Assembly (NCBI GenBank): GCA_903813345.2
Contig: CAIIXF020000008.1
Coordinates: 27,762,822 to 27,826,821, forward strand
Direction of reading: 5' to 3'
Length of the DNA stretch: 64,000 bases
Source of the DNA: Owenia fusiformis
Lineage: Eukaryota; Annelida; Polychaeta; Sabellida; Oweniidae
Shown: one piece after another, positions 1 to 64,000 of the stretch
Numbering within the stretch: position 1 is the first letter of the stretch
Layout of the letters: the number at the start of each line of letters is the position of its first letter
The notes under the pieces: generated by a model
The model's input: only the letters and a program-made list of their open reading frames with translations
Told to the model about the DNA's origin: nothing
The model's database searches: none
Translations under genes and position numbers: made by a program

Positions 1-141
1 CTCGGGTTCTCTGAAAGAATTTTCAAGATGACTGCCAATATATTTTTCATATTTTTAAAATATTTCCTCCATATCTGTCAGTTCAATTGCAACTTCTTGA
101 ATGCACAGTACATATGTATCCTTGTTTCTGATTGCTTTAAG

Positions 142-3100
142 GACTGAAAACAGAAGGCGAGGTAGAAATTGGAGTGCAGCATATCATAGCAGAGGTAATC
201 TCTAAAGATAAGGATACAATGGATAAAGTCAGGGAACTGTGAGTCAACTTTTGTCATTCTCTGTTATATTCTCATCTTAGCCTACACTGAATGTCCCTCC
301 CATATGGTATTATTACCTCTTGAATCCCACGCTCTCTAAATTGGTGTGAAAATTTTGTGACAGATTATCTCGTCATTCTGGGTTTCAAGGTCATTTCTTA
401 CGTGACGAGAAATCTCTGGGTAGATTTGAGGTTAATATTAGCTTTCAATTTTGTGTTTACTTCTTTACTTGGGTTCTTAGACTTTTTATGAGAAGATTCC
501 ACAGATTGTTTTCCTTTAAACTTGTTGTCTTTTAAACCTGTGACCAAATATATGTATTCAATGTATTTAAATGTGGCTATTTATGTTTAAATACAGTCGC
601 TACTTGTATTTGTATTTTGAAATGATTAATTAAACGAATAAAACTGAATAAAAAAAATGTAAAAAATTAAAATTAACATATTTTTAACTGACACATGTGT
701 ATAAATCCATTTGTGTAAGCCATAAGCATACCTGTACCAGCTCATGGGAAATTTCTCTGGATTATGAATCTATAATCTGGTTTAACCTTCTATTTTATGG
801 CCAACTCATTTAAATATGAATGGAATAGTGACAGGTACTATTCATATTTAAATAAGTTGGTCATAAAATAGTCATGGAATTGTGACACTACTATTTCATA
901 TTCAAATGAGTTGACCATAAAAAAAAATTTTGGGTTAAATCATGAACCGTCAGCCCGCAATTGAATTTGTGAATGCTACCTTAATCTGTCCATCTGATCA
1001 TTTCTCACCAACCTGAATAAATGGTTCACATATGTGTACAACAGGCCCCTAGCCAGGGGGGGTTCGCAGGGTTCGGGCGAGCCCCTCTGCCCAAAAATTC
1101 TTTCAAAATCATGCAGTTTTCACCATTTTGAGCACTTCTCAAGTGATTTTAACCATATTTGGGCCAAATTGGTCAAATGTGAACCCCCCTGGAAATTTTT
1201 GAAAACTGAACCCCCCCTTGGCAAACCCTGGCTACGGGCCTGATAGTTCATGTTCTGATTTGTTTAGGTGTAAGACAGCCCATGTTACACTGGAGTCTAG
1301 TCAGGCAGTTGCTGCAAGCAAAAAGAAGGAGTCATCTGAGAAAAGTGTGAAAGATAGTCAAAAATATGAACAGTATTACAACTTCAAAGTACCAGTGAAA
1401 TATGCAAAGCCTCACCAGGTTAGTTGGTTGTTGTAGTTGCTAAACCTGTAAAAAACACTATCATTATCAGGCAGTAAAATGGCTGTTACCCCCATGTTGG
1501 GGAATAGTTGAGGAGGGGATTTGGAGGATGGATTGATCATTTATTTTCACACAATATATAGTTTATTAACCAGAGTTTATTTTTGAGAAAAAAAATAACT
1601 TCAATTTTTAACGTTTCTCAATTAGACTAAAATAACATGCATTTTTACTGTGGTCTTGCATTTTGGTTCAATATATTGAGCGATTAATACAGATTCGAAC
1701 ATGACTGCATACTCGCCTTCTATAGTGAACAAAGTCAATATTTCACCTGGGTTATATTCGCAAACAAATCCCCTGGTAATACAAGTACTGTGTGACGTCA
1801 TAACGGCAGGCTGTAGTAATGGCAGACCATAATGAATATTCAAAACATTTTGGCTAGTTTTCATGTTCGAATCATAATATAGACCTCAGAGCATGTGTTA
1901 TATTGACGAATACAGACCTTAGGGCTAGGCCCTTTGGTCGTTCGCGGTACAGAAAACATTTGTGCCTAGCCCTGTGGTCTGTATTCATTGATTTAACACC
2001 TGCTTTAAGGTCTATAGTTCATAGTTCTTGATTAAACCTGGTACAGGGTGACCCAAAAAAATGCAACCCTACATTTCTTCAATATTTTTCTTAAATGAGG
2101 GTAAATTGCTCTGAGATTTGGCACACAAGGATTTCATTCAATGTTGGATCCTCTGGCAAAGTTTTAATAATCATAGTCTTATATTGGTAGAGTTATGGTT
2201 GTTTCAAAATATGCTCCAGTTGTCGTCAATTTCGCTGAAAACAAACTTGCAATGTTCAAGAAACCTGTTCATATCACGGATGCATTCTTTCCAATGGGTA
2301 TGGCTCACATTTTTGCAGCCATTGCTTATTGGAGTTCTGCAATTGCAGTTGGGTTATTTTCATACACATTATCCTTTAAATAACCCCATATATAGAAGTC
2401 AGGGGCATTGAGATCAAGACTGTAGGATGACCATGGGTTCTCCTTCCTAGGTGAGATAATCTTCCCATAGAATTGACTAGTGAGCCAGGCTATGCTATCA
2501 TTAGAAGTGTGAGGAGTAGCTCCATCCTTCTAGAACCACTGTTCTTGTTTATTGATGCCTCTATGTCACTCTAGAAGTGCCTAGAACTTCCTGGGAATGC
2601 CAATATTGCAATGTGTGTTAACAGTAGCAGTGTTACCATTATCAACCTCAAACCAAAAGTGGCTAGTGATTTCATGTTTGGAAATTGGCAGCCCAAGCTG
2701 TGCATTTAACAGAATAAAGGGGCCTTTGAAGCACTTCATCTGGAATTTGTGATCCCAGAACACATTATTTCTTGAGTTTACATGTTCAGAAAGAAGGGAA
2801 TGTGATTCACCCGAAAACCTAACATTGGAAATGGACGACTTTGGAGCATATTTTGGAACGACCATAACTCTATCAATATAAGACAATGATTATTGAAACT
2901 TTGCCAGAGGATCCCACATTGAATGAAGTCCTTGTGTGCCAAATTTCTGAGCAATTAATCTCCATTTAAGAAAAATGTTGAAGAAATGGAGGGTTGCATT
3001 TTTTTGGGTCACCCTGTATTATATACATGTCTTTAAAGGAAAAGTGCAATGAGCTATCTTCTGCTTCAGGTACTGGCCATAAACAGAGGGGAGACTAAGA

Positions 3101-6100
3101 AACTTCTCACTGTTAAGATTAACATTCCCGAACAAGTGAAGGAACGATTTGTGAGATTTTGCCAACAAAAGTTTACGCACAGAAATTGTAGTGATCTTGT
3201 CAGAAGCATTATACAAAAAAGCATAGAGGATGCTTACAAGAGGCTGATTCATCCCCTTATATGTAGACAGTTCAGGTATTTCTGAATTCTTTATTTACTA
3301 GCGCTTTGTTGTAACATGATGTGCAAGGTCATCGTTTTTTTTAGTGTTGGATTTGAGCTACAGTCACAGGATGCAGTTTGTAAGTAGAGAGGTTTTCATT
3401 ACATCTCCTTTTTGAAAACAAAATGATTCTCCTAGTTGGTCATAAGTTGCTATTCCTTTTTATGATCATAAAATAACCTTTCTCATGAGATAATGAAAAT
3501 CGCTTCATTACATCAAGAGAAAAAACAAAGTTCTATCAAAATTTCATCTATCACAGGCATTTTTAAGATAAATCTTGCAGTAAATAATTTGTCCTGATGC
3601 CCTTAGGACTTTGGTAGTTATTGTTGCAGGAAATTTGAAATTGAGGCTGGACATCTTGATTTTTCAAGTTATTAAAAAACAATATTGGAGATGAAAAACA
3701 TGTAAGACAATGAGTTATCTTGAAGCAAAATTCAACTCTATGTCATAAATTTTTCTAGGTCTGATTTAAAGAAAGTTGCAGAGAAGGCATCCATTGATGT
3801 ATTTGCTGGGAATCTCAAACAGCTACTACTAACTCCACCTATAAGGGGAAAGGTAGTTCTTGGAGTTGATCCAGGCTTCACTAATGGTTGTAAACTTGCA
3901 GTCACTGACCCAATGGGTAAATTGCAATATCTTTTAATCTTATTTTGAAAAACTGCTTTATTGTTGTCTTGTGTCTGTAGGTCAGAGTACGATAAGAATA
4001 TATACCATTCAATGGCCTAGCCCGTAGCCGAATTCGCAGAATTTGTGCAAATTCCCCCCCCCCCCCCCCTGGCCAAAAATTCTTTCAAAAACATGCAGTT
4101 TGCACCATTTTGAGCACTTCTCAAGTGATTTTAACCATATTTGGGCCAAAATTGTCAAATGTGAACCCCCCCTGGAAATTAAAAAAAATTGAACCCCCCC
4201 TTGGCAAATCCTGGCTACGGGCCTGATGGCAAACACAAGAAGGTATTATCTTTTCTACTGCTGGTGATTTTTTATTTATATTAAACTATGCTGTATGTGT
4301 AATGTAATGAATCTTGAATTGATATTTGTGCTCAAAATTGGTTTAAAACGATTTTAGTAGAGCCTGGACCAGAGGAGCCAAAAAGGTCTTACAATGGCTA
4401 GTAGGTTTGTACAATGTACATGTATATAGGTTTTATCCTTTTAAATGGTATATGATATGATAAATGATATATCCCGATCCCTATGAATAACCTTATGCAT
4501 TGATGGAATGAATAATTACAAATAAAACTGTGATTTCCATCTTTTGAAAAGTTATTGAATCCCTCTCTACCAAACAAAGGTTCCACTGTTTAATAGTATT
4601 TAATGGTCTCCTCCTCTACAGTATTGTAAAACAGTTTTGTGATATTTATATTTATTTATTTAGACAATTATACACTTTTAACAGTGGCACTTTTAAAATA
4701 AGGTACATCTATAGGAAGTTATACACAGTGACATGGAGGTTAAAAACATAATATTTCTATCAAATATTAAAATAAGTTTTAAAGGAATAAAAATATAAAC
4801 ATGTTAATATTTACATTATATTATTTCTAGGTGCAATATTGGAAACAGGGGTTGTATATATTCACTCTCATTGTATTTCAGTTGCAATATTGGAAACAGG
4901 GGTTGTATATATTCACTCTCATTGTATTTTAGGTGCAATATTGGAAACAGGGGGTGGTATATATTCACTCTCATTGTATTTTAGGTGCAATATTGGAAAC
5001 AGGGGTGGTATATATTCACTCTCATTGTATTTTAGGTGCAATATTGGAAACAGGGGTGGTATATATTCACTCTTATTGTATTTTAGGTGCAATATCGGAA
5101 ACAGGGGGTGGTATATATTCACTCTCATTGTATTTTAGGTGCAATATTGGAAACAGGGGTGGTATATATTCACTCTCATTGTATTTTTGGTGCAATATTG
5201 GAAACAGGGGTGGTATATATTCACTCTCATTGTATTTTAGGTGCAAAATTGGAAACCGGGGTGGTATATATTCACTCTCATTGTATTTTAGGTGAAATAT
5301 TGGAAACAGGGTTGCTATATATTCACTCTCATTGTATTTCAGGTGCAATATTGGAAACAGGGGTGGTATATATTCACTCTCATTGTATTTTAGGTGCAAT
5401 ATTGGAAACAGGGGTGGTATATATTCACTCTCACAAGGCAAACAAAGCCAGGGAAACTATGAAACTTAGGGACATAATACTCAAACACAGGTACATTAAT
5501 AATTTAATATACATTTATAGAGGTTATTTACTGGGAGGTATTGACTATGGGTTTTATACCACCAATATTGACCAAGGTATAAAACACATATTCTATTCTC
5601 AACCAGGAATAATAATACATGTATCAACCTAAGAACATGAGTGAAAAATAACTTGATTCATTTTTAACATTGCGAACACAATTTAATGTCAGGAATGTTT
5701 TTCTGATCTCTAGATGTGAGACTGTTGCTATAGGGAATGGAACAGCATGCAGAGAGACGGAGGCTCTCATCTCTGACTGTATAAAGAATAATACATTTAA
5801 ACCACTCAATGTTATGTACTGGTAAGCGACAATTGAAATATGAAATTATGCTACATTTCAAATTTAATAGTCTGTCATGTATAAAGTGACATTATGGCAA
5901 ATAATTGAAAGGCTCTGGTTGAAAATAACCAACCAAGGTTAAAAAATCTCAAATCTGCTTAGATGTTGGTCCTAAGAAAAGCCCACAAATGAAAAAAAGA
6001 TATTGCTGCATTTACAACTTCTATTGATATTTGGGTCTGAAAACAGCATGTTGGATAAATTTCCGAGTCCGAAAGTGTATCCAAAAATCAAAATATATGG

Positions 6101-9100
6101 ATGAGAACTGAGCCTCCATTATACAGTGTATCAGAGGCACAACTAGAAATACCCGACCTTGACCTATTATTTTATATGATATTACAGTATAGTGAATGAG
6201 AATGGAGCCTCCATATACAGTGTATCAGAGGAGGCGCAACTAGAAATGCCTGACCTTGATCCAACCTTGAGAGGGGCAGGTAATGTAATATGTTTCTCAT
6301 TCCATTCTCTATATATTTCAATGGTATTCATGCATAATCTTTATGTTTGATACAGTGAGGTTATGAACCCATTATGTTGATAATTTGAAATTTGAACAAA
6401 ATTACAATCTACCTGTTTTTCAAAAAACTTCAAAATTTGTTTAATCCATGCAGTAGCTTTAGAAATGACACCCTATTCACATTAGTAAGGTTCACATTTA
6501 AAATAAGAAAAACAGTCATTTATTTTTATATGGAGGTGCCAAATTGTAGTTTAAGTGAAAGTGTATACAAGGCTTATAATATTGTCATTGTAGTGTCTAT
6601 AGCAAGAAGGCTTCAGGATCCTCTTATTGAACTTGTAAAGACTGAACCTAAGCACATTGGTGTAGGAATGTACCAGGTATACAGTAATATGAAGATATAG
6701 TTGAGTAAACAAGGGTCAAAACAATTATGCTATTTATTATTTTATAGGTTTTTCATTGTACTGTACAGTAGAGTATACATTTTAATAATGATAATGATAA
6801 AAAATAACGATTTTTCATCATGCTTCTAAAAGATAATGTTTTAACTTGTAATTCACTAATATAAATTAAAACCTGTGTGATGAAATGGTTAAGTTAAACA
6901 ACTTAGTAATCAGTGATCTTCCAAAAGCTGGTGAGATCCTTAAAGCTGACATTATCACCTTTCAATTGGTATATTAAAACGTTTGAAGATATAAAACATA
7001 CACTAAAATGTTACATAAGGACTTCAGGAAGAAAATTCACGTTTTACATTCTAATTAGTTTGTGGAAAAATTATTTTACTGGAGATAATTGAACTCTCGT
7101 ATTCTCAATTCTTCCAGCATGATGTGTCGGAGACTCAACTCAAGCAGTCCCTTGATGAAGTTGTTGAGGAATGTGTCAGCTTTGTTGGTGTGGACCTGAA
7201 TGTTTGTACAGACCTCATGCTGAGGTAATCCATAAGTTGACATTAAAATAAGCAATGATGCACATTTTACTGGCTATAACCGGAATGTCATCAAAATACA
7301 AAAAATCTGGATCAATGTACATGTGTCATTTAAAATCCTAATAAATCAATGTGATAAAATTGATTATTCTTCTGCTTTCATAATTGTTAGGAGGATTGCT
7401 GGACTAAACAAAAAAATTGCCAAGAACATTGTAGACTGGAGAACTGCAAATGGGATGATAAAAAATCGTAAACAATTGTTGAAAATCCGTGGATTGGGAC
7501 CAAAGACATTTGAGCAATGTGCAGGCTTCATAAGAATCTTGCCGAGTACAGTAATGAAGTAAGATATGTTGGGATACTATTTTATTATAATCCCCTGAAT
7601 AAGTTCAAGGGGGTGTATTTCCATATCAATGACACAAAAGATAATGCAGATTATAATGATTACATTTGTAGTAGCAACAGCAACATAGTGCATTATTATG
7701 AAGTCACTGCCACAAGTGGTGACATTGTTAAGTCTCCAACTATCTTGTGAATGGAAGTTGGAGTATGATTGATCTACGAGTGCTGTTTTGAACTTTATGC
7801 AGCTCCTTGTCGCTTGGCTGTCGTTTTTGCCTCATTGAGTCACCTTTTGTATACTAGTAATACTAGTAAATCTTTATTTTCAACAATAATGTTTTATGAA
7901 AAAATACTTGTTACAGAAAAGAAGAAGATACTGACAGTATTGATGGAGCATGTATGAGTACATGTACATCAAAGAAGCGGAAATCAACTGGACTAACTCC
8001 GAAATCTAAGAAGAGAAAGTTGGATGTTGCATCATTTGATGTAAATCCCCTGGATTCCACTTGGATACATCCTGAATCATACACCATAGCAACAAGGTAG
8101 GATTAGTTTATCATTAATTCGATTAGACATCTTAAAATCATACACCATTAGAACAAGGTGTAGACAGTTTATCTAAGGTACATTATGTAGATGAATGGAG
8201 TCACTGTTTTTAAAGTCATGAAATTGCTATAGGTTGTAAAATCAAATTATGATAATAAATTCTTCAAGTAAGTTTCTCGACACAAAGCCACAAGATGTTA
8301 TGGTAACAGTGGTCAGAGGTATGTTGGGCAATGTCATCTGATTGTGGGTATTTGAGCATGAAAAAGAGCTGTAAACTGCAATTTTAAACCAAATGTTCGT
8401 CTCTTCTTATGTTACCTTTTTGTCAATTTTCCCCATGTTACTATTAATTTTAAATCAAGCAGCCTGATCTAGTTTTGAATTTGATTTTTGTGAGCACAGA
8501 AGTCAAATTTAGTTCAAAAGTTAATTTTCATAAAAAATGTCAATCTGTAGCACTTGAACACTGATATCCCTAAAAGTAAAGCCATCTACATGTATATCTT
8601 ACTGGAAACCCTGTTTATGTAAATTCCATCATTTTTTGTCAGGTTTCTTGAAAAAATAAAGGCGAATCCAGAAGAAATAGGCCATTCCACTATAGAACTG
8701 AAGGTAGAGGCTGCACTCAGGTCAACAGGTATGTACATGTATAGTTAAGTGAGATTACATTTAAGAAACCATTCTCTCCTTCTTTTTTTTTTTTTTTTTT
8801 TCAAAAGTTAATCAGCTCTAGTACTTTTTTTTCATCAGTATCATTACATATTCATATTACATAATATATTCTCAACATAACATTCATAACATAATATATT
8901 CTCTCCTTCTATTTCAGTTGCTAGGAACACCTGTTCATTTCACATCTTTCAACCTCGAAAATAACTTGATCCAGTGAAGTAAATCTGCCTGATTATGCAT
9001 TACAGTGTCATCTCCACTGTTCCCAGGATTTTTTTCTCAAGTTGGTGCAAAATGTTCCCAATTAAGACTTTTGGTCAAAATATGCCTATTTTTCATGAAA

Positions 9101-10276
9101 AGTGGGTGCAAAATCAAATAGCTGCAAAATGATAATAAGCGTTCAATTATTGAGTGCATTGAAAATCACCCCCCCCCCTCTATGTATTCCAATTTGAAAG
9201 TACTTTAAGGTGATGCTTTAAAATGTTTGGCTATAATGACAACAATAAATTTCTGTGTACTATGTATTTCCAGATGTGTGTAGACTGGCAAAAGAACTAG
9301 GAACTGACAGTCATTGCTTACAGCTTATCATAGACGGTGTCCAACAGTCAGTCGGCTCAGATATAAGAGAGGGTAAGCAGTTAATGTGTACATGGCCCAT
9401 GATCTGTGTGAATACGCTGAAATCTTATGGTCATATGACCTCTACTCAAGAACAAATTCTCAATATTAAGCCACTAACTAATAAAAATTCCCTAATACTA
9501 GTACTTGTACATACTAGTATGTAGTAAAATATGAAATTATTGATGATAATCAGGGGGTCATTAACAGAAATTTCGTGAAGTTACGAATTCGTAAATCACT
9601 TGTTGTAACCATGGAAATAATGACGTCACAGTTAGAGAACAATGGAATTTACGAATTCTTACCTTTATGAAGTTTCTGTTAATGCCCCCTGGTCATCAGT
9701 TTTGGTTTGAATTCGTTATACATGTACCTTTGCTCAAAAAATAATTTTCAATATGGCTGCTGAATTTAAAATGGCTGGTGTCTTTTGTAAAAGGTGTAAT
9801 GTTGGCTTGTTAACCAACAATAACTCGGATTGGATTGTATCTTTGCCAACTTGTTCACATTTTATTGGACCACACTGTATTACTCTATGAATTTCGTTAT
9901 TTTTAAAAGGAAATAATCTCTACAAACTCTGATTGCCTGAAATGCTTGACCATTAACATTTTGAACAAGATATTCACACGCCTTTGAAATATTTTCAGAA
10001 TTTGAGAAGCCATTGTTCAAGAAAGGACTGGTCTCAATGGACAGTATATCACCTGGGACTAAACTTACCGGCAAAGTTGTGAATGTGACACATTTTGGTG
10101 CCTTTGTGGATGTAGGCTTAGGACGAGATGGCCTTATTCACTCTAGTGCAATGGGTCGGGTGTTGAAGTTAAAACATAAAGATAAACTCCAACTAGGAGA
10201 CAAAGTGGAAGTGAAGGTTACAAATCTAGATAAGGAAAAGGGAAGGATAGGTCTTGCCTTACTGGACCTATTATAG
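142..10276 (+). CDS. SRBD1: S1 RNA-binding domain-containing protein 1 (Tex-family), C-terminal 14 exons
   Basis: Exons read at 142-238, 1268-1418, 3070-3275, 3759-3916, 5394-5490, 5714-5821, 6188-6279, 6594-6676, 7118-7224, 7391-7558, 7917-8096, 8643-8728, 9274-9372 and 9999-10276 (stop TAG). All junctions are GT/AG, phases agree throughout, and together they give about 635 residues; the N-terminus lies upstream of the window. Order of domains: Tex core; an RNase H-like YqgF region ([12 protein letters not shown], then [11 protein letters not shown]); the conserved [10 protein letters not shown] and [11 protein letters not shown] segments; helix-hairpin-helix motifs ([26 protein letters not shown]); and a C-terminal S1 domain ([21 protein letters not shown]). 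Exon 7917-8096 inserts a basic stretch with two KKRK clusters that resembles a bipartite nuclear signal. The family binds RNA; the exact role of SRBD1 is poorly known. Oddities: a minisatellite at the start of exon 5394 and a decayed copy of exon 6188. Confidence 0.9.
780..947. repeat. Palindromic MITE, ATTTAAATATGAAT family
   Basis: Imperfect palindrome with CTATTTTATGGCCAACTCAT at the left and the complementary form twice at the right. The terminal GGTTTAACC-like and GGGTTAAATC ends face each other. The same core (ATATGAATGGAATAGTG, CAGGTACTATTCATA) recurs at 26384-26470 and, decayed, at 26196-26275. It is non-coding and lies in an SRBD1 intron. Confidence 0.75.
1042..1242. mobile_element. 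MULE-like MITE, CAGGCCCGTAGCCAGG family, copy 1
   Basis: Element of about 200 bp with terminal CAGGCCCCTAGCCAGG and GGCTACGGGCCTG ends. The interior is shared with 4012-4226 and 51755-51965 (CATTTTGAGCACTTCTCAAG, ATATTTGGGCCAAA). G and C homopolymers sit near both ends. No clear target duplication is visible at this copy. Confidence 0.75.
1879..2016. repeat. Imperfect palindrome (MITE-like)
   Basis: Left arm ATATAGACCTCAGAGCATGT with GAATACAGACC and GGGCTAGGCCC faces right arm GCCTAGCCCTGTGGTCTGTATTC followed by AACACCTGCTTTAAGG and TCTATAG in reverse complement. It lies in an SRBD1 intron and is non-coding. Confidence 0.65.
2044..3016. mobile_element. Degenerate Tc1/mariner-like transposon with TA duplication
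   Basis: The ends are CAGGGTGACCCAAAAAAATG and its reverse complement, flanked by TA at 2042-2043 and 3017-3018. The inverted arms extend roughly 200-250 bp. The interior carries a transposase remnant on the minus strand. The arms are diverged from each other, so this is an old, inactive copy inside an SRBD1 intron. Confidence 0.9.
2328..2570 (-). pseudogene. Mariner-type DDE transposase C-terminal remnant
   Basis: On the minus strand the sequence reads [19 protein letters not shown], then a [18 protein letters not shown] segment, and soon stops. These are the second catalytic Asp region (DGAxPH) and the D...W-G-YLKD motif of IS630/Tc1/mariner transposases. An in-frame TAG precedes the DGATPH motif, and the N-terminal two thirds are missing. 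Confidence 0.85.
4012..4226. mobile_element. MULE-like MITE, CAGGCCCGTAGCCAGG family, copy 2
   Basis: Same family as 1042-1242. The right end GGCTACGGGCCTGAT is well kept; the left end (GGCCTAGCCCGTAGCC) is degraded and followed by a long C run. It lies in the SRBD1 intron just upstream of the minisatellite. Confidence 0.75.
4831..5433 (+). repeat. 51-bp minisatellite built from an SRBD1 splice acceptor plus exon start (12 units)
   Basis: Twelve head-to-tail units begin at 4831, 4882, 4933, 4985, 5036, 5087, 5139, 5190, 5241, 5292, 5343 and 5394. Each is 51 bp, except two of 52 bp (starting 4933 and 5087) with an extra G. A unit is the first 40 nt of the SRBD1 exon followed by the 11-nt acceptor TTGTATTTTAG. 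The last unit runs into the real exon. Unit 5190 has lost its AG (TTTTTGG); the other eleven keep an acceptor. The first unit has a different upstream acceptor (TTATTTCTAG). In the coding frame the unit reads [17 protein letters not shown] (17 residues) without a stop. Confidence 0.95.
6099..6164 (+). pseudogene. Decayed partial duplicate of the SRBD1 exon at 6188-6279
   Basis: The segment closely matches 6195-6263 (GAGCCTCCAT, ACAGTGTATCAGAGG, CAACTAGAAAT, CCGACCTTGAC) about 95 bp upstream in the preceding intron. It has lost bases, carries an in-frame TGA early, and has no acceptor of its own. It is therefore a non-functional remnant of a local exon duplication. Confidence 0.8.
9551..9691. 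repeat. Short palindromic MITE
   Basis: Left CAGGGGGTCATTAACAGAAA with ACGAATTCGTAAAT faces right ATTTACGAATTCTTAC with TTTCTGTTAATGCCCCCTG. About 141 bp, non-coding, in the penultimate SRBD1 intron. No target duplication can be called. Confidence 0.75.
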
Positions 10277-10440
10277 GAAAATCATTATAAGACTTATTGG
10301 ACAGATGATTTACAAAGTTGTAAACAATGTACAATCTTCTGAATGGATCAATCATGCAGACCTCTCATAAGCTTTATTGTTATTTATAATAAGTTATGAA
10401 GCAAGCATGATTGTGGCTAAACGGATAGCATGGTCTAAGT

Positions 10441-10446
10441 AATAAA
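10441..10446 (+). terminator. Poly(A) signal of SRBD1
   Basis: AATAAA lies 165 nt after the SRBD1 stop and is followed about 20 nt later by a GT-rich tract (10465-10480) of the kind that forms a downstream cleavage element. No other canonical hexamer is seen nearer the stop. Confidence 0.7.
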
Positions 10447-10824
10447 AAGAAGCTAAGTAAGTAAAGGTGTGTGTGTGTTTATGTATAGCAATGTCCTTTT
10501 ACAATATTTTATGCCTATCGAGGGGTCTCCCCAGAATATCTTACGAGTAGTTGTTCCCTAGTAGGCCAATTATCCATTCGAGGTTATATTCCCAAAAATG
10601 AAAATGATCAGAATCCATTTTTCTATCAAGAGTTTACCTTTTTAACACTTAATGCATCAGTTCCATTTGATACGCCGACGGTTTTATATTGTTACGGCCA
10701 ATAAGATCCTATACGAAGAGATAGAACCATTTCCATGATATAGTTACGGCAGTGGATGAGAAAACGTGACAGAACTCAAACAAAATAACCACAATTTTGT
10801 AAATCGTATTTGTATAATACTAGA

Positions 10825-10940
10825 CATTGGCGTTAGAAGGGGGAGGGTGTTGGGTGCGACCGCCCCTTTCCCTGATTTTTTCAGTTTTTAGATTTTAAAC
10901 CTAGCCTAGAATTGAAAGCTCTGGAGCTAATTAAAGTCAA
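10825..10940. repeat. Dispersed repeat shared with 43785-43890
   Basis: The ACATTGGCGTTAGAAGGGGG start and the AGCCTAGAATTGAAAGCTCT/GGAGCTAATTAAAGTCAA end are found in reverse complement at 43785-43890, with another partial end at 44022-44055. The middle is a purine/pyrimidine-rich stretch. Non-coding. Confidence 0.7.
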
Positions 10941-11036
10941 CGTGTAATAGTGACAGAAATGATTCTATGTCAGTATGAAAGTATGGGGCCCCCCTAGGCA
11001 GACATATAACAGTGTTGTCATAGTATGAGTCATATA

Positions 11037-11538
11037 TCATTTTAAAGCTTATCCAAAGTTACATTGATTTGCCAAGTATTGTGGTTTTACTCTCAAATGG
11101 GTAAAAGTTACGGTCATTTTAAAATTTAGTGTTTTGTCAAAATAAAGTTCAATTTTACACCACAGTACTAGTCAATGTGTCCCTCCTTGGCCATGTTAAT
11201 AGCAACAATAATTTTCAGATATGACCTTAAAATCCCTTCAAATAGGAGTGTGGAATTTTATGATCCTCTTAAAATCTGTTAAGGCACTTTTAGGAGAGTT
11301 TCCATGGAGTATATACCCTCATCGATCTCTTTCCAACTCAATATCAATCCGACCCGATCGAAAAGAGTTGCTGCTGTTAAGATGGCCCGGGAGGACACAT
11401 TAACTAGTGATTTGGTGTAAAATTGAACTTAATTTTGACCAAACACTAAATTTTGAAATGCCTGTAATTTTTTAACATTTGAGAGTTGAACCATGATACT
11501 TGGCGAATCAATGTAACTTTGGATAAGCTTTAAAATTT
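11037..11538. repeat. Long imperfect palindrome (about 500 bp)
   Basis: The left arm (TTTTAAAGCTTATCCAAAG, ACATTGATTTGCCAAGTAT, TTAGTGTTTTGTCAAAAT) pairs with the right arm at 11400-11538. The centre pairs too (ACTAGTCAATGTGTCC with GGACACATTAACTAGT), so the whole segment is one palindrome. No coding content. Confidence 0.8.
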
Positions 11539-11572
11539 TTTTTTTTGAAGGGGTCTTCCAAGATGGCAGACA

Positions 11573-12609
11573 TTTAATTTCTCCTGATGAAATTCCTAAT
11601 AAATGCTTAAAATAACAGGATTAAGACAAAATATGTGCTTAAAATATAGGAGGATTGTATATTAAACTTGTCAGGATATGTTTAAAATATATGACAATAA
11701 TTTAAGAGGATTATAGAACTATTATTTGGCTGTTTAAAATGGAGTAGCATTATGCTTTAGACAATAAATAACTACCATGTGCATACAATATAGGAGGATT
11801 ATGTGTTAGATAAGGAACTTATATCAGAAGATTATAAACACTACTATAAAACTACTATTATTACTTAACTACTTTAAAGATTCTCGCAATCTTTATCCAA
11901 TCAGCGTTTGCGAGTGTGTCGGCTCACGTATAAAAGGCGAATCCAACTCAAATCCATGCAGGGGTGTATGAGGTACTCGAGGAAAGAGCTCGTGAAATCT
12001 GAATTTATATGCACATGGTCAATGTTTACACATGTTTGGAGTTATTGAAGAAAATGTGATATGGGTGTGGTTCCGAATTTGAAGTCATTGCTGGAAATAT
12101 GATTTTAATACGTGAAATTATATCTATAAATATAGCACTAAAAATAACAGTACACATAAAGTACATGTATGATTGTGTTCAGAAATGTTTGAAACCCTTA
12201 CGGAAAATTCTGTCTGCATTTTGTCACCATTGCTCTTTCTCATGTTTCTTCCCGCATTCTAGTGCTGTTTGAATGAATATATTAATTAATGTATTTCTAA
12301 CTAAAACATATCACATTTTTTTTATAAACCACAAACATTTAGATCATAAAAAAATTATTCAATACTTGAGTGAGCACGATATGCAAGGGTTACTAAGTTG
12401 ACACAGTAAATGACCACATTGTGTTAGGCCATGCACACAGCGTACACCCCTCACTTTCATAGTGAAGTGACTAATTGGTTTATGTTTACGTTTTAATGTG
12501 TTTTGGGTTCCTTGTTACAGCAAGGGGGGCCAGTAAAGTAGACTAACATGTTTGCATGGCAAATTTTGATCGAATATGTGAGACACTTTAATCCTGATCA
12601 TTTACCATC
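11573..12609. other. Stretch without a recognised gene; possible LINE 5' leader
   Basis: No coding exon seen. 11573-11870 has a loose repetition of AGGAGGATT motifs. A CCAAT/TATA pair lies at 11897-11935. Part of the segment before 12610 may be the 5' UTR of the LINE, but its 5' end cannot be placed without another copy. Confidence 0.4.
11897..11935 (+). promoter_or_regulatory. Promoter-like CCAAT box and TATA box
   Basis: CCAAT at 11897-11901 and TATAAAA at 11929-11935 have Pol II-like spacing and face the LINE, about 675 bp before ORF1. LINEs of this type usually use internal TATA-less promoters, so this may be chance or belong to an unseen transcript. Confidence 0.3.
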
Positions 12610-13293
12610 ATGCCACCACCAAAAGTTGACAAACTTGATAAACTTGAAAAAATCATCGAAGCCCTAACTCAAAAAATAGCAACCCCAGAGGACATCAGAC
12701 TTATTGTAAAAGAGGAACTTTCGGCATCTTTGGAACATCTCAACGACAAAATTGTAGCGCTGGAGGAAGATAATCAACAACTAAAGGAAACAATCAAAAA
12801 CCAGAACATTAAGCTTCTCGAAATTGAACGACATGCTAACTACAATGAACAATACTCACGAAAATCAAATATCAAAATTACTGGCGTAAAGGAAGAGGGT
12901 GATGAAGTTTGTAGCCAGACAGTTCGTAAAATAGCTACTGACATTGGTATTAAGCTTGGAACAGAGGACATAGATGCATGTCATAGGGTTGGAAGGAAAG
13001 TCGACGCCAAAAATGATGCCTCCACAAAACCAAGGTCCATAATTGTGAGGTTTAAGGCACGGGAGCACAAAGAGAAGTTCATCAGCAATCGTAGACAACT
13101 GAAAGGAACAGGGATAGGTATACATGAAGACATCACTAAAAAGAACATGGGACTGATCAATCGCCTAAAAAATGATCCAAATATAACTGATGCATGGATG
13201 TTCAACACCAAAGTCTATTGCCGCCCGCAAGGCCGAAAAGGAACTATCCAAGTCGATATTGGTACACCAATAACAGATATTCTATCTAAATAA
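12610..13293 (+). CDS. LINE ORF1 protein (coiled coil plus L1-ORF1p-like RNA-binding fold)
   Basis: The 227-residue ORF begins at the ATG in ATCATGCC. Residues about 5-80 are heptad-like and charged (KLDKLEKIIEAL, LEEDNQQLKETIKNQNIKLL), predicting a trimerising or dimerising coiled coil. From about residue 85 the YSRKSNIKITGV, DACHRVGRK, RSIIVRF and FISNRRQLKG segments match the RRM-like and C-terminal RNA-binding parts of LINE ORF1 proteins (Transposase_22 type). In known LINEs such proteins coat the RNA and chaperone target-primed reverse transcription. The frame is intact. It is followed 124 bp later by the unidentified ORF. Clade assignment is not possible from ORF1 alone. Confidence 0.85.
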   Translation: MPPPKVDKLDKLEKIIEALTQKIATPEDIRLIVKEELSASLEHLNDKIVALEEDNQQLKETIKNQNIKLLEIERHANYNEQYSRKSNIKITGVKEEGDEVCSQTVRKIATDIGIKLGTEDIDACHRVGRKVDAKNDASTKPRSIIVRFKAREHKEKFISNRRQLKGTGIGIHEDITKKNMGLINRLKNDPNITDAWMFNTKVYCRPQGRKGTIQVDIGTPITDILSK

Positions 13294-13417
13294 TCTCCAA
13301 TTACAGCACCATTTTAATATGCCAAAGCAATCATCTAATGACTTTTTCCCCTGGACTTACATATTTGGACTAACATATCCTTATATATATTGTCTCAAAA
13401 CTTTTGAAAGATAAAAG

Positions 13418-13867
13418 TTGGGAGTTTCATCAACAGAAATGACAATCTTGGACATTGCAAACATATTCATATGTTTGTCTTTTCTATTAGTCAGTTTAGT
13501 ATTAGTATATAGAAAACATAGTTTAGTTTCTTCACAAATTCAAGAACATAAATCAAAGATACTAGTATGTTTGCCAATTATAATCACTTCATTTAAAGAC
13601 ACCACTTCAAAGCGATATGCTGATAACAATCACCAAATAAGGATCATTTATGAAACATATACAACTGTAGCTATTCTTAATGAGTTCTCACTCTCATTCC
13701 ATGCTTATTTTACAATGAAACATGAACTTAAGGTCACCAGGTCAATTCAACTGATAGCTCTAGTTACAGCTTTCATTCATCCTAATATATATGAATATTT
13801 GATGAGATTAGAAGGGGTCTCCTCACTAATCCGACTTTTCCATACAACAACATTTAAACCTGATTAA
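13418..13867 (+). CDS. Unrecognised 149-codon ORF between LINE ORF1 and ORF2
   Basis: The ORF opens 124 bp after ORF1 and its TAA ends two bases before the ORF2 ATG (TAACCATGG). Residues about 10-31 form a hydrophobic segment (FICLSFLLVSLVLVY) followed by basic residues, as in a signal anchor; a second moderately hydrophobic stretch lies near 108-118. I recognise no family. The position suggests a third LINE ORF, with ORF2 made by termination-reinitiation, but an AT-rich spacer open by chance is also possible. The first ATG is the only basis for the start. Confidence 0.45.
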   Translation: MGVSSTEMTILDIANIFICLSFLLVSLVLVYRKHSLVSSQIQEHKSKILVCLPIIITSFKDTTSKRYADNNHQIRIIYETYTTVAILNEFSLSFHAYFTMKHELKVTRSIQLIALVTAFIHPNIYEYLMRLEGVSSLIRLFHTTTFKPD

Positions 13868-13869
13868 CC

Positions 13870-16800
13870 ATGGATGACTTGCAAATTTATGAGCTACCCT
13901 TTTATAACGTTACTCCAGTGATGTTCTTTGATGTCATTCCATCAGCTAATAATCACATTGACTTTGAAAGCTTAATGTTCAATCCAAAAGACCTTGATAG
14001 AGGTGTTGCTAATGACCCCTCCAATCATAATGTTATTGAAGATAATGATTTTTCAACAACTTTAATTGAAAAATGTAAATATTATACTCTTGAGCAAATG
14101 AACAGCCAACCAATGGACAGTGGAAATAATTTGTCTATGATACATGTAAATATGAGAAGTGTCATGAAAAATCAATGGAAATTTGATAACTTGCACAATT
14201 TATTAAAGCATGACTTCCCTATCATAGCCATGTCTGAAACCTGGTTAAACAATAACAATCAAGATACTTATAACTTAGAAGGATATAGCACCATATGCAA
14301 ATCTAGAGATGGTAGGATAGGGGGAGGAGTTTGTATACATATTCTTGATAATATTAATTTCACCAAAAGACCAGATTTAGAATTTAACATGGATAATTGC
14401 GACTCATGCACCATTGAGATGTCTTTAAAGTCTGGGCAAAATATACTGACGTGTCGCAAAAAGGTGGCGCATTTGTTTTTTAAGGGTATCGCGTGAATGT
14501 AACTTTGATTCCCCGGATTATAAGATAATATTCTAATTAAAGTTATATATCATTTTTAAGCTGTTTCGATGAAGATTTTAGATCAACTACACTCCGTTCA
14601 CATTTTTTGCGCGTTCGTTTTTAAAAAAGAGTTTTTTACCAAAACATCTGGCAAATATCCCATGTTGACACGTTACATTTTGAATTATTTTTCGTCTTTA
14701 AACGCTCATAACTCAAACAATATATGACTATTATACTTATTTTTCGTCTTGATAAAGGTAGATGGAAGTTTTATTTCAAAGGATGAATTATAGTAAGCGT
14801 CCCATATTGTGACGTCATAGAGTCTGAAAAATATAATCTGTTGACAGCGACCTTTTTTGCTCATTTTTTGGTACCTTCAACTTTTCAGGTGTACATTAAA
14901 CAAAAAATAAAAAAATCAATTTTTAATTAATCATACATGATTATTTTGCTCCTAAACTCTAGTTTATTAATAAATAGTTGATTTTGTTCACAAAAGTATG
15001 TATTTTCTGTTGTATGTGGAAATGTGGAGGACGAAAGGTTTTCAAAATTCATTAAAATAGGGCTAATTTACGCCATTCGCCTATTTTCAAGCACAGCAAC
15101 ACGTATATTTATTTCACCTAAAATATCAATTGATTCGTGTTTTATGATGCTCCTAGCCCATTAACAATATATATATGATATCAGAGTTATTCGTCTAAAA
15201 TGTTTTGAGATATAGAGGTAAATGTGGAGGACGAAAGGATTTTCATGTGTGTACATTTTTCTCCAAAACGTCACATTCTATCATGTTAAAAGCGAGGATC
15301 CTCTGGATTACGCCACAAAATGTGTAACAATGCGTGCGCGAGCTTTTTGCGACACGTCACTAATATCTGTCCTTTATAAGCCCCCGAATGTTAACCTCAG
15401 AGATTTTAACAACAACATAGATATATTTCTTAAAAGATTAAATGGTGAAGGGAAAGTCACGTACATTTTAGGAGACTTTAACATAGACCTCTTAAAGGCA
15501 AATGAGCATTATATGACCGAGGATTTCTACAATTCTTTGTTAACAAATGGTTTTCATCCTTCAATCTACAAGCCAACACGAATAGGATCAAGATCAGCTA
15601 CCCTTATTGATAATATTTTTACAAATGCTGTAGATATAAGTTATTCTGGCATAGTGCTAACTGATATATCTGATCATTTCCCTATTTTCTTAACCACTAA
15701 AAAACAACTAAAACAGTCAATTTACAAGACTATTAATTATAGGATTATGAATAAAACAGCTAAGGAGAAATTCAACTACCAGCTTTCAAACACAGACTGG
15801 AATGATGTCAAACAATCAGATAATTGCAATCAAGCATATTCAGTTTTTATTGACAAATTTATGAGTGTTTACAATGAATGCTTTCCTTCAAAATCAAAAA
15901 CAATAAAGATTTACCTTAATACAAGGAAACCTTGGTTGACTGACGCTATTCTCACATCAGTTAAAGAGAAGAACAAACTATATAAAGAATATTTAAAAAA
16001 TCCCAATCCTATTAATAGTACTAATTATAAGACATATAAAAATATTCTCACAACTCTAATACGGAATGCAGAAAAAACATATTTTAAACAAAAAATTGAT
16101 GAATGCAAAGGGGATGTTAAGAAAACCTGGTCAATATTAAACAAGATTTTAAAAAGAAAACATAATAAATCACAGGATGTTCCATTCTTTCAAGTTGATG
16201 GTAATAAAATTACGGACAATCAAGGTATAGCCGAAAGATTTAATGACTTTTTTGCAAATGTTGGGAGAAATCTAGCAAATAAAATTAAACCTAATAAATC
16301 TTTTAGGGGTTTTATGTCAAACAATGACAGTGCTAATTCCTCAATTTTCTTAAGACCAATCTCAGAGGAAGAAATAGTAAATATAATATCTGAACTTAAG
16401 AATGGTTCACCTGGACTTGATCAAATCAAACCAGTTATATTGAAAGAAAATAAGCTTGCTCTAGGAAATATTCTGACTTACTTATGTAATATATCACTTA
16501 AAACTGGAGTTTTCCCAGACACCTTAAAAACTGCCAAAGTTACTCCTGTATATAAAAAGGGCTCTGTTCACCTTTTCACTAATTATAGACCAATCTCACT
16601 TCTTAGTGTTTTCTCTAAAGTATTCGAGAAAATTATGCATAAAAAAGTCACACTATTTTTGGATAAATTCAAATTATTAAGTAAAGATCAATTTGGTTTC
16701 AGAAAAAACCTATCAACCTATATGGCAATTCTCACCTTTTTAGAATCACTTCGAGATTCGCTTAATAATAATAAGTTCTGTATCGGCCTTTTTCTTGACT

Positions 16801-17900
16801 TATCGAAAGCTTTTGATACGGTTGATCACGCTATTTTGCTGGAGAAGCTTCATTATTATGGAATTCGTGGTGTTGCAAACTCTTGGTTTAAATCTTACTT
16901 AACGGATAGAAAACAAATTACACAATATAAAGACCATGTGTCAACCCCAACAACTATTTCATGTGGAGTACCCCAAGGGTCTATCCTAGGACCCCTACTT
17001 TTTATTATTTATATAAACGACCTCAGTTTTACTTCTTCTATATTGAAGTTTGTACTTTTTGCAGATGACACCAGTATTTTACATTCAAATGAGTCGAAAG
17101 AAGAACTCATATCTGTTGCAAATAATGAACTTAAAAAAGTCAATGACTGGTTCATGGCTAACAAGTTATCACTTAATATTGAAAAGACTAATTTTTTATT
17201 CTTTTCACCTAAAAGAGGAACATATAACCCTGAAGAAATCAAGATAAAAATTGATGACAAAAATATTACAAGGAAGGATAACATTAATTTTCTTGGTGTC
17301 CTAATCGATGACAAACTAAATTGGAAACTTCACACTCAAAAACTAAAAGGGAAAATAGCTAAAATTATACACATGTTATATACTTCTAAGCACTTACTTG
17401 ACAACTGTTCGAAAATGAAAATTTATAATGCTCTTATTCATTCGGGGCTTGATTACTGTAATATAATTTGGGGTAATGCTGATAAAAATCTCCTCAAGCC
17501 TCTGCATATACTCCAGAAGAAATTTGCCAGGTTAATAACAAATTCTAGTAAGTTAGCTCATGCTGCCCCTTTATTGAAAGATCTTAGAATCTTAAATATT
17601 TATGACATATTTAACTTGAATGTTGCCAACTTTGCATACCAAAATATGAATAAACCTGACAAGTTCCCATATCACCTTTTTAATCAATTCTATTCCACAA
17701 ATGCTGATACACATGACCATGAAACTAGAAATAAAGACCGTATACGTTCATATATGTTTAAAAACAAATTTGGTGAAAAGTCAATAAAAGTAGAACTATC
17801 GAGAGTTTGGAATGGAGTAAATGGAAACATCATTATGTCTTCTACTTTATCTTTGTTTAAATCGTCTTTGAAATCACTTCTCCTCTCCACCTACATCTAA
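13870..17900 (+). pseudogene. LINE ORF2: APE endonuclease and reverse transcriptase, split by a MITE
   Basis: Frame 13870-14447 carries the endonuclease start (HVNMRSV, AMSETWLN, GGVCIHI). Frame 15362-17900 continues with SVLYKPPN, LGDFNIDLL and SDHFPIFL (endonuclease catalytic motifs), then reverse transcriptase: DLSKAFDTVDH, the CGVPQGSILGPLLF motif, FADDTSIL (catalytic Asp pair) and NFLGV, and a C-terminal region ending at TAA. The 911-bp insertion lies between; the two parts are in the same frame once it and one 3-bp duplication are discounted (about 1,038 codons). No other stop or frameshift is seen. As it stands the ORF cannot give a full protein. Confidence 0.9.
14448..15358. mobile_element. 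Non-autonomous DNA transposon inserted in LINE ORF2
   Basis: 911 bp with perfect 16-bp terminal inverted repeats (GACGTGTCGCAAAAAG) and a 3-bp duplication ACT at 14445-14447 and 15359-15361. Beyond the perfect repeats the ends stay similar (GGTGGCGCA against GCTCGCGCA). An internal direct repeat (AATGTGGAGGACGAAAGG) lies at 15018 and 15221. No transposase is encoded. A 3-bp duplication fits Harbinger, CACTA or Zator superfamilies, but the termini do not settle it. Confidence 0.92.
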
Positions 17901-18092
17901 TATCAAATATCATGTCATGGTTCATTTTGTTCATGTTTCATTGCTAACCTAGTGATCCTTATCATCAAAGAATGTGCTCTTGCTATATATACACTACAAT
18001 GTAATATGTAATGTGGTGTAAACTGCACAGTATACGCCCAGCGTCTTGTTCAAACCCTGTTATTCAAATTGTAATAATTATAATATGAAAAT

Positions 18093-18120
18093 AAATATAA
18101 CATAACATAACATAACATAA
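18093..18120 (+). repeat. LINE 3' tail, (ATAAC)n microsatellite
   Basis: Four to five ATAAC units end the homology of the LINE, 190 bp after its stop codon. This replaces a poly(A) tail. Confidence 0.8.
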
Positions 18121-18485
18121 AATGATATATGACACATACTATGACGACACTAGTATATGTCTGTCTAGGGGGGGGGGGCATACTTTCGGGACACCCTGTA
18201 TAGGCTACATCAAGCAGATTTCTCATATTATATTTAATTACCATGTATAGTTTCTCAGGAACCCATACAGTATGTAAATACTTTGAAGAATATAGAGTGC
18301 AAAATGTATATTTTAGTAAAAGTTTTTTAGTCAAGTTAGGTTTTCTTCGGAATATTGTGCTGGAGATGATGGAGCAGTCCTTTAAACATACTAGTACACG
18401 ATTTGAATGATCTAATATCGTCAAAATGTCAGTAATGCTGTTTACTTACCGATCGATCAGACTTTCTAATAAGAGAAATGGCGAT
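18121..18485. other. Intergenic stretch between LINE and giant inverted-repeat element
   Basis: No gene seen. A G run followed by GGGACACCCTGTATA (18184-18201) resembles one end of a mariner-like element, but no partner end is nearby. Confidence 0.4.
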
Positions 18486-19479
18486 AACAGGATCTTAAGA
18501 GGTTCTGGACAAATCATTTGATTCTGGACTTGTCATATTTTTTTTTCAACGAAATCACATCCAAGGGTTGAATTTTTATTAGCTTTTTAGAGAGTGAGTC
18601 CTGCCTAGTATTAATTTCAATAAAAAAGTTAAAATAGAACCCTATTTGAGAGTCAATCTAATACTTACATTACATTGATAAATTAAGGCAAATCCTGAAA
18701 TATTTTTAAAGTGCATTTTTTTATGAAATATTATCCCGCAAGTATTTAAATGAAACGGTCTTATTTAAATACAAATCATAACATGATATTTTTCATGAAA
18801 CATTTTTCAATGAAATTCAATTGAAGGGTCAAGATAAAACGAGCTAATTTAGGTGAAAACCCTTACATGATGATGTGTTTTCATAACTTCTTTCATAAAA
18901 TTCCATCAAGGGGTGAAGATAAAATGATCGAATTTAAGTGATTTAAGGATCACGAGAATATGTTTTCTTTTATATTTTCTATGAAATCCCATCCAATGGT
19001 CAAGGTAAAATTTTGATTTTGATTTTGATTTGGTCACGTGTTCGAAAGATCCATATAAGGCCCATAGAACCATATAGGAACGTCATTTTGAATGTCACGT
19101 GATAGATCCATATAAGGCTTTTAGAACCATTTATGGAAAGATGAGGGGAAGCCCTTGACACCTGTTTCACGATTTTTATGCACTTCATTATTGTACCGAA
19201 GTTTGCCGATTCGATTCGTCGTATTTCGGAATCCTGGTGACAATTTTATACTCCATTGGAGTATTTTTGACCTACTTCTTATGACGAAAATTCCCGAACC
19301 TTGTTCGGATTAATCCGGATTTTCTGACCTACTTTATCTACCGAGATTTCACGAGTTAACATTCGTCTCATTCCGGAATCCTGGTGACAATGTTATACTC
19401 CATTGGAGTATTTTTGATCTACTTTTTCTGGATTTTGCCCTACTTATTATATCTTGACAACAAGCAAATCAAAAAGTTC

Positions 19480-19557
19480 GACATGAACGGGTCTCGATCA
19501 ACTAACCTAGACTATGGAAGCCAGGCACGCTAACCATTAGACCAACGAGCTACCGAT
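19480..19557 (-). other. tRNA-like (Pol III promoter-like) module in left arm
   Basis: Minus strand reads TTGGTCTAATGGTTAGCGTG (A box) and, about 30 bases on, GATCGAGACCC (B box-like). The A box resembles tRNA-Gly/Glu. The anticodon and T stems pair poorly, so this is a pseudo-tRNA or SINE head rather than a working tRNA. Confidence 0.5.
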
Positions 19558-19659
19558 ATGAAAGAACAAAAGTATTATATATTTATACCGAGCGTCAATT
19601 CAAAATGATCCTCACTTTTGTCTCCACTTAAATACGAGTCGTCAGTTGTATCCAGAATA

Positions 19660-19725
19660 GTAGAACGCCTATGGCGCTAGGGAATAACCAAGTCCCAGGT
19701 GAGTGGTTCGTATCCCTCCGTGATA
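19660..19725 (+). other. Second tRNA-like module in left arm
   Basis: TATGGCGCTAGGGAATAACC is followed by GTGGTTCGTATCCCTC, which matches the B box and T-loop consensus (GGTTCRANNCC). The A box is weak. The mirror copy is at 23851-23912. Confidence 0.4.
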
Positions 19726-19834
19726 TACTATTTTTGTTTTATTAAATACGACAGAAAGGAGCAAGGTGTAGGTTGAAAACAAGACGTTAGTTTGTTTCAA
19801 AACAGTTTGGAAACATTAATCTCTGGAACATTGT

Positions 19835-20010
19835 TTTTTCAACACTGATACAAATTTCCCTGACATTTCCCTGACATGTCTACCGTTTCAAAATTCCCGG
19901 TCATCTTTGGCCCTTTTGACCTAATTTTAAAATTACCTGACATTTCCAGCACTTGGAAAATCAAGTCAATTTCCCTGACATTTCCAGGTGTGTATGAACC
20001 CTGGAAATAT
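19835..20010 (+). repeat. TTTCCCTGACA short-motif repeat
   Basis: TTTCCCTGACAT or close variants occur about five times, with ACATTTCCAG variants and GGTGTGTATGAACCCTGG. It is non-coding and lies at the start of the loop. Confidence 0.5.
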
Positions 20011-20110
20011 CCCACTGGCTCGCCCTATGAATCGCTAGCACAGATTGGATTGATTAGTGTTTCAAAATGGTGGACGAAGTGTTTGATTAGATAATTTACA
20101 TATTAAGTTT

Positions 20111-20345
20111 CTTAAAGGGGCAACAAGGCCTGTACATAGAAAATTCGAAATTTTTTACATTTTCTGAATTTTTAGGGCAACATTTGGCTTTAACATCTTT
20201 TTTTATACATTTTTTCTTAAAATGTATGGATAAACAATAAAATTTCAGCATTAAGCAGTGCAAATTCAGTTCAAAGCTTCTATAAAGGGAGTCCAACTTA
20301 TAGATTTTAAAAATCCGACTCGTTTAAAGAAGAATATCAGCAGCT
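20111..20345. repeat. Dispersed repeat, GGGGCAACAAGGC family, copy 1
   Basis: AAAGGGGCAACAAGGC, TTTTTCTTAAAATGTATGG, GTTCAAAGCTTC and AGAAGAATATCAGC all recur in the same order at 37035-37325. Non-coding. Confidence 0.7.
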
Positions 20346-20671
20346 TAAATCACGCCTTGTGATCATACAAAATGGATGGAGGGGGGGTAGGCGATTTCTG
20401 CAAGAAAACTCAACAAATTTGGAAGATTTATTTTTTCAACATAAAATTTACAACTGAATTGCCAAATGAATAGGCGCAGTGCATGGCAAAATATGTAAGG
20501 TCTTCTAGTATTTTTTGAACTGATACGCTTCTAAGATATGAGATCTATTATAAAAGGCGCATCATCATCATCATCATCATCATCATCAACGTGCAAAAGT
20601 CAATGTTTTTGCTATAAATCAGGCAACAATGGTCTACACGACCTGTAATAAATAGGTATGAGGGGCGTTAT

Positions 20672-21467
20672 TAGAGAATTTTCGTTATACGTTTTTTAAA
20701 AACTTATACGTATACTTATACTTATAAACCCAATAAACAAGGTGTTTCATAATTTCCTAATTCGTCGGGAAATATCTCCTAGGACGGTAATAAAAAGGGC
20801 CAATGGCATACCATCCGTACCCCCTTGATGTAAAGCATGTTTAGTTGTGTCATATGTGTTTTCTAGAATCAAATAGGCTGATATAGCACACGGGTTTTAC
20901 AGATTTATCTACTCTCAAATATATTTTTTGTAGATGATCGTTTTGAATCACTTTGTAGAAATAACGAAGGGAGAATTAGTTCAGCTAATGAATGAGTCGA
21001 GCTATTTGATTGGATACTATGCCTATTCAGCCGATTAATTTTAATAAGCCATTCTGGTCAGTAGGTCCACACATATACTATGCGGAGATCCAACTCTGTA
21101 AGTTTATAATCTGCGTATAAAGGCCCTTTTATACGTAAAAACTTAAAAATTGACCTTATAATTTCATGAGAACTTTGAAATGATCGACTCGTTCGTGTAG
21201 TGATTCACTTTAAAGGGTCTCGTTTATCGTACACTACAAGGACCCGTCAACTAGAATTTAGTTTATCGTGTTCATAATTGACACTAGCAAAGGACATTGT
21301 ATTCGCAGTCCCTAGTTGATGATGAAGCTTGACTATATCGGGAATAGTTATGCCCCACTTGGTACAGATTATGAAAATCAATTTGAATTGATTTTAGTTC
21401 GACAAGACCCTTTAAACTATAAGTATACGTATAAGTTTTTGAAACAACTTATAACGAAAATTCTCTA
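20672..21467. mobile_element. Nested TIR element (796 bp)
   Basis: TAGAGAATTTTCGTTATA and its complement face each other, with TTAT duplicated at 20668-20671 and 21468-21471. The arms continue as AACTTATACGTATACTTAT. No transposase. Confidence 0.75.
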
Positions 21468-22505
21468 TTATCACAACACTGACATTGCTCACTTTTTAAA
21501 GTTGTTTCAAAGCGTTATATGTAAATGGGCGTGTGGAAGGCCCGTGGGTGGCAATAAAATAACTCGAACTTCAAATTAAAATATATATAAAATAGTATAT
21601 TTCAAACTTCAATGTTTAAAATACAATGCTCTGTAATGTACAACATGAACTCAGCAACTACTGACAAGCCAACACCCAATGCAAACTCAGCTACATGTGA
21701 GTGAGAAAGACCATATAGGGGAACAATAGATATATAAAACTGACACAGTTTGCATAGTTGAATAACTCAAGGTGAAAAGTGAACATGGTATTAAAAGAGT
21801 AAAACTGCAAACAACCTACTTAGGGACCTGTTATATTGAGATGAATAGGGATTGATTAATATGAACAGTAATAATATAAAATGTGAAAATGACCATGTTA
21901 CATATACAAAAAATAACCCCATTGTTACAAAATCACAAAAAGTGAAATATCTATTCTTGTATTGCATTTTCGTTCACTGGACAGATTTTAATTGCATTGC
22001 TATTAGATACATTTTAAGGGTGATATGAAAATTGAACCACGAAAACAGATGTACTTTAAGTTAAAGGGAACTTTCTACCATACCCGCCATGCTATCTGAC
22101 CCGAACGAGCCACCTTGTGGTGAGATTGGTAACTACCTGCTCGCATCTGCGTTATTACGCAGAGACATAAACGTATACACAAGGAAACGATAGGAGATAA
22201 CCTATTTTATCTCTGTATACATTTTAACTTTAATACATCGTTGAATCGAATTTGTCCAAAGGTCTTGAAACGTAAAATACCTAAATATTTATCTTAGACC
22301 TTGGGATGACCTTGTACAAGAAACATTAATGTTGACCTCGGTTCATCTAATCATAATTCGCCAAGGGCCATAGTATCATCAAACGCCAAATACCTAGACA
22401 TTGATCGTTTACTTGGATTTAAATAAGGAGTATGATTTTAAAATTGGCTAGGTCGTGGTTAAGCAACAATAGTATGTTCGAAATACCGCTGTGTAATGCC
22501 TGGAT

Positions 22506-22600
22506 CACATTTGCTGCGAGTATTTTGTTCAAAATTGAATACATTTCTGAACACAATACTCAATCGGCCGGGCGCCGTAGTGAAAATCGGAGCAAATGTG
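22506..22600. repeat. Palindromic MITE, CACATTTGCTCCG family, copy 1
   Basis: Ends CACATTTGCT and AGCAAATGTG. The inner part carries GAGTATTTTGTTCAAAATTG and CAATCGGCCGGGCGCC. Other copies: 32241-32362, 36478-36598, 38107-38231. Confidence 0.8.
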
Positions 22601-23039
22601 ACCAAGACATAAAACAATTGAATAATACTGTATCAGTTTCACATTTACAGCGGTCAAAAGCATTTACAAAAAAACCGCCAGAGTTGGCAATCATATAAAA
22701 TGAAACCAATCCCGCTGTGATTCATAGAAATAACTAATTTACTGCATTGAGTTCAATGTTATAACCATGTCGATTTACATGAGTGTCCGATTCATTGTAC
22801 CAAATTTAAACCTTGACTGTTCTCCAGAAAGCAATAAGCTGACATATATCATATTTTACATTTTAATACAACTGAAAAGATAATAAATGTTTTAATATAA
22901 AGTTGACGTAGTTATAAATGTTTTCAGCGTAAAATCAAAGCACAACCATATAATTAAAAACATTACGCTGGGATTCCAACTGGATACAACTGACGAGTTG
23001 TATTTAGGTGGCCTAAAGTGCTGCTTATTTTTTCGTGAA

Positions 23040-23330
23040 GCCACTCAGTAAAATTACGATTTCTCTCAACCCTGATGTTCAATCAACATCATTCGAGTAT
23101 CTATATTTTCCTGACACGTTCGGGCATCCGGTTATGACAACGTCTACCCAATGTTTGCACGAGAAATTGACGTAATTCATGACTGAAATCGGGAAGACAA
23201 AAATATGTGATATTCTTTCAGAATTGTTTATAATAACTATTTACAAAAACGTTCCCGAGACACAATCCATTTAGGTAGGGTTTGTTTTAAAGTCGAAAAG
23301 CCCCAATAAGACAATACAAACCCAGATTAA
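23040..23330 (+). pseudogene. Gene-like fragment, inverted partner of 23461-23703
   Basis: CACTCAGTAAAATTACGATTTCTC, read in blocks, matches the reverse complement of 23600-23690 and then of 23461-23590. The reading frame is broken here. A 91-nt stretch (23131-23221) starting GT and ending AG has no counterpart in the other copy. Origin unknown. Confidence 0.5.
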
Positions 23331-23460
23331 ACCCAGAAGAATGCAGATTTCATGTAATGATTTACGTTCATGTAAACAAGGAAAGTACATATAATCCCCA
23401 TATAAAACACTGGCCTACGTGACATGTAAACACAGGTTCAAATTGAAATATAGAAAATTT

Positions 23461-23703
23461 TCAACATAGCATTTGCTTCTGTGTTCTGTATGCCCCTCTA
23501 CCTGCTAATAAGGCAATGTCTTCAAATAAAACCTTAGCCAAGTAGATAAGGGTCTCTGGAACACTTTTGTAAATAGTTTTCACAAGCAATTTTATTCCCG
23601 GACGCCCAAACGTGTCAGGAACACATATATATTTGAATGATCTTGATTGGACATCAGGTTGCAGAGAAATCGTATTTTTACTGAGTGGATTATTGAATTT
23701 CAT
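23461..23703 (-). CDS. Unrecognised 80-codon ORF inside the giant element
   Basis: The minus-strand ORF contains YICVPDTFGRPGIKLLVKTIY and YLAKVLFEDIALLAGRG segments (quoted in part), with a natural-looking composition. I do not recognise a family. The inverted partner at 23040-23330 has an interrupted frame. The ORF may be a captured host exon or a relic of the element's own gene. The upstream part of the protein is not visible, so the ATG may not be the true start. Confidence 0.35.
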   Translation of the reverse strand: MKFNNPLSKNTISLQPDVQSRSFKYICVPDTFGRPGIKLLVKTIYKSVPETLIYLAKVLFEDIALLAGRGAYRTQKQMLC

Positions 23704-23850
23704 AGATCTAGAGGCCCTTCAGGAGTGGAAAACCTTAAATTATCAGAGATTAATGTTTCCAAACTGTTTTGAAACAAACTAACGTCTTGTTTTCAACCTA
23801 CACCTTGCTCCTTTCTGTCGTATTTAATAAAACAAAAATAGTATATCACG

Positions 23851-23912
23851 GAGGGATACGAACCACTCACCTGGGACTGGGTTATTCACTAGCGCCATAG
23901 GCGTTCTACTAT
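23851..23912 (-). other. Second tRNA-like module in right arm
   Basis: Reverse complement of 19660-19725 with few changes; retains the GGTTCGTATCCC B box. Confidence 0.4.
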
Positions 23913-24011
23913 TCTGGATACAACTGACGAGTCGTATTTAAGTGGAGACAAAAGTGAGGATCATTTTGAATTGACGCTCGGTATAAATATATAATACTTT
24001 TGTTCTTTCAT

Positions 24012-24095
24012 ATCGGTAGCTCGTTGGTCTAATGGTTAGCGTGCCTGGCTTCCATAGTCTAGGTTAGTTGATCGAGACCCGTTCATGTCGAACTT
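24012..24095 (+). other. tRNA-like module in right arm
   Basis: Reverse complement of 19480-19557; TGGTCTAATGGTTAGCG and GATCGAGACCC are unchanged. Both arms therefore point this module towards the outer end of the element. Confidence 0.5.
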
Positions 24096-25086
24096 TTTGA
24101 TTTGCTTGTTGTCAAGATATAATAAGTAGGGCAAAATCCAGAAAAAGTAGATCAAAAATACTCCAATGGAGTATAAAATTGTCACCAGGATTCCGGAATG
24201 AGACGAATGTTAACTCGTGAAATCTCGGTAGATAAAGTAGGTCAGAAAATCCGGATTAATCCGAACAAGGTTCGGGAATTTCCGTCATAAGAAGTAGGTC
24301 AAAAATACTCCAATGGAGTATAAAATTGTCACCAGGATTCCGAAATACGACGAATCGAATCGGCAAACTTCGGTACAATTATGAAGTGCATAAAAATCGT
24401 GAAACAGGTGTCAGGGGCTTCCCTCATCTTTCCATAAATGGTTCTAAAAGCCTTATATGGATCTATCACGTGACATTCAAAATGACGTTCCTATATGGTT
24501 CTATGGGCCTTATATGGATCTTTCGAACACGTGACCAAATCAAAATCAAAATCAAAATTTTACCTTGACCATTGGATGGGATTTCATAGAAAATATCAAA
24601 GAAAACATATTCTCGTGATCCTTAAATCACTTAAATTCGATCATTTTATCTTCTCCCCTTGATGGAATTTTATGAAAGAAGTTATGAAAACACATCATCA
24701 TGTAAGGGTTTTCACCTAAATTAGCTCGTTTTATCTTGACCCTTCAATTGAATTTCATTGAAAAATGTTTCATGAAAAATATCATGTTATGATTTGTATT
24801 TAAATAAGACCGTTTCATTTAAATACTTGCTGGATAATATTTCATTAAAAAACGCACTGTAAAAATATTTCAGGATTTGCCTTAATTTATCAATGTAATG
24901 TAAGTATTAGATTGACTCTCAAATAGGGTTCTATTTTAACTTTTTTATTGAAATTAATACTAGGCAGGACTCACTCTCTAAATAGCTAATAAAAATTCAA
25001 CCCTTGGATGTGATTTCGTTGAAAAAAAAATATGACAAGTCCAGAATCAAATGATTTGTCCAGAACCTCTTAAGATCCTGTTCGAT

Positions 25087-26195
25087 GTAATTTATAATTC
25101 GTCAAAATGTTGCTTTTTCCACAGCCATTGCTCTTTCTCTCAAAAACTCAATATCTTCCGATTCAACTGGAAGTACGAGAATAGCGTTACGCTTTAGTAA
25201 GGTTCGTTAAAATTTATGAAATGAATATATCAGTGAATTTTATGCAGAAAAGTACCATTATTTGGAAATAATTGAAAAGAAAAAATACTGACTTTTAGAT
25301 TTTTCATTTCACTTCGCATTCGTTTCACTTTAAAGTAAGACTGAATCTTTCTAACATTACAAATCAAATCCCTTAGGTATGTTTATCAGTGCATCAGGTT
25401 ACACGACAGTTCGAGATTAACAAGTGCAGCCGCTGGGCCGAGATCATCTTCTTTTTGTCACCGAAACAACAAGCTAAAATGATTTCATTTTTGATGTTTT
25501 TCAGTCCAAGCTCTTGTCTAATAAACGTTATAAAGTAACTGTAACCTCAAAGTTTAGGTATCGTTACCGATTGGTAAACCTTTGAAAGTATTGGAGGATT
25601 CATATCTTAACTCATGAAAACACGTACGTCACTTACTGGAATAATATATAGCAGCCTTTAATTGAATTGCTCGAATAATTTACTCCTATAACATACGTCT
25701 GAATGCAAGTTACTCACGTTTACACACGTGTAAATATACGCCTGCACATCTGCACTCGAAATAGTGTAAATATACGTCTGTGTTTGAAGCAGTGTTTTAA
25801 TTTCCTTATTAATCAGAAAACATAATATATTCTATCAATCTCTATGCATACATACAGTACCTACGTAGTTCAAGGTTATTAAAGGTACAATACAATACAC
25901 AATTGTTGACTTTTGATGGTTGTTTGCTCGAGAATTGGACGAGGACCTGCCAGGATATCATTTTAGACGAATGAAATATGTAGCTTCCACAAATGAGAAA
26001 GGTGTTGAATTTTAACTTAACCGTGAAAACAAATATATATTAAAAACAGTGTAAAAAACTAAAATTAAGTCTGACTGATTTGTTTGCAATAAATCAAGTA
26101 TCAAACAATAATTCACACAGTGAGCGCAGACTTCATTTTATCACGTTCAAGGTTATGATGAGATGTTCAAGATCAAAGGTTGACGGATTAACCTA
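25087..26195. other. Stretch without recognised gene
   Basis: No exon recognised. Between 25690 and 25790 there are several ACGTCTG/ACGCCTG and TTACACACGTGTAA motifs related to the tandem array at 31133-31385. Confidence 0.4.
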
Positions 26196-26470
26196 CCTTT
26201 TTATGGCTCATTTAAATATGAAAAGTACCTGCCACTGTTTCATTCATATTTAAATAAGTCGACCATAGAGTACCGTGCTTATAGCTAATTTTTTTTAAAT
26301 CGTCATCTTATAACAACCAAACAGTCACAGTTACTACAGCTTGTAATGCGAATGCAACTAACGCCTGTCGGCTACCGGATTAACCTACTATTTTATGACA
26401 AACTCATTCAAATATGAATGGAATAGTGGCAGGTACTATTCATATCTAAATGAGTTACCCGTAAAATAGT
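26196..26470. repeat. Two copies of the ATTTAAATATGAAT palindromic MITE
   Basis: 26196-26275 and 26384-26470 both carry the core of the 780-947 repeat (ATATGAA...AGTACCTGCCACTG or its complement). The second copy is the best preserved in the window. Confidence 0.75.
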
Positions 26471-26622
26471 TCGCAAATGTGTACGTGTTAAAAATGCCGT
26501 GAGAATTCTGCCTACAAAGTGTGAAAAAAGGAAAAAAGAAAAATCGTAGCTTCGATGTTCCGACATTTTGTTACCGAAACGAACCGTTCCGGTAACCAGC
26601 GTAATCGAGTGGATCACCAGTG
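26470..26622. repeat. Truncated CACTGGTGATCC-family MITE
   Basis: Right half only: GAATTCTGCCTACAAAGTG, TTCCGACATTTTGTTACCG, and terminal AATCGAGTGGATCACCAGTG. Full copies are at 32418-32717 and 61630-62140. Confidence 0.7.
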
Positions 26623-26992
26623 AGATATAGTAAATCTGCCCGCTACATGATAATCGCAGTTCGCATATTGGTTAATCTTTTGTAACGTTCGCGTAATAAC
26701 TGTAAACGACAATGGAGAAAACGCAGAAAATCGCGATTTGTTTGATGGTTTAAAATAGAGAAGGAGCATACATATCCCTGTTAATAATCAAAGATTCGAG
26801 AAAATAAATGTGGATGAATATCTGAAAGAACAGGAAAATGCGACCAAGGCCAAAAAACGGGGCGCCAAAAACCCAAAAAACTGAACATGCATATTCTAAA
26901 ATAATTCAACGGTTCAGTTGGTTGGAAATTTTCTGAACTGTGACCAATTGATGATTTGCGATCACTGGATGAATTCTATCTTGTACCTACTA

Positions 26993-29900
26993 GACAGGTT
27001 CCAATTCAAATAATTCAAGTTTTTGAGGCATTTTTTAGAAAAAGCAACAGACCTATTTTTACTAGATCAGTTTTTCATGCTGATAAAGATATTAAAAGAT
27101 GACAGCTCAACGGGGTGGTCACGACACTAAATTTTGGCATTTTTACCCCCCTAGGAAAATATTCTAGGGGGTACTATGAAACTAGTTCATAACTCAAAGG
27201 ATATATGAGCTATTGTTCTGAGTTGTACACCATACATTGCTAGTACAAATATGAATACTATCCTAAAGTTATAGGTTGATACCCTTATTGGTCTCAGAAA
27301 AATACAAAAAACAGGAAAAATATACGCAATTTTTGTCTTGCCAATTTTATATTTGTAGCTTCAAGCACAATATGACAGCTTTAACAGCTCATAGTAGTAT
27401 TCTAAAAACATTTCCAAGCTATGTGTGGTATTGTAATACATCTATTTTAGTTATGAAGTACTATTTTGTAATTTTAATATGACTTTATAGTGCCCTACCC
27501 CTGGAAAATTGAAGAAAGTGGATGTGGTGAATTTTATCATTTTGCAGCATTAAGTTAGAAACGTGTATTGATAGACACCAAATCAATAAATTCATACCAT
27601 CATCAAATGTTAGGTGACATTCTAATTCATTTATTACTAGAATATAGGACTTAAGATATTTTATATGTAATTAAGTTTTCAATTTAGTACATGTATCATA
27701 ATGAAATCTAGTGTAATCACATACTAGAGAGGTTGGCATACAGTCTGGACATTGACATAAAGTCTAAACATTATCATCATCATCAATTGATCTCATTTGA
27801 GCAACTAGACTATGGTGGTCATCATGCACAAGTAATGTACAGTAGAACCTGCTAAGTGGAACACCTCTGTAAGTGGAACACCTCCCAAGTGGAACGCCTT
27901 TTCAAAGTCCTGTTTTAAAAACCCATTGACTTAATGTTAATTGAACCTCTGTATGTGGAACACCTCCAAACTTGAACAGTGAACACCCCATATTGAAAAA
28001 TTAACCTGCTAAGTGGAACAGTCAATTTCCATAGGTTTCAATATTGATATATGTAAACAGAATTAATCTCCTTCAATGATATCTGGGTATGAAAACAGGT
28101 AATACTGTGATAATTGGCAAATTAGGACTTTAATGGATTTTAATGGATTAACCTCCTGTAGAGGTCAACATGTGATGCAACTAATAATTAATTTGATAAT
28201 CAGCAAATTAGGATTTCATAAGATTATCATTCAGAAAATTGGATTAACCTCCTGTAGAACTGGACACGTGATGCTACCACTAATTAATATCCCTTGCTGT
28301 TTGTTTCAAACTTAATAAGTAAGATTAAAAATGTCATTTAAAAACAATTGAATTATTAGCAGTAGGAACAAGTCTTTAAAACTTAATTGCCTAATCTTTG
28401 TACCCGAGACTGGCACAATTAGGAGGATTAAGAATGTCAGAAAACATTTTTGGCAGAATGAGGAGGATTAAGAATGTCAGATTCCTTTTTGAGTAAAATA
28501 AATGGATTATTAATGGTATATACCTGCCCTGTAATGAAGGGAGAATCATATTTTCAATGATACATATAAATCCTATATTTGATCTTGTATGTTCCCTGCG
28601 AACCCAAAACCTCCATAAGTGGAACACCTTCTAAATGGAACGCTTTGTGGCAGAACGGAGAGTGTTCCACTTACACAGGTTCTACTGTATTTACATAATA
28701 ATGTTATAAAGGAGCATGTAGGTTATCGCAAACAACTTCAGACAATTCTAACTTGAATTATGAATATTTTCTGACCATGAACATGGGTGTATCTTTTAGA
28801 TCTATTCATTATCTTCAAGAAAAGTAAATATTATGATTCAAATCAGACCTAAGTGATATTAATTGACCTAATTTTTACCAAAGATGCAACCTTTAATTAT
28901 ATTGTTGAATGCATAATTAGAATATGCTTTGAGACATGTTCTATTTCCTAAGAAGAAAAGTGGATTGCTCCAGGGACTTTAAAGACACCGAATTGTTAAC
29001 ATTGTTAAAATGATGTCATTTTTGGTGAAAATGAGGTCAACAACTTTGAAAAAATATATTGATGGGTTGATTGCTAGTGAAATATCTCGGAGTCCGATTG
29101 ACTTTATTATCCCTGTATACCTGTCTTCATGGTCAGAAAATAGTCATAATCAAAGATATAACTGTCTGAAATTGTTTGTGATTACTTACCTGAACCTTTC
29201 CAAGTCAAATCAGGAGTGACAAAATTATTTCCACCAAATTTTTGTCATCTCTTCAAATACAATAATATTTTCTTCATAAGTTAGAGTGTCACTTGTGAAC
29301 TTTATTGATTGACCTGAGATCGTACCATATCATTATGACATAGAAGCGAAATAGCCATATTGAACTTTAATGATGTTTGTTTAATTGTTGTTTGCCACTT
29401 TTCGACAATTGTCAAAATTTGGGGGTTTTGGGGGAGGGGTACAATTAGGTTAAAAAGTTCACCTGATTCAGACTATCCTTAAATGAGCACTGATTCACCC
29501 GAGAGCATAACTTTTTCAAAACATGTAAGTGTTATTTTTGGACCACTCACATTAATGTTTCGTCTAATTTTCCCTCAGAGTTTCATCATCATTGTCCAAA
29601 TCTTGGGCCATATTTGTTGAGATATATGAATGTTCATTATTAAAATCTTGCCTTCCTTTGCAGTTGGGAAAGATTCAGCATTGGGTGTTATAAATCCCAG
29701 AGCACGATAAATAAATAAAAATAACAACAAAATGACATAGAACTGATAGACGTTTTCTCTTGTGCGTGTCAGCCATGGTCTACCAAATTGCTATTCAGTA
29801 GAAAGAAACTCATTTTTCAGTTTCCATTTCAATTTCCTGACAAATAGAGTGATCATCTCAGGATTTTTTCTATGATCTATGTGTCGCCCTAGCAACTTCT

Positions 29901-30927
29901 GTTTTAGAGAACAATAGAACAAAAGAAAAGATTACTTTACCATAATTTTAATCATCCCACATTGTAGACATATTTAGAATTAAAAATATGAAGAGAATGA
30001 CAAAACCTCTTAAAACACATTTCTTAGGAAACAAATAGTGTCGTATTCTTGTTACTATGGCAACAGAGTTTTTTCTTTTTGTCATACAGATTACCTATCA
30101 TACCAGGACCAAATCCTGAAAATTTGAATTCAGTATCTTCATTAGTATCTTAGATATATAGGTTTCTTATAGTATCCCCTGCAGATTTTATCGGAGTATA
30201 AGGAAAATGCTCTGAAGAGGGTTGCCCAAGGATGCCACTTAGCAGTATTTTTGAGGTCCCAACCCTCTATTCATGGGAATAGTTAACCATTGTAAAGCTT
30301 CTCATGGTTAACTGACAGAATTGATTGTATCTTCAACTAAGAAGACAATAAAATGTTATAAAACCAGAAGAAAACTACACCAACTTTCTTCTATTTACCA
30401 GGGGTAGGGCACTATAAAGTCATATTAAAATTACAAAATAGTACTTCATCACTATAATAGATGTATTACAATATCACACATAGCTTAGGAATGTTGTTAG
30501 AATACTACTTTGAGCTGTTTAAGTTATCATATTTTGCTTGAAGCTACAAATATAAAATAAGCAAGAAAAAATGACAAAAATTGCATATTTTTTTCTAATT
30601 AATTGTATTTTTCCGAAACCAACAAAGATATCAACCTATAACTTTAGGGTAGTATTCATCTCTGTACTAACAATGTATGCTGTAGAACTCAGAACAATAG
30701 TTTATATATCCTTTGAGTTATGAACTAGTTTCATAGTACCCCCTAGAATATTTTCCTAGGGGGGTAAAAACGCTAAAATTCAGTGTCATGACCACCCCGT
30801 TGAGCTGTCATCTTTTAATATCTTTATCAGCATGAAAAACTGATCCAGAAGAAATAGGTCTGTTGCTTTTTCTAAAAAATGCCTCAAAAACCCTTTCCCT
30901 TGAGATATTCTGAAATTGGAACCTGTC
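26993..30927. mobile_element. 3.9-kb long-TIR element with TA duplication
   Basis: The ends are GACAGGTTCCAATT and its complement, with TA on both sides. Arms of about 515-530 bp (26993-27508 and 30398-30927) share CAACGGGGTGGTCA, CCCCCTAGGAAAATATTCTA and GGGGTAGGGCACTATAAAG in inverted order. The 2.9-kb interior encodes no recognisable transposase and holds a nested element at 27840-28687. Superfamily is uncertain; a TA duplication suits Tc1/mariner. Confidence 0.85.
27840..28687. mobile_element. Nested pogo/Tigger-like non-autonomous element
   Basis: The ends are CAGTAGAACCTGCTAAGTGG and GGTTCTACTG, with TA duplicated outside. The subterminal motif AAGTGGAACACC is repeated several times at both ends, as in pogo-type elements. 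Two inner near-duplications are present (ATTAACCTCCTGTAGA at 28146 and 28242; GAGGATTAAGAATGTCAG at 28423 and 28462). No transposase. Confidence 0.8.
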
Positions 30928-31132
30928 TATACGGCCCTCGGGCAGATATATTATATTTGTCTCGGGATAATCCCAATATCTTTAACCTCATATAGGATAA
31001 TCTCTCTCTCTCTTTCTCTATAATAGAACTAATACAACTTTTAAATCTATGGAAACTAAGGTACTTCTGTAAGGCCTACTAAGATTTTATTTAGGTTGGT
31101 GAATATGGTTGGCCTATTAGTATAAAGAATGC

Positions 31133-31385
31133 ATGCGTTGTTTACGGGTGTGTAGGCGTTAATTACGCTCGTGCAAATGTTAAATTACGCCCGTACAGAC
31201 GTAAAATTACACCCGTGCAGATGTAAATTACGCCCGAGCAGACGTAAATTACGCCCGTATAGGCGTAAATTACGCCCGTATAGGCGTAATTTACGCTCGT
31301 GAAAAAGTTAATTCTACAGGCGTTCAAATATCATATACAGGCGTAAAGTCACGGCGTTAAAAAGGTTAATTGCGGGCGTCAAGCC
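31133..31385. repeat. About 21-bp tandem array, GTAAATTACGCCCGTATAGGC
   Basis: About ten degenerate units; the best-kept stretch is 31220-31300. The unit contains an inverted repeat (ACGCCCGTATAGGCGT), so the array can read the same on both strands. Upstream at 31000-31020 is a short CT run. Confidence 0.8.
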
Positions 31386-32082
31386 TTTCCTTAAGGCAAA
31401 AACTTTTCTCATAAACTGAAATCGGCTTGTGGTATTTTAACTAAGTGCTATTTACATGTAACAAATGTAATAAATCAGTGATCTCGAGTTACCTAAATGA
31501 TTTAAATAAAAAGAAATAAAAAAGTAGAATGAATCATTTTTGGTGGTGGGTTTTTAAAGAAACGCCTAAAACTACAATCCGCTATTATATTACTCGCGTT
31601 TTACCTGCAATATATTAGGCTGGCGCATAACATGCCATAAAGTAAGTTGCATCCTCTCAGTCGGAGTCAATGTGACACCTTAATCTTACTATTTGCTTAC
31701 TTTTACATACTAGCATTACTACATTCACAATTCATAAAATGTATCAATGAAAATGTAATAAATAGTACTATACGCTTTAGATAAGATATGGGTTGTTACA
31801 CCACCGGAAATCAAAACCGCAATTAATGAGAGTTGATTACTAGTAACCTTTGGAAGGTAGCTCCTTCTTATTAATGATCGTCTAGTCTGAGCATCGCATT
31901 GACGGAAGACACGGAAGAATATTTATATGTTGCTGTAAATAAGTATTCTTTATTCATTGACACGGTTGAGAAGTCAGTTGAATATGTGCACTGTATCGCG
32001 TTCAAGGCGTAGGATTTGAAATCACCGGACTTAATAATTAGGCTTACGGGGATTATTGTACGAGTCTGCGCTACAAACAGAT

Positions 32083-35000
32083 ATGAGATCTGGATTACAA
32101 GCGGGGTTTATAGTCGCTCTGGCCGTTCTTGGGCTTGTCATACCGATATGTTCCATCGGAGAACATCATCCATGGAAGCAGCCAAAAAACAAAAATTCCA
32201 AAGGCACAAAAAGTAAGCATATTCTCTTATATGAAATGGTCACATTTGCTCCGATCTTCAATACCGGCGCCCGGCCGATGAGTATTTTGTTCAAAACTGA
32301 ATGCAAGTTGCAAGTTTGAACAAAAACTCAATTGAAAACTACTGAAAAACGGAGCACATGTGACCATGGCATTATTAACCTGTCATTTATTACCTGCAGT
32401 TATGTGCATTCTATTTACACTGGTGATCCGCTCGATCACGCTGGTTACCAAAACTGGTCGTTTCGGTAACAAAATGTTGGAACGTCAAAAGTACGATTTT
32501 CCTTAGTTCACGCGTTCTAGGCAGAATCCCCACGACGTTTTCTCTCACAAACGTGTATCAGTATCATATGTTTTAGAAAATGTACATGTTTGCGAAAAAT
32601 AGCTCAGAAGATATAACAGAATCGTCGATTTAATTCCTCGCTTAGTTACATAAACGGTTTTGGGTTAAAAGTGCAGATCTGTTTCGGTAACCAGCGTAAT
32701 CGAGTGGATCACCAGTGATTTAGTTGATGACCAGGCTTCAAATCAAAGGACCCGAGGAGCCTGCATCCGAGCAGATTTTTTGGGTTGATATAAAAGAAAA
32801 ATAATATATACTAGTTGTAAATAAAATAAAGTAAATAAAGTAGTATGTAATAAGTGGAGTTCAAGTTCAAGGATATTTTTGATATATCACTACATGGTAT
32901 ACTAACCAAACATTTGAAAAAGGCCTATTACTATTAAAGGGCTTATATGTCCTGTTTAAGAACCCCTATTCTTGCTTTTAAAAATGGATTCAAGCAATAC
33001 TATCCCGCATGAATGTACTTGTTGAGGATGCATTGACTCAACATGGTGATGATGGCATACTGATGCTAAGTCATTGGTCAATGGTGTATATCCCCATGTT
33101 AAGTCAACGCACCTCTGCTGAAGAACTCAAGTTGATCATGTTTCAACAAGTAGATTCATGTTGGATAGTATTCTGATTTATCAGAATCTGAACTATTCCA
33201 AAAGGATAGTAAAGGCTGTGGATCCCACAATGGTTGGATAGTATTGCTTGAATCCATTTTCAATAGTAAGAAAATGGGTTCTCAAACAGGAGATTCGGCT
33301 TGCTTTTTAGAACTTTTTGTTGGTACATGTACTACTTACAGTTTTTCTACCAATATGCATTCCTTGTTGGCTCTAGCTAGGTCAAATGTGCATTTTGCAT
33401 CTTATTTAAGAGACATACCTGGACATTTTATGGACAAAGCTAGCCAACTAGTTATGTCACCACCACCACTATTAAAATATTATTATGGCTCCAACATTTT
33501 TGTGACGGCGTCCAACAGTTGGCGATCGGAGTTCTGTGTCTGTAACAAATGGCAAGTCGTGACATTTTGAATTTGTTTTCTTCTTGGAGTAAGGTGCACT
33601 AGTTATGCTTTTTACTTTTTGTAATTAAGTTATTCAATTTCTTCCCGAGTTCAAGAAACTTATTTTTGATTATGATTTTCGCCTTTGTGTTATTTCAACG
33701 GCGGGGGATTCTGGACGATAATTTCAACTTGGAAGATATATAACTTTTTAATTAATTCTGAAGGATTAGGCAAGTGAAACAAAGGAGGAGGGAAAGTATC
33801 GCAACAGATTTCGGACAGTCATATGTTGGATTTTGGCTATTTTCCGAGGATTTAATCAATTGCATATGTTAGGCCAATGCATTACCTCCAGGAAAAGCAC
33901 TCCTAGAGATGGTAAAATAATTTTGACTTTAAGACAGGAAAGATGCAAACAACCCACCCTCATGTGTTTCAGAAACGTTTCACCCCCTTCCACCCCTACT
34001 TTTTTAATTTTTCTTGCATCAATATGTTGAGTTTTGACATACAGTTAATCAATTTAAAGGAATCAGTGATTCCTTCGGGTTTTTTAAAGATATCCATTAT
34101 GGGTGACCAAAATTAGCTGAAAGAGTTTTCCCTATGGGAAAATAACATGGAAAATTTTGTTTTCCACTTTATTTTATTATGAAGCTAAATTGTTAAGTGT
34201 TTCTTGAAAATAAGTATTTGATAAATACTATGTACAACTAATTAGATCATTCTTGAAAATAAGTATTTGATAAATACTATGTACAACTTAGATCATTCAA
34301 AATATTATTTTTCACTTTACTGAAACAAATAAAACAGTCAAACGGTGCCATTCAAACTCTCATCTCTAGTCCTTAAATTACACGACTCAATATTTATGTC
34401 TGCATAACATGATTGGAAACTTTAGTAGCTTCATCTGTGAATGCTGCGAAAAAATAATATTTTGATTAAAGAACATTTGAGCTGTGATCGAACAACAAAC
34501 ATCATAACTTCAAAGGGGCTTATTCAATCAATATTAATATAATATTGAAATTGAGTGTTAAAAGTAAAATTAAAGATTTATAAAAACAAATCAGAGCTTA
34601 ATTGGTTGAGAATCTCCTTGTATTGACAATATCATTGCTTTTTAACAATTTTCCAGATTTCCCCTTCAGAAAGTCTTTGTTCGTCATTGGTACTCTGCTT
34701 GATCACGCTGATTACCGAAACATTTTTACCACAAACGTGTGTCAGTATCATTATGTTGAAGAAAATGTACATGTTTACGAACAAATAGTACAGACAACAG
34801 AATCGTTGATTTAATACCTCACTATTGTTACACAAATGAACGGGTTAGAAGGGCAGTTTTGATGTTCCGTTCTAAAAACATGTACATTTTCTTAGACATA
34901 CGATAAAATTGTCGTGGGAATTCTGTCTACAACTCGTGAAATAGGGAAAAATAAAAATCGAGGCTCCGAAACGTAAAACTGACTCTCTGATAGTCCAAAA

Positions 35001-38000
35001 CATTTGAATATCAGATATGAATTGATAATATAACATTAAATTACTCAAACATGCCAAAGGATGAGTCGTCCAGAGGATGAGTTGTCCAGGGGATAAGTTG
35101 TCCAGGAGATGAGTTGTCTAGGGAATGAGTTGTCCAGGAGATGAGTTGTCTAGGGAATGAGTTGTCCAGGAGATGAGCTGTCAGGGGGATGAGATGTCTA
35201 GGGGATGAGTTGTCCAGGGATGAGTTGTCTGGGGGATGAGTTGTCCGGTTACCATTGTTTACATGAATAAAACGGCAAGGTCCTAACGAAGGTACAAGTG
35301 TTAATAGAATAACATACAGGGTGTTCCAAAAGTAACAGGACTGGTGCTGGCATTTCGACAATTTTGAACCGAGTGTCTTCAAATTTTCACAACTTGTACT
35401 TTGAAGAATTGCAACTAAAATTGTAAAGTTTCAGAAACAATGATGAAATGCGGTTAGAGTTATGGTTACTATAGTAACATGACATCCCAATACCCGGGGC
35501 AACTTTTTTTCCTGAAAATGTGATATCTAACATTTTTGTATTACTGAAGAAAGTATCTTATTCACCTATTATAATACAACATTCCTTGTTTATTTTATTA
35601 GTTGCTTTGTTGTAAAGGTGTTGCTATACAATTCAGATTCAAGTACAATTTCATGATAAAAATATTTATTCAATTTCCTTGAATATCACTATATATAACA
35701 GTCCGAACAATTCACGGTTGAGTTTTTGAAAAAGACCCAATTTGAAGCCAGTCATCTACCTTGATAGCGCGCCTGCCCTCAGGTCACCATTAAAGACCAT
35801 CCAGCTATAGAGGAGCTAGGTCTTGAGGTCTAAAGCCATGCATCATACTCTTCCGATCATGCAATATCTAATTTTTACTTATATTGACAACGGAATGCTT
35901 ATCAGTGCTGTAGGACCTTTAAAGATGAGAATGACCTTCTCCAAATTGTCCAATCAACCCTGCGTGACTTATCCTCAGATGGGTTCACTCATGTGTTTGG
36001 GTCAAGGATACAGAGTACTACTCTTGTACTGACCAAAGAGGAGCCTATTTTTCTAAGTAGGGAATACATAGGAATATCAAATGATGTAATTCCCACCAGG
36101 TGTTGCATTTCAATGTTGATATGACATTTACAAAATGATATGGCATGTACAAAATGATATGGCATGTACAAAATGCTTAATGTCTCTGTAATTTTTTTGC
36201 GTGGAATGTTGCCCCGGGTATTGGGATGTCATGTTACTATAGCAACCATAACTCTACCCGAGTTTAATATATTTTGTCGAAACTTTGCAATCTTAGTGAC
36301 GATACATGAAAGTAGATAATGTAAAATTTTGAGGACGATTGGTGCATATTTGACAAAATGCCAGCACCAGTCCTGTTACTTTTGGAACACCCTGTATATA
36401 TGTACCAGTATACCCATTAAAATGTTTATTTGCAACTGCTAAAATTGAGTAAAATACAATTTACATAATGTTTGAGCCACATTTGCCCCGATTCATCGGT
36501 CGGCGCCTGGCCGATTGAGTATTTTGTTCAAAACAGAATACAATTTTGAACAAGATAGTCAATCGGCTGGGCGCCGCCAATGAATCGGAGCAAATGAGAC
36601 AGACTTCACGCTTAGATAATAATGCAGTGAATCCCATAATACTAGAGGCTGCAATTAAGCAAAACTATTATGAAAACATCATGATGTGAAATACTATAAG
36701 TCTTATATTTTACATTTATTTATCTTCAATATTACAATACAATGCACTATAAAACAGATGAATAACTTTAATAATTGTAGATAAAATTAATTGCAATAGT
36801 ACAATTGCACGCTCTGTTGTTTTCTATAATATTAATAATTAATAAATATTTATTTTGCTGTGTTAGCTTACTGATATATATTCAGCCAAGTTATCTTCCA
36901 TCGATGTACCTGGATAATATGTACACATCTGTGAAATATAGTTGAATTGCAAATGCACAATTTGATCATTTATCAGTGATTTGCATGCCTTAACACTTTG
37001 CCGCCAAAGACTATGACTTAATTGACACCCACCTTTAAAGGGGCAACAAGGCATATTAGAGAGAGAAAATAAAATACAATCGTTTTTAACTTTTTCTGAG
37101 CTATCAATGCAACATGTGGCTTTACATCTTCTTTGACATTACCCTTTGCATTCGTTTGACTTCACTTCTTAAAAGAGAGCTTCGTCTACCTATTTTCTTA
37201 AAATGTATGTGGATAAACTGCCAATTTCAACATTAAGAAGTGTAAATTCAGTTCAAAGCTTCAAAAAGGGGAAATCCACTTTTATATTTTTAAGATCCAT
37301 CATGTTTCAAGAGGAATATCAGCTGAATAATGTTTATCTAGGAGGTTTCTTTGTAGATAATAAAAATAGATGTAAGTCTTGATGAAATATCCATGATCGT
37401 TGAATGGCCCCTCTGCAATAATTGTTGCATCTTTAAGAGCCCCTACCGCTTGTGACGACGAGTGACTGTACCAATAACTGATAAAACATAAACTAGCAGG
37501 TATCGACATTTTGTTTTGTATTTCAGAAAATATTAAAGTACCAAAGCCAAAGTTTGTGGTGGGTATAGATGATGCTTTAAGAAAAGGTGAGATCACGCCA
37601 CTCCATTGTTCATGTTGACTTCATTAAAAACCAGGCATGCATGTCGACCATTTAATTTAGCAATAATCTAAAATATATATATCTATATATCTTGTTGGGA
37701 GTGTATATTTATATAATCGTTTTCCAATGTACACTACTTAGTGTATTGATTTAAAGGTCCCATGCAAAGTTAGAAAATAAATATAATCATTCAAATATTA
37801 TTTGTCATCACTTGAACAATTTTTGTGTGTAGGTCTTTTGACTCAGACTTCCTGATCCGATGAAAATAAAGCGTATTCTGCAAGACTTAAAAATATACAT
37901 TTTAGGTCAGGCGGTGTTTTCGTCCGATGCATCAGCGCCAGATTTAAAAGTAGTTCCAGACACTGAAGTCGATATATTATCAGAATACGGAACTATTTCC

Positions 38001-40198
38001 AGAACTTCTTTCTCACGAAAGGGATATTCAGCAAGATCAGGTGGGAGAAAATTATACCATTATTATCAAGAAGTACGAAGTGGGCCTGTGAAGGTTATGC
38101 CTGGGTCACATTTGCTCCAAACCACCGGCCGGCGCCCCGCCGATTGAGTGTTTTGTTCATTATTGTATTTAATTTTGAATAAAATATTACTCAATCGGCC
38201 AGGCGCCGTAGTGAAAATCTGAGCAAATGTGATAAAGGCATTAACGGTCCAATTTAATCAATACATCTAGTTTTATTAATGTTTAGATAATGCATCGAAA
38301 TTTTTAGCCTCTGGTGTACGTAGCAAATGAAGGGGCAGGGTACATGGCAGGGCTTATATTGTTGGAAAACATATCATAGCATTCAAACTCGATGTTCGAC
38401 CTTGACCTTGATCGAGGATAACATTGAAGACGTCGTTATTTTCTGATATTACAAATGACTATAAATTCATAATCAGCGATCCAAAAGATTTGAACTAATA
38501 TCTTGATCAATTCTTGTGTGTTTTGAATTTTTTGTTTCGAAATAAGACCAAAGCTCGCGATTCAAATTTTGAAGTGAAAAAATGGCAGACGTTTTGATTT
38601 TGAAATTTGTTTTCACGACATAAAAAAACCTATATAGCAGAATATCGAAATTGCATTCTTGGAGCTAGTTCTCCTTTAAAACATATTCTCCACCCAGTTT
38701 GGGTGAATCATACTTACTATCCTTCAAACTCAGTTTGAAATTCTTGGAAAAAATGAAATCCAATGCCATACTGTATTATACTTGGGATATTCGCGTCACC
38801 TGTACTTGATTTGCATATAATGATTAGGTAAATTGATAAGAATCAACATCAATTTGTGTTTTCTACAGTTTTTCTTTTCGCTCCATAAGCAAAGCTAAAA
38901 ATTGATCTTTAATATAGATGGCACATGTAAGTGCTCTGAAAAAATATTCCGCACCATGAATGCAAGTTATAAGCATTTCCAATCATTTATCAAATCCAAA
39001 TAAATTAAAATAAGTTTAATAAATAAATAAATTTTCTGCCCTTGATTCCCATACATAACACTTACGTCAAGTGGCAAAAGGGCAATATTTAAATAAGGGT
39101 TCATTGATTGTGATCATACATATTTTAAACGATTGAACGCATAGCATTGCGGATCCTGTAAAAATATTCCAAATATAAGAGAAACGATGTATATCGAAAT
39201 TTTAATCTCAGTGTGATATCCAGTGTCCTTTTGTGTGGCTAGAAGTCCTAAATGAATAAGGATAATAATATAGTTTCTGCAACAAAATTAAATGGGACTT
39301 GTGTGTTCTTCTTTCAGTGACACGCTGTGGGACAAAAGAACCGAAGGGGAAAGTAAAGATACCAAGAAAAATAAAGCCGTGGAAAATATCAAAACGTAGA
39401 CGTGGCAAAAAACGCAACAAACGATCAAACAAGCCCCTTAGAACGATACCTATCAACTTTCATGTTATATACTCTGAAGAATATTACCAATATCCAAATG
39501 TTGGAGGTAAGCTTGATAGAGCACGGATCGAATCTCAAATAGCCAGTCTAAATAACGCATATTCCGGTGCGGTGTCCAAAGACAGCGTGGATACCCGCAT
39601 TCGCTTCACTTTAAATAATGTTTCATACACTGATAATACGACTTGGTTCTTCTATTGTGACTACTATTTTGATGTCATAAAGAAGGAGGTCGTAGTCGAC
39701 CCGGCCACAACACTAAATCTCATTAGTTGTAGGCCATTTGGTGGTTTTGGCGGATGGGCGACACTACCCTATCTTGATATTCCAGAGGACGACTATCGCA
39801 ACGCTGTGTTCATTAATCATGACGCCGTAAAAGGGAGCAATAAGTACCCATATTGGACGCAAGGTTATACGGCTGTTCACGAAATTGGGCATTATCTAGG
39901 TTTATATCACACTTTTCACGATTACAAATGCCACGCGGCGGACGATGAAACTGGAGGCGATGGTGTATCAGACACTCCACCAGAGGTGACCTATGGTTTA
40001 CGATGTAAGGACATTGGTCGGGATACGTGCAAAGGTGACACGAATGACACAATTGTGCCTCCTTATAACGGCAAAGACCCTGTTACAAACTTTATGGATT
40101 ACACAGAGGACTCTTGTATGTTTGAATTTACTGCTGGACAAGCAGCAGTCTTGAACAACGTCACTGCTTCAAAGAGGCCATCCCTGATACTCAATTAA
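32083..40198 (+). CDS. Secreted M43 (pappalysin/cytophagalysin-type) zinc metalloprotease
   Basis: Exons 32083-32212, 37527-37586, 37906-38040 and 39318-40198 (TAA) join in phase 1 to a 401-residue protein. The ATG at 32083 opens a signal peptide (about residues 1-28, hydrophobic FIVALAVLGLVIPI). The propeptide is about residues 29-144: it contains RCGT near residue 111, a possible cysteine switch, and ends in a furin-like RNKR at about 141-144. The catalytic domain has the zinc site HEIGHYLGLYH at about 296-306, the M43-type Cys/Asp stretch ending SDTPPE, and the Met-turn NFMDY. Known M43 enzymes are secreted endopeptidases; the substrate here is unknown. The first exon is the least certain, being 5.3 kb upstream. 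Confidence 0.85.
32241..32362. repeat. CACATTTGCTCCG palindromic MITE, copy 2
   Basis: Begins CACATTTGCTCCGATC and ends GGAGCACATGTG; inner GGCGCCCGGCCGATGAG. It lies 28 bp after the first metalloprotease exon. Confidence 0.75.
32418..32717. mobile_element. 300-bp MITE, CACTGGTGATCC family, with 5-bp duplication
   Basis: The ends are CACTGGTGATCCGCTCGATC and GATCACCAGTG-type complement, and ATTTA is duplicated at 32413-32417 and 32718-32722. The arms also carry GGTAACAAAATGTTGGAACG. Non-coding, in the first metalloprotease intron. Confidence 0.85.
32951..33290. mobile_element. 340-bp TIR element
   Basis: CCTGTTTAAGAACCC with ATGGATTCAAGCAATACTAT at the left is met by the reverse complement at the right (33236-33290). 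The inside also pairs partly (GTACTTGTTGA with TCAACAAGTA). No target duplication is clear. Confidence 0.75.
33291..34202. other. Intron stretch without recognised feature
   Basis: Part of the first metalloprotease intron. No repeat partner within the window and no convincing exon. Confidence 0.4.
34203..34296. repeat. Short tandem duplication (about 48 bp x 2)
   Basis: TTGAAAATAAGTATTTGATA with AATACTATGTACAACT and AGATCATTC occurs twice in a row, the second copy lacking a few bases. Confidence 0.9.
34680..34980. repeat. CACTGGTGATCC-family MITE, degraded copy
   Basis: TTGATCACGCTGATTACCG, GTGTGTCAGTATCAT and GTCGTGGGAATTCTGTC are shared with 61630-62140, but both outer ends are lost or altered. 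Confidence 0.7.
35060..35248. repeat. 16-bp tandem array, GATGAGTTGTCCAGG
   Basis: Twelve or so units alternating GTTGTCCAGG and GTTGTCTAGG, some of them 15 bp. Non-coding and intronic. Confidence 0.9.
35317..36394. mobile_element. 1.08-kb mariner-like non-autonomous element
   Basis: CAGGGTGTTCCAAAAGTAAC and its complement form the ends, with TA on each side. The arms run about 200 bp (both include ATTGGGATGTCATGTTACTA). The interior gives no recognisable transposase. Confidence 0.88.
36478..36598. repeat. CACATTTGCTCCG palindromic MITE, copy 3
   Basis: CACATTTGCCCCGATTCATC at the left and GATTGAGTATTTTGTTCAAA inside; the right half carries GGCGCCGCCAATGAATCGG. Confidence 0.8.
37035..37325. 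repeat. Dispersed repeat, GGGGCAACAAGGC family, copy 2
   Basis: Matches 20111-20345 in order but has an extra segment (37137-37190, CATTCGTTTGACTTCACTTC) that also occurs near 54060-54110. Confidence 0.7.
38107..38231. repeat. CACATTTGCTCCG palindromic MITE, copy 4
   Basis: CACATTTGCTCCAAACCACC to GAGCAAATGTG, with the GGCGCC and CCGATTGAGTGTTTTG core. It sits 66 bp after the third metalloprotease exon. Confidence 0.8.
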
Positions 40199-40255
40199 TA
40201 GTTCGTTATAATATATGGTGTTCGAGCTTAGCTGACTGCCAAAATGACCACTGCA

Positions 40256-40760
40256 TGTTCCACAACTAGTTACTTAGACGGAACGTCAATGTAACAAAAT
40301 GGATGAACTTCCTGAGTTTTTTTCTTTTCTCGATTTAACCCTACTTATAATTTGCAGATTATAATTTGGCACAAAAATAGAAAATATGTTTTAATAAGTT
40401 TCTTCGATTTGAGATTTGTTTTGTAAATGAAGATGCAATTCATATATTTAGACCCTCGTTTTTGTTACATTGACGAAAGTCCGTTTATATAATGCCAATG
40501 AATGTTACTTTGACGACTTACGTCAATGTAATAAAGGCGATGGTCTAAATACATGAATTACAGCTTTATTTAAAAATTAAATTCCAAACCGAGAGTATTT
40601 CTAAAAGCTAGACTATACTGTCTAACTAAATGATTAATCGCAACTTAATGACTATAATGACTTATACGTAAGTTTAAAATGAGAAAACAAAAACCCATAT
40701 CCAGGAAGTTCATCCATTTTGTTACATTGACGTTCCGAAAAAGTAACTAGTTGTGGAACA
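40256..40760. mobile_element. 505-bp palindromic MITE downstream of the metalloprotease
   Basis: Terminal TGTTCCACAACTAGTTACTT and complement; about 59 bp of arm (GGAACGTCAATGTAACAAAA) are nearly identical. Inner segments pair too (TTACATTGACG with CGTCAATGTAA). The only near-gene AATAAA (40530-40535) lies inside it, so it may supply the gene's poly(A) signal. Confidence 0.85.
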
Positions 40761-43700
40761 GTGATGACACTCACATTGATATATGCTTTTAAAAAGAGCA
40801 CATATGCATCCAATGCCATCGAATTACCAATAGTGGATGAATGACAGCATTACATTGTCAAACATTTGTCAAAATGAATATAATCGTCAATCAAATGTTG
40901 CAACTTATCTTGTTTTTGCTTCAAAACAACAATTTGTTTGTTTGAAATTTTCTATTTGTTTCTAAGTCTTCTTAAGGTAAACTGAATTAGAGTTATGTTC
41001 AATTATGAAATCGCAATATACAAATCCTGGTAAAATTTTGATAACAGAATTTAGTTATGGAAATGATACAAAACGTATGATGTGTCATATGATGTTCCCA
41101 TATTTCTTCATAAGGAATTGGGAGTATCCTATTTATTTTGTCAAAAGTATTAAACTTCGGACTCGTTCGACTCACAATGACATGGTAGTGCGTTTGAATT
41201 AACGCTCGAATACCATTAGTATAGGGATGCTGATAGTTTACATCATTGGTCCAGAAGTATGGGTTCTACCTGAACATGGTCCTGATGAATTGGGTCTCTA
41301 CGTTAAACCAGACGGTTCGAGTGAGACAACCATTCCCATGGGATGTTGAACCTTTCATACAACTGTTCCGCGCATTGACAGCTCCATCCACTTAGAATAT
41401 TCTACCATAATTGAAAGGGTTGTTTTGGAACAGAGTTTTCCGTTTCCCGTATCATCCTTTAGTTCGTACTTAACATACATTGGTACATACACTTATAGTT
41501 AATTTTATGTTCGGCATATACTAACATCCGACATCAGCTTCGTTAGATGCTAGAACTCAGTAATTTTCTTTGAGAGAAATCATTGTTTATTATTCAGTAT
41601 AAAAGCATACATACCTTTTTGAACCACTCGAAGGGTTGGAGCAATATTATTATCTAATATGGTTTGACACCAGCCCATATTTTCGGGATCACAATTCCTG
41701 GACTTTTTAAACAAATGTTTTTAGTTGAACATCTTAACAACAATCTTACACCAGGCTCTGATTGACAAAAAGAGAGGTAAAGTTACATGCATTTGAGAGA
41801 ACTTAAACGTAAACGTGTAATGTCATGACGCCCAGGAATTGCTGTCTACCTTTCAATTGGTTAAAACGGGGACCTTATTACAACTTTCTTATTCTAACCT
41901 TCATACCTAAATGGGCAAATAAAAGCCAGCGAGGTGAAAATAGTCCACAAGGGACCATAATTTTACACGTTTCACGTACACCTTCTTCATAACCATGCTT
42001 CTTTAACTTTAACCTAAAAATGAGTCGATACCCAACGTATTATAGTTATTCAACTTCAAACTCAACAGCACATGGGGCTCGTAACGATGAGTCCTGAAAG
42101 ATACGCTTAGGACGGGTTGGCCCCGGTGCTGATATCCGTGATGTGATACAGATAGATACAGTTATTCGAGTTCTAAAAAGTTCTAAAACATATTGATGAA
42201 CCTAGCCACTTTGCAATGGTAGAAATCAATGATAATCCTCAGCATATCACGACAAGCAGTACTCAAAATGAAGGCATGCAATGAACCATGAAAATCAGCG
42301 TGTGTGATGAATTGTGTGAAAAAGCTCTGAACAGCCTACCCCTCAGATGTAAGGTAAGTCTTTACAGAAGTTCCTACACTGACTGGAATGAATTGGATAC
42401 TTTGGTTCTGTTCTAAGCAGGGAGATCACAGTTTGTGACTGAGTTGGTGATGATGCACTGGTCTGCAATCTTTACAACACATGCACAGGAATGACAAAAC
42501 AATAATGGAGTTCTTTGAGTAACAGGCGTATTTAATCCTGGATGTATTTTGAAGTCATTGTTTAACTAAACAATAAAATAATCAAAATTATGATATTTTG
42601 AGAATGGAATACTTTATAAGTGCCGGTTTTTGTGAATAGCATAAGTGAACCCTACATGTATGGGTTTAACATTTGCCATATATGTCGTTCTACAATAGTT
42701 TTATAATTATGAACTTGCAAAATATATTCAGGTTGAGTTTTTAAGTTTCAAGTTTTGTAGAAGGCGCACAATGAAAAAATACAAATTCGCAAGGTATTCG
42801 TGTGCATGAATTTTACAAAGGCACAAGACTATGTTTAGCATGGTTGTTAATTTAGCATCCTATCAATGGTCGTTGTAGAGCCATTATGTTTCAGCGGTGT
42901 TTGGAAATAGATTGTGTCATATATATTAATTGTGGCAACTATGGATCATGCCCTGATGTTGAGAAATAGTGTATTTTTCATTCGTACCTCGTAGCAGCTT
43001 TTTATTCTATAAATACTCATAAGTAAATACTGTACTATCATTTTGAACATTATTATATTCTATTAGTATATTCCAGACGACATTATTATATTCTATTAGT
43101 ATATTCCAGACGAATATATCATCATTAAACTTTAACTTAATATATTTTACTGTTGCGTAGTGCAAGGTGTCAAGTTAACTCTAATGTTTGCATGAACATA
43201 TTGTTTGAAAAGTTCATAATGGCCTGTATACTTAAAGGCTCAAATCAATACAAGCTTAAAGAGAGAATCGGATCTCGTGAGCAAGCTAAACAAAAACAAA
43301 AACTGTTTCAATTTCATAATATTTTGGCTTGTATATCATTCCTTGTCTCTAAGAATTCCCAAAGCACATATTTTATTTCACGAAAACTATTTAAGGAATG
43401 AGGAATCATGTATCATGCACGGGCATCAGAAGGATTTGCCAAGGGGGGCGACTTTTGGGTATGAATGGGTCGTGCGTGAAGCTGCGCTGCACGCAACGCG
43501 GAATCTAGGGGGATCGGGGGGCAAATTTAACCCTCTCTGGTGCATTCTGAACATATCTCAGCACAACATTCCCAATAATAAAAACAAGAAAAAACTTGTG
43601 TTTTTAGAAAACTTGACTTTGACTTAAAAAAACTTTAATTTGCACTTATTCAAACTATTTTCATACTGAGATACTATACAAGGTATAGAATTAGATATAA

Positions 43701-43780
43701 TATGAGAAATCAGATCTTCTAAGCTTGATGTAGACTAGATACTGACATTGTATCATTTCTATCATTATTAAACCTTGACT
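40761..43780. other. Gene-poor stretch
   Basis: No exon I would defend. The ORFs are short and have biased AT-rich composition. 43047-43116 is a small tandem duplication. Confidence 0.4.
43047..43116. repeat. Tandem duplication (34 bp x 2)
   Basis: ATTATATTCTATTAGTATAT followed by TCCAGACGA occurs twice in succession. Confidence 0.9.
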
Positions 43781-43784
43781 TTAA

Positions 43785-44050
43785 TTAGCTCCAGAGCTTT
43801 CAATTCTAGGCTCGGTTTCAAATCTAAAAAATCTGGGAAGGGGGGAGGGGTCGCTCCAACGCCTTCCCCCTTCCGACGCCAATGTCATGCAATGTTGGAA
43901 ATATAAAAGCATGAGTGTATGTACTAACCTATTCACATAATGCACGAAGGCGAAGCCTGGGTGCATTATCAGAATGGGTTAGTACATGCACGAATGCCTT
44001 TATATTTCGAACATTGCATGACATTGGCGTCGGAAGGAGAAGGCGTTGGG
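43785..44050. repeat. Inverted repeat with dispersed ACATTGGCGT repeat
   Basis: 43785-43890 is the reverse complement of the 10825-10940 repeat. The following 43880-44035 is a hairpin: GCCAATGTCATGCAATGTT...GTACTAACC faces GGTTAGTACATGC...AACATTGCATGACATTGGC around a short loop at about 43955. Confidence 0.75.
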
Positions 44051-44092
44051 GGCGATAGATATTAGACTCGAAAGAGAGTATGCTAAATTCAA

Positions 44093-44165
44093 TGCCCCGT
44101 ACCGGAATCGAACCCAGGACCTTTCGCTCTCAGAGTCAGACGCTCTACCCCCGAGTCATGAGGGC
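44093..44165 (-). other. tRNA-derived SINE head
   Basis: Minus strand reads CTCGGGGGTAGAGCGTCTGA (A box) and GGTCCTGGGTTCGATTCC (perfect B box) with a CTCTGAG loop that would give anticodon CTG. The acceptor and anticodon stems pair badly, so this is not a working tRNA. The SINE body is not delimited. Confidence 0.65.
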
Positions 44166-44599
44166 TAGCCACTACAGCTGAGACTGTAGTAGCGACTTGT
44201 TATCGAAGGTCATTACAGATGTCTCTGGTCAATGATGAAGAAGAACAGTTCACCATTTACAATTACAAGATTGTTGTCTTCGAAGAAATTAAATTTTGTT
44301 TTTGACAAGTTTATTCGTTAGAAATACTAAATAGGGGTGTTGGGTTACACTTGATATTCCTTTAAAAACTACTGAGACGGTTTTGTATGTCAAAATATTA
44401 AAGGAAATGAAATAATTAATTGGATGCAGAAAAATTATGAAAACTAGTTGGAAAATCATAGCATTGATTGAAATGAACACACTGATGGTATGTTGTCACC
44501 CCTTTTTAAAGAATAGTACTGCTCAGACTGTGCATTTATCAAAAGATGCACAGCAAAATTATTTTCATGCATATATCAATAATATAACACACTGGAATA

Positions 44600-44695
44600 C
44601 TTTAAGCTGATTGTTGACAGACAGACGGATGGACGGACTGACGGACGGACAAATAAGTGGGCGATAACAATAGCTCATCATGTGAGCTAAAAAGG
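44600..44695. repeat. TCCGTC-rich repeat with AGCTCA end
   Basis: On the minus strand TTAGCTCACATGATGAGCTA is followed by repeated GTCCGTC units and CAACAATCAGC. This layout is common in molluscan repeats. It forms the 3' part of the ORF below. Confidence 0.6.
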
Positions 44696-44696
44696 T

Positions 44697-44999
44697 AAGC
44701 CGGTAGGGGACAGCCTTGGCGTACTCCCCTTGATGGAAAAACATGTTTGATTGAAATCCATTATTTGATACACACGATTGTATATTAATATGTAGAAGGT
44801 TTCGACCCATTTCACCAAAGTTTCTCTTGTCTTTGAGACTTAACGCGCTTGACAATTGTCCAAGAAGAGGAGCATTAGATGGATTATATTTGGGATTCTT
44901 GAAAAAAGAATAAAAATTCTTCGAAAAATCGCCGATAACAAAATTCATGACATCGTAGATTAATAAAAAAGATTCAAAACTCCAGTTTATTAATTTCAT
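44697..44999 (-). CDS. Unrecognised coding-like segment
   Basis: About 100 codons from the ATG at 44999, continuing open into the TCCGTC repeat down to 44565. The composition looks like a real protein (for example KNPKYNPSNAPLLGQLSSAL, GEMGRNLLHINIQS, HQGEYAKAVPYRLTF). I do not recognise the family. It could be a host exon whose donor I cannot place, or a transposon protein relic; the fusion with a simple repeat argues for a remnant. Confidence 0.35.
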
Positions 45000-45360
45000 T
45001 TCATTTTGATTTATTTAGGTAAATCCTAGTTGAAGAAGATACACGGTATTTCCATAGTTGCCAAAACTTGATAAATATGGTAAAAACGATTGTTAAAGTT
45101 GTATTCTCTCTCAAGCACGTAATATGGTTCAGGTGTCCTCCGTGGATACAGTTGTTTTCATTTATACCTAACAATCTGCAAAATATTAGAAATTATATAT
45201 GAGGTACGAGTAGAAGTTTGTGGATGCATTCTTGATAAAGGTGGAGATTCTCAAAGCAAGATGCCCAGAGGCCGTAACGCATTCGAGCAATCGCGTGCAG
45301 TGAAAAGTTGGCGTCTGTAACGAATTCTTACAACCTCCAATAACTTAAAAAATGTTGTTT

Positions 45361-47448
45361 AGACTGACTTTAATATTTTTGCAAAAACATTTACAAGTTT
45401 TCAGAAGTTCATATCTTACTCTAGATTTCAGATTTGACCTTTAATGACCTTCTCAAGGTCATAAAAGGTTCAAAAAGGTCAAAAAGGTATTTTTCAACTT
45501 GCTTCAAATTGACCAATCCTTTCAAAATCATGTACAAGCATTCAGAAGTTCAATTCTGACTTTTTATTTAACATTTGATTTTCAATGACTTTCTCAAGGT
45601 CAAAAAGGTCAGAAAGGTCTTTTTTCAACTTGCTTCAAATTGACTAAACTTTATTTTCAAAATCATCACAAGTTCTCAAAAGTTCAAATCTATAGATTTA
45701 AGATTTGATCTTCAATGACCCTCTCAAGGTTAACGAAGATTTGACCTTCAATGACCTAATTTTCAAAAATGGCCTCTTCAACTCAGTTGCTGACTAAAGA
45801 TTTGAAATTTGATCTTTAACGACCTTCTCAAGGCCAAAACGGCTCATAATATTGTGAGCAATTAGGTGGTGACATTTCGTCATGTTAATGCCTTGTTATC
45901 AACATATTGGCACAACTGTTACGCTTATACACTCATGTTTGATGATATTTGACTAAGATCTTATACCACAAGACACCATTGGATGATAAAAGATTGATGC
46001 TCCTGACGAGAAACCATCTTAAAGGCAGAATCAGATCTACAGGGGTAAAAAAATTACAAGCAACGTGAACAATTGGCCTATTAATCTATTCTTTATAATC
46101 CTAAATACCATATCTCCCAAAAGATTCACAATATGTTATAAATTGATGAAGTCATTAAGATTCAAAGTAATTAAAAAATAATACATTATTGTAAAAATCT
46201 TTAGTTTTCCTGAAATAAAGTGATTGAAACAATTTTTTGTTGGCCTGCTCGCTAGATCTGATTCTCTCTTTAATAAGAAATTAGTTTTTCAAAACGTGTT
46301 TCTAGGTTGCGTTTCAAAAAAGAATGCAACCCTGTCACAGATGCGCGATTACATTTTGAATCCCCATCTGATTTTTTTAGTTTTAAACACTTTGATTTAT
46401 TTACAGACTGACTTTAATATTTTTGCAAAATCATTTACAAGTTTTCAGAAGTTCATATCTTACTCTAGATTTCAGATTTGACCTTTAATGACCTTCTCAA
46501 GGTCATAAAAGGTTCAAAAAGGTCAAAAAGGTATTTTTCAACTTGCTTCAAATTGACCAATCCTTTCAAAATCATGTACAAGCATTCAGAAGTTCAATTC
46601 TGACTTTTTATTTAACATTTGATTTTCAATGACTTTCTCAAGGTCAAAAAGGTCAGAAAGGTCTTTTTTCAACTTGCTTCAAATTGACTAAACTTTATTT
46701 TCAAAATCATCACAAGTTCTCAAAAGTTCAAATCTATAGATTTAAGATTTGATCTTCAATGACCCTCTCAAGGTTAACGAAGATTTGACCTTCAATGACC
46801 TAATTTTCAAAAATGGCCTCTTCAACTCAGTTGCTGACTAAAGATTTGAAATTTGATCTTTAACGACCTTCTCAAGGCCAAAACGGCTCATAATATTGTG
46901 AGCAATTAGGTGGTGACATTTCGTCATGTTAATGCCTTGTTATCAACATATTGGCACAACTGTTACGCTTATACACTCATGTTTGATGATATTTGACTAA
47001 GATCTTATACCACAAGACACCATTGGATGATAAAAGATTGATGCTCCTGACGAGAAACCATCTTAAAGGCAGAATCAGATCTACAGGGGTAAAAAAATTA
47101 CAAGCAACGTGAACAATTGGCCTATTAATCTATTCTTTATAATCCTAAATACCATATCTCCCAAAAGATTCACAATATGTTATAAATTGATGAAGTCATT
47201 AAGATTCAAAGTAATTAAAAAATAATACATTATTGTAAAAATCTTTAGTTTTCCTGAAATAAAGTGATTGAAACAATTTTTTGTTGGCCTGCTCGCTAGA
47301 TCTGATTCTCTCTTTAATAAGAAATTAGTTTTTCAAAACGTGTTTCTAGGTTGCGTTTCAAAAAAGAATGCAACCCTGTCACAGATGCGCGATTACATTT
47401 TGAATCCCCATCTGATTTTTTTAGTTTTAAACACTTTGATTTATTTAC
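45361..47448. repeat. 1,044-bp direct tandem duplication
   Basis: 45361-46404 is repeated at 46405-47448. By eye I find one substitution (A at 45387, T at 46431). Each copy contains degenerate AAGGTCA/TTGACCTT repetition, and no gene. The right end of copy 2 abuts the MITE at 47448. Confidence 0.93.
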
Positions 47449-47695
47449 ACTCCCCTCCATAAGTTTGGCAACCTTTCTCCCCCATTGAACTACGTGTTAA
47501 AGCCTCTTTACCTTTGAATTTTTAGTAGAAAAAATTGAGAAAATTTGGAGGTATTGGAAATAAAGTAAAGTTACGTTTCCATCAATATTATAAGTTATTT
47601 CATCGCCGGTTAAGTAAATAAAAATGCAAACGTAAAGATGCTTTAACACGTAGTTTAATGGGGGAAAAAGGTTGCCAAACTTATAGAGGGGAGTG
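47448..47695. mobile_element. 248-bp MITE with TA duplication
   Basis: CACTCCCCTCCATAAGTTTG and its complement end the element; TA lies on each side. The arms continue as GCAACCTTT and CTACGTGTTAAAG. Mariner-type target site; non-coding. Confidence 0.88.
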
Positions 47696-47697
47696 TA

Positions 47698-50600
47698 AAT
47701 CGTGAACATTTAATTGCTCGATCAATTAAAAATACATATTACCTTGCAGAATTGGCACATTTTTTTATTCAACAGTAATATTACATACATTTAATACAAT
47801 ATACTAATTAGCATGATATCCAAATGGATACTATTAGTATATAAAGCCTTTAATTACATTATTTTGTTAATAAGTAATGGCTTGTTCACTACACTACTTC
47901 TTGCTGAATCTCATAATTTGAAAAAACTAAATTTTGAATAAGGAAAGAAAATGGAAAAATTAGAAATGCAGGTATTACATTACATTCAGCATTTTCTACA
48001 TGGCACATGTGTCGTTTAATAGTCCAGTATCTGTATCAGTGTCAGAATGTTTTATATGAATGCATTTTATGTATTTATAAGTTGGGCTTTCTATTTCAAA
48101 ATTAAAAAAAGGATTTGAGAGACGGCGAAAATTTAAAAAATCACATACCATGAAGGCAGTCTTTAACTTCAAACACTATGTAAAATCCCATGATTAATAC
48201 AGTATCATAAACCTATTAAACATACATATCAGTTGTTTTAATTCGTTTTAACCTGTTATCATAGGTTTATGTATAAGACATAATTATAACAATGAATGAT
48301 ACGGACTTTTTTGGAGTTTCTCCTCTGATACTTGTATAATTTGTTTTAATTTGTTATCAGCTGTTATCAGCTGTTATATTCCATCTGGTTCAACTGGGAA
48401 AAACATATTATACTGGATGATACATTTCTCTGCTCTTGCGTATAATTTGTTTACATTAGGTTACATGTTGTTGACACAACGTGTTGACACTATCTTGTTG
48501 ACATAGACATATTGAGTGTTTTAATAAAAGCGGGTATTGATAAATTAAGTTTTGACATTTGAAAGTTGTAATGAATTAATATAAATGATTTTTCAAAATA
48601 AGTCACCAGAAGTGATAAGTGCAGCAGTTGACAGATATATTTTAGTTTTAGCATTTATAACGTGCTTGCAAAAACACGGGCGCCCATTTAGATTATTAGC
48701 GGTTTAATTATAATATTGGATTGCTTCAATGGGCTCCATGCCCGGGGCTCCATGAAAGAAAAATGTGGGCACTTTATTAATTGATATCAATATGTCTTAA
48801 TATTAAAGCTACATTGTTAACTGAGACAACGTAAGACTGCAACATTTTAACCCATTTCAAAATTCGGTGTTTTTATTTTCCATAACGGCTACTAGTATTT
48901 GTGTGCCATAGTTATCTCAGCTTTCGGGAATCACAGTTATCGTGATTTAAGGGCAGTTATAAAAATATACAAGGCGATGGTTCAAAATGGACAATTTTCA
49001 AAACTGCTCAACTTCACGTTTTTAAGGAATGCTTGCCCGGCGAGGGGTTTGCTATTGCGAGAGAAAAAAACTTTGAATTAGGATTTTTCCTAATACTTAA
49101 TCATTAATACTTAATCATTAATCAACAACTTTTTAAACCGTCTCTCTGATTAAATATCATGCCAATTAATACCACGATTGTGTTGACAGGATTAAATGCG
49201 ATATCTATGGAATAATAATTTAATGAACTCAATAGTCTAAATGATAAATAAGTTCATAATTTAGTCTTGGCTGACTAGTCTTGTATCATCAGAGTTGGAT
49301 TGCAAATACCTCCCTAAATTAAATATTTATAATTGTTTTTATGTCTCTGATCCAACCAATAAAGTTTAAAAGGAAGACTATAGTGTCCCTTGAATTCATT
49401 ATAATTATCTTAGACAACAGTGAAGCAGTACAATCATGGGAGTGTTAATTAATAGTAATGCAAGTTTGATACTAAATAACTCCTTTGGATCAAATATTTA
49501 AATTTTACTTGAGTGCGGGGAGTGGAAACGAGTCTCCATTCAAGCACTAAATGTCAAAAGAAAGATTTCAGTACCCCTTAACTTCGCTCCCGGACTTCAC
49601 TATTCACCACCTCCCCTCCCCCTTCCCCAATTATATTTTATGACCCCAGATTGTTCGTTTCTGTGCCCCCCCCCCCCCTGTCCATGGCAAGTAAGTAATC
49701 TATGTGTATATTGGCTCCCTCCCAATGGTGGGCAAAACCAGATGCAGGCATAGACATTGACAAGTTGAGGGGATTAAAAATAAAAATAGTTTTGTTTTAG
49801 GATCTGACTGAAATATGTTGGCACTGTTCAATGAAGCGGTTTAAGGAATTAGAGGCAGAAATAATTCCTAGATGACCTGTCTTTACTGTAATCAAGATGC
49901 TACCTAACCGCAGTTTTAAAAGTTTTAATACTATTTATAGATTGGTTTTCCAAATGTAAGACCCCGTATAAGACCCTTGTCTCTGATTGTGAAACATGTG
50001 TATGCATCAAATCCGAGGAATATTACATTATGTGAAACAATTCCAAAATGTTTTGTCTTGAACTCAATCAAATAGCAATATATTTCAACATGTGGAAATT
50101 GTTTATTAACGTAATGTCGGGCACTATAGGTGAACGGGTTTTCAGTTTTGCTCTTTTTTGTCACACTTAAATTGTGTGCTTTATTTATTTGGAATTTGAA
50201 TTTGAAAGGGTGAATTCACATCCAATAAAGTTTATAGTATCATTTATTAACAGATGCATCGAGGTAGAGCCACCGTTCAAAAGACATAAACATAACTCTG
50301 TCGAGTGCAATAAATCCATGCATATCCATTTGTAGCAATCATACGGCCAGACCAGAACACAGTTACCCTTCGCATTCGTACATTGTCCGCATGTCAACCA
50401 TACGGCGACCGCACGGTCAGCCTGCCTTTCGCACCTCTCATACACGTGTACAAATTCTAAGATCATATTAATTACCATTGATTCCTCGTTTTCAATCCCT
50501 GGTTTTCAAAGCCCGTTAGATGTTAATGAATGGAGATTTTTAAATGTGCTTTCATTAAACAACCAGGAAAAATAAACTATTTTTCATTTCCCAGGAATCA

Positions 50601-51745
50601 CATAATCCGTCCAAATTCATTTAATTTAAAATGTATCTAATATATTACATGTATACAATCAGACAGACTGGCTATTCTAATCCGTTATGAAAAGCCATTT
50701 GTTTTTTCCTCTACAGGATGTTTCTGCGGAAGTTAATTTGTTTATCTTAGTGTTTAGAGGCAATGTCCTTTGACGCTTTCGTGAAATAAATGAACTCTGT
50801 GATGGACTACAATTGTATATTTTTACAGGAACAGTTACCCGAAGTAGACCACTGTTACATTATTTTCATTTTAGGTCTCTCTAATTAGTTGCATTGCAGA
50901 AGTCTAATATTATTCTCTCCTGTGCCGAAGGTACTTATACCCGTAGCCAAGGGGGGATGTTCAAGGAGTCCAACTCAACAGAATTCGAATTGAATACAAA
51001 TGATTTCATAACATATAAATATATAAATACATAATGTCTATCCAAGTCTTCTTGCATTTTCTGAACTTCAAATGCGCCTTTTGATGTGTGATAACAAAAT
51101 ACTAAATAAATACTTAATTACTCCAGCTTGTTTTTATAGTAATTTGGCAATTAAACATGCATAAAGAGATAGCAATAGCAATGTGTGTACTGTGTACAAC
51201 CCGAATCCTCTCCCGATCAGGTCACGTCAAGTTTATATGTCTCTGATGTAATAACTGCCCTGTCAACCCTCACGCATTAGGCGTGATTGTTACGCATTTG
51301 CTGGAAAAATAGAAATCACGCATCAATTTAGCGTGCATGATCAAATATCACGCAAATCACGGATTTTGTTGACATTTTTAAAAATCATCGTTTTTTGTGA
51401 AATGCCGACACGGTAAAATACCGAACGGCGAAAAAAAGCGAACGCATTCCGTTCGGTCTTTGCACGCGATTGCCGTTTATGTCACACATTTGGTACAAAA
51501 TATGTGTATATATCACGCATTTGTTTCGAAAATATTCACGTCTACCTGAGTGATTGAAATCATTCAAATCAAAGTTGGCATTCGAGAACAAAAATGTGTC
51601 CAGTCAAAAATAGATTTCTAATGTTTGATTTTGAGTAGTTGTATTTATTGTATTTATTGATCCTTGTTTTTCAATCTACAGATGGTTCACTGAATTACGA
51701 AGTAAACAGAAAATAATACACATTTCCTTGGTTCCCATGATACTG
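47698..51745. other. Gene-poor stretch
   Basis: No defended exon. Notable only: several TCACGCAT/GCGTGA motifs at 51270-51520, a diverged relative (50650-50800) of 53310-53460, and a cysteine-containing minus ORF at 50185-50478 without a recognised family. Confidence 0.4.
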
Positions 51746-51754
51746 CCTATAACC

Positions 51755-51965
51755 CAGGCCCGTAGCCAGGATTTGCCAAGGGGGAGGGGGGGGGGGCAGT
51801 TTTCAAAAATGTCTAGGGGATTCACATTTGACAATTTTGGTCCAAATATGGCTAAAATCACACGAGAAATGCTCAAAATGGTGAAAAACTGCATGATTTT
51901 GAAAGAATCTTTGGCCAGGGGGGTTCGCCCGAACCCTGCGAACCCCTCCCCTGGCTACGGGCCTG
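51755..51965. mobile_element. MULE-like MITE, CAGGCCCGTAGCCAGG family, copy 3, with 9-bp duplication
   Basis: 211 bp; ends CAGGCCCGTAGCCAGG and CTGGCTACGGGCCTG; CCTATAACC duplicated at 51746-51754 and 51966-51974. The 9-bp duplication points to the Mutator superfamily. Confidence 0.88.
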
Positions 51966-52251
51966 CCTATAACCTATAATACTCATTTATTAAAACAAAT
52001 ATTAATTTATCCGTCTGTCTGATTAGATTTTGTTCCCTGACTCAAACCAGAGACATATAAAACATATATATTTTATATGTCTCAAACAAAGTCAACCCGA
52101 TTTCAGTTCTTAATTCTTCACTTGAAACGATATAGCCAACATGATACAACATGAATTTGGATTAATTATACATATATAAAGCCTATTGTTATCAAAACCC
52201 ATAAATCCTCACCATATAAATATAGTTTTATTGATGACCAAAAACAGATAT

Positions 52252-52421
52252 CAGGGGCGTAGCCAGCTTTCAGTCAGGGGGGAGGGGGTGCAATCGCCAA
52301 AAAGATTTCGGTTTTCAGTCAGGAGGGTACGATTGTGGCCTGAGCAGCATTTTAATTTTATTGTTAAGGGGGGGGGGTGCGATCGCACCCATCACAACCC
52401 CCCCCCCTGGATACGCCCACG
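52252..52421. mobile_element. GGGGCGTAGCCAG-family MITE
   Basis: CAGGGGCGTAGCCAG start and CTGGATACGCCCACG end, with GATAT on both sides (52247-52251 and 52422-52426). The interior is rich in G and C runs with GTGCGATCGCACCC. A truncated copy is at 54176-54250. Confidence 0.7.
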
Positions 52422-53098
52422 GATATTTTGGCAACTTCCACGTTTACCCCCCCCCCCTTATCATTTTTGCGCCCCCTCTAAATATCAGACCAATCAGGCG
52501 ATGAGGCATGGATCAGGATAACCTGACTCCCAATCTGTGCGACTTCTGGCAACCGCTACACCTATATTCCCGGGGAAATGCTTTTTCCTTTGAAAAATTA
52601 TCAAATATGGTCGTGTGTTGGCAAACACGGAGGAGGAGGAGAGGGGTGTGTGCATTGCGTGCGATCCCTCATCAGTTATGTACCTTATTTTTGTATGAAT
52701 TTCTCCCGAACAGTTATGCTAGAGGGGTTATAATATTTATTTCTGTTTTCAAATGAAATAATTTCATCCTTGCCCGATTGGCTATAATGCACGAATCAAA
52801 TAGCATGGAGATCAGATAATTAAATCAATCAGATCAATTAACTTATTGTTTTCTCTGATTAAAAGGCGGTTTGAAGCTACTTTTATAGGATTTGTAAATT
52901 CGCAATCAGACTGGCTTATTTTAATATTTAGTCAGTGTAAGAGGAGGGGACTATAATGTAGAAAATCGTTTTGATTTCGACACTAACTGAAATAATTTAT
53001 CACAATAAATTGTTAAATACGGAAACAGAGACCGGTTTAAAAATGAAAAGAGAGGCAAAAAACTCTATTCATACAATGTAATTGAAACCCGGGAATTA

Positions 53099-53745
53099 AA
53101 AGCAATTTTAGACTGTTAGATCTTCTGTAATCAAGGTGATGTTGGTCCACTTCAACCGTTAGAAAAACAAAGACTAAGACAAAGACTATATAGCAATTAA
53201 TCCTTTTGTAATCATTAAATGTTAAATGTAGATTCTTATTATTTCGTTGGACAATTTTCAGACTTCTGACCAAGATTTATTCATTTATGTTTGTATTTAA
53301 AAAATAGTATTTCAATCAGACAGACGTTCTAATGAGTTAAAAAAATACATTTGTCCATCACCTCTCAAGAAGTTTTCAAAAGTAATCAAGTCGACTTGTT
53401 TATTTTAGTGTTTAGCATTGTTTTTCATAACTTGACGCTTCCATGAACAGAATGACTTTGAAATGAGTATTTATAATTTTAGCTTTTATACGACATGCTT
53501 ATTGTATATTTCTATATGAACGTTGTAGTTATGTGATGTAACATCGCCCCCCCCCCCCAAATTACATGTATACAACTTTTGGTCGGAATACTTTAACTTG
53601 CCATTAAAAGCAATTTTAGACCGTTAGATGATCTCTTATGTAATCTAGGTGATGTTGGTAGACTTCCTCAGTTAAGAAAACAAAGACTAAGACAAAGAGA
53701 ACTATATAGCAATTAATCCTTTTGTTATCACTAAATGTTAGATTC
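53099..53745. repeat. Diverged direct duplication
   Basis: 53099-53225 and 53605-53745 share AAAAGCAATTTTAGAC, AACAAAGACTAAGACAAAGA and CTATATAGCAATTAATCC in order, with small indels. Non-coding. Confidence 0.8.
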
Positions 53746-54175
53746 TTTATTGGACAATATTTTGTCTCCGATTGTTATTCAGATATGTGTATATAATCAT
53801 GTGAACAACATATTACGTGGAAATTCCCATATTCATTCTCATAATGTCTTACAGCTATTTCGCAAATGACATGCATGTAAGCCTAAATAACATGTGGACG
53901 TAATATTGCAGAACTGAGCGAAAAGAAAGGTTTAACGAATAAGATTAAGATATTTTATTTTTCAAATGCACAAAGGGCAACAGTTGAAGAGCAAAAATTA
54001 AAGGCGTTGTGAAATAGATCATGCTTTTGTATGATCCTCTTCTATAGTGCAATACCCTTTGCATTCGTTCGACTTCACTTTTTAAAAGAGAGTTTCGTCC
54101 CCGTTTCGTCTTCTCGTAGTATATAACTAGACTCTGCACGTAGCGTAATAGTGCCCCTATTAGCCATGTACAGGG

Positions 54176-54250
54176 GCGTAGCCAACTTTCAGTCGGGGGG
54201 TGGGGGGGGGGTGCGATTGCCAAAAAAACAATATCGGATTTCAGTCTGAG
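54176..54250. repeat. Truncated GGGGCGTAGCCAG-family MITE
   Basis: AGGGGCGTAGCCAACTTTCA followed by a G run and GTGCGATTGCCAAAAA, as in 52252-52421; the right end is absent. Confidence 0.65.
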
Positions 54251-54682
54251 ACAAATGGTCAAACATGAGTTTCAAAAAACGTCTAGAATTACCTTATGTA
54301 AATATTTACGTTAGCTTGTTTAATTAAGGTCTGACGTTATGAAAACAAAGTGCCATTAATTTCTGAACCGTATAATACAGTATCATCTGTTTGGTCTCGG
54401 TATATTCCAGTTTAATTTGTATTATACAAAAAATGATATGTATAATTTGTATTATACCACTTTGAAACCTGTTATAATAGAAAATGATATGCGTATAATA
54501 CTGTTTAATCTGATCCTGACTTAAATTATATCAGGTTAAACTGGAATATATTTTGGTTTAATCGGGTATCATTCTCTAATGATATTTGAGTCCGGATCAG
54601 ATGTTATAATATTGAATGATACTTTCTGTGATATTGGATTAAACAACAAATTAAACATCAATATAAGATGTTATCACAAGTA

Positions 54683-57600
54683 TTAATCATAGGATTTTAC
54701 ATAGTGAAATTTAAAGCTGGCATCATTCTTGAACAACTCAGATCCGTCAGATGGATTAAGTTTAAGGCGGAAACCCTGATGGCGTATGAATCTTCCGGGA
54801 TAGTTCACAGACTCGAAAGCAACGAATCCTGTGAAAAAATTGTCGCTTCTGATCCTGAACGTAGCATCTTGTGAGAACATCGGAGAAACAGCTGGGTCGT
54901 ATTTGTTATCAATTTGCAGAAGGAACCCAGTGTGTCGAAGATAGTATCCTGGTTTTTCTTTGTACATTAAAGAAACGGTTCCCTCTTCTCCCGTCAAGCC
55001 GGGTTGTTCTACCACCCACTTGTTTGGGCATGTCGCATCAGCATCGATGATAAAACCCAGGCCGGCAGAATTCACATCAATAATCTTGGCTGGGAAATTC
55101 TTTGACGAAATTACAGCTAGAAGTAATAATTCAACCTTTTTAAATTAAAATGTGAGAATGTTTTGATTAGTTCAATTCTTCTAACGTCAAGATTCTCATA
55201 AAAATTACATCCAAACTTAATGTCTTTTAAAAATCAGTAGTGCCTCAAAATCATTGTTCAGTTGTACTCCTATATTTCTATATTATTTCTGCATATAAAC
55301 ACAATTAAAAAGATTTAACTTACCATTGGGAAAGCCTGCACCTGAAAATTTAAACATAAAATTTAAGCTGAGTCAGTCAGAAGATAGACATCTTTATCAA
55401 ATCTCAAACCACATGTCATACTGTGACGAATTTGAATGTCTCCTATCTCATCGCAAAAACACGAAACCAAGTTTGTGTGAAATTCTATTTATTTGTAAAA
55501 ATCCAAAGTTCCGAAAATATGCTTCTTACAGTTTTTGTCTGACTCCAGTCCATGCAACGAGGTTCCGAAGATTTAATGTAAAATTGCCTCTTTTATTCCC
55601 AAATTTTGAGGTAGGCAGAGCCAAAATAAGAGGTCTTGTCCAATCAAATCTCAATAATAACCATTTATAAAAATTGGCCGAAAATATGTGTGAAATAATT
55701 CTCTAGATATAAATATAAATATTATAGATTTCTGCCTACATTGTTTAGAAAAAGGTCGAAGGTTTCCCATAAATCCCATTTTTGTTGATAATTCGTGATT
55801 GCAAAAATTTAGTGTTTACATGGACCAGAGTTTGTATGACGTCATGCGAGTGAACTATTCACCGCTCTCATTTAAGCTATTAAGTAATTAAGTCCATAAA
55901 ATACACTTTTTATAATCATTCAAATGCTAAAAATTACAGAATAGTTTTCACAATTGTACAAAGATTATATATGTATAATGATATAGAATATATGTCCTCT
56001 AAATATTGATAATTGGGTAATTAGCACTGAAACACACCATCAATAATTCATATTTCTTTGTTGATGTTGTTCTGTCAAAATGTAATGTTGCATCCGGAAA
56101 ATATAAAAACATATCACCACCTCATTAATCAATGATTACAATTCTTCACATTTAGATCATAATTTATCCCATGTCAAAAGTCGCTAGGCCCAACCTCCAA
56201 AGCTTTTCTCATTACTATTGGTTACATTAAAGAAATATCCAGAAGCACCATCAGCTCTTGTATTCAGTTTTCGTGTTATGTTGATTCTAGCAATGTTTTA
56301 ATGCTTACAAATCGCTATGTTAATCGGTAGATGTTGATTGAAACACAACTGATATAATAACAACCCAAATGGTGCCAGAATCAACAACGATAAATCAATT
56401 CAATCCAAAGTTAATGTAACCTTACTTTTCAAAGCTGAACACAGATATATTAGATCATAGTTAATTATAAAATAAGCCCAATTGCAACTTTGTCACAATA
56501 CATTAACTCTTGGTAACTTGTAAATAGACGATGTTTAAAAAAGGTTTGTTCAATTTGAAGCCGGTGTGAAAGAAATGATGGTCCCCAAGGGATTATGATC
56601 CCATTTCTAAACGACCCTCATTGGCCCTGATCGCGTATAAGATAATGAAGGAAAGAGTTGTATTTAGGTCACCATATAAATCAATGGAGAGTAGGACCAT
56701 AATTTGATAGGACTTCCTACCCTTTTTACCAATCAAACAATTCGAAAATTTATGAATAAGCAATTTTTCCAAAATGTTGAACCTATTTACTCAAAAGATC
56801 TTCTTAAAATTTCTGATTTTTATTGCATGAGGAAATTATTCAATAAGGGGTCTAAAACTTCGTCAAATTGTAGAATGGTTTTAAAATCTAGTTTTGAAGA
56901 TATCAATTTTCGATGATTTATGCTGAAAATAATGGGCAGCACGAGTTTTCCCTATTCCCTATTTCCCATTTTCATGAATTATTAATAAAGTGTAGAAGAA
57001 ACTTCTGATATTGGGAAAACCAAATCCCCTTTATAGAAAATAAACCTATTTTTTAAAAAAAGGTGCAAAGGCGGGTTCCTAATCCATGATTTTTCAGAGA
57101 GTTGGATTGATATTTTACTATCACAAGGACTTCACTTGAAAAAAATAGTTATTTTCACAAAACCCCTGTATTTATGACCATAAAATACTCATGGGGAAGG
57201 ATATGACTGTCTAAAATCACTTGCAATAACTCACATGGTCCTTTGACCTTGAAAAATTTAAAAAAGCTTTTTTAATTTTTTGACCGGGACTGATATTCAC
57301 GTCACATCCTCTGCAGAGCCTTCATGAAGAAACCTTCATGAAGGTTTTAAGCTAATCTGGCATTCTGTTAGATTTGAACTTTTTGATTTTCCACAACTGT
57401 TTCAGAACCGAACCCCTCGGAATTTCTTAAAAAGTGAACCCCCCTCAGCAAAGCCTGGCTACGGGGCTGAACACCCTTCTGAATAAGGACAGTGTCCCTT
57501 GCCCAGAGATCTCAAAATGTTCAAGATACAATATCCCTTGACCTGACCATGGAGCCCTTTCTTGGCCCATGCACCCTATACAGTAGTTCAGATTTGGCCA

Positions 57601-58680
57601 CACGCGACTCGATCTTTTTCTATACTACTTATTTCCATAGAGAAATTATTGTATTAATTACATTGTTTATATAACTTTTGTAACGTATTTTGGCAAAGAC
57701 CTCTAATAATAATCCTAGATCAGCTAAATCAAGATTGAAATATTTCTTACTTCAAACAGGTACACCTTCCTTCATTTATTTTTTTTAAATAATGAAAATA
57801 ACTATTAGATCAATGTTGCGGAGCAATCAACGCGGCGAAACAAAATTATTTTATCAGAATATAAAAATTACTAGAATACAAAAGAAGAAAAATAGATGTG
57901 AAGATAGAGTAACTTTGGCTGTGTTATTCGTCATTATAAAATTTATATTAATAGTGAAAGACGATCGTTCTGAGTGTAGGACGTTCGCCTTTTTAGTGGA
58001 TGTGTATCGGATGATGAGACTTCCGGTGAATATCGGTGATTGACAATGTCATAGCATGTACTGGTTCATTTTCTCTGCCAAATAGCTGATTTTCAATAAA
58101 AAAAAAATAAGTGAGAAAATATTTGGCAAGCTACAGGCCTGACTATGTTCAATATATGTAAACGGATAACGTACATTCACACATAGGATCAGCTCCACTC
58201 CACTGTAAAACATCACCTGTCTTCAAGCAGGTCCGACAATAGTTCCCAGTTAGAACAAACCCTGTGTCACAGGCGTAACAAGCCAGAGCGCCCTCAGTTC
58301 TTTTATTATTTTCCAGAGATCCATTTCCAGGAGCTTCCAGTTCATCGCAAAGCGCGACGGCTATTTGAAACATGAAACATAAATTCAGTCGCATCTCAAT
58401 GGATAAACAATTATTTTATAAAATGGATGAACGGAATCGAAATCTTTCAATTACTCTTTATCGTATGTATTGTTTTGTAAAATGGATAACATACGTTCAC
58501 ACGTTGCTTTGGTTCCATTCCACTGTAGGGATCCATTTATCTCCACGCAGATCAAAGATTGGTCCCCAATTAAAACAAATCCAGGGTCACAGGCGTAACA
58601 AGCCAGATCGCCCTCATTTCGTTCATTGATTGCCAGAGATCCATTTCCGGGAGCTTCCAATTCTTCACAAGGCGCGACGG
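54683..58680 (-). CDS. Extracellular protein with two sushi (CCP) modules and an AbfB-like beta-trefoil, partial
   Basis: Minus-strand exons in order: 58680-58495 (sushi 1), 58360-58175 (sushi 2), 55341-55324 (18-nt microexon, AGFPN) and 55116-54683 (stop TAA). Every junction is GT/AG and phase 1. The sushi exons are both 186 nt and very alike (ELEAPGNGSL, LACYACD.GFVL, LQW.G, CE), so they arose by exon duplication. The last exon repeats a YPGRFIRHQGFRL / PGYYLRHTGFLL pattern with DA[ST]F, as in AbfB (arabinofuranosidase B) beta-trefoil domains, which bind sugars in known enzymes. Upstream exons including the signal peptide are not found. Joining the sushi exons to the AbfB exon over a 2.8-kb intron rests on phase only. 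Confidence 0.75.
55342..58174. other. Intron of the sushi/AbfB gene without other genes
   Basis: AT-rich. A truncated CAGGCCCGTAGCCAGG-family MITE lies at 57408-57468 (GCCTGGCTACGGGGCTG). I see no other supported feature. Confidence 0.5.
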
Positions 58681-59085
58681 CTATTTCAAAAAATCAAACA
58701 GACGAGGTGGATTAAGTTTACTACTACTCCCAATAATAACACTCTACTATACCTTGCATTTGACTTTCATGAGCAACCCATTTGGCTTATTAGTAATGAT
58801 TATATATTTGTTTTTATTTGTCTGTTCCTTATTAATGGTTTATCGGTTGAAAGTTAGATGTTGATAAGGTACTTTCAAAAATATACTAAACAATCCAATT
58901 AGACAAACAAAGTATCTTATGCATTTCTAGGTGTTAGGTATAGTAGTGTGAATAAGCCCTTTCATTGAAAGAAATGGCATGTGAATAGCTCTTACGATCT
59001 CACATTTTTCCGAAATAGTAAAGTTTCCATATAGCTTTTGAAATCTCGCTAAATCTCGTTTTTCGTGAGATTTTAAGAGACTTGC

Positions 59086-61113
59086 ATGTTACCACAACGT
59101 AACTGCAAAACCTCACATTTTTCAGATGTGCTAGATGAACTTGAAGATGTCATATGTTCTTTAAAACAGGATGGCGACGTTATGCTAATGGGTGACACCA
59201 ATGCTAGCATGGGGTGTCTATATGGTGTTCGTGGTAATGGTGAGATTAGTAGAAATGGAATTTTATTGAAAAACATGTGTTTACGATGTAACCTTAAAAT
59301 TGTAGATTTAACTAGCAAATGTACTGGTCCTGACTACACGTTCTTCCGAGAAAATGTTGGTAAATCATATATAGACCACTGTATCATTTCTCTAGAATGT
59401 ATGAACACGGTGAAATCCGTATGTGTGTTAGACGATGAATTGTTGAATAATTCTGATCACCTTCCCTTGCAGACTGTTATAGAAGTTTTCATTCCGGTGC
59501 CAATCACATCGTCAACCAATGGCTGCAACCCAGTGAAACTAGCTTGGAATCGCCTTGACAATAATTCTATTTATGAGAGCTATACTAAGCAACTAACGGA
59601 TCAACTGGAACCTTTAAGACATCGGCTGAGTGAAACCGTAGCAGGACGTGTTTTGACATCTGCCGAGATTGAATCCGGTTTTAATGATCTATCGTCTGTA
59701 CTAATGACAGTATCATCAAAGTCAATACCCCATAAACGTTTCAGAAAACATTTGAAGCCTTACTGGACAGACGTTTTAAAGAGTTTATCTGCTGATAAAA
59801 AGATGGCGCTGAGAACATGGATACAAAACGGCCGCCCAAGAGACTCGAATAACATCCACTGGACACGATATAAAGATGCCAAACGAACGTTGAGAAGGGA
59901 ACTACGTATTGCTGAGTATAGATATGAGCATGAGTGTCAGCAGGAAATAGACCGCGCTGCTGAGATCAGTATGAAACAATTCTGGTTTCTAGTTAAGCAG
60001 CGTCGGGGTAGGACCAACAGTTCTTATTCTATCCGGATATATGATGGAACTATCTTAACTAATAATGAGGACATTCGGGAGGAATGGATGAAATACTTTA
60101 GTACCCTAATGGCCATCAAAGAGGAAAAAGACTTTGACAACAACCATGAGAAACATGTAAACGAGAGACTGAAGGAGATGATTGAAGAAAGTACCAGAAA
60201 CAATGATGGATCGTTTACAGATGAGATAGATGATAATGAAATGGAGGAGTTGATAAAGGGACTATCTAAAAATAAGGCTACCGGATGGGATGAAATAAGC
60301 TCAGAGCACCTGTATCATGGAGGCACACTGGTCATCAACATACTAACGACCCTCTTTAACCAACTCGTGAAAACTGAATACGTACCTGCTAGCTTCAGAC
60401 TTGGTGTATTGATCCCCATCTTCAAGGGTGGCAACAAAGACACACTTGAGAAGGATAACCATAGAGGGATAACCCTAATAACCACATACATGAAGATCCT
60501 CGAGAAACTAATGGTCACAAGGAGCAAAAGGTGCAACCAGACTGAGGAGACATCCCAAATGCAGGCTGTCAATAAGAAAAGGACGTCATGTATTGACACG
60601 TCATTTCTGACACGCGAAGCAATCGCCCATGGGCTAGAAAATGGCGAAGATGTCATTTTGGTGTCAGCTGACATCAGAAAAGCTTTCGATACCGTATGGC
60701 AAGAAGGGCTGCTCTACAAGGTGTATAACAGTGGCATAAATGGCAAACTATGGCGGTTACTAAAATTGTGCTATGATAACTATAAGTGCGCTGTTCGCTG
60801 TGGAAATGATGGTAAGCTGTCAGAACAGTTCATCGTATCACAGGGAGTCCATCAGGGCGGGCTGTACTCGATGGAATTGTACCTTAAGTACATGAACGAC
60901 CTTCTCATTGAAGTCGAGGAGTGCGGCAAGGGTGCATCAATAGGTGACATAGTATGCACCTGCCCTTCATATGCGGACGACACTGTAATAATAGGATATC
61001 ACCAGGAGTCCGTTCAAAGCGTAATCAATATATTACATGAATACGCAATGAAATGGAGGTTTAGATACCATCCTGATAAATGCCAATTCGTTTCAATGAT
61101 TTCGATCAAATAG
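59086..61113 (+). pseudogene. LINE ORF2 fragment (endonuclease plus reverse transcriptase), both ends missing
   Basis: Open for 675 codons. The N-part has the endonuclease end (DGDVMLMGDTNASMG, SDHLPLQ). The reverse transcriptase has NKATGWDEIS, LIPIFKGG, the HRGITL motif, VSADIRKAFDTVW, QGVHQGGLYSM and the catalytic YADDTVII. It lacks the start of the endonuclease and stops about 40 codons after YADD, with no 3' UTR or tail. It differs strongly from the LINE at 12.6 kb (QGVHQGG instead of CGVPQGS), so it is another clade. It lies between the sushi exons (minus) and the EGF exon (plus). Confidence 0.85.
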
Positions 61114-61435
61114 AACCATTCCGTGTCCAGACATGTTGCAATGGTTATGAATGGCAAAGTCGTAACAAACTTATGAATCAAATGAATCACGAATCGTATT
61201 TTGCATTCCACATGAGTAGAAATGTAAAATTGTAATTTGTGCAAATGCAATTTGTGATGAGACACAAAAGGTATATTCGATTTCCGAATACCAACCACCT
61301 TGTTTTTTATTTGGGCTTTCAAAATATCAGTTTCAGTTTATATATACTGCATGATTGATAAATATTGTGAATTCCATTTAGCAGCATTGCCCCAGTAGGA
61401 ATTGCAGTTTCTACATTTTATTCTTTTTCTGCCAG

Positions 61436-62580
61436 ATATCGATGAATGTCGTTCCAATAATGGTGGTTGTTCGCAGACATGTTCCAACACGGCTGGTTCG
61501 TTTGTCTGCGGGTGTAGAAATGAATTGTTTGTACTCGATGGGAACAGGCGAGATTGTATAGGTGAGGAATACGCCGTAGACCACTCCGAGTCAATTTAAA
61601 GTTACCAGCCCAAACGAATTTACTCTTTACACTGGTGATCCGCTCGATCACGCTTGTTTCGGTAACAAAATGTTTGAACGTCGAAGGTACGATTTTTCTT
61701 TTTTCCTTATTTCACGGGTAGAATCCCAACGACATTTATTCTCACAAACGTGTATCAGTATCTTTAGTTTTAGAAAATGCTGAAAAATAGCTCAGAAGAT
61801 AACAGAATCGTCGATTTAATTCCTCACTTAAGTTACACAAACGGTATGGGTTAAAAGTGCAGATCTTAACTGTTTTTGAAAAACCGTATATGAAACTTAT
61901 ATTATGTGAGGAATCAAATCGACGATTCTGTACTCTTGTGAACTATGTATTCACACATATGTAGATTTTCTTAAACATATGATACTGATATAGGTTTGTG
62001 ATAAAAATGTCGTGGGAATTCTGCCTACAACGTCTGAAATCAGGAAAAAAGGAAAATCGTACCTCCGATGTTCCGACATATTGTTACCGAAACGAATTGT
62101 TTCGGTAACCAGGCGAGCGTAATCGAGTGGATCACCAGTGTCTTCAAGTGTGCAATTCTTTCATTGAAAACGGGATTATTACACATATTGGGCTGTTGAA
62201 AAGGTAGAAGAGAAAAATCGAAATTTAAAATTGGGAAGTGATGATTGAACAGTGCAATGTGAGAATATTTCGTCTGGTCTGTCTAACGTTTTTTATTATT
62301 TATTATTTGACAAGAACCATTCCATAGAACATTTAGTGTAGTAATTTTACTACTGTTGTTTGTAAATATGTCTTCCGACTTCCAGCTGTATGTCCAGGGG
62401 ATTTTAAACGAGCTAGGGGCCTGGAATCATGTTATCAAGTCTTCTCCGACACAAATGATGTCAAGACTCAACCCGACGCTGCAGATGCGTGCGAGGCACT
62501 CTTCCCAGGAAGCCATCTTGTGACAATCGAAACAAATGCAGAGAAGAACTATCTGGGATCAATCCTCGCAATGGAACCAC
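61436..62580 (+). CDS. EGF and C-type-lectin domain protein, partial
   Basis: Exon 61436-61561 encodes a calcium-binding EGF module (DIDECRSNNGGCSQTC, then GSFVCGC and a final Cys). Exon 62386-62580 encodes the start of a C-type lectin-like domain (CPGDFKRARG, ESCYQVF, DACEALFPGSHLVTIETNAE). Both exons are phase 1 at each end and flanked by AG and GT, so they can join. The rest of the lectin domain, with its sugar-binding loop, lies beyond the window or past the palindrome at 62.7 kb. No signal peptide exon was found upstream. Presumed secreted or membrane-bound and extracellular. Confidence 0.8.
61630..62140. mobile_element. 511-bp palindromic MITE, CACTGGTGATCC family, full copy
   Basis: CACTGGTGATCCGCTCGATC to GAGTGGATCACCAGTG, with inner pairing (AATCGTCGATTTAATTCCTC with GAGGAATCAAATCGACGATT). 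It lies in the intron between the EGF and lectin exons. No exact target duplication is seen. Confidence 0.85.
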
Positions 62581-62711
62581 GTGAGTATTGCCATTTTGAT
62601 TTTGTTGATAAAGAGGCTTTGTCGCGATTCAAGAGACAAAAGGGAATAAAAAAAGAAGCCAAGGAATAACGGAGATATAACATGTCCCTTTGTATTGTGT
62701 ACAGTTAATGT

Positions 62712-63973
62712 CACAGGCTGGTATCGAGAGATTTGTCCGCTGTGACGGAGCATGCTATTTTTCATAAAAACACTAAGAATGCTTCACGATTTATTTTTTA
62801 ACTCATATGTTTCGTTATATCAAAGATAATTACTTACTCCATGCAATGGATATATCATTTGCGTGTAACTTTCACTTCTGTTTGAAGTCCAATAACGCTA
62901 GGAGTAAAATCTATTGAAAACGGCGCCAGAGTATCAAACTCTAAAATGTACCATTTCTTTTTTAACTTTTTAATGGCATGATATAGTTTTTTTTTTTTGT
63001 TTTTTTAGGTTATTGTTATTTATTTCTATAATATTCAACATAATTATTTACATAGATTGTGAGGGGCCGAGGCTACATAGCATTATTGGCCCCCCTCTAG
63101 AAAGTTAAAAACATATAATAAATCACTGGAGTGTGTAGGATTGCAACGGACAGACGGTCGTCCACCAGGTCTTGCCCATGATGATGTATATGAGTGTTAA
63201 TGAGAGATGATATGAAATGAGGAGGATGGTCATTCTAAGATGTTATCGATATAATTTGAAGATAGTTGAAGGCATTTTGTATTCAGTTCACTATTAAAAT
63301 TTTCATCTCCATAAAGTATAAATTCTATTTTTTGCTTTCTGGTTTTTCCAAAATAGCACATAATATCAAGATTGTCTAACTTTAGGATGTTCTGTATGTA
63401 ATATTCTGTGATATAGTGACACGATACTATTGACATAATGTTTTCAGCGTAACTCTGAATGTATTAATGAGATATTGATGCATTGGGTCTTTTTAAATTT
63501 TTTATAAAAAATAATATTTATATTTTTTGTCCGCTGTGACGGAGCATTTTCACAGTTCACATTTGCAACTGCTCCGTCACAGCGGACAAAAAAATTAAAC
63601 ATTATTTTTTATAAAAGAATTAAAAAGACCAAATACATCAATTTCTCATTTATACCTTCATAATAATGCTGAAACCACGTGTAAATATTATCGTGTCATT
63701 ATATCGTGCCATTAGAAAGTTAAACAAGAAATGATACATTTTGAAGTATGATACTCCGGCGCCATTTTCAATAGCTTTTCTTCCCAGCGTAATTGGACTT
63801 CAAACAGAAGTGAAAGTTACCCGCAAATGATATATCCATTGCATGGAGTAAGTAATTTTGTATGGTATAACGAAACATATGAGTTAAAAAATAAATCGTG
63901 AAGTATTCTAAGTGTTTTTATGAAAAATAGCATGCTCCGTCACAGCGGGCAAATATTTCGATACCAGCCTGTG
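62712..63973. mobile_element. Nested palindromic element with 5-bp duplication
   Basis: Ends CACAGGCTGGTATCGA and complement; AATGT duplicated at 62707-62711 and 63974-63978. The motif TTTGTCCGCTGTGACGGAGC occurs four times: direct at 62733 and 63526, inverted at 63571 and 63934. The two inner copies form the centre of the palindrome. The left arm is interrupted by a retroposon. No coding capacity of its own. Confidence 0.88.
62987..63408 (-). mobile_element. 5'-truncated poly(A) LINE insertion
   Basis: On the minus strand a 422-bp insert ends in a poly(A) tract (62987-63006 region as T run) and is flanked by an 8-bp duplication TGATATAG (62979-62986 and 63409-63416). It begins with an ORF tail (DNLDIMCYFGKTRKQKIEF, then LYGDENFNS) ending near 63230, resembling LINE ORF2 C-termini, followed by a 3' UTR. 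The opposite arm of the palindrome lacks it, which confirms the insertion. Confidence 0.85.
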
Positions 63974-64000
63974 AATGTGTATTGTGTACGTCGTATGTAT

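Follow-up and report, generated by a model that had tools for sequence, protein, structure and literature searches.

The arrays closest to the one analysed here are the mirages of amphioxus, and for those of Adh an earlier account, dated 2002, is said to exist. Human factor VII intron 7 carries a minisatellite that begins at an exon boundary and contains copies of the donor site, and an effect of its copy number has been reported. For an interferon-induced human transcript (the gene being G1P3/6-16, in keeping with a paper that cites the work, PMC2572611), a minisatellite that provides several splice donors was reportedly described in Nucleic Acids Research in 1995, and human tandem-array introns are said to provide further introns born of tandem duplication.

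Mirages are minisatellite-like tandem duplications of exon-intron boundaries, and the part of the mirage report used here describes them in Adh3 and in the globin genes BflGb6 and BflGb9 (PMC3087553). According to this part, their length differs between haplotypes, somatic instability occurs at Adh3, and AG or GT is present in many units; furthermore, the Adh3 data and RT-PCR suggest that mirages leave regular splicing undisturbed (PMC3087553). In the sections considered of another report, human internal tandem repeats in segmental-duplication genes, some of which lie at exon-intron boundaries, are said to give alternative splicing via novel introns (PMC2812944). Introns derived from tandem duplication are represented, in the passages drawn on here, by the Rogers model, ATP2A1, potato RdRp, and 24-bp arrays in fission yeast (PMC4974935).

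In this study, an array at a splice boundary of the SRBD1 gene of Owenia fusiformis was analysed in a window of 64,000 nucleotides, which is the whole stretch of DNA under analysis. In its anatomy, the array is a mirage-type minisatellite, a kind already described in lancelets and found here in an annelid. The features of the locus are as follows.

3759-3916, plus strand: SRBD1 exon 5' of the array, ending GAC CCA ATG G / GT (phase 1), from the spliced model
3917-5393, plus strand: intron of 1477 nt, the last 563 nt of which are array units 1-11
4797-4830, plus strand: likely original 3' end of the intron, with branch-like TTAAT (A at 4807) and TTTAC (A at 4813), a T-rich tract, and AG
4822-5433, plus strand: minisatellite of 12 units of 51 or 52 bp, from TRF and unit-by-unit reading
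4831-4984, plus strand: units 1-3, acceptors 4831, 4882, and 4933, out of frame and leading to TAG at 5136-5138
4985-5138, plus strand: units 4-6, acceptors 4985, 5036, and 5087, out of frame and leading to TGA at 5293-5295
5139-5393, plus strand: units 7-11, acceptors 5139, 5241, 5292, and 5343 open and in the frame of 5394; TG instead of AG at 5190
5373-5393, plus strand: end of unit 11, with branch-like TTCAC (A at 5376) and CTCAT (A at 5382), a T-rich stretch, and AG
5394-5490, plus strand: SRBD1 exon of the deposited protein, 97 nt, starting with unit 12; donor GT at 5491

The gene model consisted of 17 exons joined by GT-AG and phase, with 3 exons upstream of the window. With 3916 joined to 5394, the spliced model reproduced all 790 residues of P0001, the deposited Owenia fusiformis protein that was its best database match. 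A candidate exon at 8269-8322 was absent from this protein and was removed from the model. Pfam analysis of the model protein indicated Tex_N, the Tex central region, Tex_YqgF, HHH, and S1, and therefore the gene is SRBD1; the name given to it in the sequence-only reading, a first inspection of the window from its letters, is borne out by these domains and by the identity to the deposited protein. All of the protein's genome matches (17 of 17, in the 498-Mb genome) were located within the SRBD1 locus.

The Owenia annotation was built from RNA-seq alignments, filtered junctions, de novo transcripts, Capitella protein hints, and Augustus; in the part of the paper used here, RNA-seq support is claimed for 99.29% of the annotated transcripts, and repeat-overlapping predictions were taken out (PMC9977687). 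The deposited SRBD1 protein presumably derives from this published annotation (PMC9977687) and may rest partly on hints or filtering. It fits acceptor 5394 only, and its database cluster has one member. Because its presumed source annotation dropped repeat-overlapping predictions, the absence of minor isoforms is weak evidence.

TRF analysis of the window gave 4822-5433 as a single array with a period of 51, 11.9 copies, 95% matches, and a score of 1106. Each unit consists of the 40-nt exon start (GTGCAATATTGG...CACTCTCA) followed by an 11-nt acceptor ending in AG, and the unit starts are 4831, 4882, 4933, 4985, 5036, 5087, 5139, 5190, 5241, 5292, 5343, and 5394. TRF and these starts agree with the sequence-only reading, which had described a 51-bp unit of this composition repeated 12 times. 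Units 3 (4933) and 6 (5087) are 52 bp long, with one additional G within a G run. AG precedes 11 of the 12 unit starts, as had also been claimed, and 5190 alone is preceded by TG; the splice signal is thus kept in many, not all, units, as in mirages. Unit 12 (5394-5433) is the start of the real exon and continues into unrepeated exon up to 5490. Hence, the last unit of the array runs into the SRBD1 exon, i.e. the minisatellite spans an exon boundary, and the extent of 4831-5490 given earlier takes in more than the repeat, which ends at 5433; the rest is unrepeated exon. The array sequence was found at one location in the 498-Mb genome, a single haploid assembly. A search within 1.5 kb of the 32 SRBD1 splice boundaries detected a boundary duplication at one of them, 5394, with 30 of 30 bases; at the other 31, no similar duplication was found, the best matches within 1.5 kb being 15-21 of 30.

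Translation indicated that the six most upstream AGs of the array would lead to premature stops if used, and that the four in-frame decoys would insert 1, 2, 3, or 5 of the 17-residue repeats; these four keep the frame because the unit is 51 nt long and open. Two statements of the sequence-only reading were thereby confirmed, namely that 5139, 5241, 5292, and 5343 are open and in frame with 5394, and that 5087 and the acceptors upstream of it are out of frame owing to the two 52-bp units, the stop for 5087 being at 5293-5295. The point of insertion would lie after residue 359 (DPMG), inside the Tex_YqgF match (residues 337-465), and its surroundings were judged from the Pfam range and an alignment to Tex (2oce, 3bzc). 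The 17-residue repeat had been placed after a YqgF-like segment ending in DPMG; the DPMG site was correct, whereas the site is within Tex_YqgF and does not follow it.

Acceptors were scored with a matrix made from the gene's 15 other acceptors, for which the leave-one-out mean was 4.1 (range, -5.5 to 13.7). Three decoys, 4831 (10.8), 5343 (9.1), and 5087 (8.6), outscored 5394, which had 7.4 in common with the remaining AG sites (eight sites including 5394), and 5190, which lacks AG, scored 2.8. All 10 AG decoys were accordingly in the range of 7.4-10.8, above the leave-one-out mean of the gene's other acceptors. In positions 30-63000 outside 4800-5500, a score of 7.4 was reached by 74 of 3233 AGs (2.3%), including real acceptors of the gene. 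The acceptor at 4831 had the top score of the 58 AGs in 3940-5420, and it is likely that 4797-4830 holds the original acceptor of the intron. Unit 11 contains two yTnAy motifs, in which the A precedes the last intron base by 17 and 11 nt; both of these branch-like As fall in copied exon sequence, and the motif was matched in unit 11, to which the other units are near-identical. As for donors, GTG/GTATAT in the unit scored 5.3 and AG/GTGCAA scored 1.8, the leave-one-out range of the gene's donors being -3.6 to 10.4. Among the GTs of the window outside the array, 184 of 3291 (5.6%) scored at least as high as GTG/GTATAT and 30% at least as high as AG/GTGCAA.

Local acceptor scores give no ground for favouring 5394 over 4831, 5343, or 5087. 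By local sequence, 5394 is not the best site; what distinguishes it is its nearness to the donor (97-nt exon). Choosing the first AG past the upstream branch-like sites would give 4831 and consequently a stop.

Proteins bearing the repeat were also searched for. In the alignment with the model, an insert between G359 and A360 was found in none of 120 SRBD1 proteins, which were the best 120 of 7998 scored and included the deposited protein and many vertebrate proteins. One of the 121 aligned rows had three extra residues, at least 3 residues downstream of the insertion point and not at it. When a 138-aa query that included one additional copy was searched, 69 candidates yielded 29 matches; the top-scoring match had 48% identity, and the highest identity, 63%, extended over 46% of the query. 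None of these matches exceeded 63% identity, and therefore none is from SRBD1 of Owenia. The repeat junction HSHCI occurred in none of the 149 fetched proteins.

The 12 units contained 13 substitutions relative to the consensus, of which 10 were non-synonymous and 3 synonymous; the possible changes numbered 117 and 36, respectively (76% non-synonymous expected). One AG position was struck by these differences, against 0.48 expected. Private substitutions were present, and one change was common to units 1 and 2, indicating that the substitution events are not all independent; several may be shared by descent, so that the neutrality count represents few events. The frame is broken by the two 52-bp units. 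When the extra G was disregarded, units 3, 4, 7, 8, 11, and 12 had the same 40 exon nt; the differing units were 1 and 2 at the 5' edge and also 5, 6, 9, and 10, and unit 12 at the 3' edge did not differ. The unit differences look neutral, and, the events being few, weak selection is still compatible with them.

The frequency of minisatellites was estimated from 20 evenly spaced 10-kb stretches of the same chromosome using TRF (period of at least 20, at least 5 copies). In the 200 kb sampled, 15 TRF rows were combined into 11 arrays, which fell in 7 of the stretches and made up 3.6% of the bases; 4 of the 11 arrays came from the stretch nearest the chromosome end. Minisatellites are thus common on this chromosome, and an array at some acceptor is no surprise; given how many acceptors the genome has, random placement should put arrays at some of them.

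Other features were observed in the window and in the samples. Large minisatellites of the same-chromosome samples were L008:3755-5496 (117 bp x 15), L014:1387-2379 (29 bp x 34), and L023:2435-3360 (29 bp x 31). A dispersed element, perhaps SINE- or MITE-like, was detected as BLAST pieces of 36-175 nt that were 71-92% alike; it lies at 3996-4230, shortly before the array and within the SRBD1 intron that holds it, and also at 1082-1244, 51755-51923, and 57410-57470, i.e. in another SRBD1 intron and in other parts of the window. Of 22 other genome stretches compared, 5 contained it (L003, L014, L017, L018, and L021). Long open frames with RVT_1, resembling non-LTR retrotransposons, were present on the plus strand at 15222-17897 and 59077-61110, and upstream of the former, a frame of 231 aa (12598-13290) had no Pfam match at E 0.001. 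Open frames at 39269-40195 (plus) and 54686-55144 (minus) had Peptidase_M43 (pappalysin-like) and AbfB domains, respectively. TRF also gave two repeats with a 130-bp period, 45465-45730 and 46509-46774, which are 1044 bp apart. They agree in copy number, score, and displayed consensus, which points to a duplicated segment of about 1 kb.

We consider it likely that the array is a young, essentially neutral mirage minisatellite and that the regular SRBD1 mRNA is made mainly from acceptor 5394. A segment over the 3' end of the intron and the start of the exon would have been duplicated in tandem and then, presumably in this order, would have grown to 12 units via unequal exchange or slippage. The copies would now sit inside a lengthened intron, and the spliceosome would still produce the ancestral mRNA, with 3916 joined mainly to 5394, beside the unrepeated part of the exon. 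Most likely, exon definition from donor 5491 would prefer the shortest exon (97 nt) among the near-equal acceptors, and the upstream copies would be decoys that are probably used rarely, if at all. By analogy with amphioxus, the length of the array likely varies between individuals.

The high scores of the 10 AG decoys (7.4-10.8 against the mean of 4.1 for the gene's 15 other acceptors) and the open 51-nt unit with four decoys in frame would also suit a functional rheostat, in which acceptors compete and the unit number and frame set the share of productive, 17-residue-lengthened, or decayed mRNA. The sequence-only reading had likewise proposed that decoys may be used and that the number of copies could tune the length of the protein or transcript decay. 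This proposal is unsupported: the deposited protein fits 5394 alone, its cluster holds no second sequence, no repeat-bearing fragment appeared among the 29 matches of the extra-copy query, and no insert was found in the best 120 of 7998 proteins. Furthermore, the unit differences look neutral, with one AG lost and two units shifting the frame. We therefore regard a functional rheostat as very unlikely. Slimmer still is the chance that the array is a heritable, copy-number-variable rheostat, in which one donor is contested by near-identical acceptors and individuals differ in SRBD1 output according to their unit number; the positions of the 52-bp units would then set the share of mRNA that is productive, lengthened by 17 residues early in the YqgF-like domain, or decayed.

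Errors of long reads or polishing might instead account for the copy number or for the two 52-bp units, which differ by one G in a G run. The assembly was made from PacBio Sequel reads with Arrow and short-read Racon polishing, as stated in the part of the paper used here (PMC9977687), and one amphioxus mirage was misassembled in a draft, according to the sections cited above (PMC3087553). However, the units carry private substitutions, and the read N50 of 25.75-30.75 kb, in the available account of the assembly, far exceeds the 0.6-kb array; the array as such is therefore unlikely to be an artefact, and the probability left to this explanation is very low. Recursive or intra-array splicing, in which an upstream acceptor is used before whole units are removed through AG/GTGCAA or GTG/GTATAT, is assigned a lower probability again. 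The mature mRNA could be the same as the deposited one, and the score of 5.3 for GTG/GTATAT is in the range of the gene's donors, AG/GTGCAA scoring 1.8; yet these donors are unremarkable, because 5.6% and 30% of the window GTs outside the array score as high, and use of GTG/GTATAT would leave a 23-nt microexon that is absent from the deposited protein. Least probable of all is a coding repeat, in which the array would be translated as part of an exon that truly begins at 4831 or at some other unit upstream. Site 4831 scores highest among the acceptors of the intron and has branch-like sites of its own upstream, but the frame from 4831 stops at 5136-5138 with loss of the rest of SRBD1, and the deposited protein contains no repeat copy; the array accordingly does not behave as a coding VNTR. 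A young, essentially neutral mirage thus remains the preferred reading.

In comparison with the human cases named at the outset, the factor VII repeats begin at an exon boundary, as in Owenia, on the donor side there and on the acceptor side in Owenia. The minisatellite of the interferon-induced transcript also has a splice site in its unit; the sites are donors there and candidate acceptors in Owenia. In introns from tandem duplication, as given in the passages cited, the duplication supplies splice signals as in Owenia, whereas the intron is new there and probably pre-existing in Owenia (PMC4974935). Creation of the present intron by tandem duplication was rejected, its ends being unlike (within 1.5 kb, best match of donor 3917, 18 of 30; acceptor 5394, 30 of 30). 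The human boundary repeats belong, in the sections considered, to paralogs with transcript evidence, whereas Owenia SRBD1 is one single-copy gene known from the genome and the protein (PMC2812944). A prawn lectin gene was rejected as a parallel, since its repeat is part of exon 2 and its alternative acceptor belongs to exon 5 in the part of the report used (PMC7536079), as were DDX3Y and the intronic minisatellites of C. elegans, which, as far as their sources were drawn on, are different phenomena.

No earlier annelid case of a boundary minisatellite was met in the searches made of open-licence literature, which did not use the word "mirage". The locus offers a natural experiment on acceptor choice, with a row of near-identical 3' splice sites of which the last fits the deposited protein and three upstream score higher. 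This row bears on scanning versus exon definition, and the array also bears on how the start of an exon, once copied, can take the roles of branch region and T-rich tract in a lengthened intron.

The resemblance to the amphioxus mirages is the closest. In the part of the mirage report used here, the BflGb6 mirage repeats the 3' end of an intron with the start of the next exon and adjoins the authentic exon, as does the Owenia array; splice signals are likewise found in many, not all, units; and the Adh3 unit range of 10-72 bp takes in the 51 bp of Owenia (PMC3087553). The authentic boundary is used in amphioxus mRNA, and the last acceptor fits the deposited protein in Owenia, although the evidence for regular splicing is RT-PCR in the former, within the sections cited, and the deposited protein in the latter (PMC3087553). 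Owenia is an annelid with 12 units, whereas amphioxus is a cephalochordate in which BflGb6 haplotypes of 6 and 3 units are described in the same part (PMC3087553). Mirage-type minisatellites are now seen in an annelid as well, suggesting that they are a general by-product of minisatellite growth.
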